In this document: positions 1-64,000 of the stretch, piece after piece
How the letters are laid out: every line of letters starts with the position of its first letter
Numbering within the stretch: the stretch's first letter is position 1
Assembly: GCA_034687125.1 (NCBI GenBank)
Contig: JAQGBZ010000051.1
Coordinates: 186,001 to 250,000, forward strand
Direction of reading: 5' to 3'
Source: Neelides folsomi
Lineage: Eukaryota; Arthropoda; Collembola; Neelipleona; Neelidae
Length of the DNA: 64,000 nucleotides
The notes under the pieces: generated by a model
What the model was told of the DNA's origin: nothing
The model's input: the letters and a program-made list of their open reading frames with translations, nothing else
Database searches by the model: none
Position numbers and translations under genes: made by a program

Positions 1-622
1 TGACTATCATTACTCTTAATGATTACGGTCAAATTCTGACACTTTTAATGCTAAATGCTGATATCTAATATCTCATTTTAAAATTTCGTTTAATATTTTT
101 TACTAATTTTTGTGAATAAACTTTTAACTAATACTGTATTAAAAGAATTTTGAAATGGTCTAACTGTCAAAATATAAAAATTCTCATTCTCATTGCAATT
201 TCACTATAAGATTAATAGATTAGAAATATCATACTTGTGGCAATTTCCAAAGATTATGTATGGTGGCTCTTTCTGGCAAAGTTAATTTTTTGTGGCATAG
301 TATAGCTAGTATTCATTATGGTGGCAATAAGTAAATTTTTTTAGGTAATCACAATTTTTAATACTGGAAATGTTGCTTTAATGCTGATTGCTTTTTAATG
401 TTTACGTTTTTGCTTTAATGCTAGCTAATTCATATAAGAATAATTTAAGATTTAGTTTTATTCAGAATTATTCAATTGTTTAATGAATCTCATTGTTTGT
501 TACATCATCATTATTAAAACTTGTTAATACATTATAAAAGCTTTAATTAGAAAATTATGTACTTAATATTATTATCGGTACTATATAATCATAAAATGGA
601 TAATTTAATTTGTATAAAAAAT
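1..622. other. AT-rich non-coding stretch
   Basis: No open frame, RNA gene or repeat array was seen. The stretch lies downstream of the minus-strand gene that ends at 623 and probably holds its 3' UTR and intergenic DNA. Confidence 0.5.
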
Positions 623-1292
623 TCATTTTTGGTCATTATTAAATAAACTTAAATTGAGCGTATGAGGTGAGGTGTTGTTTTTCTTCCCTTCGGTTTCTTC
701 CCTTAAGATCACATTGTATTCGTCAATTGCATCTAAAATAGCTAAAATTGGCTGATTGAGTCCGAAATAATCATTTTGTGGAAGGAGAATTTCGTTTCCA
801 ATCTTTGACTTCTTTTTCACTAGAAATCTTAATGGAGCCATTACGAGAAAAGCCAAAATATACGGAACTGAAAGATAAAAATTAAATAGTTATTTATTGA
901 ATTCATCCTCGATTTGGATTTGGGGTTAAGGATCAATATTAGTCAAATGTATTTAAGTGATTTCATGTGTAGTGTTGAATTATTGCATTACCTCCTAAGA
1001 AAAGGATGATTGTCATAAATACAACAAATGGGAATAGAAGCACAATGTAATTGAAACTCGCAAGTTTGTCTTTCAACACCGCAGCATCCTCATCACTCAA
1101 ACCAAGATTTTGATCAGTGACGAAGAATTTATTTGGATTGAAAGTGATGAAATGAGAAATGTCTTGATTCTCTACATCTTGATTTTCCCTTTGCTTCTTT
1201 ACCTCTTTGAATCTCCTTAAAAATCGACTCTTTCCGCTTGGCACGATCAACAACAACAAAATCAAATTCAATAATAAATATTTTTTCTGCAT
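623..1292 (-). CDS. Small secreted or membrane protein of unknown function
   Basis: Two exons join cleanly (1292-992 and 867-623; donor GTAATG, acceptor TTTCAG) to give 181 residues. Residues 1-22 form a strong signal peptide (basic start, then LLLNLILLLLIV). A basic stretch with RRFKEVKKQR and an acidic segment follow. Residues of about 79-117 are almost wholly hydrophobic with a Gly-Gly turn at the exon junction, which looks like a membrane hairpin or one long membrane segment. It ends in a KKK stop-transfer patch. The C-terminal 60 residues are polar with several NxT/NxS sites. No family is recognised. The layout (signal, disordered linker, hydrophobic hairpin, tail) resembles the unknown protein at 31239-32427. 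Existence as a gene is likely because signal peptide, phase and splice sites agree; function is unknown. Confidence 0.7.
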
Positions 1293-2094
1293 CTTTACTC
1301 AATTAATCTTGTATAATTGGAAATTAATTAATTTTGCTAATCGAATCTCCCCATCCAATTCAAATTTCGAAAACTCCTAAATACCATTTAATAAGACTCA
1401 ATTTTACTATGACTCGTTCCGTCCTAAGATATTTAGAGAACTCAATGTCAGATGAATTTGAAGTTCACAGAAAGAGGTCTGACCGTTTGACATGATGTTA
1501 TGAATATCTTTATGTTTGGCGAATTCATTAAGAAAGAATTTAAATAGTGTGATATGCATTATGTCCATAAGACATACATAAATGTCTATTGTTGATCTAA
1601 ATATTACTCACTCTATCAGTATAATTGTCATAAAACCGTTAAATAACCTTGTTATATTTGATTTGAATTATGTAAAACAAATCCTTAATTTTTAATATAA
1701 CTAAAAGTAAGAAACAAATGCTCTACAAAAAGCACCGTGAAGTATACCATAAATATATACAGATATGCATACTGGAAAGTCCAATTGGTAACTTCTGTTG
1801 TGTATTTTGTATGGAGTGTGGAATGGAGTTTTGTGTTGGTCGTCTCAGTTCGACCGAGAAACCGGAATGAATTTACATGCGCTGTTTTGGTATCAATTCT
1901 CCCCCTCCGGAATGGTCTATTCCAATGCACTAGGAACGAGAAATCCGGGATAGAGAAGAGAAGGGAGAAAAGTCCCGAGCCCCTAAACCCCGGGATCGGA
2001 GAGGAAGAGGCGAACTTGTAAAGAATTTCTCAATCGATTGAAGTCGATTTCATTTTCCACCACGATCCCGTTCATTCAATTGCGGGAGGTGAGG
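1293..2094. other. Intergenic region between divergent genes
   Basis: This lies between the start of the minus-strand secreted protein and the start of the TMEM35-like gene. The part from about 1750 to 2090 is GC-richer and open in several frames on both strands. No frame has a recognisable domain, so it is best read as promoter and 5' UTR of the TMEM35-like gene. Confidence 0.45.
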
Positions 2095-2786
2095 ATGTCG
2101 AAGATCGTCCTCAAATCTCTCTCGCTCCTCCTCGGCATCTTCTTCATTTTCCTCGGCCTGGTCAAAATCACTCCTTACATCAACAAGGAGCTCAACAAAG
2201 ACATGGTAAATATTTTACATCATTGGATTACATAACTCCCATAACATTCCGCTCTTTTGACAGCGAAAGGAGTTTGTGAAATATTCCCACGTCTTTCCAC
2301 TCTCGCAAACCATCGGATTCAAAATCCCGTCGAAATGGTATCGGCGGGTTTATGGGAGCATTGAACTTCTATGTGGATTTCTTCTCGCCTTTGTTCCAAA
2401 TGGTAAATAATTTTAAACCTTCAATTCCATAATTTCGATTTTAAATAAAGGAAATTGATTTAACATATTTATTGATTTAGCTCCATTAAAAAAGGGATCA
2501 AACATCATCTTGTTTATTACAACGGTTCTTGGTTGCTACTCCCATTTCCTCGTTGATGAAAAATTTGAAAGGACTGCTCCTTCTTTGGTAAATAATTAAT
2601 TTTAACATGATTAAATATTGAAAATCGAAAATTGGATTTAAATCAATAATTAAACCTTTAATTTATTTCTTGAAGGTGTTTTTCTTCATGTTGAGTTGTC
2701 GCCTTGTGGTTGAATATCAACAAGAACGAGCTGAAGCAGCGACACTTGAAGCAGCCGAGAAAGCAAAATTAGAAAAAGCTGATTGA
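2095..2786 (+). CDS. TMEM35/NACHO-like four-pass membrane protein
   Basis: Four exons (2095-2205, 2264-2402, 2481-2587, 2676-2786) give 155 residues, close to the family's usual size. The protein starts at the ATG after GGTGAGG. Segments read as membrane helices are residues 5-24 (IVLKSLSLLLGIFFIFLGLV), about 65-82, 88-105 and 117-132. The lysine/proline signature KITPYINKEL after helix 1 and the late CRLVVEY motif match TMEM35A/B, a DoxX-like family. Vertebrate TMEM35A (NACHO) is an ER chaperone for nicotinic acetylcholine receptors; other members are poorly known. The tail is charged and Ala/Glu/Lys-rich. All exon phases agree. Assignment to the family is firm; the chaperone role is inferred from the vertebrate member. 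Confidence 0.85.
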
Positions 2787-5443
2787 ACACCGAAAGCAAC
2801 TTCTTCAAGTCATTTTAATTCAATCTGAGATTATCTTTGAGATTTCTTTAATTATAATTATTATTTAATTCACGTTATCATTAATTGTATTTTACCAAAC
2901 TCGATTCATTTCCTTTCTATTTACGTATTCACACTGTACGGGCGTAACATTATTCACACGTGTATTGATTTGGATATGTCCATTTTACGTTCTGTATCTT
3001 GTATATGATAATTATGATATGCCTTATTAAGTACTCATAATGATAATTAAGTTAAGGAATAAATTGAATTAATTAAACCAAGTGTCATTGGATGAGTGGG
3101 AATTTAAATGTAAATTAACCTTTGTAACTTTAGTGTTGTATTTATGACAAAGTCAGAACCATTGCCAAGATTCATTATCGTACTGAACCTAAATATGGCC
3201 GATCTTAATCTTAATAAATCAACAATCTTAATAAATATTTAAAGTTCAATTGATGAAATTTCTAAATACTCGAATTTACAAGTTAAAAAAGGGATGTTCA
3301 TTTCTTGTGCTCAAATAGCGGCCAATCATTGATGAATAAATGTTTATAAGCCTTTAGATCAATTCCCATTCATTTGATCATCCAATGAAATAAATGGAAA
3401 CACATTCGAAATTCATTTTTTATTTCATCTTAATTGATATGTTTATATTTTATTAAATTACGCATATCTTATTTTTGGGTGAAAATTTTAACACAAAAAG
3501 AATAAGCACTTGACATATTACACTGTATATAAAGAAAGTGTATCTCATTTACAATATTAAATAGTTAATTAGTAAATAATTAAATATATTTCCAATAATG
3601 CAACAGCGATACATTATTATTATTTTATAAGACTCACAATTTAATATTTTTTAAGAACCCAAAGACTAAATATTTTAAACTGTATTTACAACCTTAAAAA
3701 TTGTAAATACGTAATCTAATCATATTTACACAATAGGTATTATATTTATATTATTTTACAAATTTTTAAATGGTAAGAAAGTCGTTTTCACGTTCATTCA
3801 GCAGTTTCTACTCTCGCATACAAATTCCATTGTTGATAATATTTTGCTCATTAAATTGATGATAATTGGAATATTTATAATTGGGAGGACAAAACAAATT
3901 ATGGATCCTAATGATCATATAATACAGATACTTTATTTAATATTTGGGTGTATAAAGGTGATTTAGAGTGAATTAAATAATGTTAGTTAAGTGGGTGTTT
4001 AATTAAAGGTGTTGTTTGGTGTTGGTGGGGATTTCTCATTTGGGAAATCGACTGACTAGATTGCCGCTGCCGCAAACTTCTTCCTCTTTTACGATCCGGA
4101 GAAGTGAAAACTTGAATAAAAAAATGATAATTAAAGAATGAATTATTTTAAACTATTCTTTAATGAAACCTCGTTTCATAAATTCCCAGTAATAAAATGT
4201 ACAATATTTCACAACACTTTGTTACAGCTTTACAACATTAGGGAAAGAGTTTTAAGGCTTCTACGTAATTAACTTTTTCCAAAAATCTATTTACCAATGG
4301 TCGCTAAATCTTATGATTATTATTTAACAGATCTCATTTACATTTTATAAATATTCTCAAGCAGATTTTAAATGACATAATTAATAAATACAATTAAGCT
4401 TATGTACATTTAAAATGTAGAAATTATGGCTATTGATATTCTATTTAAATATTTAATATATTTATGTAGTTATAATTTATAATGTAATGTGGGTAGTTAA
4501 ATAGGTTTGCTACGTTCCACAATGAGGCACGTTAAAATTGTGAAGGTTTTGATCTCTCCTATTCAAAATAACTCATTTGAACGCATTTTGCACAACTGTG
4601 GAGTTTTTTTGTTTAAATTAATTCTTCACCTGTGCAGATTTCTCACAACCAAAATATTTTTCAAACGTTCACGCAATATGTCAATGAAGAATTCGTTTGA
4701 GTTGAAGAATCCAAGTTTTTGGTTTACAATTAATGTAAAATCACAAGAGTTTCACACAGCCCTTTTTTATCTAAAATGAAAATCCAAGATTGATATTTTA
4801 GTTTTCAATATGTAGTATTGCATTTTGTTTCGTCTCGTCGTCGAGCAAAGGTGAGATATTTCAATTGGATGACTAAATATATCTAAATACTTACAATAAA
4901 TACAGTAGGATTCGTTAATTGCATTTCGTATTTACTCTAATTACACAATTCCTTAAATTCCACTTTTTATATTTTATAATTATTATTTTATTAAATTTAA
5001 TAAAATTCTACATTAGGTTTTGATTTCAACATCGTGACATTTACTACTACAATGCCTGAAATTGATAAAATTAGAAAAGTTTAAAATTAAAGAGGAATAT
5101 AGTTAAATATCAAACTGTATGGTATATCATAACATAAGTAATTATATTTACTTTCATAAGGTTAATCTATATAACTTAGAATATAGAAAATAATACAAAA
5201 TAGTAAAGTAGCTCAACGCAATGATATAATTTCAGCTAATGGTTATGTAAAAAGTATTTTGCTCGTAGAAAAAGGAAAAATATTCACAAAGTTGGATTTA
5301 TCATACATTTGATACAATTTCTATTTAGTTAAAGTTATTGGTATAATTAGAAATGTTTTGTTCAATTAGGTTTTATATAAGTTTAAAAAATGTTTATTTT
5401 AATAAATAAGTTCATCTTGTTTTTCTCTCCGTATGTTTTGAGT
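2787..5443. other. AT-rich intergenic stretch
   Basis: It separates the TMEM35-like gene (+) from the 3' end of the pikachurin-like gene (-). No coding exon with sensible splice sites was seen. An open frame at 4507-4779 lacks any domain and is AT-driven. The region will contain the two genes' 3' UTRs. Confidence 0.5.
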
Positions 5444-8400
5444 TCAGTCGCAATAGTCGACGTTTCTTCCTTCGGAGGCGTCTTGAAGTAGCGAAACTCT
5501 AAAGTCAGGGCCAAGTGTTAAATCTGCTAAACAACCCACAAGGCCGTCAGCGTAACGGTTCAGACTTTGATGTCTCGCATCTTCTAATCCTCCTAATACA
5601 ATTAAAATAATTGTTAAATCCCCTCCTTAATCATTACAATAATCATTTAAGCTAACTAACTAACAATAAGCTTATACCTAATAATAATTATTACAGATAT
5701 TATTAATTTTTAATGGTAATCCAACCTAGGTAAAGGCCGCCGTTGATATTCAACTGCCGGAGTTTTCCGGGAGCGATTCCAATGACAGGGGGGCCATTGT
5801 CCACAGATAGCCTCGCTTCTTGCTCATTTCTTAAAAATATCATTTCAATCATATAAAATCATTGATCGTTTATTAAACTTGATTCATATACAATTCATAT
5901 ACTTAATTAAACTAATTTTTAAATTAAATATCAACATATTAAATAAAATATGTAAAGATTTCAATGGCCACCTTATGAGAGTGACGAGATGCCAAAGCCC
6001 ATCAAATATCTGAGTGACATTGTAAGTGATGGATATTTGACCAGAGCCGAGTGAAAAGGCTGCGTAGAGAAATCCCCCTCTCAACCCAACAGATAAAAAG
6101 TCGCTTGAAGGACTCATCAACTTCCGACCAGCCCACAAGAGCAAACCTCGAGATGAACTCGTCTTCACACGGAAACTCAAATTGAGTCGCGACCCAGAAA
6201 TCCTAAAAACATAATTTATTCTTAAATGAGTTAAATATGTACGAATTAATGCTAATGGATTATTTCCACAAGGATTAAACTGCTACAAGCCGTTATGACT
6301 ATTTACTTACCTACTTAATGTAAGTAGTTAAAATGAATATTAATCATGTAATTAAATAATTTAGCTTGTTTATTATACCTTTTGATAATTCTAGGGGAAG
6401 TAAAATGAAGATATGAGTCTCCAATAAATCTCGGAGCGGTGAGGACGTCTTGTTTGTCCATTCTTGACCCGCAATATTGGTCGCGGAATCCGAGAGGACA
6501 GTGACATTTGAACGTCTCAAGGAGCGGAACACATTCGCCCCCGTGGTCGCATGGATTCCTCAGGCACGGATGAGCACAATTCTCCAAATTAACTCCTGAC
6601 ATTGCTGAACCCATGATACGAACCGCCTTCTCGTTAATCACCAACTAAACACACATTACAATTATAATATTTTCACCTTTAATCACATACAACAAAAAAC
6701 TGTATATCTGATAAGAAAAATCTAAAATACAATAAACATGAAAATGGTTTGAATTTTTTGAATCTTTACATTTAAAATATTCACTGTTGTGAAATTGCAT
6801 TTTTCAATTTGTATTAAATTATATTGTTTAGTTTGAATTGTAGTTTAATATAAAATAGGAAGTTTGTCCTTGTGAGTAAAAACATGAGAATGAATGAAAA
6901 TAACGCGTGATTGAAAGTTGAGTAAATTGATGATGGAAGTCTGAGGAAAGTTAGTGATATTATGAAGGAAGTAAAGTGAAAAGAAAGTTGAAACTCGACA
7001 TTTCTCTTCTCTACAGATATTTTCAAAGTTTCACAAACGACCTGAAAAACTTTTAATGCTTATTATTCTATCCCAATGGATGTACTAATGTAACATTCTA
7101 TTTTACTTCAAACTTCCTTAATTGAATGCTCATCTTCTTAAAGATCTTAGCAGTGAAAAAGTAAACTTAAAAGTAATCATTTAAAATTCAAGTTTTCCTA
7201 TAAACAAGTAAAATATTGGGCAAATTGTGCTGAATCCGAACCTTTTGAATGCACCCAGAAAATCCTCCATGAATCTTCACCTTCGGAGAAAGCCAATCGG
7301 TGTCGGGAATTCCGCCGAGGAAGAGATTGTGTGGGAGAGATAGCTGGAATTCAATTTATATTTTATATAAGATTGAGATTGATATCTTTAATTTATTTCA
7401 CATGCTTCAATCAATTTTCAATAAATTAGATAAATGTATTCAGAGTAATTAATAATAATCAAAGAGGATTTGGAATTTGTATTCAGAGAAGGGTGAGTAA
7501 TTTGGAAAAACCTCAAAGAGAAATTACAAAGATTAAAGGATTCCTTCGCTTCGTATCATGTTCATATAGGAACTAAATTACTTATACTTAGAACTTTCTT
7601 ACTTAAATATCTTAAATGGATATTATGTAACAAAAGACTTCTACTGAAACTCGTGATCATATTACATCAAATTAATATCAGTGGATCTCTATCATTTGAT
7701 ATCATTTAATAATTTCTCCTATACTTTTGTTATATAAGTTCCACTTTATAATGTTAGTAATACATAGAGTACATAAAGTTAGGTAAAGTATTTATAAGAT
7801 TGGAAATCGGATTGTAGACATAATAAACGCGTCTGGATGAGTATCATTTACTAATTGATAAATTAATAAGTAAAGTATTTAGGTCAATAAATAGGATTTC
7901 TCTATTTAACCCTCACATTTAGAAGAAATGTTTTAGAATTCTCTCCACGAAAACTTCTACACTGGAACTAAAAATCCACAAAGAACTCCCACGCTTGGTC
8001 ACAACGCCATGTTTTATTTATTCAACCTTCACATGACATTAAATCTCTTTATTCATTTGAATATCAAAACACACGTCATTCCAATGTTTGAATACATCTC
8101 CCCAGTTGCATAAATAAATAAATAAATATTTACATTTCCCCATTTTCAAAAAGAGGATCAAATCCAAAATCAAATCAAATCCATAAAAATAAATTGATTT
8201 CCAACATGAAAGAAATCTGAAAAAAGTGAAATGTATATAAGAAAGATAATCTATCTTAATAAACGGATAGCCTAACCTCACCTACATAGTGATTTCCATA
8301 TAATGGACCTATCAAATGTATCAATTTTTGTTTTATTGAATAGGAATTTGGGAATGAAAGGATTATGGTTGATTTATTAAAGTGAGAAATGAAACCTGAG

Positions 8401-11400
8401 TGAAAGCTCCAGGCGTGAGAGACATTAGCGGTGATTGATTATCGATCCTCATTGAAATGAGTCGCCCAGTTCGAGAAACAATCACGCGGTGCCATTCGCC
8501 CAAACTCAACGTTGCTTCACTCCTACAAATTAAAATTAATTAAAGTTAATTAGGGTAAATTCCAATTAAATCCAACAATTATATATAATTAAATTAAAAT
8601 TATAAAAATATTTATTTAATGGCAAAGTTGACTCAATATTCGTAACTTGTAATTTAATACCTAATGGTCGCCGTGCCAGTTCCAAGATCCATTGTGAATT
8701 CCAAATGTCCCTGATCGATGTACAAAGCAATGAAGTCTCCCACTCCGTCCGTTCTGTATCCATTGTAGAGGATGAGGCCGTCGAGGCCATCAACCTTCAA
8801 GACTATTTCCAACTCCAACCAAGAAAGAACTCGGGATAAACCCAGGCCGCTGTACTTCAAATACGAAGACCCGTTGAATGATGGAATCTGTTCAAAATGG
8901 AAGAATTGATCCAACTTGTCCAATACTTAAAGTTAAAACGTGGAGGAGATGAAGCAGAATGAGATTTCTATTCACTGGCTATTCTCCCTATGCCTGTTGC
9001 ATATCAAAATGACTGACCTGGAGGTCGAGCGGAGTTTCGCAAAGGTTTCCTGAATACCCGAGTGGGCACAGACACGTGGGCGTATCTTCTTTCTGTACCA
9101 CACATTGACCACCATGTTGGCACGCAAGCAAGTCACATACTCCTTGTTCGTTGCAATTCTCTAAATAACAAAAATTTGGAAATTCTTAATCCTACGCATT
9201 CCATTTTATAAAGAAATTGAAAAACTTTACAAAAAAAAATTTACAGTAAAAACATCAATTTACAATAATGCAAAAAAACTGTTGAAAAAATATGAAACGA
9301 GATTTTAAATTTTTTGTGCCATTACCAATATCAATTCCCATGAGAGCATCCCCGCCGTTTTCCGCATCACTCAATCCAAATCTGTAGGGTCTGTCGTTGA
9401 TGACGATGTTCTTAATGCATCCTCTGAATCCTTTGATATTTCTCATGATTCCAAGAGCGTCTGTCGTTTGTTGGTCTTCTTGTGGCGTAGGCGGGGAGTC
9501 GGTGGAATCCTTTGACGGCGGAGGCTCAGTGGGTGACGAAGGACTCTCGTGGGAATCCTCCGACTCGAATGGAGGACCCGTTGGGGTCGCGATCTGCTCA
9601 AACCCAACCGCACCACCCGTCCCATTCCCATTGGATCCAATTGGGAACGTAAGAGAAATGTTCCCGGCTCCTCCGATAAAAACGGGCTGGCGGAATGTGA
9701 TCCGGGAAAATAATCCCTGGAAATAAAACAGTATGAGACCCGCTGTCTTCCTTTGGCTGATAAAGGCCCTCGTAATAACAAAGACCTCAGCAATCAAGGG
9801 GAAATCTCCAATGAATGAGGACCAAGGACATTAAAATAAATTGGACATGTTGAGATTACCTTGGACCTTCCTTGAGTAAAGGGACCTTCGTTGAGTTGCA
9901 TCCAACCGTCCCACCGTCTACGTAGAATATTAACCCGATTCCACTTTTGTAACCAAACCGGGCGAGGAGACCGAACGAAACCCGAACCAGAACCGCAATC
10001 AAATCTAAATAAATAAATATGCAAATTATATTAATTTGGCCCCGGTTTGGGTCATAAATTACTTAAATTAGTTCTCTTTGGCCATGAATTAAATTCAATT
10101 ATACTAATACTATAACATAAAGCAATTTATATTATAGTAAAGTAATTGTTAATAAAATTAAACGACTATAAGACAAGTTTAAATCTTTTTTGTAAAAGTT
10201 AATTATTTTTATAATGTATTAGATTTAGGTAATAATGATTTCGTTCTAACCTGAATTCCAAGAAAGAGTCTTTGATAAAAAGAGCCAGGAAATCTCCGGA
10301 CAAGTCATCTCGTTCTCCAGTAAGTAAAAGGATGCCGTTTGGAGATTCAGGTCTAAACTCCAAAGAGATTTGATCCGACATGTACGCGTCATGGAGGACC
10401 GGAAAAGCCACCCAACTTTGTCCACGGAACAACCCTGACGTGTAGCCGCCCACTCGATCGCTGCTCTCATCTACAAAATAGAGATAGTAAAATAGTAGCG
10501 ATAAGGAATTGAAAAAAGGAGTTCAAAAAGGTTCAAAAAGTGTCTTGAATTTGTTTAGGTGACAAATCGGATTCTCTCGTCTTTTTAAATGACGTTCCCC
10601 AACGTTTGTTAACCCCTGTATGAAATGAAATGAGCCCTTTGGGGGAGTCGTGAAGGAGGGGAATAACAAAGACAGACCGAAATTGATTTCAATCTCAACT
10701 TCAACATTTCGCTCACAAATCTTTCTTTTTTCCCTTTCAGACGTCCATTTTCGATTCAGACCATTTCACCATTTCATTCAGTGCATTCAACCTCGGTTCA
10801 ATTGAGTCTATTAAATACATTAAATACCCACAAAATGCCACACGTAATGAATAAAACCAATTGTGGGAATTCTAACAATTGTAACAACACAGGTAAGTAG
10901 GCATACAATTCAAAATAAATTGCACAATAAATTCAATTTTAAAGATACATTTTCCAAAAAACCATCTAAATGTTAAGTTGTTTAAGACATTTGAACCATT
11001 ATAAAATGGTTTTTACCTTTTTAATCAAAATCATAACTCAGAACTTTTGAGTTTTGGGGAATTGTCTAATTGTAATTGTGCATAAATTGTGATTGAGTGA
11101 TTTTGTACGTTTTATTTAACTTTAAACAACAGATTTACATATAATTCAGAATATTATTTTTGAGTTGGGTTGACTGTTAGACCAAGGATTAGTTTGGAAG
11201 TTAATGGAAGTAAAAATTATCTTTCATGTGCCATTTGTTCCAAAGAAAGTTATGGAAGTGTTTTTTGTAATGAAATGGTTATGAAGTCTTGATCAATTTA
11301 TCATGGAACGTGTGGGCGAGTTGGTGGAATTGAAGTACATTTTTAGTTGTGAGTAATGTGATCTACTCCAATACTCTTTTCAGTCTAACTCTCCACTGGT

Positions 11401-14267
11401 CGAAGAGTCACGTAAGGAACACGTTTTTTCCCTCCTTATCGTAAAAAATCAATTTACCACCCACCACACTGCTCCTTTTTTCTCTACATCGATCCTAAAA
11501 AAATTCTGAGTTTTTAAAACCCTGAGCTTTCAAAATGGAGACGAGTTGTATGGAGCATTATGAAGGGCGAATGTGCCGTCGGTCGTAATGTCACACGGAG
11601 GAAAACTCCCCCGTTAAAATAATGAGAGCGAGAGTGGAAAAAAGAGATGAGAAAAACGGGGTTGGACAAACCAATTTCGCAGAGGTTCCCTCCGTAGCCC
11701 ATGGGACAAAGACATCGATATTCTCCTTGGGAATTTTCATCCCGGCCGCAAACTCCTCGGACACATTGAACTTCGCATTCGACGACAGTGGCCGATGTCG
11801 CCGATGTCGAGGACGAATTCTTTCCCTCGACGTCTCCGGATGAAAATGAAGAAGAGTCCTTTGACTCATTTGTTATGTTGGAAGTGTTGGATTCATGACT
11901 TTCAATTTGGAGAAAGTTGGCCGTATTTAGTTTGGAGTCAAATTCCTCGTCGTCGTCCTCATCGTCGATCTCATCGTCGTCGAATTCTAAATCGTCCCGT
12001 GATGATTGGGTTGTTGAGGTTTTGGGGTCTTTGACATCTCGTTGAGATTCGTGTTTCACATCGGCTTTTGCTAATCGCTTGATGGAACTTTCATCCCAAC
12101 TTTCGTCGCTCGTATACTCGTAAAATGTTTTATTCGTTGCTTCTGGAAAATCAGGAAAAAAATCAGTAAATTAAATATTTAAAATATTTAATGATTTTTA
12201 TCATTCTGATTATTCTAAAATTTAGTCTAATATTTAATTGAAATGTTTAGACTTTAAAATTCCATGTGTAATAATGCGTACATTGCTCTCTTTGCCTAAA
12301 TATGCGCTAGGAGTCCAATTGGGAAAGAGAAATGAAGAAATATGGGAAATGGTGTAAATATGGATTTGAATGAATTTGGATTCAAAGTGTGAATTCGTTG
12401 AATAAATCCTCGTTACAGTCTCTTCTTATAAGTTAGATAGAGGATATAGGAAGAGATCTAAATATAGGAAGAGCTGTGTTAAGAGAACAATCGTGTTGAG
12501 GGAAGACATAAAAATGAAACATGGGATTAAATTGGGTCAGAATCGGATGTGTGTTATTTCATATTATCCTTTCTTTCCCTTCTAAGCCACATTTTCCATT
12601 TACTCCACATTCTTCCTCCTCTCACAATTCACATTATTCCTCGGGCTGACACCCCAACGAGATTCACTCTTTTTCTCAATCATCTCACCAACATTTGCCA
12701 AAATGTAAAACTATACCCTAAACTATACATTTCTTTGCTTTACTATAAATTCCTATACTTATATCAGTTTTCTATGTAATTTATGCTTCTATACTTTCCT
12801 TTACATTTCTATGCTTTAAGCACCTTAATGCTTAACGAAAGTATGTAAAGTATAAGTTCTTTTTGAGTTTGAGCTTGAGTTTATGAGCATTGTTTATATC
12901 TGTACATTGCATGTATTGCTCAAGTAAGATATATTACTCCAAAGTAAGAGTTTTGTATATGGAAAAGTGTTCCGTTATTTTAAGAGTAATTTGAAGAGGA
13001 AAGAGGAATTTTTTGAACAATCTCCATTTCTTATTCCATTTAGCATGAGTGGGAGCTGGGAGAGTTTCAAAATGTTTTCTAATGTTGTCTAATGGCTAAA
13101 AGAATGGATAGCCGCAAGAATAAAAACAGAGCTCCATTTTAGTCTCATTTCTTAACGACTCTTTCTTTTCCCGAACAAACCTGGGGAAACTAATGAAGAG
13201 AGAAAGTGGAAGCGAAGGGGCGGCTTTGGGGCCTTAATCTCAAACCTATACACCTCCATAGTGAAACACCTTGGAATTAATTAACATTTCCTCTCTCCCT
13301 TTATTCCCAAAACTCCTTAATCCTTTTATCCTGCACAAAGAGGAGAAAGTTAAAAGTCGAAGCATATGGCTCTAAAATACTTTTTTAATTTTATATAAAC
13401 CATAAACCTACATATCTCATATTACATACCTATACCCATGCCAAAATACCAAAAATGAGAATTTATGAGCTTTTGTATTGGATTGGATTTTACTATATGA
13501 AAAATTGAAATATTATATAGATGAAAATTATGATGTCTAATTTAAATATTAGCATTTTTTAATTGTTTTATATTTTTTAATTTTTAAAATGGCATCAATT
13601 GGGAATTGGTGAATTTGGAATCAAGTGTGTGATTTAAATCATTTGGAGTTTTGGAGTTAATACACATAAACTTATTTACGCCACACGCGAGATTTAACAG
13701 GGAATTTGTAGACTGGAAATTTTTCCCATATAAGAATTGGAATTAAAGTTTTCTTTTTGTACTTGGATTAGTCATGGAATGTTTGAACCAATGGAATCTT
13801 TTCTTTGTCTTTCTCTCCGCTGTTTTTCTTAGGATCGTAAAAGTCGTGTTAGTCGTCTTTATTTGAGGCTTCTATTATTTTATTACTCCGTTGGAGAAAG
13901 ACCCAACCGGAATGGAAACAGGTTGCCCAAACTCAAAAAACTTCTCCAAACACGCAAGAGAGACGAGGACTGATTTTGAACAAATGGGCCATCAACCGCC
14001 ATTTCCGCTCTTTCCCATCTCTTCCCTCTCCGAGAGTTTGATGTAATGTAGTATTTTATATGGAGCTCATATCATTTCCCCGATTCATGTCATCCACAGT
14101 CTGACAAGGGGAGATGAGAAAATCTAAGGGTTACAAACTCGGAGTTTTACCTATGCATGAATAGCCGTCGAGAAGGAGTCGATAGCCGCTTCTGCACTCG
14201 CATTCAAATGTCCCGTCGTGAAGTTCGACGCAAAGTTGCACACATGGACTTGATGGACCACATTTAC
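5444..14267 (-). CDS. Pikachurin/agrin-like EGF-laminin G matrix protein (5' partial)
   Basis: Thirteen phase-matched exons: 14267-14151, 12142-11672, 10470-10251, 10004-9860, 9716-9326, 9160-9018, 8887-8661, 8522-8396, 7343-7242, 6644-6379, 6202-5972, 5829-5726, 5592-5444. They encode 897 residues after a missing N-terminus. Order: EGF (six Cys, residues 3-38); Ser/Asp/Glu-rich linker including a run of about 20 acidic residues (40-160); EGF (about 162-195); LamG1 (about 200-448); EGF (449-492); LamG2 (497-660); EGF (about 668-710); LamG3 to the end, closing with GRNVDYCD. LamG signs include GDFLALFIKDSFLEFR, WHRVIVSR and GFRGCI. The EGF-LamG x3 array is that of pikachurin (EGFLAM), agrin and perlecan domain V, which bind dystroglycan in the matrix. 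No FN3 or membrane segment is visible. LamG1 carries a Pro/Ser/Thr-rich insert of about 65 residues before its last strands, which is unusual. Signal peptide and first exons must lie above 14267, perhaps outside the window. Confidence 0.85.
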
Positions 14268-17200
14268 CTAAAATGAGAAAAATAAACATCACTCGTGAGT
14301 GGAGTTATCGGTTTGATCAATTAAGTTAATATTTACATATTTTATCCAACTTAGGACAAGTCGTCAATTAAATCGTTTCAGCTGACGAGGCAAATACAAA
14401 CTCTCAGACTCTCAACGACTCAGAAAAGAAAAGAAAATAATAAACAATTTGTCAACTTCCCTTCTTTATTTATCGTCCGTGTGTGAGAATAAATAATAAC
14501 ATTAACATTCAAATATTCAAAGATGTACCATACAGTGTATTTGATATTTGTATTCGTATTCAAGTGTATTCAAGTGTGTTAGTGTGTGTACGCATACAAG
14601 GAAGGAAGTTTGTAAGTATTTCATTAGAAGCAGTTTCTTATATCAAAGTCCACACATCTTCCTATTACAAATATTTCCTTCCTATGTATAGGTACATATA
14701 TTGAGTGATTGTCGTAGTGGTAATCAATTGACGTGGAGAAGGCAAAGGAGCGGAATGAAGTAAACGAAGGGAGTTAATATAACGAGGAACTTCCTTTAAT
14801 TTCTTCTTCAATGAGGACATATCTCTTTGACAGAGAGGGGCAGAGGGTTGTTATATACTTAATATGATATAAAAAGTTATAGTCATAACTTTAATACTTT
14901 TAGTCCAATGGAACACATCAAATAAACTTTCTTTTAATGATCTCCCCTTCCCACTGTGTGCATTATTCGCCCCCCTTATTTTCTCATCCATTTACAGATA
15001 TTATTGCTTTCCTGTGTACAATCATTTGGAAAAGTCTTTTCGCTTTCGTTGCAGGTATTATATTAATAACGTTAATAGCTATGATATATAAAATATTATA
15101 TTGAGAATGCAGTTAGTGCAGTAATTAGGTTTTTGTTATAATAATACCAAACTATGTTGGTAATATTGTTTTTTTTGAACCGGTATAGAAATACCATACA
15201 TAGATATATTTAATATATTTCTATCAAGACATAAGTTCCCTGTCGCATTGTAAGAGAAGTGATAAATACGGGAGGAGAATACATATGGGAGTTTATATGG
15301 ATTTATTTGAACTTCGTATATTGAATGGAAATGTTTTACTTCTGGGTTTCTTGGGTTCTTTAGGGTTCGGACGAGGCGAGGAGTTTGTGAGGGAGAAAAG
15401 GAAAGCGTAAGTTGAGTCTTATGGGGATATTATGACTATGCTTAGGATCCAATGTCCTATAATTGCATGTTTGATGTATAAGGGCGTAACCCCTCCATGG
15501 CCTCCATCCACAGAGATATCTTTCGAGAATTCGGATAAAGAGGGGAGAAAGTTAATTGAGAGAGTGGAGGGGGAAAACCACCTTTGGAACAAAACCCGAA
15601 ATTCCACCCTCTGCTTCATTTCAACTCCTAACTGGAGAAAGATGAAAGTGGAAATGCACGCAACCATTTTAACCCTCAACTTTACTTAAACGTTGCAACT
15701 CAAATGTTTTATTCCACTACATATAAAATTCCAAATCCCAATTTTTATTTATTTATCAATTAAAATACTTATAAGTAAGCAAGTGGCCAAAATTTACCAA
15801 ATTTGACTAAAGCTAAACATTAATAATATTTTTATTTAATAAAATATTCGACAGCAAAATAAAGTTTGTCAAAAATATACCAAACGAATTTATATTAATC
15901 ATCAATCCTCAAGAAGACGATAAAACTACGCAAATATTTTGTATAATGTTAAAATTATTCAAAAAGATAGTTAAAGTGAAAGGTTGTACAATAAATTGAA
16001 ATATGCAATTTAATTCGCGGAGAGGAAAAAGTTTGATTTCAAAAAAGTTTTGGTTAAATGGAAGTAGAAAACTACACGAAGACTAAAATCCTATACTTAA
16101 GTCTTTCTGAGTTGGTAGAAAACAAAGTTTGAGTTGAGATTGCAAATCTATACGCCCTGAGCATACTGATCAATTGACCCAAGTTTTTTTTGCACTCTTT
16201 AACATGAATACAAAGTTGGAAGGCTTTTAAATAAACATTCTTCAAATTACACTACATGAACAAAAGTAGAAATTAAAGTGAATATTTAATAGTTAAATTA
16301 CTGTTACATTTCAACCACTGGCATTATTTCTATATTATGTACTTTCTATAACTATGTAACATATGTGTGAAATGTATGGTATATTAGGCTCGTGCTTATT
16401 GGCAATATAGACGAGTAATAGTTAATTAAGCATGGCTATTACATGGAAGATTTCATGGATGGTGAATTTAAAATTTTGATTAATTAAAAGTGGGAAATAA
16501 CGAAAGCGAAATGAATGATTTTTAATTAGGCGAACTTTGCGAAGTTCGTGTATAAATCTTACAATTTCATAAATCTACTTTTAAAAACTTTTGTTTATAT
16601 TTTGAGAGTTGTGAGTTTGTCAAGCGTAAACGCACTTGGCTCATCAGGATTTTCATGATTTAGAAATTGCAAGTTGAAGTTTGTTGTAATTTGAGGTTCA
16701 AGTCGTGTAGTTTTATAAATACAATTTGGCCTATTAAGGTCACATGAATGTAAAGTAGTGAGTAATTTATTCCCAATTTACACAAGTTTTGAATTTATTG
16801 AGCACAATTTCCCAATCGTGTGAAAGGGTAATTAATTTGAGCAAAAGGAGTGAAAGTATGTTAGTAATAGAAATTGAGAAAAGTTCATTTTATTGATCAA
16901 GGCAGGTTGGAAAGTTTATTGTGGAAAGAGTTGTAATTAGGGAACTCTCCGTTGCTTTACACGTCATCGCACTGCGGGTCTGGATAGGGAGAATTTAAGG
17001 CTTACAATGAAAGTAGATTTGAGATTTTCCATTCTGATTAAAACATATTTCTCAGTTCCACGCAGCATTCATTTAAATCTAAGGAACGACTCGGCGAACC
17101 TCCAGAGACCAGAAAATTTACTTCCTCATAATTCAAACCCCATGGTGGAATATCGAATAATCCAATAAAATCTTCCAAAATCTTAATTCCTCCAGTTTCA

Positions 17201-20200
17201 CTTTCTCAACTATTCAATAAAGCTATTTAATAAAAGTAATAAAGCTATTTATCTGTAATGAAACTATTTAGTAGAACTATTTAATGAAACTTGAATTGTT
17301 GAAGCGGAAGATCTGAAAAATTCTACGTTTAGTTACATTTAATTTTGGTAAATATACGTGAGTAAAAAATGTGTAAAAGTAATAAAAATTGAAATTATTA
17401 AAGAGGAAGAATTTCCAAAGCGTGAAGGGGGAGGTCAAATATTTAAATTTCTTTTATATCAGCCAGAACGGAATTATTCATAAGAGACTCGAATTCCTCC
17501 TTATCAGTCATCTGTAGAGAAATGGGGAGATATCCGCATGTATATTTTACATACTTCATCTCATCATCATTCCTCTCTTGCAAAGTCTGTAGCAACTCCT
17601 TCACTTCTCCTACGTTATTCAAATTTCAAATCTCATGCGTTTTGTATAATTTTCCATGATCCTTTAGGCGGATTGTTAGCGAACACGTTTTTAACTCTTC
17701 GTTTCACACAAAATTCCCAACTTCACCTCATGTGGAAAGTGTTGATTTCAAGCGGTTTTTGACTCGCGTCGGTTAATGTCACTTTTAATAAATATAACGA
17801 GGAAAAGGAGTGAGAAAGTGAAAGAAGCGGACGGAAAAACTTTCTACTTTAATAACTTCAATTATCTTTGGTCTGAAGAAGTGAAGATGTGAAGAACCAG
17901 CTGAGAGATGTAAAATGGATTTATGAAATAGTATTAACTTGTATATTAATGTGCAAAAAGGGAGTTTGAAAATTTTATCCAAAAAAGCTTTCAACAATTT
18001 TTGAAAGTGGGCCACGTTGGGTTAATCCGATCTTTAGGAGATTTGAGTTCATATGGAATGTTCCAATTCACATGGAGCATCAAATGGTTCAAGAGCATCT
18101 GGTTTCTATTAAATAGCCCTTTCAACTTAGAGAAAAAAGAGAAAGTCTGTTTAAATACATAGAGAAATAAATATCAATTTCTTCCTATACGATCTAATGT
18201 AATATTTATACACATACAGTATGTACTCTATGTACCATGGTATGTAAGTACTACATATACTTACCTAACATATTTACGTAACTTATTTATCCATGTAGTA
18301 TCTTCTATGTAAATAAATTTCATGAATTTAAATGTATTATGTTTTATAAAAGAAAATCCCATTTTGATCTTTTCCGCATCTTCTGGAGAATCTCTAAGTA
18401 AATATGAAAAGGACGTAAAATTGAAAAGAGAAATTTTTGGAAAGAGTAAAAAATTTCATTGTTAATATTTAATAATATCTAAAATATAAATATTTTAGAA
18501 TATTTAATGATATAAAATCGCAGCATAAACAATATCGCCCTTATATCTTCAATAAAAAGAAATTTGATATTACATTAAATTATTAATTTTATGGTATTTA
18601 ATTAAAAATAGGAATTTTGTCTAAAAGCACAATGCAATTTTTTATGAGAAATTTCATCATACAATTTTTGTTGTAAAACGGGTGAAATGGCCAAGTGTTG
18701 AAAAGAAGGAATTTCCTAATGGAGAGCCGAAGATTGTGGAATAAAAGAAAAGAGATAGGGAAGCACAATAGATTTGCGAGAAATCGTGGCGATGAACTTG
18801 TGAGTCCATTGAAGGAGTTATTTTCACCATAATGCGAATGTTGATAAGACTTCCACCCTCGTTGTTCCAATGGCGTTGATCGGATTTAAACCCCTCGTTT
18901 CATAAGTATAAGGTTTTTATCCGGGAGAGTAGGTGGGGAGAATCGATTCCCCATCGATTCCCCACTTCCTCGTCCAAAGAAGTGAAGGAAAACAATTTCT
19001 CCTCCCCCTCCGCCAACTCCCATCATGTGCCTCAATGTAAGTTATAGTAAGAGATTCTATTAGACATTCGCCCACCAACTTCCTTAATTAATTCACAAAC
19101 TTCCCTTCTCCCGATCAACTCCAACAGACACCGCCGCATAAACAGCTTACTTCCTCATTTACATAATTCACTCTCTCGCTAATTTTTTTTATCCTTTACT
19201 AATCCTCACCACTAAAGATCAAAAATCGAAATAAAATCATAAATCCACATGTCATGTATTTAATTAAAATATCATCATCAATTTTAGCATACTTTAAATT
19301 CTAACAAAATAATAAATTCAAGTCTTATTATTAAATAATTAACTTAAAATCTAAAGTGATTTTTGCAGTACAATTAAATGAATAATGATGAATTACACAT
19401 GATGTTATAATATTACATAGTGTTTTTAAAATTTCACCCTTTTGACAAAATCCATTTCATTTAGCATTTAGAATTTTGAGGTTGGATGGAATTCGATATT
19501 GAGATAAAATGGAGAAAGAAAGGAAGTTGATGACATACGTAATGAAATTGGTGGAAGGGAAATCCGTTTATTATAATTCCAACCCTTTTGACAGAATTGA
19601 GGGGTTCAATTTGTTCAATATGGGGAATCTAATCATTGAGAAAGAGATAAAAGAGAAGTATGAATAATGAAAGGAAATTGAAAGGACGAAATTTTAAGAA
19701 TAATTTCCAGAAGGTAACGTGATAAAATGGAAATACATAAAATGTATTATTTCCAGTTCTTTCAAGAGATTAAATATCTAAACTTTATCTTAAAATCCTT
19801 CATAATCAACTTTCTATTCAGTAATGAACTACAAACAAATAAAGTTTGAAGATCCCTCGAAAATGAAAGTTTGTTGTTAAGAAAATTAAATTAATTCCTT
19901 CGTATAAGATCCTTGTAGCGTATAATTAGTGAAAGTATAAGACCTCCATTTAATGAGACCTTAAGCGATAAAATAAGTTTGTTTGGACTCAAGAAATAAT
20001 GTTTAAATGTTTAAATTTATAAATTTACTTATAAAGGAATAAGTATTTGTATTTTATAAATCTTCCATACCTTGTACTTTCCCCTTATTGTGTCATATAT
20101 CCTTAATTAAATCTACCACAATAAGTATATCTTATTACATCATATTTAGGTGTTGTTAAACTTATAAGTGTTCATATAAGTATAATTTTGGACAAATAAG

Positions 20201-23200
20201 ATTAAAACTTTCCTTCTGGATGAAGAGCGTGGAGCAATTGAGCTCGATTAAATAAATAGGCAGGGTCGAAATTAATTCTTGGGATTTGAACTCTTGAGCT
20301 GTAATGAAGGGGTTGGAGGCAAAGGCTGGTCGTCTATTGATTTCGCGAGGGAGGGACGAGGAAAGAATACGAAGATCATCCCAAAGGAGAACATTCGACA
20401 GATTGAAATTATAGCTCAACCCCCAAAACCTCACCAACTTCCCCTCCACATCTCATTTCCTCTAACGTGATTTTAGAAATGAGGCAGAAAGGAAAAACGT
20501 CTTCCTTCATAAATTCCCTCCCTCCAATCTCGGCCCGCCATCACAATTCCCATTTGAACAAAAGATTTTAAACTTTCAAAAACAGACATTTTTTAGAAAC
20601 TAATCCAAAACATTCTTTTAAAATTTTCTATTATATTTTCTATTATATTTTCTATTAAATCACTCATGTACAGTACTCATGTTTCTCAAAATAAGAAAGA
20701 TATTTCATTATGTAATATACATACCGAGTGTTTTTTTATGTGCATGTGAAAGATATCCAAACAATAAAGAATTCATTTGTCCCTTTATGCAAATAATATA
20801 AAAAAAATCCTTAGAAATTCATAAATCTGTTTAAATTTTATTGAAGTAATTCTGAGAAATTGAATTGGCTTTTGTAGCATTGTTGATGTGATGTCTGAGA
20901 TAGGGAATTTTGAATATTATTGGTATTATGAATTACTTTCATGGGATTTTTTATTCCCCTCCTTCCATTTGGGGTTCCAGGAAGTTGTTGAGAGTGAAAA
21001 TGGAGTCGAAGCTTTCACGAACCGTCGTTTTACATTCTCGCAATTTACGACTCCCTCTCCACTCAACCAACATTTCCCATTTTCTCATTTTACACTCAAC
21101 TCCCTTTCTTCACTCACGTAGAGATAGTTTACAAATGAACCGCTTTTCAATTCTGATCAAATAAAAAAAATTCTACAATTTAATTTATTTTTGCCAATGA
21201 TAAACAATCCATGTGCAATTTTCCATTATTGAAAATAAACTTATTTATTTTCAACATCTAAATCAAACATCTGTTTAGGACAATTTTCCAAATAAATTTT
21301 ATTTAGAATATAATACTTTATGCAATATTGAAAATTTGAAAGCAAAATAAATATACTTAGTAAATACAATGGTCTTGGTTGAAAATGAAATATGATGAAA
21401 TAAATTGATAAAATATTTGCGAATTGAAAATGGCAAATATTGAAAATGGATTTTGGGTGAATTTTGGGCGAATGTGAAAAGAAGAAAGTCTTTTAGATCT
21501 CCATAATCGGCTCTTATATTTAACTGCGTTCTCATCCACTCCCATGTTTATTCCTTCCTCAATTCCTTCAATTTATGTTTACCAGAGCACGGAGATTTCC
21601 CATATCGAGGAAAATGTAAAAATATGAAAGTGAAGGAAATATGAGATTTGAAAATGGAAAACCGTAAAGCTGGAATTCAACATGGTTGTAAAAAATATCC
21701 AATTTCCTTTCCCTGCGCCTTCGTCCAAGGCGGCTCATCTCTTTAACTTCCCTGTTTTCCTATTGACGTGGACCGCGGCGGAATAAATACATTCCGCGAT
21801 TCCGGGTCCGTTTTACTCAAATGCCGGATCAACTGCTCGAAATACACAAGAGGAGCTCGGTTGGAATTTGAACAATTTGAGCTTTCGGAATGGGAACGGC
21901 CCTATTAACTTTATTAGCTTCGAGAGTTGAGATTTTTCCTGGACCTTTTAGGTGAATTTTCCCTTAATCCCTTCTTTAAACTCTGGAACAATTCCGGAGT
22001 TTGGGAACATCCAGAAGAGTCAGAGGAAGGACAAAGGCAATGCCATCAAAAATAATTCTCTTCATATGCATTTTTCCTTCTTAAATATCCAAAAAGGCCA
22101 AAAATCCATTTGAGTTCAAATGTCACTTTATTTATTTTTCTAAGTTGCTCTTATACTTTTAAAACTCTAATTAAAAAGTTTCAAGTTCATAATAATATAT
22201 TCTAGAAAATATTTAAATATTTGACTCTCTTTTCACAATATTCAATACAATGTAATAATAAAAATTGTTAAAAAAACTTTACAAATGAATTTTTTAACTT
22301 TTATAGATATTATGTGAACCTTCGTAAGGGTTAATTCCTTAGTTCTATTTCTATTCCTTTCAACAGTATTTTACAACTGTGAATGAAATATGCAAATTTA
22401 GGATTGTATAAGTTTTAAGGAGATCCTCTGAGTTTGTTTGAAAGTGTGTCTGTTGTTTAAGCCCCTTTAAAGGATTTCCTCTCGAGTGAGTTGTGTGAGA
22501 TCATTACGGAATCTCGTCCATTTCCTTCTCACACCACCGCCATGTGCCCAAGGTTTCTCCCATCCTCTTCAAATGAAGGGTCTCTCGAATCTCTCGAAGT
22601 CAGGAGAAGTGGAATGAAGTTGATTGCGGCCCTCGTTGGGACTTTGAAGGAACAATTCCTTTAAATGGTCAATTGAACGGTAGGAGGATTAAGAAGGATC
22701 TCCCTTAAATTCAACTCATTTCATTCAAATGCATGAGAGTTTCTAACGACTCGCTCGTTTAAACTTTCCTTTGTCTCTCTCAACAGTCATTCCAACAGTT
22801 TTAACTGTTCCAATTCACATTTTGTCTCATAGACCCATCAGGGTCATAATCTCCCTTTGACCAGTTTGACCTCTTTTACCGGTTTACAGTCTCAACTCTC
22901 AACTTTACTTGTACAATTTAAACAATTTGGACAATTTAGAGCAGAGTTTAGATTTGTGAAAGGAAAAGGTGAAAGACCTTTTTTGGTTGAAAGAAATAAT
23001 TGAAAGGCGAATTAAATGAAAATACGACGTGGATGTTGTGGATATTACGTAAGTGGAACGCAGATGAGGAACTTTTTGCAAAAACGTCTCTTTCAACTCA
23101 TTTTATTACTTTAGATATAGATGGGAGGCGTATTGGTTAAAATAAAAGTTTTTTCTCTCCGCCTCTCTCGCTCTTTTTCATCTTCACAACTTGGAAAAAA

Positions 23201-23320
23201 GTTTGGTCCAAAAATGATCCTTTCTCTCATTTTTGTAACTCTTTCACGGATGGAATTTCTTCCCATTCGTCTTTTATACTATTTTACTAATGTCCTTTTG
23301 TTTTCATATGAAACTTAATA

Positions 23321-23377
23321 TCTTATGAAATTTTACGAATCTTATGAAATTTTACGAAACTCATGAAATTTTAGGAA
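23321..23377. repeat. Three-copy 19-bp tandem repeat
   Basis: The unit TCTTATGAAATTTTACGAA occurs twice exactly (23321-23339, 23340-23358) and once with four mismatches (23359-23377). It is a minisatellite-like array in non-coding DNA with no coding potential. Confidence 0.85.
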
Positions 23378-24308
23378 ACTCGTGATGATGAAATCTTAAT
23401 ATTAAAGTATGTAGGGAAAGCTGAGTCTGAGGGCTGAGGGAAAATTCAGGATTTAATTTCTGGTTCAATTCAAATTCAACTCTTGATTAAATTGTGTACA
23501 AAGGGCAGTGGGGAATAATAGGTTAGAATAATTATGATACTACGCTTTGCATAATACCCTCAGACCTGCCACAAACATCGTATTTTCTCCCTTGTTTACA
23601 CAATCTCATTTCAATTCTCTTTTCAATTCTCAATTTTCCGTTGGAGAGTTGCGAAATTAAGTAAACATCATATCAATTTCAAAATCCGACTTAAGCCCCC
23701 AATGTTATTATAACTACAAATACTGCAAATGTTCGATGCTGGATTGTAAAGTACGTTAGTAGTTTAATGTCATACTTATAAGAAAATATACAAAAGATAA
23801 TGTAAATATGAAGTTTAATATAAAATGGGTATGCGTAATGGTAAATGTGGCGGAATAAATTTATTGATAAACGGTTTGTTTAATTAAAGTTTTCTTTTCA
23901 TTTCTGTCCCACATTTCCGCGTATTAAATCCGTCCATGTGTTTGGGCCTATTCTGGTGCTTCAAGGCTTCTATCATTTCTGTGGGAATGAATGGGAGGAG
24001 AATGTGAGAGATAAGAAAGAAAGGAGTTTTAATGGAGGTCGTTAGCGAACTCAAACCAGACGGTTAGCGACACTTGGCAAAAATCTCCTCTAATGCAATT
24101 TCGTTCAACTATCTACAAATCTATAAAACAAAGCTCGTCACTAACCCATATTTAACAATTTTTCAATTTGTTATATACAAGTCACATTAAAAGTGCTTTA
24201 AAAATCTTATTTTAAAAATCTTTCTTCAATTAACATTCATTTTGATGTACTCGGTAGATAAGAATTTTGATATTAATAGAAATATGTAATAAAAATAGTC
24301 GATAAATA

Positions 24309-24346
24309 AAAGCATTAAGCAAATATTATTATTTGCTTAATGCTTT
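24309..24346. repeat. Hairpin: 17-bp perfect inverted repeat with 4-nt loop
   Basis: The left arm AAAGCATTAAGCAAATA (24309-24325) is the exact reverse complement of 24330-24346, with loop TTAT. A stem-loop would form in either transcript. It is too short for a typical animal pre-miRNA. Confidence 0.85.
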
Positions 24347-24884
24347 AGTTTGGATTATCAACATTGGATAAAATATTTTACTGCTGTTTGTAACTAATTT
24401 AATTGCATTTTAATTGAAGAGTTAAGGAAAATCAATGAAAAATGTGGAGACGTCAATTGGAATGTCGCGTGTAAATGATTGGAATGAATGACTCTGTACA
24501 GTAAGTAAAGTTATACATAAAAGTTTACGATAAGTTTTTTCCCCTTTCATTTATGAGAATGTTTTTTTTGAAATCAAAGTATCGTAGTTTGGGATTGGAA
24601 TGAAGAAAGTCATTTTGAGGGAGTGAGGACAAACAAATTCGGAGGATTCAGCAGAATCGTCTCAAATCAGGAAAAGGCGTTGAGCAAACAACTCCGACTT
24701 TCTCAACCTTCGTCCTCGCAAACTTGAGCTGGATCTCATAATTCCTCATACAACATTCCGTGTTGACTCCGACAATTCAAACTTAAACTTTGGATTTTCC
24801 AACACTTAAATATTGAGTTTATTTAACAAAAATCATAAAATATCATCATTTGATCCTAACCAAATAATTTTGACAATGTTAACA

Positions 24885-24920
24885 CAATACAATAGTAATA
24901 CATGTATTACTATTGTATTG
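24885..24920. repeat. 36-bp perfect palindrome
   Basis: The 36 bases from CAATACAATAGTAATA through a central CATG to TATTACTATTGTATTG read identically on both strands. There is no spacer. It sits in the gene-poor stretch. Confidence 0.9.
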
Positions 24921-26863
24921 TATTACTTGTATGAAATATTTAATTTTGTCCTTGTATAAATGCATTTATAGGGCTAAAAATATTTTTATATAAAATGTCG
25001 TTTGATGTAACATGTGTTTGAAATGGGGAGAAATTCTCATTTTCGCCTCTGGGTAATGAGACGCATTTCCCGGACATTAACTATGCAGTGTTTTGCTTAC
25101 ACTTTGACAAGAACCGCTTGGTCCAAATCGTTGAAATATTCAAGGAAAAGGGAAAAAGCTTAAAAAGTGGAATTGAGTCAACTGGAGTGAAAATGAAGCT
25201 ATCAGAACCAGAACCCGGACTTTATTCACTTTGGGTATTTGGTCCATGGTACACATTGAGAAGTATAAAAGAAAATAATTTTTAAACGAATTTTTATGCT
25301 TAATGAAGCAGAGTTTGATTCCTTGAACCGATTTCGTGTAAAGATTTGTAAATTGAAGTGCAATTGGCCCTGAAACACCCAGAGGGAAATTCCCTGCACG
25401 GACCCAAATTCCCCCACAAACTTTTGAGCTTTGTTAAAAAAGGAATTGTAAATCAAATGATGATCGAATTCATTCCATGTCGTCACACACCCATCCCAGG
25501 GACCAGAAATGATTCAGAGCTTGAAGTGGAAACGGCCGTTCTAAATCGCCCAAAAACCAACTTCAACTCTTTTATAATAATGTGGGAACTTAAATGAGTT
25601 GGAGGAGAAAACATTAGGGAAATTGGACAAAATCCTCCTAACTCTTTAACACACACCGATCGCCCAATGCCTTTGAGAGAGTTTTTAAAGTTGAAGTCAA
25701 AGTTTGATATACTTAAAGATGAGACGCTGGTGGAGTCATTACACGGAAAATGAAAATTTAACTATCTTAAGCCCATTAGTTCAAAGAGGACTTTTAAAAC
25801 ACCCCAAAGCCCATGTCGTTTTAATCAAATTCTGATAGCATTAAAATCCTAACATATTTACCACTAACTTTTATATTAAAAATCAATACTGAAGGGGGAA
25901 CCTTTTTTTTTATTTAAAACTAATTTGAATTTGATACACTTTTCCTTTATCAGAAGTGATGATCTGAGTCAAAAAGTTTTTTTAATGAAAATGTCACAAT
26001 TTACACTTGCATTGTTTCATCTTAAAGAAGTTGGGCTTGAAATTTTAAATGGCTTTAAATGGCATTTAATATTTTGATGTCAATGTGCTCAAATTTTGCC
26101 CTTTTACGAGTAATAAAATCAAATTCCAAAAATCGAAGCCATTATTCTATTTTGTAACTTTAAGCTTTATCATGATTTCATGTTCACTTCATATCTACTA
26201 ATAAAAATGTTATTTCTTAGACATTGGATGTTTTAAAAACAACTGTAATTTTCCATTAGCAATAAAGTATCATGTTACATAGTATTTGTGCATTCATTTA
26301 TATAGAAAACATTATAAAGTACTTTTTGCAATCGAGTAAATAATACATAAGTACTTATATCCTTAATTATTTCTAATACTTATTAAATTAAATTATTCTT
26401 TACGATTCATAGTTTGTCTATATCATTATTTATTATGGGAAAAATTCAAACTTCATAACTTTTATATTATTTATATCAATACTTCTCGATTAATGTTTTT
26501 TGACATTTTATTACCTAAATTCGTAATTTAATATTTAATATGACTAGACATCCAATTCCAAAAGTAATTGGAAATTCTAAAAGTTGTTGGATCTTTTGGT
26601 TATTTTTCCCGCATATTTCGATCAAATAATCCCAACAAGATTTGACACGTAAGTTTAATCATAATTAAACTCTTAGTACGTATGTTGATAATCTCACAAG
26701 TACATTACTATAAATGTAATACTTTTTGTTTTGATTTAAACTTATTGTACTATATGGTATAAAGTATAAAAAGATGTATAATACAATATTATAGGGTTAC
26801 TCCATATTATCAATAATTTAATTTTAATTTATATTTGTAGTGAAAAAAAATGAATGGATATAA

Positions 26864-27253
26864 ATCTTATTGCCCATACCAAGTGATTTTCCAAATGTCC
26901 AAAAGTCTTCTAAAAAACATTCCATTTTAGAAGAGGAAAAAATCAAAATATGCCCAACGTACCAAAATGGACATGGGGTTAAAACTTGTATTAATACAAC
27001 ATTTTACTATTGCACAAAGTGTTCGTCCAAGTTTAAAAAACCTAGAGCGTTGCCCATGCATGTGCGAAGAGCCCATTACCGTCACATAACAAAAGTTCAA
27101 ATCAAACCACCAACAAGACTAACAATAAAGATGAAATTAAAAGCAATCGCCAAAACTGACAAATACTTGGACAAATCACCATCCGTACTCGAGCCCAATA
27201 CATTAAACCGAATTAAGACAATAAAGAGGAGAAAACTAGGCTTAAAATTCTAA
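26864..27253 (+). CDS. Candidate single C2H2 zinc-finger exon
   Basis: An open frame of about 129 codons after the stop at 26861-26863. At about residues 46-66 it has YYCTKC then KFKKPRALPMHVRRAHY, an exact C-x2-C-x12-H-x4-H zinc finger. The rest is Lys/Arg-rich with a basic C-terminus (IKRRK), as in nuclear proteins. There is no ATG ahead of the finger in this frame, so it is either a terminal exon or a remnant. A possible upstream exon is 26608-26652 (donor GTAAGT); joined to an acceptor after CCAAG at 26885 the phases agree, but that acceptor is weak. AATAAA motifs follow the stop. The finger itself is clear; the gene model is not. Confidence 0.4.
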   Translation: MLLPIPSDFPNVQKSSKKHSILEEEKIKICPTYQNGHGVKTCINTTFYYCTKCSSKFKKPRALPMHVRRAHYRHITKVQIKPPTRLTIKMKLKAIAKTDKYLDKSPSVLEPNTLNRIKTIKRRKLGLKF

Positions 27254-30200
27254 TTCAAATTCATTATTTCGTGTTTTAATAAACAATTTGAAATATTTAA
27301 TAAACAATTGTGATACAAGCGTTGGGCCATTTATTCCATGTCTAGACATTGAATATTTTAAATCAAGTTTTACAAATATGGCACAAATAGTAGATACTTA
27401 TATAACACATGATAGTAGTAAGTAATATTACATACACAGTACTTATACTTATGTATGTATATGTAAAATGTATTTTATTTTCTATATGATGAATATGGAG
27501 AATATCCTGTGGATATAAAACTGAATAAAATATAGCCGGATTTGGATCCAACATAGGTGAAGAAAAAGAGATAAGGTAAAAGTGATTGAATAAATGGTTC
27601 CAAAGTGTGGCCAATTGATCCAAAGACATTTTTCATATCTTTTCTTCCGGGTGGTTCTTTGGAAGTCGGGAGTTTGAATAAAACCCGACGACGTGTACAA
27701 ATAGTGAAGAAAACGGGAGTTTAACACTCGACCGTATTTTCTCTCCCGATTTATGACAGAAGAGATGACACACATGTTATGTGAACAGTTTGAATTTTAA
27801 ATTCACTGGCTCTTCCTTCCTTTAGGAGACAGGATGAATTTCTTCCCCCAGCTGCTTCGAACGAACCCCAATCGTTTCAACTATTTTATTAGACTTTGAG
27901 CAGACTTGGGATTTGAAAAATCTTAATAAATATTTATCTAACCATAAAAACACGAACCAGCCAGGGTTTAAATCCTTAAACCTTTCAGACATATTATTCA
28001 TTCTTATCCCCACTCAAATCTCTCATATAATAATAGTAAAACATGAATATTCGGAATAACTCCTTTGTGAGATTCCAAAATAAATAGCTCAATTGGAGTA
28101 TTTTCTGTATTTTATTTCGAATCTCTACTTACTGTATACATTTAACAGTCAATATTATTCTCTAGAGTAAATACCATACAATTAATTAAATAAGGTTAAA
28201 ATATTTAAATTATAATTTCATAAATAAAGAAATTCATTTTCATTAAATTGTCTTAATAAATAACTGAACACGTCCAAAGCTTAATAATTGTTTGGAGGAA
28301 TTCCCAACATTCATCATGGTTTAATGAACTTTGAGGTCCTTGCAAACAAGGAAAGTTTCATCAACAAGTAAAAGGAAGATGCAAAAGAGGTTCAACTTTG
28401 GTGTTGGGGTGCGAGTCTCTTAATCCGCCCTAAACCCCTTTAGATGTATTCTTGTCTTTAAAACCATTTCTCCCCCTTCCAGACGATTAACTTTCATTTG
28501 CTGTGTGCAAAGAGAGTTTATGAACTTCGAACCTTCAACAAAGGAATTTCCGTACCTTGAAACGCCGCTTCGAAATTATTCTCCAAGACCAGATGTGCCG
28601 CATGAACCACCGAGAAGAAAGACCAAATGAGGAGAAAATAAAAAAAATCACTTTTCATCTTTTCAATCCTCAGCCTCATTTTGGTTCAACTCCTTTTTTG
28701 AAGAAAAAGGAGGTTGAATTTATGTCTCCACTCGCACCTTCCACTTCCTCCAAAAGACACGAGAAAGGAGAAGAAACAAACCCGCCGGATCTCTCACATC
28801 GTAGATTTCTCTCAACTTCTTCCCAATTAACTCTATTCTCTTGGTTCAGTCTCCTTTTAAAAATTATCTTTGTTTGAACTTGACCCGAACATGGAGAAAT
28901 TACCTATTGGGTTAATTTTCCAGTTAAATTAATTGTATTTAAATAGGATTTCTTTCAACCCCTTTGACTTTTGATGTTTGGGGAGAGAAAGCTGAGGGTT
29001 TCGTTGGTCTGGAGGCGGATCGACTGAATTCCCACATTTGGCCCCTAGAACATGTTCAGGGAGTTGAAGGGAGAGTTTGCGCTTTCCCCTTACACAATCG
29101 ATCCGCTATATGGACTTTTCCCCTCCCTTCAAACAACTTCCTATTCATACCACTCAACTATAATCCAAGTCTTCTTTAAATCCTTAGAACTGACGCATAT
29201 GGACCGGCGAATTCCACCCTTACTATATATAATATACAGGATGTATATCCATATTTACATACACCTATCCACTATCCAACCAACTATCCATACATCCATA
29301 TCATTTCCATATGTCCATATATTCATATTTCTACAGATATGTAAAAGCTACGATGGTCGACATTGGATCATATCATATAATATGTGTGAGTCATATTCAT
29401 GTGAAAACTTTCCTTATTGTATCTCACAAATACAAGTCTCCTATTTGATCCTATATGTAGCTAAATACGAGGATTTTGGAGGATGTAAGAATCAAAAAGT
29501 TGATATAAAAAGAAAAGTTTGTCTACTTATGCATTTTATCCATACTTTAAGAAGATGTAACTATTCTATCTGTACATATAAATTTTTGAAGGGGAGGTAT
29601 TTAGATATACGACATCGTACATAGTAGAGAATATTTTACTTTATAATACTGGGAATCATGTATAATATTTTTACGCGTCTAGTGAGAATATTTATGTAGT
29701 TTGGTTATACCAGTTAAGTATATTTGTATTTATTATTATATGTATGTTATTTATGTGAATGTGGAAGTGTTATATGGATTGTGTATTATAATCTGCGACC
29801 CCTGAGAGATGCATTCAGTTGCAAATAGTTGAAGCGTATAAGAATGTAAAAGGCTATTGGGAGAGTTCGCAAAGACTCGGTTTGTTTTCCTTTTATCCTC
29901 TCAAAGGTGTTTTACCTTGGTGTGGAGATTCTGGAGGTTCTTGCCCTGCGCTCACACATTCAAACAATTTCTCCCTTCTTTTATTAATCATTTATCAAAT
30001 ATGACCAAATCCCTCCAATTTTCTCCATATCTCCCTTCTCCATCTCCTTATATACATTATGACCCTTTGCGGTGGAGCAAACTCGCTCCATTTCAATATA
30101 TCAACATGTTCATAATGAGAACTTCCTCCCCAACTTTTCAACATTTGTAAAGAAAACGGCCCAATGGAATTCTATATAGCGCTTATTCATAAATTCATCT

Positions 30201-31139
30201 TTCCCAAGCTTCATATCATACCTGTATAAATATCATATGCTTGTCGTTATTTCAAACTGCTATCTTTCACGAGGAAGCTTTTACATTTAGCATATATGGG
30301 AATATAAATACATATATTTAGGCATATATTTGGTGAAGGTAAGAGATGTAATCGCGGGGGAGTTGAGATCTATAGCCAACTACCTGGGCTGAAATTCATT
30401 TGAGTTTCCTTAAAAGAAGGGGACAGATGTTGAATGGGGAAAGTTACACAGAGGAATTGAATCCGCTTTGAAGCTCTGAAAGCTTTCACTTTTTCCCCAC
30501 TTTATGTGCCAGCAAGGAATCGGAGAAGAAAAACTGGTCAAAGGAACCCAATTAAATTAAACATGAATGGGAACTTTGCTTACCTTGCCACCCTTAAGCC
30601 ATTTATAATTTCTTTATACATAGTTACCTCTTATCGTACAAATGAGTTTTAAATGCAAACAACGTGTTTAAACATTACCTTTGTTTTCTAAATCATTTAA
30701 TTACATTTAATTTACATTTATGCAAATGAAACCTTGCGTTTATATACAGTCCTTATTAATAACATGTTTTTGCTAATAACTTTATAAATTATATGATGTG
30801 TGTTCTGTGATTATATGTTACATGTGTTGAAGAAATAGAGTACTGTTAAAGTTCATTCAGTAAGCTTTTATTTAATATTTAAACTCTGTTCATTAAATAT
30901 CGTTTCTTATGCATTAAAAGTGTTTCATGTGTTTGAAGTATGGTAGGGACGTTTAAAATAATGAAACGAACGGGAAACACAGAAGTGCTAATGAGCGAAT
31001 TCTAATACCTTGAGATAGAGGGGCCGACGTTTATAGAGTAATTCAATTAGCACGCCGCAATTAATCAAAGTTCAATTAATTAAAATGGAATTGAATTGGA
31101 AATGAATTTACGGTTCATCTCTTGACCTCTTTGTCTCCG
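27254..31139. other. Gene-poor AT-rich stretch
   Basis: No supported exon. It includes long open frames (for example 29052-29624, plus strand) rich in Tyr, Ile, His and Cys that arise from repeated TATCCATA-like DNA. The region leads up to the TATA box at 31140. Confidence 0.5.
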
Positions 31140-31146
31140 TATAAAA
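31140..31146 (+). promoter_or_regulatory. TATA box
   Basis: TATAAAA in CCGTATAAAACC, 93 bases before the ATG at 31239. Transcription would be expected to start near 31170, leaving a leader of about 70 nt. Confidence 0.6.
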
Positions 31147-31238
31147 CCAAATCACGAGGGTTCAATTATTTCATTACGAGATTGAAATTGATTTTAGTTG
31201 TTTGAAGGTGAAATTGTATTTTAAATTATATTCCAAAC

Positions 31239-32427
31239 ATGAATGCTTGGAGCATTTTAACTATTTTCATTGCCTGTTTCTATTTAGTAAATTCACAAAG
31301 TCGGCACAATAAAAGGCAATTTGATTCTGTGAGGTTTGAGAGTTATTCTAAACCTGAGCAAAAACACATTGGGAAAACTCATAAACATTACAGCTCGAGA
31401 TTAATTAATGAAAAACCAGTTACGTTTATTTCTTCATCGACGATTTCTAGAAATTCTCAAAACATTGAAAATGAATTTGAACATGACGAATCATTAGCAT
31501 TAAATAAAGAAGAAGACAATTTCTTATTTGGCGGAACTCAAGAAAACAAAAATTCTTCGTTATTAACAAATGGACTTGAAGGTTTGTTTTATTTTTTAAT
31601 TATAATAAAAAATTACCATTCAATTTATTAACTAAAAGTTAAATTTATATCATTGTTAATAATTTTTTTAAATAGAATTCAGCTTCTTTCATATTTAAAT
31701 TATTAATATTTAAATATTTAGTTTTCGATCGTCTTTTTCTTGATGGCGGAGCGACCGAAACAACCGGATTCGGACTAGCGGCTTTAGTCGGCGGAGTTGT
31801 CGTCCTCACAATTATTTTCCCATTTATTGCAATTCCTCTCCTTTTAATCTTCAAGCTGTTTATGGTCCTTCCAATGGTGAAGATCTTTGAACTTCCGGAC
31901 GTCGGAGCTGGGAGTCCAAATTCATATGTTGATGCTCTCACAAGACTTTTTGCTGGCATGAACATGAACGGCGAAGGATCCATTTTTGCCAAAAACTCCA
32001 CGCAAAATAACAATGGAGGAAACAACAACGGCGGAAACAACGTTGGGGCTTTTGGGAGACTTGGGTCAACGGGAAACAATGAGATTTCTCCGAATTTGTT
32101 CACACGGCTTTTCACTGGAAGGAGAACGAGAAGATCCGCACCACAGGCAAATTGTATTGAAAAACTCCGTTGTATCTTCATTAAACAGTGAGCTTTTTCA
32201 TTTCATATTATTAATTAATTCGTCAAACTTTATTAATTAAAATAATAATTTATATATGTAATAAGTATGTTAACCAATTATTTGTAATACCATAAGCTTT
32301 ATATTTTAACAGAGAAAAAGATTGTTCAAAGTACAAATGCTTTCCTGAAAAACCAACACCAACGATATCAACGACTCAAAAACCAACTTTTAAAAGAACT
32401 AAAATAGTTAATGTCGAAGTCCACTAA
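31239..32427 (+). CDS. Unknown membrane precursor with furin-type site and 4-Cys tail
   Basis: Three exons (31239-31581, 31722-32187, 32313-32427) with matching phases give 307 residues. Residues 1-19 are a signal peptide (AWSILTIFIACFYLVNS), followed by a polar Ser/Asn/Glu linker to about 115. A Gly-rich hydrophobic block of about 40 residues (GFGLAALVGGVVVLTIIF, then IPLLLIFKLFMVLP) looks like a membrane hairpin. An Asn/Gly run follows, then GRRTRRSAPQ, a furin-type cleavage site (RTRR before S). The released tail would hold four cysteines spaced C-x5-C-x8-C-x4-C and a Thr/Lys-rich end. No family was recognised. Signal, cleavage site and paired cysteines suggest an anchored precursor that sheds a peptide; that is inference. 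Exon 2 is much more GC-rich than its flanks, consistent with coding constraint. Confidence 0.75.
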
Positions 32428-32946
32428 ACGGCAACAGATTTTTATTGTACAAATTTCCAATTCAATTAAAATATTTATTTAACATTATAAAAAAACTTTT
32501 TAAACTTTAAGAATTTTAATAATATAATGAAAGTTTATTATTATCAAAAATATTAAAAACATTAATTATTTGTTCATTTATTTACAATTCCTAAATATAT
32601 TTAATAATTACATGAAACAAGATACGAATAAAATAAATTTTATAGATGAATGAGTATAAAATAAATGTGCGATTCTGCATCTGCATAGGTATAGTAGGTA
32701 TAAGATGATAATTACAATAATACAAAATACATATTAGTATTTGTACATATTCGCAATCAATGAATTAAATGTATTTATTCCAATGATTTATTTTCATTTG
32801 TGAGATTCCTTGTGAGATGAATTGTGTTTTAACGAGGGAGTCGTAACGGGTGAATAATGAATGTCATCTCATGGTTGACGACACTTTAAAAATAAATAGA
32901 GATGAACAAAGGACCCCAGATTGGTGTGAGTTTAAAATAGCGAGTG
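32428..32946. other. AT-rich intergenic stretch
   Basis: 3' flank of the preceding gene. Nothing supported on either strand. Confidence 0.5.
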
Positions 32947-33135
32947 TCAACGGATGCCAATGAATTCGTTTGGTCTCCTCGCCGATTCCACGGTTCTCTT
33001 AATTTGCGTGGGAAACCCTGCACCACCTCTTGCGACTCCCAATGCAGAATATGCAGATACCACAAGAGCTCCAGGGAATTCACCAGCCGCCTCTTTCACA
33101 TCAAATGTAGTACAACTCAAATACAGACCAAACAT
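32947..33135 (-). CDS. Unrecognised 62-residue ORF or exon
   Basis: From ATG at 33135 to TGA at 32947 the minus strand reads a balanced sequence with FPGALVVSAYSALGVARGG and KRTVESARRPNEFIGIR. Codon first positions are strongly G-rich on this strand, a coding signature, and local GC exceeds the flanks. It could be a small protein or a terminal exon with an acceptor near 33120. The plus strand is also open here but shows no such bias. No family recognised. Confidence 0.35.
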   Translation of the reverse strand: MFGLYLSCTTFDVKEAAGEFPGALVVSAYSALGVARGGAGFPTQIKRTVESARRPNEFIGIR

Positions 33136-33808
33136 TAGCTCTTATACACACAAGTAATACAACTTGATCCGCCTATGGAAAATACACCAACTCACTCAAC
33201 AGACTCTCACACATAATAATGCAGATCTCTATCTTTAACCATATATCAAATATATATAAATACCATACACATAAATACATCCTTTCATATCTCACACAAA
33301 CTCCCAAACTCCCAACGTCCCAACATTGGAAGTATAGCCAAGTGTTGGATAGAAAATCACTATTTAAATATTTATTTAATGCGAATAAGTTCTCTTTATA
33401 TTATTTATTTTATATCATTGGTCCGTGAGAAAATAAAAATTTTGAATAAAGCGTTGTTGTGAACTCATGAAGAGAATCGGAGCAAATTCGGAGAGATTTC
33501 GGCGAGAGACTCAATTTGTGTAAATGAGAGGGGAATTTCAGATTGTGAGGATTTTCAAAGGCTATTCCCCGTCGTATCCTTTTTCACATGGTTCCATTTG
33601 GGAAGTTGTTCAGTTGCCTTTAGGAGGCGAAGGCGGACGGAGTGAGTTCTTCGCGAACGGCAGCGGCGAAGAACCAAAACTTTTAGACTCGGCTGATCAA
33701 TAATTGAACACATTGGAGTCCTCGCATGTGAGTGAGTGAGTAGGTGTGTGTTAATTAGGTAATTCCTTCCCCTTTTCCTATTTATTTCCTTTGGTTCTAG
33801 AGGTGAGG
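33136..33808. other. Upstream region of the SMYD gene
   Basis: AT-rich to about 33450, then GC-richer from 33540 to 33700, probably promoter and 5' UTR. TTGGTTCTAG at 33791-33800, just before the start codon, looks like a splice acceptor and suggests a 5' UTR intron. Confidence 0.45.
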
Positions 33809-35600
33809 ATGAGTTTGGTGGTGCGGAGGGAGAATGATGAATTTGGTCGTTACTTGGAACTTCTGGAGGGACTTGGGGAAGGTGAATTAATATTTAGAGA
33901 AGAGCCTTTAATTTCCGGCCCAGTTGAAGGGGCTGGAAATTATGAGACGTGCCTCGGATGTTATGAATTAATTTCAAAAAACAATGAGTATAAATGCTCT
34001 TCGTGCTCTTGGCCCGTCTGTTCACAATTTTGTGAAAAGGTTTGGCTTTAATTCCATTTCCCTTTACTCTATATTTATATATTACATAAAACTATTTTAT
34101 ATGTCTAATATTTACCACAAACTTTAATATTAGTAGGATTTTAGTTCAAAGTAAACTTTGTCATTTTATATGATTTACCAACATTACAATGTAATGATTA
34201 TTGTAGATGAGTTTTAGTTGAAGTTTAGATGTCAATTATATTAATTGTTCTTTAATTACCATTAATCATTAAATTAATGTAGTTGAATCATTTATAATGT
34301 TCTTATTAGCTCCCGGCTCATCGTGACTTTGAATGCGGGTTATTTGAGGAAAGAAATATCGGTCGGTCGGTGATTAAGGAATACTGCACAAAAATTCTCG
34401 CATTGCGGTGCCTTCTGCTTAAAACCGTTGATCCTCCCAAGTACACGTCTCTGTTAAACCTCGAGTCCCACGATGAGTCGAGAGAGAAATTCAAAACATT
34501 CTCAACCTACAGATTCATCCGCACGGTTTGCAACCTTCAAGTTTCCTTTGACCTTGTTCATAAAATCATTGGCATCATGGCCGTCAACTCTTTTGGAACT
34601 TCCGAGTCTTTGCTCCAAACTCCGAATTCCCCACCAAAGTTCGGAGCCCTTTTGTTCAAAACTGCAAGTTTAATTTCCCATTCGTGCAGTCCAAACTCAA
34701 GTTGGGAAATTTCTTATCAAAATGATTCCTTTGCCTTTCGGGTTTCCGCCAATGTGGATTTGCTTCCTAATACAATGATCACAATTCCTTACCTGGACAT
34801 CACTAAAGGGACAATGGACCGGCGGGCAGATTTGCGACAGACGTTCTTTTTCGAATGCAAATGTAAACGCTGTTCTGATCCTACAGAACTCCAGACATTT
34901 TTTTCATCATTTATTTGTGAATTCTGTGGGAGTCATACGATTCCTTTGAATTCTCTCAATTCGAGATCGAGATGGAAATGTGTGAATTGCGATTGGGTGG
35001 GGCCGTATGAGTACAAGTTAATCCAAGCGATTGTTCATGACATGAAGACGAAGATCGAAGGGACGCATTCAATCGACAGTGTTCGAGATGTAGAGCGGAT
35101 GATCGAAAAATATGAAGGGATTATTGTAGGAGTTAACCATTATTTAATTGTCGATCTCAAGATTGAATTAATGAAGAGAAGTTTCACCATTTTGGAAAAT
35201 CTTCAACAATTTCCTTCAAAAAACATAACCAAAGAGGAATTGGTCAAAGTGGCCGAAAAGATGAATATTGTAGTGAAGGATTTACTTACCCTGGCTCAAA
35301 TTCTTTATCCAGGAACAAATAAAATTAGAGGTTTTTAATTATTTTTTATTAATTACCAAACTGTTTAATTATATTTAATAACAAAACTGACTTTAGTTAA
35401 AGTACAAAAAGGAAAAGCCAATTAATTACTGTTAATTGAATTTATTTAATTGTATTTATTTTTCAGAAAAACTTATTAGCTATGAAAAATACTCACGGAC
35501 TTTTCTTCAAATTGCTGGCCAAGAAGAAATAGCTGGGAAGCTCAACGAGATGAATTTACAAAATGTCCTCATTGGAATCGGAAATCTCATTCATAAATAA
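33809..35600 (+). CDS. SMYD-type SET/MYND lysine methyltransferase-like protein
   Basis: Three exons (33809-34039, 34310-35330, 35467-35600) give 461 residues, normal for SMYD. The MYND zinc finger has all eight ligands: C48, C51, C63, C66, C71, C75, H81, C86. The SET core follows, with SHSCSPN at about 200-206 (the NHSCxPN motif) and NTMITIPYLD in place of the family's GEELxxxY region. Post-SET cysteines CKCKRC and a second CEFC/CVNC pair come next. SMYD proteins transfer methyl groups from SAM to lysines of histones or other proteins. The divergence of the catalytic Tyr motif is typical of arthropod SmydA members, whose activity is uncertain. It is convergent with the CSP gene, whose stop lies about 210 bases away. 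Confidence 0.9.
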
Positions 35601-35808
35601 ATTATTTTATGTGATAATTCAACTTGTGCTCAAATAAGTTCTGCTACAATTAATTACATTTTTGTAGTTAAAAGGACTTCTTATTTGTATACACAGAGTT
35701 CTTTGGATAAAAAGTACTTGTAATTAATAAAGTAAAAAACTATATAATTAATGTAAACATTATTGAACTTGAGAAATGAAACATTAAAAGTGGCCTGTAA
35801 TAAATAAA

Positions 35809-36922
35809 TTATGTTGTGGTTGGAGCTTTTTCTTCTTCATCGTTCTTTTCTAGCGTTTCTTTGATTCTGGTGAGTTCTTCTTCGGGGATTTCAATTCCCG
35901 AATTGACCAAGAATTTCCCAACTGCAGCTCTGTACAGTTCTGGACGATCTTTGATCAAACGCTCAAGCCAAAGGTTTAACCAACCTTTAATTCATAACAT
36001 GATGTCACAATTAATTTTAATTCTTGGATTTTCATTAATGTTGGGATATACAGGGTGGGACATAAGTATCATTTTTAAATAAACAATCGTATAAAAAAGA
36101 AAGATACTTATACTTATACTACACCCTGTATACAAAAATACATTTTATATCACCTTTTTGTTTTTCGGTGCATTTAAGACATTCGCCTAAAAGGCCGGCT
36201 TTGACTCTTGCTATAAAAAGATTAATTAATGAAAGTTCAAAAGGTTAAGTTTAATTATTCAACATACGTTTTGCCCATCTGCCAACCTAGAAAATAAACA
36301 TGTTGAAATAAACAAAGAACTCGTAAAATTTTAGCGCATAGTAATATAGTGTGAATGAAGAACAAAATTGAACTTATCTCAATTTACAATTCTTGTCATA
36401 TAAATATTTACAATCCTCTGAAGAATTATAAATCTTCATATATAAACATGTTTTTAAAGAAGGTTGACTTACGACGTCGCAAGGACCTAAAAGAACAATT
36501 CACCAATTTAACTCAATTCACACTTTCAAGTGAAACAACAGAACAAACTGATTTGGATATAACTTATAATTATATTAAAGCCACAACAATGACTTTTATG
36601 ATAAATCATTAATGTGTACTTTATTATAAGAATCTTACCGTTGTAAAGAACGCATTTAATTTGGAGATTTAGAAATTTGTCATTCCTCAAATACGATCTA
36701 CGTGTTAAACAAGTTTGTGAATCATGAGAGAATTAAGAGAGTTTCATTAAATGGAGGGAATTAGACATTTAATGAGGTTAAATTGATTGAAATTGAAATT
36801 AACTCAATGTCGAGAGTATCCAATTCAGGTTGAAGTCTCAATGAATAAATTCGTTCTTGCCCGACAACTCCAGTGATGACGATAAAAAATAACAAAATTT
36901 CTAAAATTCGGATTTTCTCCAT
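35809..36922 (-). CDS. Chemosensory protein (OS-D/CSP family), six exons
   Basis: Exons 36922-36804, 36697-36639, 36486-36473, 36286-36268, 36210-36154 and 35984-35809 keep phase throughout and give 147 residues. Residues 1-22 form a signal peptide. Cysteines at 55, 62, 81 and 84 have the exact CSP spacing C-x6-C-x18-C-x2-C. Family motifs are present in order: YLRNDKF, CVLYNGPCD, CLKCTEKQK and RLIKDRPELY. CSPs are small helical carriers of hydrophobic ligands secreted into haemolymph or sensillar lymph, with roles in chemosensation and development. Exons 3 and 4 are only 14 and 19 nt. Five introns is far more than the zero to two usual in insect CSP genes. The last intron holds a MITE (36049-36132), and its acceptor (GAATTAAAG) is weak but the only one keeping phase. 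The acidic tail after residue 120 is longer than usual. Confidence 0.88.
36049..36132. mobile_element. Mariner-like MITE, copy A
   Basis: An element of about 84 bp flanked by TA, starting CAGGGTGGGACATAAGTATC and ending in an imperfect inverted copy (ACACCCTG). Its interior matches the reverse complement of the copy at 57403-57482 almost base for base, apart from a 4-nt gap and a few changes. There is no coding capacity. The TA target and CAGGGTG ends are typical of Tc1/mariner-derived elements. It fills half of the last CSP intron. Confidence 0.8.
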
Positions 36923-37807
36923 TGTTGAAATTTCTACCCTGGACGTCTGAAAAATTAAGTTGATTAAAATTCTAGAAAATTCTAGAAAATCGAATCTTAA
37001 CTAGACTTATTTTTTTTAATTGTAATTGTATTAACTTGTGAAATAAAAGAGAAATTAAGAGGAAGCCGATTAGATTTCCTGCTCCTTGGTCTTCTTCCGA
37101 CCAATTGAAGTCGACTGGTGAGGTTCTTTTAAATGGGATGAAAATCTCTCAAGGTGAGCTTCAACTCCTTCGCCAATCAAATGTTGATCATCTCAAGAGT
37201 CAAATCAAGTTTTCATCTTGGGAAGAAACAACAAGCAAATTGAGAATTCCTCACTGCCCATTTACATCCTTTTCCTCTTTAACTTTGTTGACTAATTCAA
37301 AACTCTCAAAATCTTCCTTCCTATTCATCTTTCCTTTAAGTCATTTTTTTCTCACAATTGGCATTTTTTCTCAACATGATCATAAATTGATTTCTTTGTA
37401 AATACTCACTTGTCTTCAGTATTAAAATTATATGAGCAATTACACATAGAATAAATTAAGAATAAGCTGAATCACTCACGAGTTAATAGTTAAACAAATA
37501 AAGGTTTATTGACAATGTTAAGAGTCTGAAAGAAAGGAAGAGAATCCTAGGTCATAAAAGATGAGAGAAATATTAATAATTAAATCAATTAAAGATAAAA
37601 AACAAGGACAATGAAAGTGAATTTAATTCCGGATTTTTTTATTCGTTTTCCGGTTTGTCAAGGTTGATGAATAAAAGCCGAGCCGAGAAAGAAAAAAAGT
37701 AAAAACGTGAAGAATCATGTTCAATAATGAGATTTAATAAAGATGTCAAAAATATAAAATACTTGTCTTAAATATTAAATCATAGATTAATAAAGAATAA
37801 ACATTTT
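36923..37807. other. Intergenic stretch upstream of the CSP gene
   Basis: Holds the CSP promoter side and the 3' flank of the next minus-strand gene. TTTTTCAG at about 36949-36956 (minus strand) could be the acceptor of a 5' UTR intron. An open frame at 37105-37401 (+) has no domain and no neighbouring splice partners. Confidence 0.45.
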
Positions 37808-38558
37808 TCATATCAAAGTCCGGGTCTTATTACTTTCCAGCCAAGTTCGCTTACGTTCAAACAAATGTTTATTTGTTAATAAAACCCCTAAAAGGACAAA
37901 GAGACAAATGATAAAAATTGCACAAAAGATAAAGGGGATGATAATGGCCCATGAAATTCCGGGAACGCATCCGTGGTTTCTCTCGTCGTGTTCCCGTTGG
38001 GCTTGACCTGCAACGTCGAGTCCACCACCGGCATTTTGGGCAGTTGCATTCAAATCATCGTCTTTTTTGGAATTGTTCCTTCCTTCTGAATCATCCCCTG
38101 GAAGTACATGCCAAATGTCAGAGTATTTGAGAATCCCCTCTTTACGCTTCTTCTTCTTCTTTGGATCAATTGGAGAAACTTTGGCTCGTCCAAGAATCCT
38201 CTTTTCCTTTACTTTGGTTCAATCACAACATCCGAATGAGATTCTTCCTTTAAAACCAATCTCTAATTAATCAACTTATAATAACTTAGCTTATGTTAGG
38301 TTAAAGAGTAGTGAGGTCAGTAAGGTCAATTATGACAGGTCATTATCGACCCTTGTTTTTGAACTTTCAAACATCTACTCATCCATGCCAATTATTCAAT
38401 TAATTTCTTTAATTTCTTTATTTATATCTTACGGGTTCTTTGTCACTTTCAACTTGTTTAACTGACTTTTTTCGCTCATCTGAATTTACTGATTTTTTGC
38501 GTGGATTTTCTTCTTCTTCAATCTCAACAACAGTGCTAGGTCCAGGATCATCAGCCAT
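37808..38558 (-). CDS. Single-pass membrane protein of unknown family, apparent 1-nt frameshift
   Basis: Exon 1 (38558-38433) encodes an acidic, then Lys-rich N-terminus (MADDPGPST, EIEEEENPRKK). Exon 2 (38247-37808) encodes a Lys run (KKKKKRK), a KYSDIWHVLPG motif, a Gly-rich linker and one membrane segment (SWAIIIPFIFCAIFIICLFV), then a short basic tail. Exon 2 is 440 nt. Its first codons (through VVIEPK) meet TAA near 38212, while the remainder is open in the next frame. One extra base there would give an unbroken protein of about 188 residues, and no alternative splice pair restores phase. This may be a sequencing slip in an A/G-rich run or a real lesion. No signal peptide; predicted N-in topology with a charged cytosolic domain. 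The gene faces Sec8 head to head. Confidence 0.55.
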
Positions 38559-39059
38559 ACTTATTTACTTATTATTTCTAATTGTTATTCAACAATTCAC
38601 ATTTTGAGTAATATTATTTTTATATTCATCGAGAGTTTTTAATAGTGTAGGATATTTTGGAGTCATTGTAAAAGATTGAAGAATGAAAAATTAATAAAAC
38701 TGTATTGGAATATCACCTTTTATTTTGAATAATTTTATGAAAAAAGTCAATGAAAATATTTTTGTTTACTTGGGAAAATGTATGCGTACTGAAAACACTG
38801 AAAAGTGTAAAAACGTTAAATATGCACATGCAAATATGAACAGCTATTATTGATATCAGACTAAATGCTGAAGCGGTGGGAGTTTAAAATCCACAAATCC
38901 TCAATGTCTTCAATTGACTTTTAATTTAATTCCTTATTAAAGAACAATTAAAAGAAGAGTACCTATCTTTATAAAGCCAATTATACATAATTTAGGATAA
39001 TTTAATGTGTGTGTTATTTTATATTAGAGATAATTAAATATCTTAAAGTGAAATTAAGA
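38559..39059. promoter_or_regulatory. Divergent intergenic promoter region (membrane protein / Sec8)
   Basis: About 500 bp between two start codons on opposite strands. No clear TATA box or coding frame. Both genes must be transcribed from within it, so a shared, broad promoter is likely. Confidence 0.45.
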
Positions 39060-42000
39060 ATGTCAGAACTCGTGGCTCCGACGAAACCTCCAAGAGGGAA
39101 CAAATCTGGTAAAGAGACCGGAATTTTAATGACAGTTATCAAAACATTGTCGTCTTCCGCTTCCACCGATCACAGAGATAGAGAAAAATCAAAATTGGAA
39201 AAGGAATACAGAAGGAGCGATCAGCGACTCGAAGAATTGGTGGCGAAAAATCAGCAATCTCTCAATTCTGTCATGCACGTGAGTCAAGTCAAAATTTTAA
39301 TTTTAAAATGTTGAATAATATTGCAACTTTAATTCGAGTCAATTTATAAAATCTGGTTAATTGTTAATAATAATGTATTTTATTATTTATAGACATTTAA
39401 GAATGTTTGTGGAGAAATAGACCATGCCAAAACGAGGCTCCAGAGTGCCAAAGGGAACTTACTCAAATGCAAAATGCTCCTTCATTGTCGTCGTGAAGAA
39501 CTTCAGCGTCTTTGGCTTGAAGGAATTGAACATAAACATGCATTAGATATTTTAAATCAAATGTAATTTTTCATTTTTAGTTTGTAAAATTGTATTTCAA
39601 ATGGTTTTATACAATATAACAAAATATAAAACCAAATTAAGTCGATGTTACTGTTATTTAGAACTATATAATGAAATGTTTTTTGTGATTTTTAGAGATA
39701 CTTTAAGAAGTGTACCAGATCAATACAATAAAGCAATGAGCAAGAAACATTATGTTCACGCTGCTGAAATATTAATGAAATCTCTGGAAGCTTGGAATGA
39801 AAATTTAGATAAAATTGAAGGACTAAAAGATATGCACAATGATTTATCATCTAAAAAACACGTAAGAGAAAATATAAATCAATGAAAATAATTGACTTGG
39901 GATTGACTAATTGGATTGTAATTAATTAAACGAATTATCATGAATATTTTTATAGAAATTATATGGAAAATTGAAAGAAGACCTATACTCGGAATTATAT
40001 TCAAAATGGTCATGGGAAATGAAACGACAAGGCTCGGGTTTATTCCAAAGGTCAAGTTCCGATAGGCGAAGTTCGGGAAGAAATCGAATGAATCATGTTA
40101 AATCGAAAAGAGTTTATTTGGATGTTACTGGACCTCCGATTACAAATCCATCAAACCCACAAGAAATGGAAGCTTTATTTACCACAATTGTTGCTACAAT
40201 GGAACTTTTGAAAGAATTGCCAAAGTTTACAAAGGTATTAATATTTAAAGATTTAAAGATTAGCTCTTAAATTGTTATTAATAAAATCTGTCAACATTTT
40301 ATCACATTAATATAATACAAATTAAATAAAATAAAATTTTATTAAACAGGATCTTAAGTCAGAAATGGAAGAAAAGTTATTTGGAGTAGTAAACAATACT
40401 TCTCAACAAATCATTGAATTCGGGGATTCAACAGGAGATTCGGATTCTTCGTTACTCTCAGAATTACTCAAAGTACCGATATATTTTATAATTATTGACT
40501 TGATTCACCTTCATCTTAATATACGCTTTGTTTAATCACTTGCGATTTGTTAAAAGCTAATACAAGAAAAATATTTGATTATATTTATTAAGGTTACATT
40601 TGATCAATTTCGCTGGATTGTTCGTTCACACGTATTTCTCCTTCGTCTCCTAAATAGTAGCGTGAGCAAAGGCCAACTTCTCACACAAATTAAATTATAT
40701 ACAGAAGAGTTTGTATGGGGAAAAGTTCAGCACGTTGTAAGAACAATATTTATCAAAAACGTTTTCATTATATGGTATACCATATGTGAAATTATTATAT
40801 TGATTAATGAAAATTGTTTTTTGTAGTTATCTTCTACCTTAAAGATATATTTTGATTTGAGTGATTCAAAGAACCATCACAGTTCATCAATGTCCACAGA
40901 AGCTCAAGAGAACATTAACACATTTTTTGCTAAAAAAAGACAACCGAGGTAATTACTTCAATTAATCCATTTAATCCCTCTGGTTGAATTATATTGATAA
41001 TAAGCCCAATATGGTGATCCGAAATGGTTAATTTAACGATTATCTAAAATATTGTTATTTTATATTTTAGGCAAAAGAAAGTACCATTGTTCAAATTTGA
41101 ATATTCACTTCATGGACTTAACATTGATGATTTCTTGCAAGATGATGCCAACGGGCCAAAACACATTGTAGATTTTTTCATAATAACTAACAAGCTAACT
41201 ATTATTATTGAATTACTATATCACAAATCACAAGAATTGAAATTAATATCATTTTATTTAAAAAGGATTCAATCGGCGTTAGCATGACTGATAAACATTT
41301 GCATCGGTTTCTCGTGAGTAAACCAAATTCAAGAAATATCTTGGTTGTTTACGACCCTGTTCAATCTTTTGTACAAGAAATTGAAGAATCGCTTGGGTAA
41401 ATTATCTTTTTATTTGATATTATGAGTTATAAAATCAAAATTGAAATTAAATCATTTCTGATTTCAAAAGCAATCCTTTTAAATCTGATTAACTAATTAA
41501 TAAATTGATTTTAGTAAAATTGTTTAAATATTTTCAGTGGCAAATGTGAATTAAGAAAATTCATGTCGAACAATGTTAATCGCGTCTACGTTCAACAAAT
41601 TTATAAAGATATTTCTGAATCAGTCGAAGCGTCTAAGAAGAACCCCGATGCATGGCGCGATGTAATTTCATTAGATAAAGGAAGCCGAGGAGGAAAAGTT
41701 CTTCTTTCTTCTGTTGTTGGAATTGGACGGAGTGTCGGAGATGTTGAGAAATTGGCAATTGAACTTCCTTCACATTCAGATTCACTTTTGAGAATCCTCG
41801 AAGTTCTTTTGACATCTTTTAGAGATTCAGCATTTGGAGCTTATGCTTCACTTGCAGACGAAGAAGGAAAAGGAATTATTTCAAACGGATGGGTCAAAGA
41901 CGACGACATTTCTCGACTTCTTCGTTCCCTTCCGAATTGGAAAAAGTTGAAGAGCAGAAAGGAAGATCACGTTGGTTCAGAATCACCCGAAGAACTTCGA

Positions 42001-43292
42001 GCTCAAAATATGAAAGAATCAGATTTACTTTGCACGATATTTGGCGGTAAAACAATTCAGTTACATGAAATTATATCGGACACGCGACATTTGGAACATC
42101 TTGCACATTTTCATGAATCAATGGTATTTTAATTTGCGTTTAATTAATGCTTAATTAATACATATAAAATACATATAATCTTGTATAATGTTTAACTATA
42201 CTGAAAAACTAAATTTTGTTTTGAAATTGTTAATTAATTGAGATTTATGGATAATTTAGGAATGGTTTTCCGAATGCGTTCAATCCGTTGTTAAAAGACT
42301 TGGAAAAAATATTGGTTCAACGAACGAACCTGAGAGTTTATTAGCTAAAATCGAGGAATTGGCGAATCAATTTGTTGAAGTTGGAGATTTTGCCCTTCTT
42401 CTTCTGCATTTGGAAGTTCGCGTTCATTCTTTATATTATCTTGGCCCATTGGCGAAAAAAGCTGAATTTGCTCCTGGCACGGATTCCCAAGCTCCTGACA
42501 ATTTAGTGACGCAATTAACTAAAGACATTGGGGAAATGGAATCTGTTTTTTCAGCAGCTTTACAGCCCTTCAAAATACGAGTACATAAAACCATAAGTTT
42601 TTAGCTCATAAGTTCATTATGTTCAGCTTATACGATCATTATTATACAAACTAATGTCAATTTTATTAAAAGTCATAATTATTAAAGTATTTAATGAAAA
42701 TTTTATTCATTGTTTTTTCTCTTTTAGTACATTTTTGAAGGATTGGGTGAACTCATAGCTTCAGTTTTAATTTCCGGAGCTCAAGACATGAAGCGGATTA
42801 ATGAGAACGGAGTGAAAAAGGCATGCAGAGATATTTACGCAATCCAACAGACATTATGCGCTATAACGAATCAACCCGAAGCCGCGCTTGACCATGCGAG
42901 ACAGTTTTTTGAACTATTTATTCTTTCACCTGATGTAAGAACTTTTTATTTAACTTTATTTAACTTTTTATTTAACTGATGTAAGAACTTTTTATTTAAC
43001 CTTATCAATTTATTAATCCGTGTAATTCGAAAGTCCAGACCATTTTTTTCCTTTAATGTCTGTATTATTTGTTCGTTTGTTCATTCATTTTATAAAATCC
43101 ATTAATTTATTTTATTCATTTTAGGAGCTGGTTGAAGGGATTTTGGAAAAAGGGCCACAATTCAAGGAAATGGAATATATGAACGCGTTGAAACTTTTGT
43201 TCAGAAGTAAACCTGGATCTCGTCAGGAAGCTCATAATGAAACTCTGACTCGATTGTCAAACATTCTTGGAGATGTTGGAGTCACCGTTTAA
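39060..43292 (+). CDS. Sec8: Exocyst complex component 4 (Sec8)
   Basis: Thirteen exons: 39060-39278, 39393-39562, 39696-39861, 39956-40234, 40350-40472, 40593-40736, 40827-40948, 41071-41167, 41266-41396, 41538-42123, 42260-42580, 42728-42934, 43125-43292. All phases agree, giving 910 residues (vertebrate Sec8 is about 970). The N-terminal half has the Sec8 core with RLQSAKGNLLKCKMLL, LRSVPDQYNKAMSKKHYVHAAEIL and ELYSKW. The C-terminal half is helical and ends with a RSKPGSRQEA segment. Sec8 is a core subunit of the octameric exocyst, which tethers secretory vesicles to the plasma membrane before SNARE fusion. The donor of exon 8 (GTAGAT) is weak but keeps phase. The donor after exon 12 is tandemly duplicated (see repeat at 42931). 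A complete, intact gene. Confidence 0.95.
42931..43000. repeat. Tandem copy of a Sec8 splice donor
   Basis: The 24-bp sequence TGATGTAAGAACTTTTTATT plus TAAC occurs exactly twice, 46 bp apart (42931-42954 and 42977-43000). The first copy carries the exon 12 donor (GAT before GTAAGA); the second carries an identical decoy. Use of the second would add 46 nt and shift the frame. Confidence 0.85.
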
Positions 43293-43421
43293 AATATGTC
43301 CAGAATCCAATTCAATAATTGGTGCATCAAAATAATCAACTAAATGTAAGGTGAGTCTTCCTTCGAATTCTTCTAAGGCGTCGTCCATTGAAACTCTTCC
43401 AGGAAGTTTTAGATAATTCAT
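43257..43421 (-). CDS. Unrecognised 54-residue ORF antisense to Sec8 3' end
   Basis: ATG at 43421 to TGA at 43257 reads a protein-like sequence with RVSMDDALEEFEGRLTLHLV, DYFDAPIIELDSGHIL and no low complexity. Many codons begin with G. It overlaps the last 36 bases of Sec8 on the opposite strand. ACATCACAG just before the ATG could be a splice acceptor, so this may be the last exon of a minus-strand gene in the stretch beyond. No family recognised and no partner exon found. Confidence 0.3.
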   Translation of the reverse strand: MNYLKLPGRVSMDDALEEFEGRLTLHLVDYFDAPIIELDSGHILNGDSNISKNV

Positions 43422-46011
43422 CCGCTGTGATGTAGCTCAGATTATTAGCCATTAATAATTTAGTGTCTATGTAATGTGGATAAAAAAGTATTTTAATTAT
43501 CCAATTTATGTGCTAACAATTACAAATACAAATATACTTAACATATTTAAGTTATTCAACAATTATGTTTTCATCAAGTTTACTTTTTTGTTTTTTAATA
43601 CAACTAGAATATTTACTTTTATTTACATATAATTGGTTTTTTTTAAATATCTAGATAGTTATGTATTGTATGTTATAATCAAGGTAAAATATACTTACTT
43701 CGAGGTTCATTAATAGAGAGGTTATTTTAGCTAATTTGAAATAATAAGCAGTGTATCAGAAAATCAAAATTATGATGATTTATATTCCATCATATTGTTT
43801 GAGTGCTAGTAAGTGTAAGATATGGTATGGTATATGATATATCGTTGATTAATTAGCATTCTGTAAATATACTTTTTATGTTACCGGTTTACAATGACAT
43901 GTATTTTGTATATATGTATGAATTATTTATTCTAACAATACGTGTAAGTAAATCGTAAATTACTCCGTATTTACTTTATGAATAAGAGGAAGAAATGAGC
44001 TGTATGATATGAATTTATGAATAGATATTTTAAAGGTCTTATACAATCAAACATGTGTTTTTATAAATATCTTGAAGTTGAAACTAACTTAACTGACTTT
44101 GAGTGAGTTTGAGTTAAATGGTCTTTGTTGAGTAAATGAAATAAAATATGGAGTGATGCAATTGGGGTTACTGAGAGCGTGGAACCACTCGGAACAACTT
44201 CCATCCTTTTTATCCCTCAAACACCCAGGCGTATATGATGAGAGCTAGTTGGGATAATTTATAAGGAAAAAGGCGTCAATTCCCATCATTCTTCTTCCAC
44301 CTGGAAGAATGAGTCAAATAAAGAGAGATTTTCAGTCCACATGCTTTTTCCTTATAATTACGCTCTCTTATGTACTTTTTCCACAATTTAATTCCTCATT
44401 CCTCGTTCAATTCAAAGTTTAAAAAGGGCAAAAACATTTTAGAAAAACTTTATTTCCCAATTACCTACTTAAATTAACAATTATTTTAAATTCAACTTCA
44501 TTTCCCGTTGATTGCTAATTGGACTCCTTTGATATGAGTTTAACTGAGATTTAATAAAAGAACAACAATATTATATATTTGGAAATATTTATTAATCGGA
44601 ACCACTCTTAAATTAATTGGCTGTCGTTTTATTTGGCCAAGGGGAAATAAAGGATGAATTGGAGGAATGAAGAAGTTTAAAGGTTTGAGTGTGAATGACT
44701 TGGTTTTGAAGTATAGCGAGATGAGAAATGGATAAGATCTGGTCTCACACTGTAGTGGAGAATATTCATATGGGATTATTTGTTCGAGTAGGAGGATGAG
44801 AGGAACGACATGAGAATCCTCCTTTAATTCTTTATAGGCCAATTAACCCGTCTACCTCCTTTGCTCATTAGACCCAGAACCCATGTGATGGTGAAGGTTA
44901 ATTGTGGACGTTGGCAGGTTCAAAGGTTTGTTTAATTTATTCTCTTGCGTTTAATTTAACTCCGAAGCGTTGAACTATTTACATAATGTGTGTAAATTTT
45001 AAGAAATGAATGCTCTTAAATAGTTAGAATTTATTAAAGATGGCAAAAGTCACAAGTGTTAAAAAATTCAATCATTTTTATTGAGTTTGGTAAAAATGAG
45101 TTCAAGTTTGTTAATTGTAAATTGTTTGATTTATCTATTAAATTGTAAATTGTTGTATTATAATTTTCTGATTTTGAGGTCTCAATTGAAAGATTTATGA
45201 ATAAGAAACAGATTGTTGTTTGGGATGTGGAAAATTGTATTCATTTATATTGATATATATGCCAAAATCATAAAGTATGGAATTGAAGATTAAGAATAAT
45301 TGGATCGTGTGGAAGTGCAACGAGGGCCCAAACCACTTGAATGCACCTAGGGAAAAAATGAATCTTTGTGCTATACAACTTGATAAGAATTGTAAGAGGA
45401 TGAGAAACCGGAATGATTATGGTTTTTGTATTATACTATACCAAACTATCTATACATGTTACATACTTATGTCTGTATGTATATGGTAGATAGTGCATAT
45501 ATGAGCACTTTATATTGTATATAATTGGTGTATTAGAGAGAAAATGCATTTCTTCTTCACAGGTTATTGAGATTCTTATTTTTATAGAGATTCTTATTAG
45601 TCCCCATTTCCTTAGGACGGGGAAGTTTCTAACGACGGTGGAAGTTTCTAAAAAGACAGTTTCCATTTATTGTTGGGGAAATTGATGAAAATCCGAAAGA
45701 TTTTCTCTTTAAGAGTTTCGAGATCCTGCGAATGAACCCAAAGAGTTCTGACTTTTAGTTCAGACACTCCCGTGCGAATATTTCTCATTGAGATAGGTCC
45801 CATACTTTATAAAAGATATTCTTTTAAAAATATATTTTTATACATATCAGATACTTGTATGTATTTATGAACTTTATGTTCTCTGAGGTTCTGTATCAAG
45901 TTATGCGAAATGATGGGATAGGGAAATACCGGCCCATGTATTCTGGTGGAGCCATAAAGTAGAGCATTTAATTAAAGGGGAATAGCCAACTCCTATTGAA
46001 ACCCTCACAGG
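43422..46011. other. AT-rich intergenic stretch
   Basis: No exon that I can support. Open frames at 44540-44842 (-), 45277-45489 (+) and 45436-45666 (-) lack domains and splice partners. The right end is the promoter of the CRAL-TRIO gene. Confidence 0.5.
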
Positions 46012-46019
46012 TATAAAAG
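46012..46019 (+). promoter_or_regulatory. TATA box of the CRAL-TRIO gene
   Basis: TATAAAAG within CAGGTATAAAAGAACTC, 158 bases before the ATG at 46177. A start site about 30 bases on (near ACATTCGCACTCC) would leave a leader of about 130 nt. Confidence 0.7.
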
Positions 46020-46176
46020 AACTCTTGAGTGGTGGAGAAGAAACATTCGCACTCCTGCAGACCTACCACAATCACATATCTCTCCTCCTTTCGCAAATTG
46101 GTCAAAAATTTACTTACTTTCCCATCCTTAGTTCATTTCTTTTTCTTCATAATCACAACTTTGTTGTTGGATCATT

Positions 46177-48045
46177 ATGGCTAAGGAATTGTCGGCTGAG
46201 AAGCAAGCGGCGCTTAAAGAGGTACACACGTTTTTATTTATTATTTTTATATTTTATTTTACCTAATTCACCAATTTCACTTTGCTTAATTTGTATGAAA
46301 TTATGTTATGCAAATATGTACTTACATTCATAGAGTTGGATTTAATAATAGTGGATTATAATGGGGATGTTATCAAAGGGAAAATATGTAAGTATGAGGC
46401 GGTTAAAAAAATGCAGAATGAATGTGATTTACATGAAATGAGAAAATCATTTGTAAAAATTATTTCAGGGTGAGCAGCTTTTTTTATATTGAATGATATT
46501 GATATGATATCTGTTATATATCTGAGAATCTGGATATTCGAGATTTTTTATATATGAATGGATTGGTGAAAATGAGTGCGAATTTGCTCGTTTGAGAGTG
46601 TATAGTAATTACCTGTTATTAGTATTTGCTAATGAGGTAACGTTTTAACTTTTAATCGTTTGGTTTTCCAGTTTCGGAATCGTGTAGCTCCTTTGTTGGA
46701 TGATCAAGATAAGAATGATGATGATTTCATTCTGCATTGGCTCAAAAGTAAGTTGATTTAAATCAGAAGAAAACAATTAATGAAGCATGAGAATATTTAT
46801 AACACTAGTTTTTTAGTTTAATTATGCGAAACTTTTAAATATTCAACTTTTAATTATTTTAGAAAAGAATTTCAATATTCAAAAAGCTGAGAAAAAACTT
46901 CAAAAAGCTTTAGCTTGGCGTAAGGAAACTTTAGCTGGGCTTAAAGACTGGGAACCACCAGAGGTTCTCAAGAAATATGTTCCTTATGGACTCATGGGAT
47001 ATGACAAGGAACAATGTCCAGGTTAATTCATATGACAAATGAATATTTTGCATTTAACTGATTAGATCCTGTATCTTAATTTAATTTTTTTAGTTTATGT
47101 TGTTCGGACTGGAGTTTTGGACTATAAAGGACTTTGGAAGTCTGCAGGGAAAGATGCCATTTTCAAGTTTGGCCTTGCAGAAGCAGAAAGACAATTGGAA
47201 GAACTAAAACAGCAAAGTGCTAAAGTGGGAAAAGCGGTCACTCGCGTCTCTCTCGTTTATGACATGGAAAATTTCCCAATGGGAATCATTAAGAAGCCCA
47301 AATGTATGCAACTTTATTTCAATTAAGATGATTTATTCTTTTAATTAACTAATTATTTCATTTCGAATGGATTTTCCTAAAAAAGTGTATTCATTTTTTT
47401 GCAAGATAAATAATTGGAATTAATTTAATACAGATGTGTCATTTGGAATGGAAATGGCCAAGATTGCTGAAGAGAATTATCCTAACAGTTACTTGAAATG
47501 CGTTTACATCATCAACAGTAAGTTGGATATTTCAATATTAAAATATTTATAATGAGATTTAAAATCGATTTGTGGTTTAAAAGCCATTTTGCAATTACAT
47601 AAAATAAAATTGTTTAAATCACTTTGGTTTAATTAGACAAGACGGTTTACAAGGCTGCGATGGAATTGGCCAAATCTGTCTGCCCTGAAGAAATGGTCGC
47701 CAAATGGAAGATTTTTAGTGACAACAGTGAAAAATGGAAGGAAGCGCTTTTGGCTGACATTCCGGCCGATCAAATTCCTCCTCATTGGGGAGGAACAAAG
47801 AAAGGAGCTGATGAATTTTGCTCTGATGTTGTAAGAGACAATTCTAATTATAAGACTTTAATATTTATTTGACTTTATTTTACTCTATTTATTTCTATCT
47901 ATTTACTTCATTTAACTTTATTCCATTATTACGTCATTTGAAGAGAAACGACCAAAGAAAACATACTTTTGTTATTTTTTAGATTTGTCCAGCACTGGTT
48001 GGAATGACTGTCCCGAAGGAACTTTATCTTCCCAAGAAGAAATAA
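46177..48045 (+). CDS. SEC14-like CRAL-TRIO lipid-binding protein
   Basis: Seven exons (46177-46221, 46672-46747, 46863-47021, 47094-47303, 47434-47517, 47637-47830, 47983-48045) give 276 residues. The N-terminal CRAL-TRIO-N helices include DDDFILHWLKAKNFNIQKAE and AEKKLQKALAWRKE. The lipid-binding core follows, with YGLMGYDKEQCPVYVVRTG, a VYDMENF-type strand, AEENYPNSYLKCVYIIN (the SEC14 signature region) and IPADQIPPHWGG. Such proteins bind and move phosphoinositides, tocopherol or other lipids in the cytosol. It stops soon after the core, so it lacks the C-terminal GOLD domain of SEC14L2-4 proteins. A strong TATA box and a nearby AATAAA suggest a well-expressed gene with a short 3' UTR. 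The specific ligand is unknown. Confidence 0.92.
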
Positions 48046-48884
48046 TGAGATTTTGCGGTTGAATGACGATCAATAAAAATCGCTTGTTTGTACAGGTGGA
48101 TTCGGTTGAGGGATTGCTGAAGAAATTATAAAAAAATATGAAATCCAAATTATTATTTGTTCATCATGTAGTATGCTATTTTATTTTAGTAGCTAAATAT
48201 TATATTTTAGATTGTTAGTTTTATTCATCAACTTTTCTGCCCATCTAATGGTTTTAAGTTTAAACCATTTACTAGCAGTTTTAATTGTAGTTTTTAGATG
48301 ATCTCTCGAAACCGTTTTCGACTTTGTAAACTGCATAAAATAAAATTCGAATAAAAACATCAATTTCGAATCTAAATAAATATTCCACGGGGTAATTTCA
48401 CCACATTATTGCACATTGCATATTACACATTTCAAATGGAATTTTAGTGTTTTAAGTTCCCAATTAATTAATTATCTAAGTAATTAAAAATTTGACATTG
48501 AAATGATTATAATAAAAAATTGAAATGTAAAATTGGGAAAACTTATTTCGATTTATCACTTATACTTTTAATAATATTTAATTGCTTAATCAGCATTTAT
48601 TAAGAAATCAATAATCCGAATTTGATTGGGTTTGTTCGTTATTTGCTCTTTGTTTGCATTGTTTTTATTGCATTTTTGCATTACTTTATGTAGTTTGGAG
48701 TAGATGGCTAACATCAGCCAACTTATTACACGTGGAATATACGAAAATAAAGAGAATTCGAGGAAAAGCGAAAAAGTTTTGCACGTTAAAAATTTATATT
48801 TATTAATTCGTTCATTAACGAAGACATTGACTAGTTTTTTATATTTTATTCTCTTGAATTTTGTTAACTTGTTAATTATATAAT
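48046..48884. other. Intergenic stretch between CRAL-TRIO gene and cyclin Q
   Basis: AATAAA at 48072-48077, just after the CRAL-TRIO stop, is the likely polyadenylation signal. The rest is AT-rich. The minus-strand open frame 48586-48972 is Lys/Tyr/Ile-rich, overlaps cyclin Q exon 1 and has no domain. Confidence 0.5.
48072..48077 (+). terminator. Polyadenylation signal
   Basis: AATAAA 27 bases after the CRAL-TRIO stop codon, in the sense orientation. Confidence 0.55.
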
Positions 48885-50180
48885 ATGATGTTGGACTCAT
48901 CTGACGCGTATAATTCATATAAAGATGATGATAGCTTGTCAAGTGTCCCTTCACCTTTGAGAATCGATTCATTAATTAAAAATGAAAAAAAATTTGATTA
49001 CAAGAAACTTGAAAAGAACCATTTTGCTGGAGCACATTTCATTTTTGAATGTGGTATTAAAAATTAACAATATGACATTATTATTAATTTTCTTTAATGA
49101 ATAAATGAATATAAAATGTGATGTCTAAAATTGAAATGGATTTATTTAGGAACCAAGTTGGAAGCTCGACCTCTGACAATTGCAACCGCAGCTGTTCTCT
49201 ACCACAAGTTCTTCAAAGAAGTGTCAATTGATGATTATGACATTTATGTAATGCGTTAAAGTCATATTTTATTTATCTAAGCATCTTAAGAACAAATATT
49301 TTAATTGCTGTTTGTTTGTGCAGATGATTGGAGCAACGAGTTTATACTTGGCCGGCAAAGTCGAGAGTCAATGTCTAAAGTTGAGAGACATCATCAACGT
49401 GTGTTTTACAACTCTTGACCGGTCAACGGATCCATTGGAACTTAACCAAAAGTATTGGACAGCCCGAGATGCAATTTGCAATGGAGAACTCTTCATGATG
49501 AGAACTTTGGCTTTTAAAGTCACAATGAACCATCCACATAGAGTAATTTTATTATTTTAAACTACTAATTATTTTCTCCAAGATTTCTATTTTTTCAACA
49601 TATCGAACAATTGGGAATAATACCAATTTCATTTTATAACTCGGATAGCATTATCAATTCAATAACAAAATCTTAATCTAACTGTAATAACTCTATCATT
49701 TAATTATCAATCACTGTTAAGATATTCACTAATCTTTATTTATTTTTATATTTTAGTTCCTTGTTCACTACTTGAATACCCTTGAAGATTGGGTTGGTGG
49801 TCGTGAATGGCGTCGATGGCCAGTGGCGAGAACCGCTTGGAGTCTTTTACAAGATTTTTATCATGATGATTCAATTCTTGAATATCCTCCACAGGCTCTT
49901 GCAATTGCAGTTATTCAATTTTCTCTCCAAATTTACGAAGTGACAATACCGCTTACAACTCCTATTGGGAGAAATTCTTGGCAAAAGGTTTAATAATAAT
50001 TTTATTTATTATAATTATTATAATATTCTTAAAGATTTTATTAGTTGTAATATTAATATAATACTAAATTTTATAATTTTCAATTAGATATTCTACAGAG
50101 AAATCCTTGTAAATGATGTGGATGATATTATTTCGAAAATGATTGAACTCTACGAGAAGGAAGATAAATTGTTGAATTAG
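48885..50180 (+). CDS. CCNQ: Cyclin Q (FAM58-type cyclin)
   Basis: Five exons (48885-49053, 49150-49247, 49324-49542, 49757-49987, 50088-50180) give 269 residues, close to human cyclin Q. The first cyclin fold runs from about residue 50 to 135 with FIFECGTKL, the TIATAAVLYHKFF helix and YLAGKVESQCLKLRDIINV. Family marks follow: ELFMMRTLAFKVTMNHPH, HYLNTLEDW and RTAWSLLQDFYHD. Cyclin Q activates CDK10, which phosphorylates ETS2 and other targets. Two ATGs lie side by side at 48885 and 48888; the first is used here. The acidic, Ser-rich N-terminus (about 40 residues) is poorly conserved in the family. Intact gene; the first 170 bases overlap a spurious antisense frame. Confidence 0.93.
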
Positions 50181-51364
50181 TTTTTAATCAGAGTTTTATT
50201 TATTAAATAAAATATTTTATTATGACTTTAAACGAATCTTTAATTCAATTGGCAAGATATTTTAGTCTGAGTATATTATGTATCTATTTTATCTTTGAAC
50301 AAAAGTAAGCGCATTGGAATCATTAAAACCTGAATATTGATAGGGAGGACCTTAAAGTGTACTGTCTATATACCTAAAGTGAAAATTAAAATCTTCAAAG
50401 CATTGTATTTTCACATATAGCATTATAATAATAATAAAAGACATATTATAACTATAAATGTTACAATTTAAAATTGTCATTTGAATTTAATTATAATGAA
50501 CCTCTACAATGAAATCTAATCATACGCTCTAGTGAATTAAAGAAGTTCCTCTGCTATTTGCATATTTGCATATTTTCAATATTATGATCTTGAATATAAA
50601 ACAAGTTAAGTCAACATTAAGAAAATTAATTATTGTTAATTATGATAATTGAGGATATTAGAAAGTGAAAGTAAAAATATTAATTGTTTTTACGAAAATG
50701 AATGTGCAAAAATGTTTTGGGGAAATTGCGAAATTCCTTTAGCGTAGTCAATTTCCTGAACTGCACAAGCACAAGAATTGCTAACAAACACGAGGAGAGA
50801 CAGGAGAGGAATTTATACGCAACAGAAAAGAAAACAGAATCATTTTTAATTGTAATTACACCAATTTTGATCTACTATTACTGTCACTTCCATTATTGTA
50901 GGTAATCGAACTTATTATTCTTATTATACCTAAATATTGAAGAAAAATGACAATTTTACATGAATTTATTCAACACAATACGATTCTTGATTATTTTAAA
51001 CATTGCAATAATTTTTATTCATTTCATAACATTTATTAATTTTCAGTTTTAAATCTCTTTCCACAGACAGTCAAGACGTCAAGAATTCACAATTAATAGC
51101 TACTCACCTCCAGAGATCTTCTATTCACGTAAGATAAAACTTATAGGCTAACTACTAACTACTTTATTTAACTCCTTTAAAATACCCACTAATAGGAATT
51201 TAATTGCAATTTTACCGTTTTTCTATTAGTTCTTTAATCTTTACTTAAATTGAAATGTTAAGATAGTGTAAATGAAGTTGTAGCAAGTTAAGTTAAAAAT
51301 ATTTTTGTTAAATATAAAATATGTTGCATTTCAAAATGTTAAATATTCATAATATTTGCCTCTT
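50181..51364. other. Intergenic stretch between convergent genes
   Basis: AT-rich; contains the 3' UTRs of cyclin Q (+) and the Ig-domain gene (-). A 67-codon frame at 50702-50905 shows no domain. Confidence 0.5.
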
Positions 51365-52942
51365 TTATCCTGTTGTCGGTAGTGGAATAGAAGGAGCAAA
51401 AGTAACTTCTTGGAAAATAGTGAAAACAGAATAGTTGGGTTTATAATAAGGAGCATTGAGGGAAAATCCTGGATGTTTGTGATATTCATGTTGGAAATTG
51501 TAATTGGGGTCTCCGCCACCGCCTCCGCCATCACCCCAACCCCATCCGAAGAAATGTTGATTTTGCTGCGGTTTGTATTGAGGATAATTAGTCGGATAAG
51601 GACTCGTTCCATAAGAAGGGCTTGGCGAAGGCAAATAATTACTCGTTGGTAAATAATTACTAGGAGGAAGATAATTGCTCGGAGGGAGATAATTGTTAGG
51701 ATAGTTATGGTTCGGGTTGAAATAATTATTATTCTGATTGTCCCATCCTTGGTGTGAATTCCAAAAGTGCCTCGGAGAATTTTCCTTATTTCGGTTAAAC
51801 GGATCGTAAATTTGTGATGGTTCTGCCGTGGGCTCTTTGGCCGATTTCTCTCTTCGTAATTCTCTAGTGAATCGGAATTTCTTAGAATTGGTTGCCCTGC
51901 TCTTGAGTGGTTTGATTTCCTCGAATGGATAAGGATGGTCCGTTGTTAATTTCTCAGATCTGGGGGAATAATTGTTGGTGAAACCTCCATTAAGTCCATT
52001 GGGAGATCCGTTCTGGATTTGGGGATTTGGTTCAGGAAGAATTGCAGAAGAAATGCAACGATATGAGCCAAAATCTTCTTCACTGTAGTTTCGGATGATT
52101 AAAAGAGATTTCCACTGGTCGATTGGAACCACTGTGATTTTTGGACCAAAACCGTTCGTTGCATCGTAGAATGAGCCATAAGCATCTTCGAATTTGTGGT
52201 GCCAGTAAATGCTCTAAAATTAATTAATTTCAATTAAATTACTAATTCTAATCTATTAAGTTTCAATTTAATCACAATTGTACAAACTTTAATGCTATTA
52301 AAATTATTATTATTTGATTACTCAATTTTAGTGATCGAATGATATTTCATTGATTCCTATTTTTCTAAATATTTAATTAATATTTAGTTAATATTTAATT
52401 AATATTTTATTTACCTGAATAATTAATAATTAGTTAATACTTAATTTAATTTTATTTACCTGAATAAGAATCAGATATCTCGGGAATTCACAGGATAATT
52501 CGGCATCTGGGCCAATCAATCTCACATTAATATTCCCGGGAACTCGAACTTGTTGCGGGAATCCAAGAAAGTCGTAAGGGTTGGTTGAATGCAGAGGATT
52601 CCATTTCCCATTATTGTAAGGAGGTTGTCCGCCGCCACCATAAAATCCATTTGGATCGTAATGTTTCGGTCTTTGAAATCCGTTTGCATTCGGGTAGAAG
52701 AAAGAAGGCTGGAAGGAATTGCTCGTGTGGTTTGGAATAAACCCTAAAGAGGATTGTTGAAAAAACCGAGTTCCCGGATTTGAGTTTTCTGTTGTGGGTT
52801 TGGTCTCTGAATTATTTTCCTTTTTGGGTGTTTCTTTTGCTCCTACGGAGAGGCGAAGGACGCCGGCGAACACCACTAATGACAAATACATTTTAATCCC
52901 CTGACTCCTTCCACTTCTCCTTTTTGTTCGAGGAACTTTCAT
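51365..52942 (-). CDS. Secreted Ig-domain protein with Asn/Pro/Tyr-rich tail
   Basis: Exons 52942-52460 and 52213-51365 give 443 residues from the first ATG. A second ATG at 52891 opens directly onto a signal peptide (MYLSLVVFAGVLRLSVGA) and is the likelier start, giving 426 residues. A Gly/Asn/Pro-rich stretch precedes one Ig domain. Its first Cys is in AELSCEF, its Trp in SIYWHH, and the second half has SLLIIRNYSEEDFGSYRCIS. An intron splits the domain after LILIQ. The tail of about 200 residues is Asn, Pro, Tyr and Gly-rich, with four tandem NYLPxS units encoded around 51630-51700. There is no membrane segment. The single Ig domain resembles arthropod I-set/V-set adhesion or receptor ectodomains, but no named family fits. 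The exon 1 donor is tandemly duplicated (see 52404). Confidence 0.85.
52404..52467. repeat. Tandem copy of the Ig gene splice donor
   Basis: The 19-bp sequence ATTTTATTTACCTGAATAA (plus strand) occurs exactly at 52404-52422 and 52449-52467, 45 bp apart. On the minus strand both contain TTATTCAG before GTAAATAAAAT. The upstream one is the functional donor; using the downstream one would read into a stop within the added 45 nt. Confidence 0.85.
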
Positions 52943-53923
52943 TCCAAGAACAATTGGAAGATTATGGGCGGATGTTGAGAAGAAGGAGTTGACGGCATCT
53001 CCTTCATTATTTCATATTCATTATTAAATATTTTTTATTTCTTCCTTCATATGAGTTTCTTTTATTCATCTCCGCCTTCTTTTTATTCATCTGCTTCTTT
53101 ATTTAACTCCATTTAATGTAATATTCATACAATGGGGGTCGTAAATGGAACTTCCGCCCGATCTCCAATTTTCTATAATGCAAATCTTAGGGCAATCTGA
53201 GGGTTGAATTTTAGAAATGAAATGGCAAGGGCGAATTTTTTGACCTATTTTACATTTTTGTCAAACGTGCTTTCATTGCATAAATCCATATATTTAAATC
53301 AAAAATTAATCTATAAATCCAATTAATTATGGTTTAGCGAAAAATGTTGATGTTTCTCAATTGTCATTTGAACCAAATTAACTTTTACTTACACAATTTG
53401 CAAATTAATATTCTTCATGTTGGATTTGCTTTATTAAAGTTTTTAATTTTTAAACCAATATTTAAAAAACACTATTCGTTATAAATTAGTACTGCGTTAT
53501 TTTTTTAGGAATAGTTCATTCATTAATTTCGTCATTAGGCTAATAATAATTATTTTTGTCTTAACTGCTAAATTTAAAATAAATACACTTTTACTACAAT
53601 GTAATGAAGGATTCGTAAATCGTTGTAGAATAAATTAATAGGTCAGTTATTATAATTGGCAGTATAGCGAAGTGGAAATTCATTTTTAATATTTGCTTGT
53701 GTTTGCAAATTAAGTCGGTTGAGAATAGTATTTAATAGTTTTTTCAGTAATAAAAGAAAACGAAAATGAAATGAAAAGTAGTGAGTGAAGCGGAAATGAA
53801 AATGAATAGATTATCTTAGGAAATGGGTTTGATATAGGAAGTCCCATTGTTCTCTAATCCATAGGTTAAATTGGAGACCTTATGATTATTCAAACAAATG
53901 TTTCATATGTATTTTCTTATAGG
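52943..53923. other. Divergent intergenic region (Ig gene / TTC4)
   Basis: No coding exon seen. TTTTCTTATAG ends one base before the TTC4 ATG and looks like the acceptor of a 5' UTR intron, so the TTC4 promoter and first exon probably lie here. Confidence 0.5.
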
Positions 53924-55562
53924 ATGGATTTGGAGACTTCTGAAGCCTCGGAAGGACACGAAGAAGGGAAGAAATATAAAATGAATTATAATGATGGATG
54001 GGATCCGGATCGTCTTGAAGAAGTATTTAATTAAAAATTATTATTTTTGTATTGTTTTTCAATTATAATAATTTCTTTAATTATTTTGAGTTCTTTAATT
54101 AATGTATTTTATAGGAAATGGCCAAACATCCGTTTTTCATGACGGAATTTCCACCTGAAGGTGCTGAGGTTCCTCCTTTGATTGAAGCTCTCCAACAATT
54201 GAAATATTCCGAAACCGACAACACTCCGCATGAACTGGCCATTGCCCACAAAGAAGATGGGAATTTCCACTTTAAATTAAAAAAGTATCGAATTGCCATC
54301 ACTTGTTTCACCGAAGCCTTGAAGACTGCGACCAAAACTGATGACAATAATCTCATTGCTCAACTCTACAATAATCGCTCTGCGGCACATTTCTTTTTGG
54401 AGAATTTTCGATCTTCGTTACTTGATTCGCAAAAGGCTTTAGAAATCGACCCAAAGTATTTCAAACCGCTTTTGAGAGGAATCCAAGCGGCGATCCAATT
54501 GAAGAACACAGATGTTGCATTGGCTTTAGTTAAAAGAGCTACAGAAATTGAACCAATGAATTCTGAAGTTCAACGTCTTAAATTTTTGGCTCTTCGCACA
54601 CGAGTAAGTTTTATTTTTAATTATATTAATAATAATAAGCAAAACATTTTTTTTATAATTACAATTATCCAACTTTTAATTTGTTAATGCTATTTGTTTA
54701 AGCAAATCATTTATTTTTACAACAGAACATGATGAGGCTTTAATGATTTATTCAATTCAAATTATTTTATGAATATTATATATTTTGGTATTAAATTTTA
54801 GATTGCGAAAGAATCGAAAGATAGAAGGGAAGAAATTATTGCGAAGCAAAAGATTCTTCAGACGGGAACGCTGATGAAAACAATCGAAGAACGTGGGATT
54901 AAATGCAAAAATTATAAATTCCTCACTGACATTCTCCATACTGGTGGATTCGGTAGCGAAGAAAGGGTCAAATTGAATAATGCAACTCTTATATGGCCAG
55001 TTTTGTTTTATTATCCCCAATTTTCCGAGTCGGAGCTTGTGAAAGAATTTGATGAAAATTCAACGTGAGTTAATCTACAGTACTTAATTTAATTTATTTG
55101 ATGTTTAATTTGTTTAATTGAAATTTGATGATAATTAAGGTTTCTTGATCATTTGATTACAATGTTGGACGAGGATCGACCGAGTTGGGACGTGAAGGGT
55201 GAATACACTTCAGAAAATGTGACCCTTGCATTTGTGGATTCTCAAACAGGAGCTGAAGTGAAAGTCGAAAAAACAGCAACACTCAAAGAAACCTTATCAA
55301 ATCCAAAGTAAACATCTATGACTATTTTGATTTTTCCTAATGAATTCCTTATTATAACTCACAAAGTTAAAAAAATTATAAAAATTATATAAAATTATCA
55401 ATTTCTCAATATCAATATTACAATCAATATTTATGTATGTATAATGATTTGCATTGTAGGTTTGAGCTTCCTCGCAATGGAATTCCAGGGTTCATTGTCC
55501 TTGCTAAAGGAAATGCAATTTGTGATTTTCTTAAAGAAAGAATGGAAGATGCCTCGAGTTAA
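53924..55562 (+). CDS. TTC4: TTC4/CNS1 Hsp90 co-chaperone
   Basis: Five exons (53924-54022, 54115-54603, 54802-55064, 55140-55307, 55460-55562) give 373 residues (human TTC4 has 387). The N-terminal HPFFMTEFP motif typical of TTC4 is at about residues 37-45. Three TPR repeats cover about 78-195: KEDGNFHFKLKKYRIAITCFTEAL, YNNRSAAHFFLENFRSSLLDSQKAL and KYFKPLLRGIQAAIQL. A charged helix links to the conserved C-terminal wheel-like domain (WPVLFYYPQFSESELV, PRNGIPGFIVLAKGN). TTC4, yeast Cns1 and fly Dpit47 bind the C-termini of Hsp90 and Hsp70 and link them to translation or replication factors. Gene intact; AATAAA lies 31 bases after the stop. Confidence 0.94.
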
Positions 55563-56440
55563 TGTTCTTGTAAAATTTGTTATTCAAGACCCAATAAACA
55601 AATGACAATATTTTATTTTTTGCATTTCTTTTGTATTACATTAACAAATGGCTATTTTGATTTTGCTGCCTACATTTAACAATATAATTATTACAGCATA
55701 TTACATTTATTACTCATCCAAAAATTTAATTTCATACTTAAGTATACCTTAATAGCTAATTGAAAATACTCCTTTAGAATAATCAAGTTGCGTAAAAATA
55801 AACTGACATTGTAAAACGGGATGTGTCTCATCTAAGGACTGACACATTGTAATTAAATAAACTAATGTATAACATTTTCATTTATTAATTTCTATTTCAT
55901 CGTCAACATTAAAAGATTAAAGCCTAAACGAATGAGAAGTAATCTTATTAGAATAACAAAGAACATTAATAATGATATATTAGTAAATAAATATGATTGG
56001 ATTATATATGTTAAGACATTTTTAATTTAATAAGAGAAAGTTGTGTTAAATCATTTGAATTATAGTTTTGATTTTAATTAATAAAAAGGGAAAGTTAAAG
56101 GAGTAATCTTCATTCCCCATTATATCATTCATTATATTTATATCACCCTTCCTATATTATAAAGAGAATCATAAAAATAGCCATAAACGTTAAATGTGAG
56201 TAGGATTGTTTAATTTACTTCGAGTTTGCTGTGAGCCCTTATGCAATAATGGTTGAAATAATTGGTGGAAAGTATGGAGATGAATTCCAGCAATTCCAAC
56301 ACCAACCCTTTTAATTTAACAGATATGTAATAATTAATAATTACCATTATTTTTACTTAAACCTTTAAATGATATCTTTAAATTTTTAATTTACTTTTAG
56401 TTCTATGTTTATTCTTATTCTTCCCATTGTTGACATTGAG
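55563..56440. other. Intergenic stretch after TTC4
   Basis: AATAAA at 55593-55598 is the likely TTC4 polyadenylation signal. The rest is AT-rich. A plus-strand open frame near 56216-56308 (FEFAVSPYAIMVEIIGG) is short and unsupported but may belong to the ORF that follows. Confidence 0.45.
55593..55598 (+). terminator. Polyadenylation signal of TTC4
   Basis: AATAAA in CCCAATAAACAAATG, 31 bases after the TTC4 stop. Confidence 0.55.
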
Positions 56441-56919
56441 TCTTGAGAGCACTGAGGTCATTGCCCGTGCCGAGACATGGCTTCGCAATTCCCCAATTTT
56501 TGGAGAACTCCGGAAGGACGAAAGCGGTCGAACAGATATGCCCAGATAGCAGCGGATTTATCTCAATGACTTGGTCGCTCCCTTCATCTTTGACTTTACT
56601 CGGATTGAATGAAGTGGGAAGAAAGATTTCTTCAGGGGAGTCGAGTGCGGGGGATGCAACCTTTCAAGTCGGCCTTCACCCTCATACTGTTTTATTCCAT
56701 CAATGGATCGACCGAATGAAAGGAACTTATTTGGGATCAAAAATGACCAAATTTCATGGCCTTGTGTTAAAACAATATTCTGTTCCGCCAGCACGACCAG
56801 GATTGTCTTATTTAACTCATCGGTTCATTAACGAAGTTTAGCAAGGTCAACAACTTCAGCAATCACCGCCAGCATCAAACAATGTTCCTCCAGGTCCAAC
56901 AATGCAAAAAACTATTTGA
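56441..56919 (+). pseudogene. Unrecognised conserved-looking ORF with in-frame TAG
   Basis: From 56443 the frame runs 132 codons without an ATG start to TAG at 56839-56841. It then continues in the same frame for 25 more codons (QGQQLQQSPPASNNVPPGP, then TMQKTI) to TGA at 56919. The main part is balanced and protein-like: AVEQICPDSSGFISMTWSLP, LHPHTVLFHQWIDRMKGTYL and PARPGLSYLTHRFINEV. Local GC is well above the flanks. TTATTCTTCCC before 56441 could serve as a polypyrimidine tract, so it may be a terminal exon. No upstream exon was found. The Gln/Pro-rich continuation past the TAG suggests either a decayed copy, stop-codon readthrough (TAG followed by CAA), or a true end with chance reading beyond. 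No family recognised. Confidence 0.4.
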
Positions 56920-57016
56920 ATAGTTGTACTTAAAGCTTATAGCCAAAAATGAGCAAAATAAAATTACAAAATCTTTCAATAAATCAACTGGATAAAATCA
57001 ACTAAAAATTATTTTA

Positions 57017-57319
57017 TTAATCCTTGTAACATAATATTCGCGAGTCAAAGGCGTCTGTTTTAGGTCGTTGGACAATGAAATTGGGACAATGACATCTTTT
57101 AAAACAGTAACGGCCAGTAGAAGTGCAATCTTCATCTCTTGTACAATTGACAATCGTTTCGTTACGTTGATTAAAGGCCCCCGCCTGGTATTGTAATTCA
57201 TGACGCTCATAAACGGAATATTTGTAAAAATTCCCATAATTTCCATTACTAAAAGGGCACAAGGAACCAATAATAAGAAAAATGACAGGCACTACATTAA
57301 TCATTTTAAGATTTTGCAT
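57017..57319 (-). CDS. Small cysteine-rich secreted protein
   Basis: A single-exon frame of 100 codons from the ATG at 57319, or 95 from the ATG at 57304. The second start gives a clean signal peptide (MINVVPVIFLIIGSLCPFSNG) and suits the TATA box at 57337-57344, whose start site would fall past the first ATG. The mature part has six cysteines spaced C-x5-C-x6-C-x3-C-x1-C-x18-C with a CTRDEDC motif, plus two NxT sites. This resembles a single EB-type or EGF-like disulfide module. No enzyme or named peptide family is recognised, and function is unknown. The MITE copy B lies about 60 bases upstream of the TATA box. Confidence 0.65.
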   Translation of the reverse strand: MQNLKMINVVPVIFLIIGSLCPFSNGNYGNFYKYSVYERHELQYQAGAFNQRNETIVNCTRDEDCTSTGRYCFKRCHCPNFIVQRPKTDAFDSRILCYKD

Positions 57320-57336
57320 CTTTTGGTCTGTAGGTC

Positions 57337-57344
57337 ATTTTATA
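57337..57344 (-). promoter_or_regulatory. TATA box of the cysteine-rich protein gene
   Basis: TATAAAAT on the minus strand. It lies only 18 bases upstream of the first ATG (57319), so start sites near 57313 would favour the second ATG at 57304. Confidence 0.5.
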
Positions 57345-57402
57345 ATCATTTTTTACGAATACTTGTTTCGGTTACATCAGTTACAAAACATCATAAAATA
57401 TA

Positions 57403-57482
57403 TACTGGATGGGCCATAAGTATCTTTCTTTTTTATACAATTGTTTATTTAAAAATGAATGATACTTATGGCCCACCCTGTA
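57403..57482. mobile_element. Mariner-like MITE, copy B
   Basis: An element of about 80 bp with 20-bp terminal inverted repeats matching at 18 positions: CTGGATGGGCCATAAGTATC on the left and the reverse complement of CAGGGTGGGCCATAAGTATC on the right, flanked by TA. The interior matches copy A (36049-36132) in inverted orientation. Non-coding. Confidence 0.85.
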
Positions 57483-57907
57483 TATTTAATATGTATAGTT
57501 TGCTATTTGTTTCAATATGAGTTAATCGCCCTATTTAATTAATTATAAAAAGGAGCATTGATGAATTTAACGTTAATGTGAAGTTTTTTCTCATTTATAA
57601 AACCTGAGAATGAAATTGTAAATGAGATAAAGATGAGGATGGGAGATTTTGCGTGTCGCCCTCGTTTTAGCAAAGTTCTTTGTCCTCCGCTTCATCGAAA
57701 AATCGGGGATTCGGGATTCGGGGGATCAATGTGGAAACGCCTGCGCCCGCCCTTCTTCACTTTCTTTTGACGTCGTCCTCCGAATGCTCTGCACGAAATT
57801 GACCTCTTGCATTGAGTAAATTAAATCAATTTTTAATTAACTTTAAAAACCCTTTATTATCCAAAATTACCAAATTGCATAGTTTTATAACTTTACCACT
57901 CTGTTCA
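57483..57907. other. Upstream region of the TACC gene
   Basis: GC-richer from about 57650 to 57800, with no frame that joins the TACC exons. Probably promoter or 5' UTR. Confidence 0.4.
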
Positions 57908-59891
57908 ATGAATAACCAGGGAGCGGAGGCGGATCGGGTCAGAAGTATTTTTTGGGTCGACTGTTGAATCTCATTGTCTCATTCCAACTCCTACGAAGGG
58001 CGACAGCGCTGGACAGAAACCACGCATTAAAGTTTACCACTCTTTTGATTCTCCTTATTAAATATTCTCTTGATTAAAAATTCTCTTTATTAAATATTCA
58101 ACCGGGGTTGTGTTCAAAGATTTTTCAATGGAGTTTTTATTTCAATGGAGTTGATATTTGCAGGGAGTTGAGAGACGGAGTCCATTGAGACGGAATTCTA
58201 CATTACGTCGTCGTGAGGGAGGAATGCCGCCGAATTCTCAAATCCCTCACTCTAATAAAGAAACTCCGAAGAAGAAAAACGTGCGTAAAACCTCCGTCAA
58301 ATCTCCTTTATTTATTGCCCTTTCCGTTTAACGTTAGACGTTGTTAGACCTTTAACGTTTTTAATGACCATTTTCAATTTTGTATTGTATTTTCATTCTA
58401 AAGTTCGAATAGAAATGGTGACAAATTATTCATTTAACTTTTTATTTCTTGGTTTTAACACATAGATTTTAACCATGAATTTTATTAAACTGTAAACTAT
58501 AGGAAGAGAACGAGGGCGAAGGCGGCGGCCGATTCTCCAGACTTGTCAGTGAACAACGGAAGGGCATGAAAAACCATGACAGTACAACAGCCAGGTATTC
58601 ATTATACAATAATATTCAATTTTACATTCAATTAGGATATTTAAATTCGTCCTAATAAAATTATCATAATTGTCAATTGTCAACCAAAATTTGGAAACGA
58701 AGTGAAAAAAATGCGATTTGAATTTAAGTCTTGGATGACTCAATGATTCAAATGAAAGTTTGAGTTGGTGGTTGAGTGGTTGTGTGTGAGATTGTTTTGG
58801 AAAGTGAGTTGTTTTTTTCTGACCACTTCACCTTTCCATAAAAGGAGCTGAGGGTGTGTGGGAGTTGGTGGAAATTCTTAACTTTGGGGTTCAAGGGTTT
58901 TGCTCGAGTACGAGAAGACGTTAGGGTCATACTACAAGGAAATTGAAGACCTCAAGGCCATCATGGACACTGTGGAGAAGGACAAAGGAGAAGTGAAGAA
59001 GGAAAGAGATCAGGCCATTGATGATTTAAGAAACGTCGAGTCTGCATTCTCTGATTTACACAGGTAATTCCACACACAGCACATCTGAGTCATGTCACAT
59101 AGACAATTAATAAATAATTTATTTAAAATCAACATTTTATTGGTTAATGTTGATTAAAGTTAATCTAGATAATTTTTTGAAATAGTAATACTGCCTATAC
59201 TATAACCATAACATTTAATATTTTTAGCATGTTAGACGTAAATTATTATTATTACTATTTATGAATGCTTACAATTTACAATTTAAAAGTAATTTTAATT
59301 TATTTGTATGTCATTTATATAGTAGGTACGAGAGGATGAAATGTTTGCTGGAGAACTTGAAGAAGAACGAGGATGACCTGAAGAGAAGGGACGAGGAGTT
59401 GAGCAAAAAATTGGAGAATCGCGAAAAGAAAACCAGTGAACTCAAAGAAAGAATGGTGGAGGAACTCGAAAGGTTAATTTATTAATAATTTTATAATTAA
59501 TTAAAAGTTATTGTCATTTGTTAAATTAAAGTCAATTATTTTATTTAAGCCAACTAAATGACTTATGCGTTTCAATTCCAGAATGAGCATTGACTATGAA
59601 GGAAGATTGCGAGATTCGGAGGGAGAGAACCAAAAGCTTCGGGCGCTTTTGAGAAAAGCCGAAATGAAGGTTCCTTTCATCAACTTTTTATTCCTCTGAT
59701 AATCATTTCTTAAATTATTCATAACACCTTCTTTTGTTATTCTTGGTAAAAACTTCAATTTTCAATCTTAACATTTTTATTTCTTATATTCTTAGGTTGA
59801 TACGCTCGAGAAAGACTTGCAACAGAAAGGGAAGGAAAACACACAATTGAACGCTTTATGTGACGAACTCATCAATGGGAAAGTGGGATAA
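57908..59891 (+). CDS. Short TACC-domain spindle protein
   Basis: Exons 58164-58280, 58503-58594, 58896-59063, 59326-59472, 59582-59669 and 59796-59891 join in phase. A tentative first exon 57908-57937 (MNNQGAEADR, donor GTCAGA) also keeps phase, giving 245 residues. Residues 11-80 are basic and Ser/Pro-rich (RRSPLRRNSTLRRR), a likely kinase-regulated, disordered part. From about 81 to the end the protein is one long coiled coil with the TACC signature: VLLEYEKTLGSYYKEIEDLK, AFSDLHRRYERMKCLLENLK and LNALCDELINGKVG. TACC proteins bring XMAP215/ch-TOG to centrosomes and spindle microtubules under Aurora A control. Most insect and vertebrate TACCs are several times longer; this resembles the compact nematode TAC-1. 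More 5' exons may exist upstream. Confidence 0.85.
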
Positions 59892-60187
59892 TCAAAATCA
59901 TTCAGATCTGACATGCAATGAATTACAATCTCTTAAATTGGTTTGCTGGTCTATGTACACTACTATTACAATTTAACTATAATTAAGATTCATTATAAAT
60001 AAAAACGAGACATTGAAATCATTCCAAAATGTCAAAATCGATTTATTCATTTTTTTCTACAAGCCAATTTGCTTTTTTATTTGTTATGATTAAGGTCTAT
60101 ATTCGATTCTTAAGAGAATCCGGTAACAGCAGAATGAGCAAATTCAAATTGACGGCACAATTTTAATTTAAAAGATTCCATTTCTCC

Positions 60188-61523
60188 CTATTTGCCTCCC
60201 ATGATGCTCCCTTCAATAAGACTCTGAAAAAAAATAATAAAAGGCCATTTAAAAATTAAATATAATTTTAAATATAACGATTTTAGTAATAATCACTAGT
60301 TCCATGATGCCCTTTTTGTTTAAACCTATACCACAATTCGGCAGAATTTTAATGAGAGCTTAAGTTATTTAATGTAATAAGTGTAAATAACCTTAAGCTC
60401 GGCACGTTCTTGATCCAATGATGCTGCTGAGAGAAGCGGGACGGCAGCAACGAGAAGTTTCTTCACATTCTCTGCATTCTTTTTAAAAGTTTGCAAAACT
60501 CCTTCGACAGACACAGCAGCTTCGTTATCTCTCCAACAGTCATAATCCGTAGCCATTGCCACTGCAGCATACAAAATTCCAAGTTCTTTGGCCAAAATTA
60601 CCTAAAATTCAAAAAATTCAAATATCATCCAACCCCAATGGCTTACTTTCATTTCCAATCAAATGCTAGGAATATTAATAAAGTTTACTATGTTTATAAT
60701 TTTTTTTATTTATTTAATTTTTATTTATGACTTTATAATAAGATAATAAATAAAAATTTACTTCGGGCACAGTGGTCATATTCACCACATCTGCTCCCCA
60801 CATTCTAAACATGAGACTCTCCGGTTTGGTAGAAAATCTTGGTCCCTCGATGGTCACACAAGTTCCTTTGTCCAATAAAGGAACTCCAATTGATTGTCCA
60901 GCTTCAAATAAAATATTTCTTACTCCGACAGAAAATGGCATGTCCATTGGGAAATGGCAAACTCCGCTTTTAAAAAAATCATTTATTTGAAACAATTAAC
61001 TTAATAACCCATTATTTCTATTTCTTCAATATTTTGCAATATTTAATAAATATCATAATTTATTTAACCGAAAGTTACCCATATCGTTTACTGAACTAAT
61101 TCTATAATAAGTAGATTATTTTATAAAATAAAATAAAGTTAAATCTTACACCGGCGCTTGTTTGACTCTTGGATCAAAAAATGTCGTTTCTCTTTTATTC
61201 GTCCTATCAATGAAGGAGTTAAGGAGGAGAAGTTGACCCGGAGGAATTTCTTCTCTCAAAGATCCACAAGCAGTTGTCGCAACAATCACTTCACATCCCA
61301 ATTCCCTCATTGCCCATAAATTGGCCCGGTAGTTGATGAAGGATGGGGAAATATTATGCTTACGCCCATGTCGAGCCAAAAGCACAACATTCACTCCTAG
61401 GATCTTTCCGATTATAAGAGCATCAGACGGAGACCCAAATGGAGTTTCAAGCATCACTTCATTTCGGTCTTCGAGAATGTCAGGATCGTCCAATCCCGAA
61501 CCTCCAATTATTCCAATTCCAAC
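60188..61523 (-). CDS. MTAP: S-methyl-5'-thioadenosine phosphorylase (first exon missing)
   Basis: Exons 61523-61150, 60966-60762, 60601-60392 and 60223-60188 keep phase and encode 274 residues. The enzyme splits methylthioadenosine with phosphate into adenine and methylthioribose-1-phosphate in methionine salvage. Visible motifs: [13 protein letters not shown] (phosphate loop), [61 protein letters not shown] and ATDYDCW (base-binding region). Exon 61523 opens in mid-protein, because an upstream in-frame TGA blocks it. The first exon (initiator Met and a few residues) was not found between 61524 and 61911. The last exon is only 36 nt ([11 protein letters not shown]), giving a tail unlike the human one. 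It converges with TACC, about 300 bases apart, and diverges from ENL. Confidence 0.93.
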
Positions 61524-61911
61524 CTGAAATCATATCGTTTCATTTACTGAATGTCCATTAATTACTGAATAATTTTTATATGCATTTCTTGAGTATTTAT
61601 GTAATATATTATGAACAAATGCACAATGTATAAATTCATGTAGTAGTTAAATTTGATATATGCATTAGAATATAATTAAGGTGTTGTATGCTTATAGTGC
61701 ATTAAAGTAAAAGAGTAAAACACATTATATGAATGATAGATTTGCTTAAAGTTTTTTGGAAAAACGAAAAGGGTTGAGGAAATGACAAGTGGGAAAAGGG
61801 AGAAAATGGAGATACACGAAGACTGAATGGTGAACTCCGGTACGAGGGAGTTTCAAGAAAGAGTCAAAAGCGGAGTTCGTGAACGACTTCGACTCTCTTC
61901 GACCCCTCAAA
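61524..61911. promoter_or_regulatory. Divergent MTAP/ENL intergenic region
   Basis: About 390 bp between the first seen MTAP exon (-) and the ENL start (+). No MTAP initiator exon with a plausible donor was found. The GC-richer 61800-61911 part is probably the ENL 5' UTR and promoter. The pair may share control elements. Confidence 0.4.
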
Positions 61912-64000
61912 ATGGTAAGTTTTTTGAATTAAAGTATTTAAATACCGAATGGGTCATTATTGGGATTATTTTCAGAGGGTGATCGTCGTAGAGATCTTGT
62001 TGGGCCACAAGGCGACGGTGAGGGAAAAAGCGACCGCTGAGGGCTTCACTCACGATTGGGAAGTCTTTGTCAAGTCGGAATCGGGCGCACTCGAGAGTTT
62101 CATTGACCGCGTTGTGTTCCAATTACATGATTCCTTCCAGCGACCTCGACGAGGTAAAATTAATTAAAATCCCCCTTAATAATATATAGATATATTGTGC
62201 AATGAAGCCAATGAATGTATATTAAGATACAAGGAATGCTTTAACAGAGTTGATTAAATAGTTTATAAAATAGACACTGAACAAATAAACACGAACTCGA
62301 TTCAATTTTACAACGTGAGTTTAAGCCTATCTCGCTTGTTTGTTATATTAGGAGCACGTTTGACTATTAATGCTATTAAGAGTATTAAACCATGTCCTTA
62401 TTAGGATTGAGTAAATAGTCATCAATGATTTAAAAACTATCGTTGGAAATTACATTAAGTTATAATGTTTGGGCTTATCGTGCTTCAACTCTTATCGATT
62501 GTCATTTGATTCACAGCCATAAAAAATTGTATTTTATTGATATAAGGAGACGAAGCAGGTCTATAAGATCTCCCCTGTACTGTAGGAACATTCAAGTGGA
62601 ACATTCCTGTTAAATATTTAATTTTCATATTCGTGTGGAATTGAATTTATTTTAAACTTAAAAATGCGTAGTGAACTCATAATTCCTTATCTTCAACTCT
62701 GGCCGATCAGACTTCATTATTTATTTACAACTCTCCTTCTCCATTCCGACTCCTCTCTGTCTTCCTCATTGACAAACAATTACCGTACTTTACCCATTAT
62801 GTACATTTAATTTGAAAGTTTTAGTATTAGCTTGTATTTGTAGATACTCCCTAATGGTCCCATAATATCGAATAATATCAAAATAATTGAAAAAGTTCCA
62901 TTGTTTGTAAATTCACAAAGATAAATTAATTAGCGAGAAATTGAAATATTGAATAATTGGTTATTAAAAAACCATAATTGGAATGTAGTGGTTAAGGAGC
63001 CGCCGTATTCAGTTCGCGAGTCGGGCTACGCCGGGTTCATCCTCAACATCGAAGTGATGTTCCGGAACAAAGAGGAGCCAAAGAAAGCCTCATTCGAATA
63101 TGACCTCTTCCTCCAAACCTCCGGCCCCACCATCAATCACAACCGAAAGGAAAAATTGGCCTTTTCCAACCCCTCGGACGACTTTGCCAAGAAGCTCTTC
63201 AAAGCAGGAGGACATGTGAAGAAGGGCGAAGAAGGATCGTCCAAAGGTGAAAATTCTCATTCCTCGCACGGGAACCAACAGGCGGCCGTGACGTCGTCGG
63301 GTGGTGGCAAATCGTCCAAGCACTCGATCACGGTCCCATCCTCCTCATCTCATCCCAACAAAGCCTCTCCGCGGTCCTCGTCCTCCTTCGAGAGCCTTTT
63401 CGGCACTCCGATCAAAAGAGGGACGAGCGGCGGGGGAGGGGGGAGCTCCTCCTCGTCCTCAGTCGGATCGTCCTCAGGAGCTGTACGGGGAATGCCCCCG
63501 CCCCCACCGACTGTCAAGGAATCAAGGAAAGGGCGTCCACAACTCACAGCCGAAATGACAAGAAGTTTGTCCCCACTCTCATCATCACCTGGTAAGGGAT
63601 TGGAATATTTCCTCCTTCCTTAAACGACCCGTTTAATCATGTCTATGATTAAACGGTCTTGGGTCAATGAACTTTATTTTTAATGCGTATAAGGGAATAT
63701 AAAATATTGTGTTTAAAACCTTTTTTATGTAAAGGAATTTATTTATTTTTAATTTGCAAATAAAATGTAATATTTATGTAGTGTTTTATAACTTTTAAAT
63801 ATTTAAATTCTATTATTAAAGTTTAAAAATTTAAATAGTGCTTTGTAAGCTTAAAATATTTAAATTCTATTATATAAAGCTTAAATGTTTTTAAAGTTTA
63901 TGAGAGGGTATATAATGAGTGTTTGTTTAATTAAAGCCTCGAGTCCACCGAGCTCTCCAGAAGAGCGACGAATGATGTCGCCGGTAGAGTGGAAGAAAAG
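61912..64000 (+). CDS. ENL/AF9-type YEATS-domain protein (3' partial)
   Basis: Exons 61912-61914 (the ATG alone in coding terms, then GTAAGT), 61976-62153, 62989-63591 and 63937 to the window edge join in phase. The YEATS domain spans about residues 2-135: [53 protein letters not shown] and [18 protein letters not shown]. The reader-pocket residues (His and Ser-Phe in LHDSF, Tyr in GYAGF) are all present, so binding to acetylated or crotonylated H3 lysines is expected. ENL/AF9 and fly Ear belong to the super elongation complex and recruit DOT1L. A Ser/Gly/Lys-rich linker with long Ser and Gly runs follows, as in the family. The C-terminal AHD lies beyond the window. The 835-bp second coding intron (62154-62988) holds nothing else recognised. 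Confidence 0.94.

Follow-up and report, generated by a model that had tools for sequence, protein, structure and literature searches.

A chemosensory protein gene with 14-nt and 19-nt microexons and the varied intron positions of its paralogs

A chemosensory protein gene in six exons

The window, that is, the whole analyzed stretch of 64,000 nt, contains an intact gene encoding a chemosensory protein (CSP) on the minus strand (36922-35809), referred to below as W. Its coding sequence consists of six exons joined into one open frame of 147 amino acids with start and stop codons. The protein belongs to the OS-D family (PF03392; E 5e-13, 49.4 bits at a Pfam cut-off of 25), and by sequence it matches the insect CSPs of PDB entries 2gvs and 1k19 (E 1.8e-8 and 4e-8, respectively). 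It contains exactly four cysteines, C55, C62, C81, and C84, spaced as C-x6-C-x18-C-x2-C, in agreement with the family pattern C-x6(-8)-C-x18-C-x2-C. The N-terminus is hydrophobic, as judged by eye, and the protein is probably secreted; by analogy with other CSPs, which have a six-helix fold and bind hydrophobic ligands, it most likely serves to carry such ligands as a small secreted protein. The exons and introns are as follows.

36804..36922, minus strand: CSP exon 1, 119 nt; start codon and hydrophobic N-terminus, to ...DIE (phase 2)
36698..36803, minus strand: intron 1, 106 nt, GTTAAT..CGTAG; position W40/phase 2; only in W among 17 models
36639..36697, minus strand: exon 2, 59 nt; contains Cys1 (C55)
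36487..36638, minus strand: intron 2, 152 nt; phase 1 in Gly60; position common to 768k, 731k, and C339
36473..36486, minus strand: 14-nt microexon, (g)PCDV; contains Cys2 (C62); also in paralog 768k
36287..36472, minus strand: intron 3, 186 nt, phase 0; position in six of 17 models including W
36268..36286, minus strand: 19-nt microexon, VGRWAK(p); same exon in six of 17 models including W
36211..36267, minus strand: intron 4, 57 nt, phase 1; after AAA-C, one base past the conserved Lys codon
36154..36210, minus strand: exon 5, 57 nt; contains Cys3 and Cys4 (C81, C84)
35985..36153, minus strand: intron 5, 169 nt, phase 1; position W90; only in W among 17 models
35809..35984, minus strand: exon 6, 176 nt with the stop codon; C-terminal part, acidic tail

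All five introns are of the GT-AG type, in phases 2, 1, 0, 1, and 1. Several donors in the CSP models of this genome are weak (GTTAAT, GTTCGT, GTTTGA, and GTTCAA). The original prediction of a six-exon gene with exons of 14 and 19 nt is borne out by the 147-aa frame, the Pfam match, and the recovery of both microexons with paralog queries described below; the exact restoration of the cysteine core and the agreement of GT-AG sites and phases, which it had also claimed, hold as well. Its junctions 36639/36486, 36473/36286, and 36268/36210 are right as junctions of a gene model derived from sequence, and W is predicted to be spliced accordingly in vivo. With two internal exons of 14 and 19 nt, flanked by GT-AG introns and common to paralogs, W is a predicted microexon gene.

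Not all of this architecture is unusual. Intron 4, at which the 19-nt exon ends, is the canonical phase-1 CSP intron after Lys45, according to the position rule in the excerpt of PMC12940638, and the unusual part consists of the four extra introns.

The CSP family in the genome

Exon-by-exon searches of the genome (75.1 Mb in 840 contigs) yielded at least 17 CSP gene models, a lower bound because the search scores the best candidates only. Ten of them form a tandem run on contig C1 and are named by their position on it: 731k, 734k, 736k, 738k, 742k, 749k, 763k, 765k, 767k, and 768k. Two others are located on contig C425 (C425a and C425b), and C215, C39, C339, and C233 carry one each; the remaining model is W. 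Most models cover only the conserved core, and 749k is partial. A 70-kb part of C1 was scanned on both strands with two queries, where the best minus-strand score was 43.7 and plus-strand matches were listed from 70 up. The core modeled at C233:48431-48077 (minus strand) contains the Lys45 intron only and forms the longest branch of the tree considered below.

The first Pfam search of the genome did not list W and gave six exon matches, from only six of the 17 genes modeled later, which may serve as a warning for annotators of such families. Since microexons and extra introns are found across the 17 models, W is not a single odd gene. The possibility that every gene of this genome is shattered is countered by actin-family matches (matches rather than gene models) that run without a stop for 729 nt at C14:199604-200332 and for 522 nt at C282:37530-38051.

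Intron positions across the paralogs

The 17 models contain 39 introns at 17 positions, 16 of them besides that of the Lys45 intron. The positions, denoted by W residue and phase, and the genes carrying them are listed here.

33/1: 767k
35/1: 736k
40/2: W
42/0: 763k
45/0: 731k, C339
55/1: 736k
55/2: 763k
57/2: 749k
60/1: W, 768k, 731k, C339
65/0: W, C425a, 767k, 736k, 763k, 768k
67/2: C425b, C215
71/1 (canonical Lys45 intron): 13 of 17 models
90/1: W
101/0: 736k
102/2: C425a
105/1: 768k
106/0: 734k

The junctions were obtained with a purpose-written spliced aligner. It placed one wrong junction, an intron of 738k between YAN and LC; visual inspection revealed the Lys45 intron instead, and the junction was rejected. 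With this correction, which the tree considered below also includes, all 39 introns are GT-AG. Their lengths start at 57 nt, with a median of 106 nt. Beyond the 13 carriers of the Lys45 intron, 749k has a fitting donor at this site as well, and three genes, 731k, C339, and 734k, read through it. The sister genes 731k and C339, which are without the Lys45 intron, have an intron of the same phase 33 nt upstream (60/1).

The microexons correspond to the intervals between neighboring positions. The 14-nt exon, from 60/1 to 65/0, is present in two of the 17 models, W and 768k on contig C1, which thus has the same 14- and 19-nt pair as W. The 19-nt exon, from 65/0 to 71/1, occurs in six (W, 768k, C425a, 767k, 736k, and 763k), and an exon of 11 nt, from 67/2 to 71/1, is found in C425b and C215. 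Of the 22 internal exons, 12 do not exceed 30 nt, and these are distributed over eight of the 17 models. The original prediction stands in that W is more fragmented than a usual CSP gene; W is not alone in this, six of the 17 models having the 19-nt exon and two the 14-nt exon.

Support for the microexons and the consequences of skipping them

An alignment with the W model itself as the query is circular, and the microexons were therefore tested with four paralogs in which the 14- and 19-nt pair is absent. Three of these queries, C39, 765k, and C233, have no intron between Cys1 and the Lys45 intron, and the fourth, C425b, has a different microexon. With C39, C425b, and 765k as queries, the two microexons are found with correct borders on either side under each of the two intron penalties; with C233, the 14-nt exon is recovered, and the 19-nt exon is placed correctly at its start but not at its end. 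The last W exon is missed or misplaced with the C39, 765k, and C233 queries, so that the paralog test concerns the microexon region.

With the C39 core as the query, the real region scores 163.1 versus a best score of 104.5 among 400 dinucleotide shuffles of 36638-36211, in which the flanking exons of W itself were kept. None of the 400 shuffles reaches the real score, which rules out chance microexons. At least one small exon was placed in 219 of the shuffles and two were placed in 27, and the sequence was restored by none. Chance readily supplies small exons with GT-AG borders, but not ones that restore the sequence.

In the W model, skipping either microexon alone breaks the frame, and skipping both keeps the frame but loses Cys62, which is invariant in 14 aligned paralog stretches. 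A working transcript therefore most likely includes both.

Two other readings of the exon pair were considered. The pair could form a cassette of 33 nt; joint skipping would leave the frame intact, yield an isoform that lacks Cys62, and thereby regulate a three-cysteine variant. The sum of 14 and 19 nt does keep the frame, from phase 1 to phase 1, and the pair recurs in 768k; however, frame keeping is an automatic consequence of two phase-1 introns, and given also the invariance of the cysteine that would be lost, we regard such a cassette as very improbable. It is barely conceivable that W is a decaying copy in which chance matches rescue a broken frame. The exons are indeed tiny, the donor of intron 1 is weak, and most shuffles accommodate some small GT-AG exon, but W retains a full open frame with start, stop, and all four cysteines, no shuffle does as well as the real sequence, and the same junctions are observed in the paralogs.

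With both microexons included, the short introns of W (57-186 nt) suggest that splice sites would be paired across introns, in which case tiny exons could be tolerated. Neighboring introns would then be removed one after the other; such stepwise removal is to be expected because two spliceosomes are unlikely to assemble on a 14-nt exon at once.

Possible sources of the introns

Introns 2 and 3 were searched for further copies with a 391-base stretch comprising both introns, both microexons, and the edges of exon 2 and intron 4. No second genomic match to the stretch was found by the search, which skips very common words. A BLAST comparison among the 39 introns, with the 738k intron entered with coordinates off by some bases, gave 13 short matches, 15-32 nt long, with a best E of 0.001, and no similarity was detected in it between introns at the same position.

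Intron 5 contains a repeat:

36047..36132, minus strand: MITE-like repeat in intron 5; TA, an inverted-repeat element of ~82 bp (start TACAGGGTG, end CCACCCTGTA), and TA

Among 320 first-look candidates for genomic copies of this element, 40 were scored, namely its own copy and 39 others at 85-94% (best strand). On the same contig, a second copy is located at C51:243416-243485, corresponding to 57416-57485 of the window. The element in intron 5 is separated by 21 nt from the donor of the intron and by 62 nt from its acceptor and thus does not reach the splice sites; its ends are TACAGGG..CCCTGTA rather than GT..AG. Without the element, intron 5 would be ~83 nt long. As the repeat stays off the splice sites and the remainder is in the range of intron lengths of the CSP models, it most likely inserted into an intron that was already there.

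Many similar copies extending from splice site to splice site, the mark of introner-derived introns, were observed neither for introns 2, 3, and 5 nor in the BLAST comparison of the CSP family. A splice-to-splice repeat origin was rejected for introns 2 and 3, which have no second match, and for intron 5, where the MITE is internal. Old, decayed repeat copies may nevertheless lie behind the introns.

Gain versus loss of introns

The tree was constructed from 95 columns for 16 of the 17 genes of this genome alone, with 749k left out as partial. Only four of its 13 inner branches are strongly supported, and two of its rows are long. A clade of ten genes sharing the motif GRWxKPR is among the strongly supported groups (98/99); its first branch is C39, which has the Lys45 intron only. 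The tree covers 15 positions other than that of the Lys45 intron; 11 of them occur in one gene and two in one sister pair, each requiring one change. The remaining two, 60/1 and 65/0, require three changes each, and the Lys45 intron requires two.

The carriers of the recurrent positions do not group together. W and 768k as a clade are rejected (p-AU 0.0008), as are the four carriers of 60/1 (p-AU 7e-5) and the six carriers of 65/0 (p-AU 0.002). Hence parallel gains, repeated losses, or gene conversion must be invoked to account for 60/1; for 65/0, at least losses are required. A clade of the three genes without the Lys45 intron (731k, C339, and 734k) is not rejected (p-AU 0.17).

Gains appear likelier than retention of ancestral introns because 13 of the 15 positions are restricted to a single gene or a single sister pair. 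A position present in one gene is a single change by definition, so that the case for gain rests on the losses that the alternative would need. We consider it likely that the coding sequence has been split by repeated gain of spliceosomal introns atop a single ancestral Lys45 intron, with gain rather than loss suggested by the comparison of the paralogous sequences. The original prediction had raised a recent burst of intron gain as one possibility. Gain is indeed the better reading of the 16 positions other than Lys45, most of which belong to single genes or sister pairs, but recency does not follow, as introns at the same position have no detected similarity.

The course of events may be outlined for the microexons. 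The ancestor would be a gene with the Lys45 intron only. The phase-0 intron 65/0 would have been gained 19 nt upstream of it, after C39 had split off and most simply in the ancestor of most of the GRWxKPR clade, thereby creating the 19-nt microexon; it would then have been lost in two branches, 765k and C425b with C215. A further phase-1 intron in Gly60 would have cut off the 14-nt microexon. Many single gains could account for other positions, along with loss of the Lys45 intron outside the GRWxKPR clade. A stronger version of this scenario, sustained gain in which roughly a dozen positions or more were added to a core of ~85 residues, including repeated gain of the phase-1 intron in Gly60 in separate branches and with microexons as a by-product, is proposed only tentatively, and we regard it as possible rather than probable.

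In support of one of the junctions, two truncated and broken copies similar to 736k, at C148:27418-27558 (plus strand) and C579:1049-910 (minus strand) and with flanks common to both, read straight through the 101/0 intron site of 736k (89% and 77% identity, respectively). A genome search with the C148 stretch returned only these two copies and 736k itself. Either the 101/0 intron is young, or the source of the copies was spliced RNA or a relative that lacks the intron.

Two other histories would give the intron set a different origin. If the introns were ancestral, either in this lineage or in pancrustaceans, and lost differentially in paralogs and insects, the presence of 60/1 in the distant paralogs W, 768k, 731k, and C339 would find a simple explanation, as the rejected grouping of its carriers is what an old and repeatedly lost intron would give. 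Losses do happen, as demonstrated by 731k, C339, and 734k, in which the Lys45 intron is missing. Further, when residues are numbered approximately, by subtracting 25 or 26 from the W residue, 33/1 or 35/1 and 101/0 or 102/2 come to lie some two codons or less from extra insect sites described in excerpts of the literature (residue 7 and Leu74/Arg75, respectively), and thus a few positions may be old. However, ancestral introns would require very many losses to leave 13 of 15 positions in one gene or sister pair, C39 at the base of the GRWxKPR clade has the Lys45 intron alone, and the extra insect sites in the excerpt of PMC12940638 match neither 60/1 nor 65/0; we thus consider this history unlikely. 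Less likely still are introns made by introner-like or transposon copies that carried splice sites with them. A high-copy MITE does reside in intron 5, and PMC5579523, in the excerpted part, argues that gain outweighs loss in the CSP genes of moths and beetles and that introns were gained there through transposition. On the other hand, this MITE is internal to its intron, is set between TA dinucleotides, and does not end in GT..AG; no second copy of introns 2 and 3 was found in the genome, and the comparison of the 39 introns gave only short matches, none of them between introns at the same position.

Comparison with known CSPs and other families

The genes described here share with insect CSPs (CSP/OS-D/A10, PF03392; named 4CSP in PMC12940638) the spacing of the four cysteines, the Pfam and PDB matches, and, according to literature excerpts, clustering of paralogs and the phase-1 intron after Lys45. 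Most insect CSP genes have the Lys45 intron, and some have an extra one (excerpts of PMC12940638, PMC7230875, and PMC5579523). The range of zero to two introns assumed in the original prediction is slightly low: the excerpt of PMC5755795 gives 0-4 introns for 283 mosquito CSPs, with four or five exons in the CSP5 group, and that of PMC9329939 gives one to three introns for the CSPs of a bean bug. The excerpts of PMC7257214 and PMC10639083 contain nothing on CSP intron positions.

Compared with the mostly single intron of insect CSPs in these excerpts, W has five introns, and the 17 models have 16 positions besides Lys45. Exons of 11, 14, 19, 28, and 29 nt, as present in the CSPs of this genome, also distinguish them from the usual insect genes. 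The closest parallels are independent extra introns in single genes, namely Nasonia NV16079, Bombyx BmorCSP4 and BmorCSP10, and the mosquito CSP5 group (excerpts of PMC7230875, PMC5579523, and PMC5755795, respectively). There, the extra introns occupy a few named sites (for instance, Arg75, Arg87/88, and Ser115), and the excerpts make no mention of microexons. The density of introns in the ~85-residue core looks higher in the present genome, the published genes being compared by description in excerpts. Many very small exons are also characteristic of another insect family of putatively secreted proteins, the aphid bicycle genes (excerpt of PMC9168663). That family is a different one, with ~17 exons on average and implicated as gall effectors, whereas the fragmentation in the present genome affects an old and conserved family.

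Thus the CSP family is known, and its dense and varied intron set in this genome is new; no earlier report of microexons or of such a dense-intron pattern in CSP genes was found in the open-access literature searched. CSPs are known for one nearly fixed intron, and 16 further positions in one genome provide a natural series for studying intron origin, which also bears on preferred intron sites and on how the spliceosome handles exons of 11-19 nt between short introns. If the sustained-gain reading is true, the paralogs of a single genome record the process of gain.

Neighboring genes and the host genome

Three other protein-domain matches were observed in the window, and a search against Rfam gave no match in its 64,000 nt at curated thresholds. 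On the plus strand at 34310-35338, an open frame of 342 amino acids has a SET-domain match just over the cut-off; it faces the CSP gene and ends ~470 bases from the end of the latter. Matches to the TPR repeat (54115-54687, plus strand) and to the YEATS domain (62934-63623, plus strand) are located in open frames of other genes.

The mitochondrial contig C742 (15,157 bp, of which 10,000 were read) has the gene order I-Q-M-nad2-W-C-Y-cox1-L2-cox2-K-D-atp8/6-cox3-G-nad3-A-R..S1-E-F, where tRNAs were identified by ARAGORN, cox1 by Pfam, and the other protein genes by eye. We take this to be the ancestral pancrustacean order, common to insects and crustaceans, and the host to be a pancrustacean; the other possibility raised in the original prediction, a lineage outside typical insects, is compatible with this order. 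Finally, three weak exon matches to odorant-binding proteins (E 1e-4 to 2e-3) in the genome hint at a hexapod, and the host may be a springtail. In the excerpt of PMC4145409, CSPs are reported from springtails and crustaceans, and odorant-binding proteins from hexapods only.
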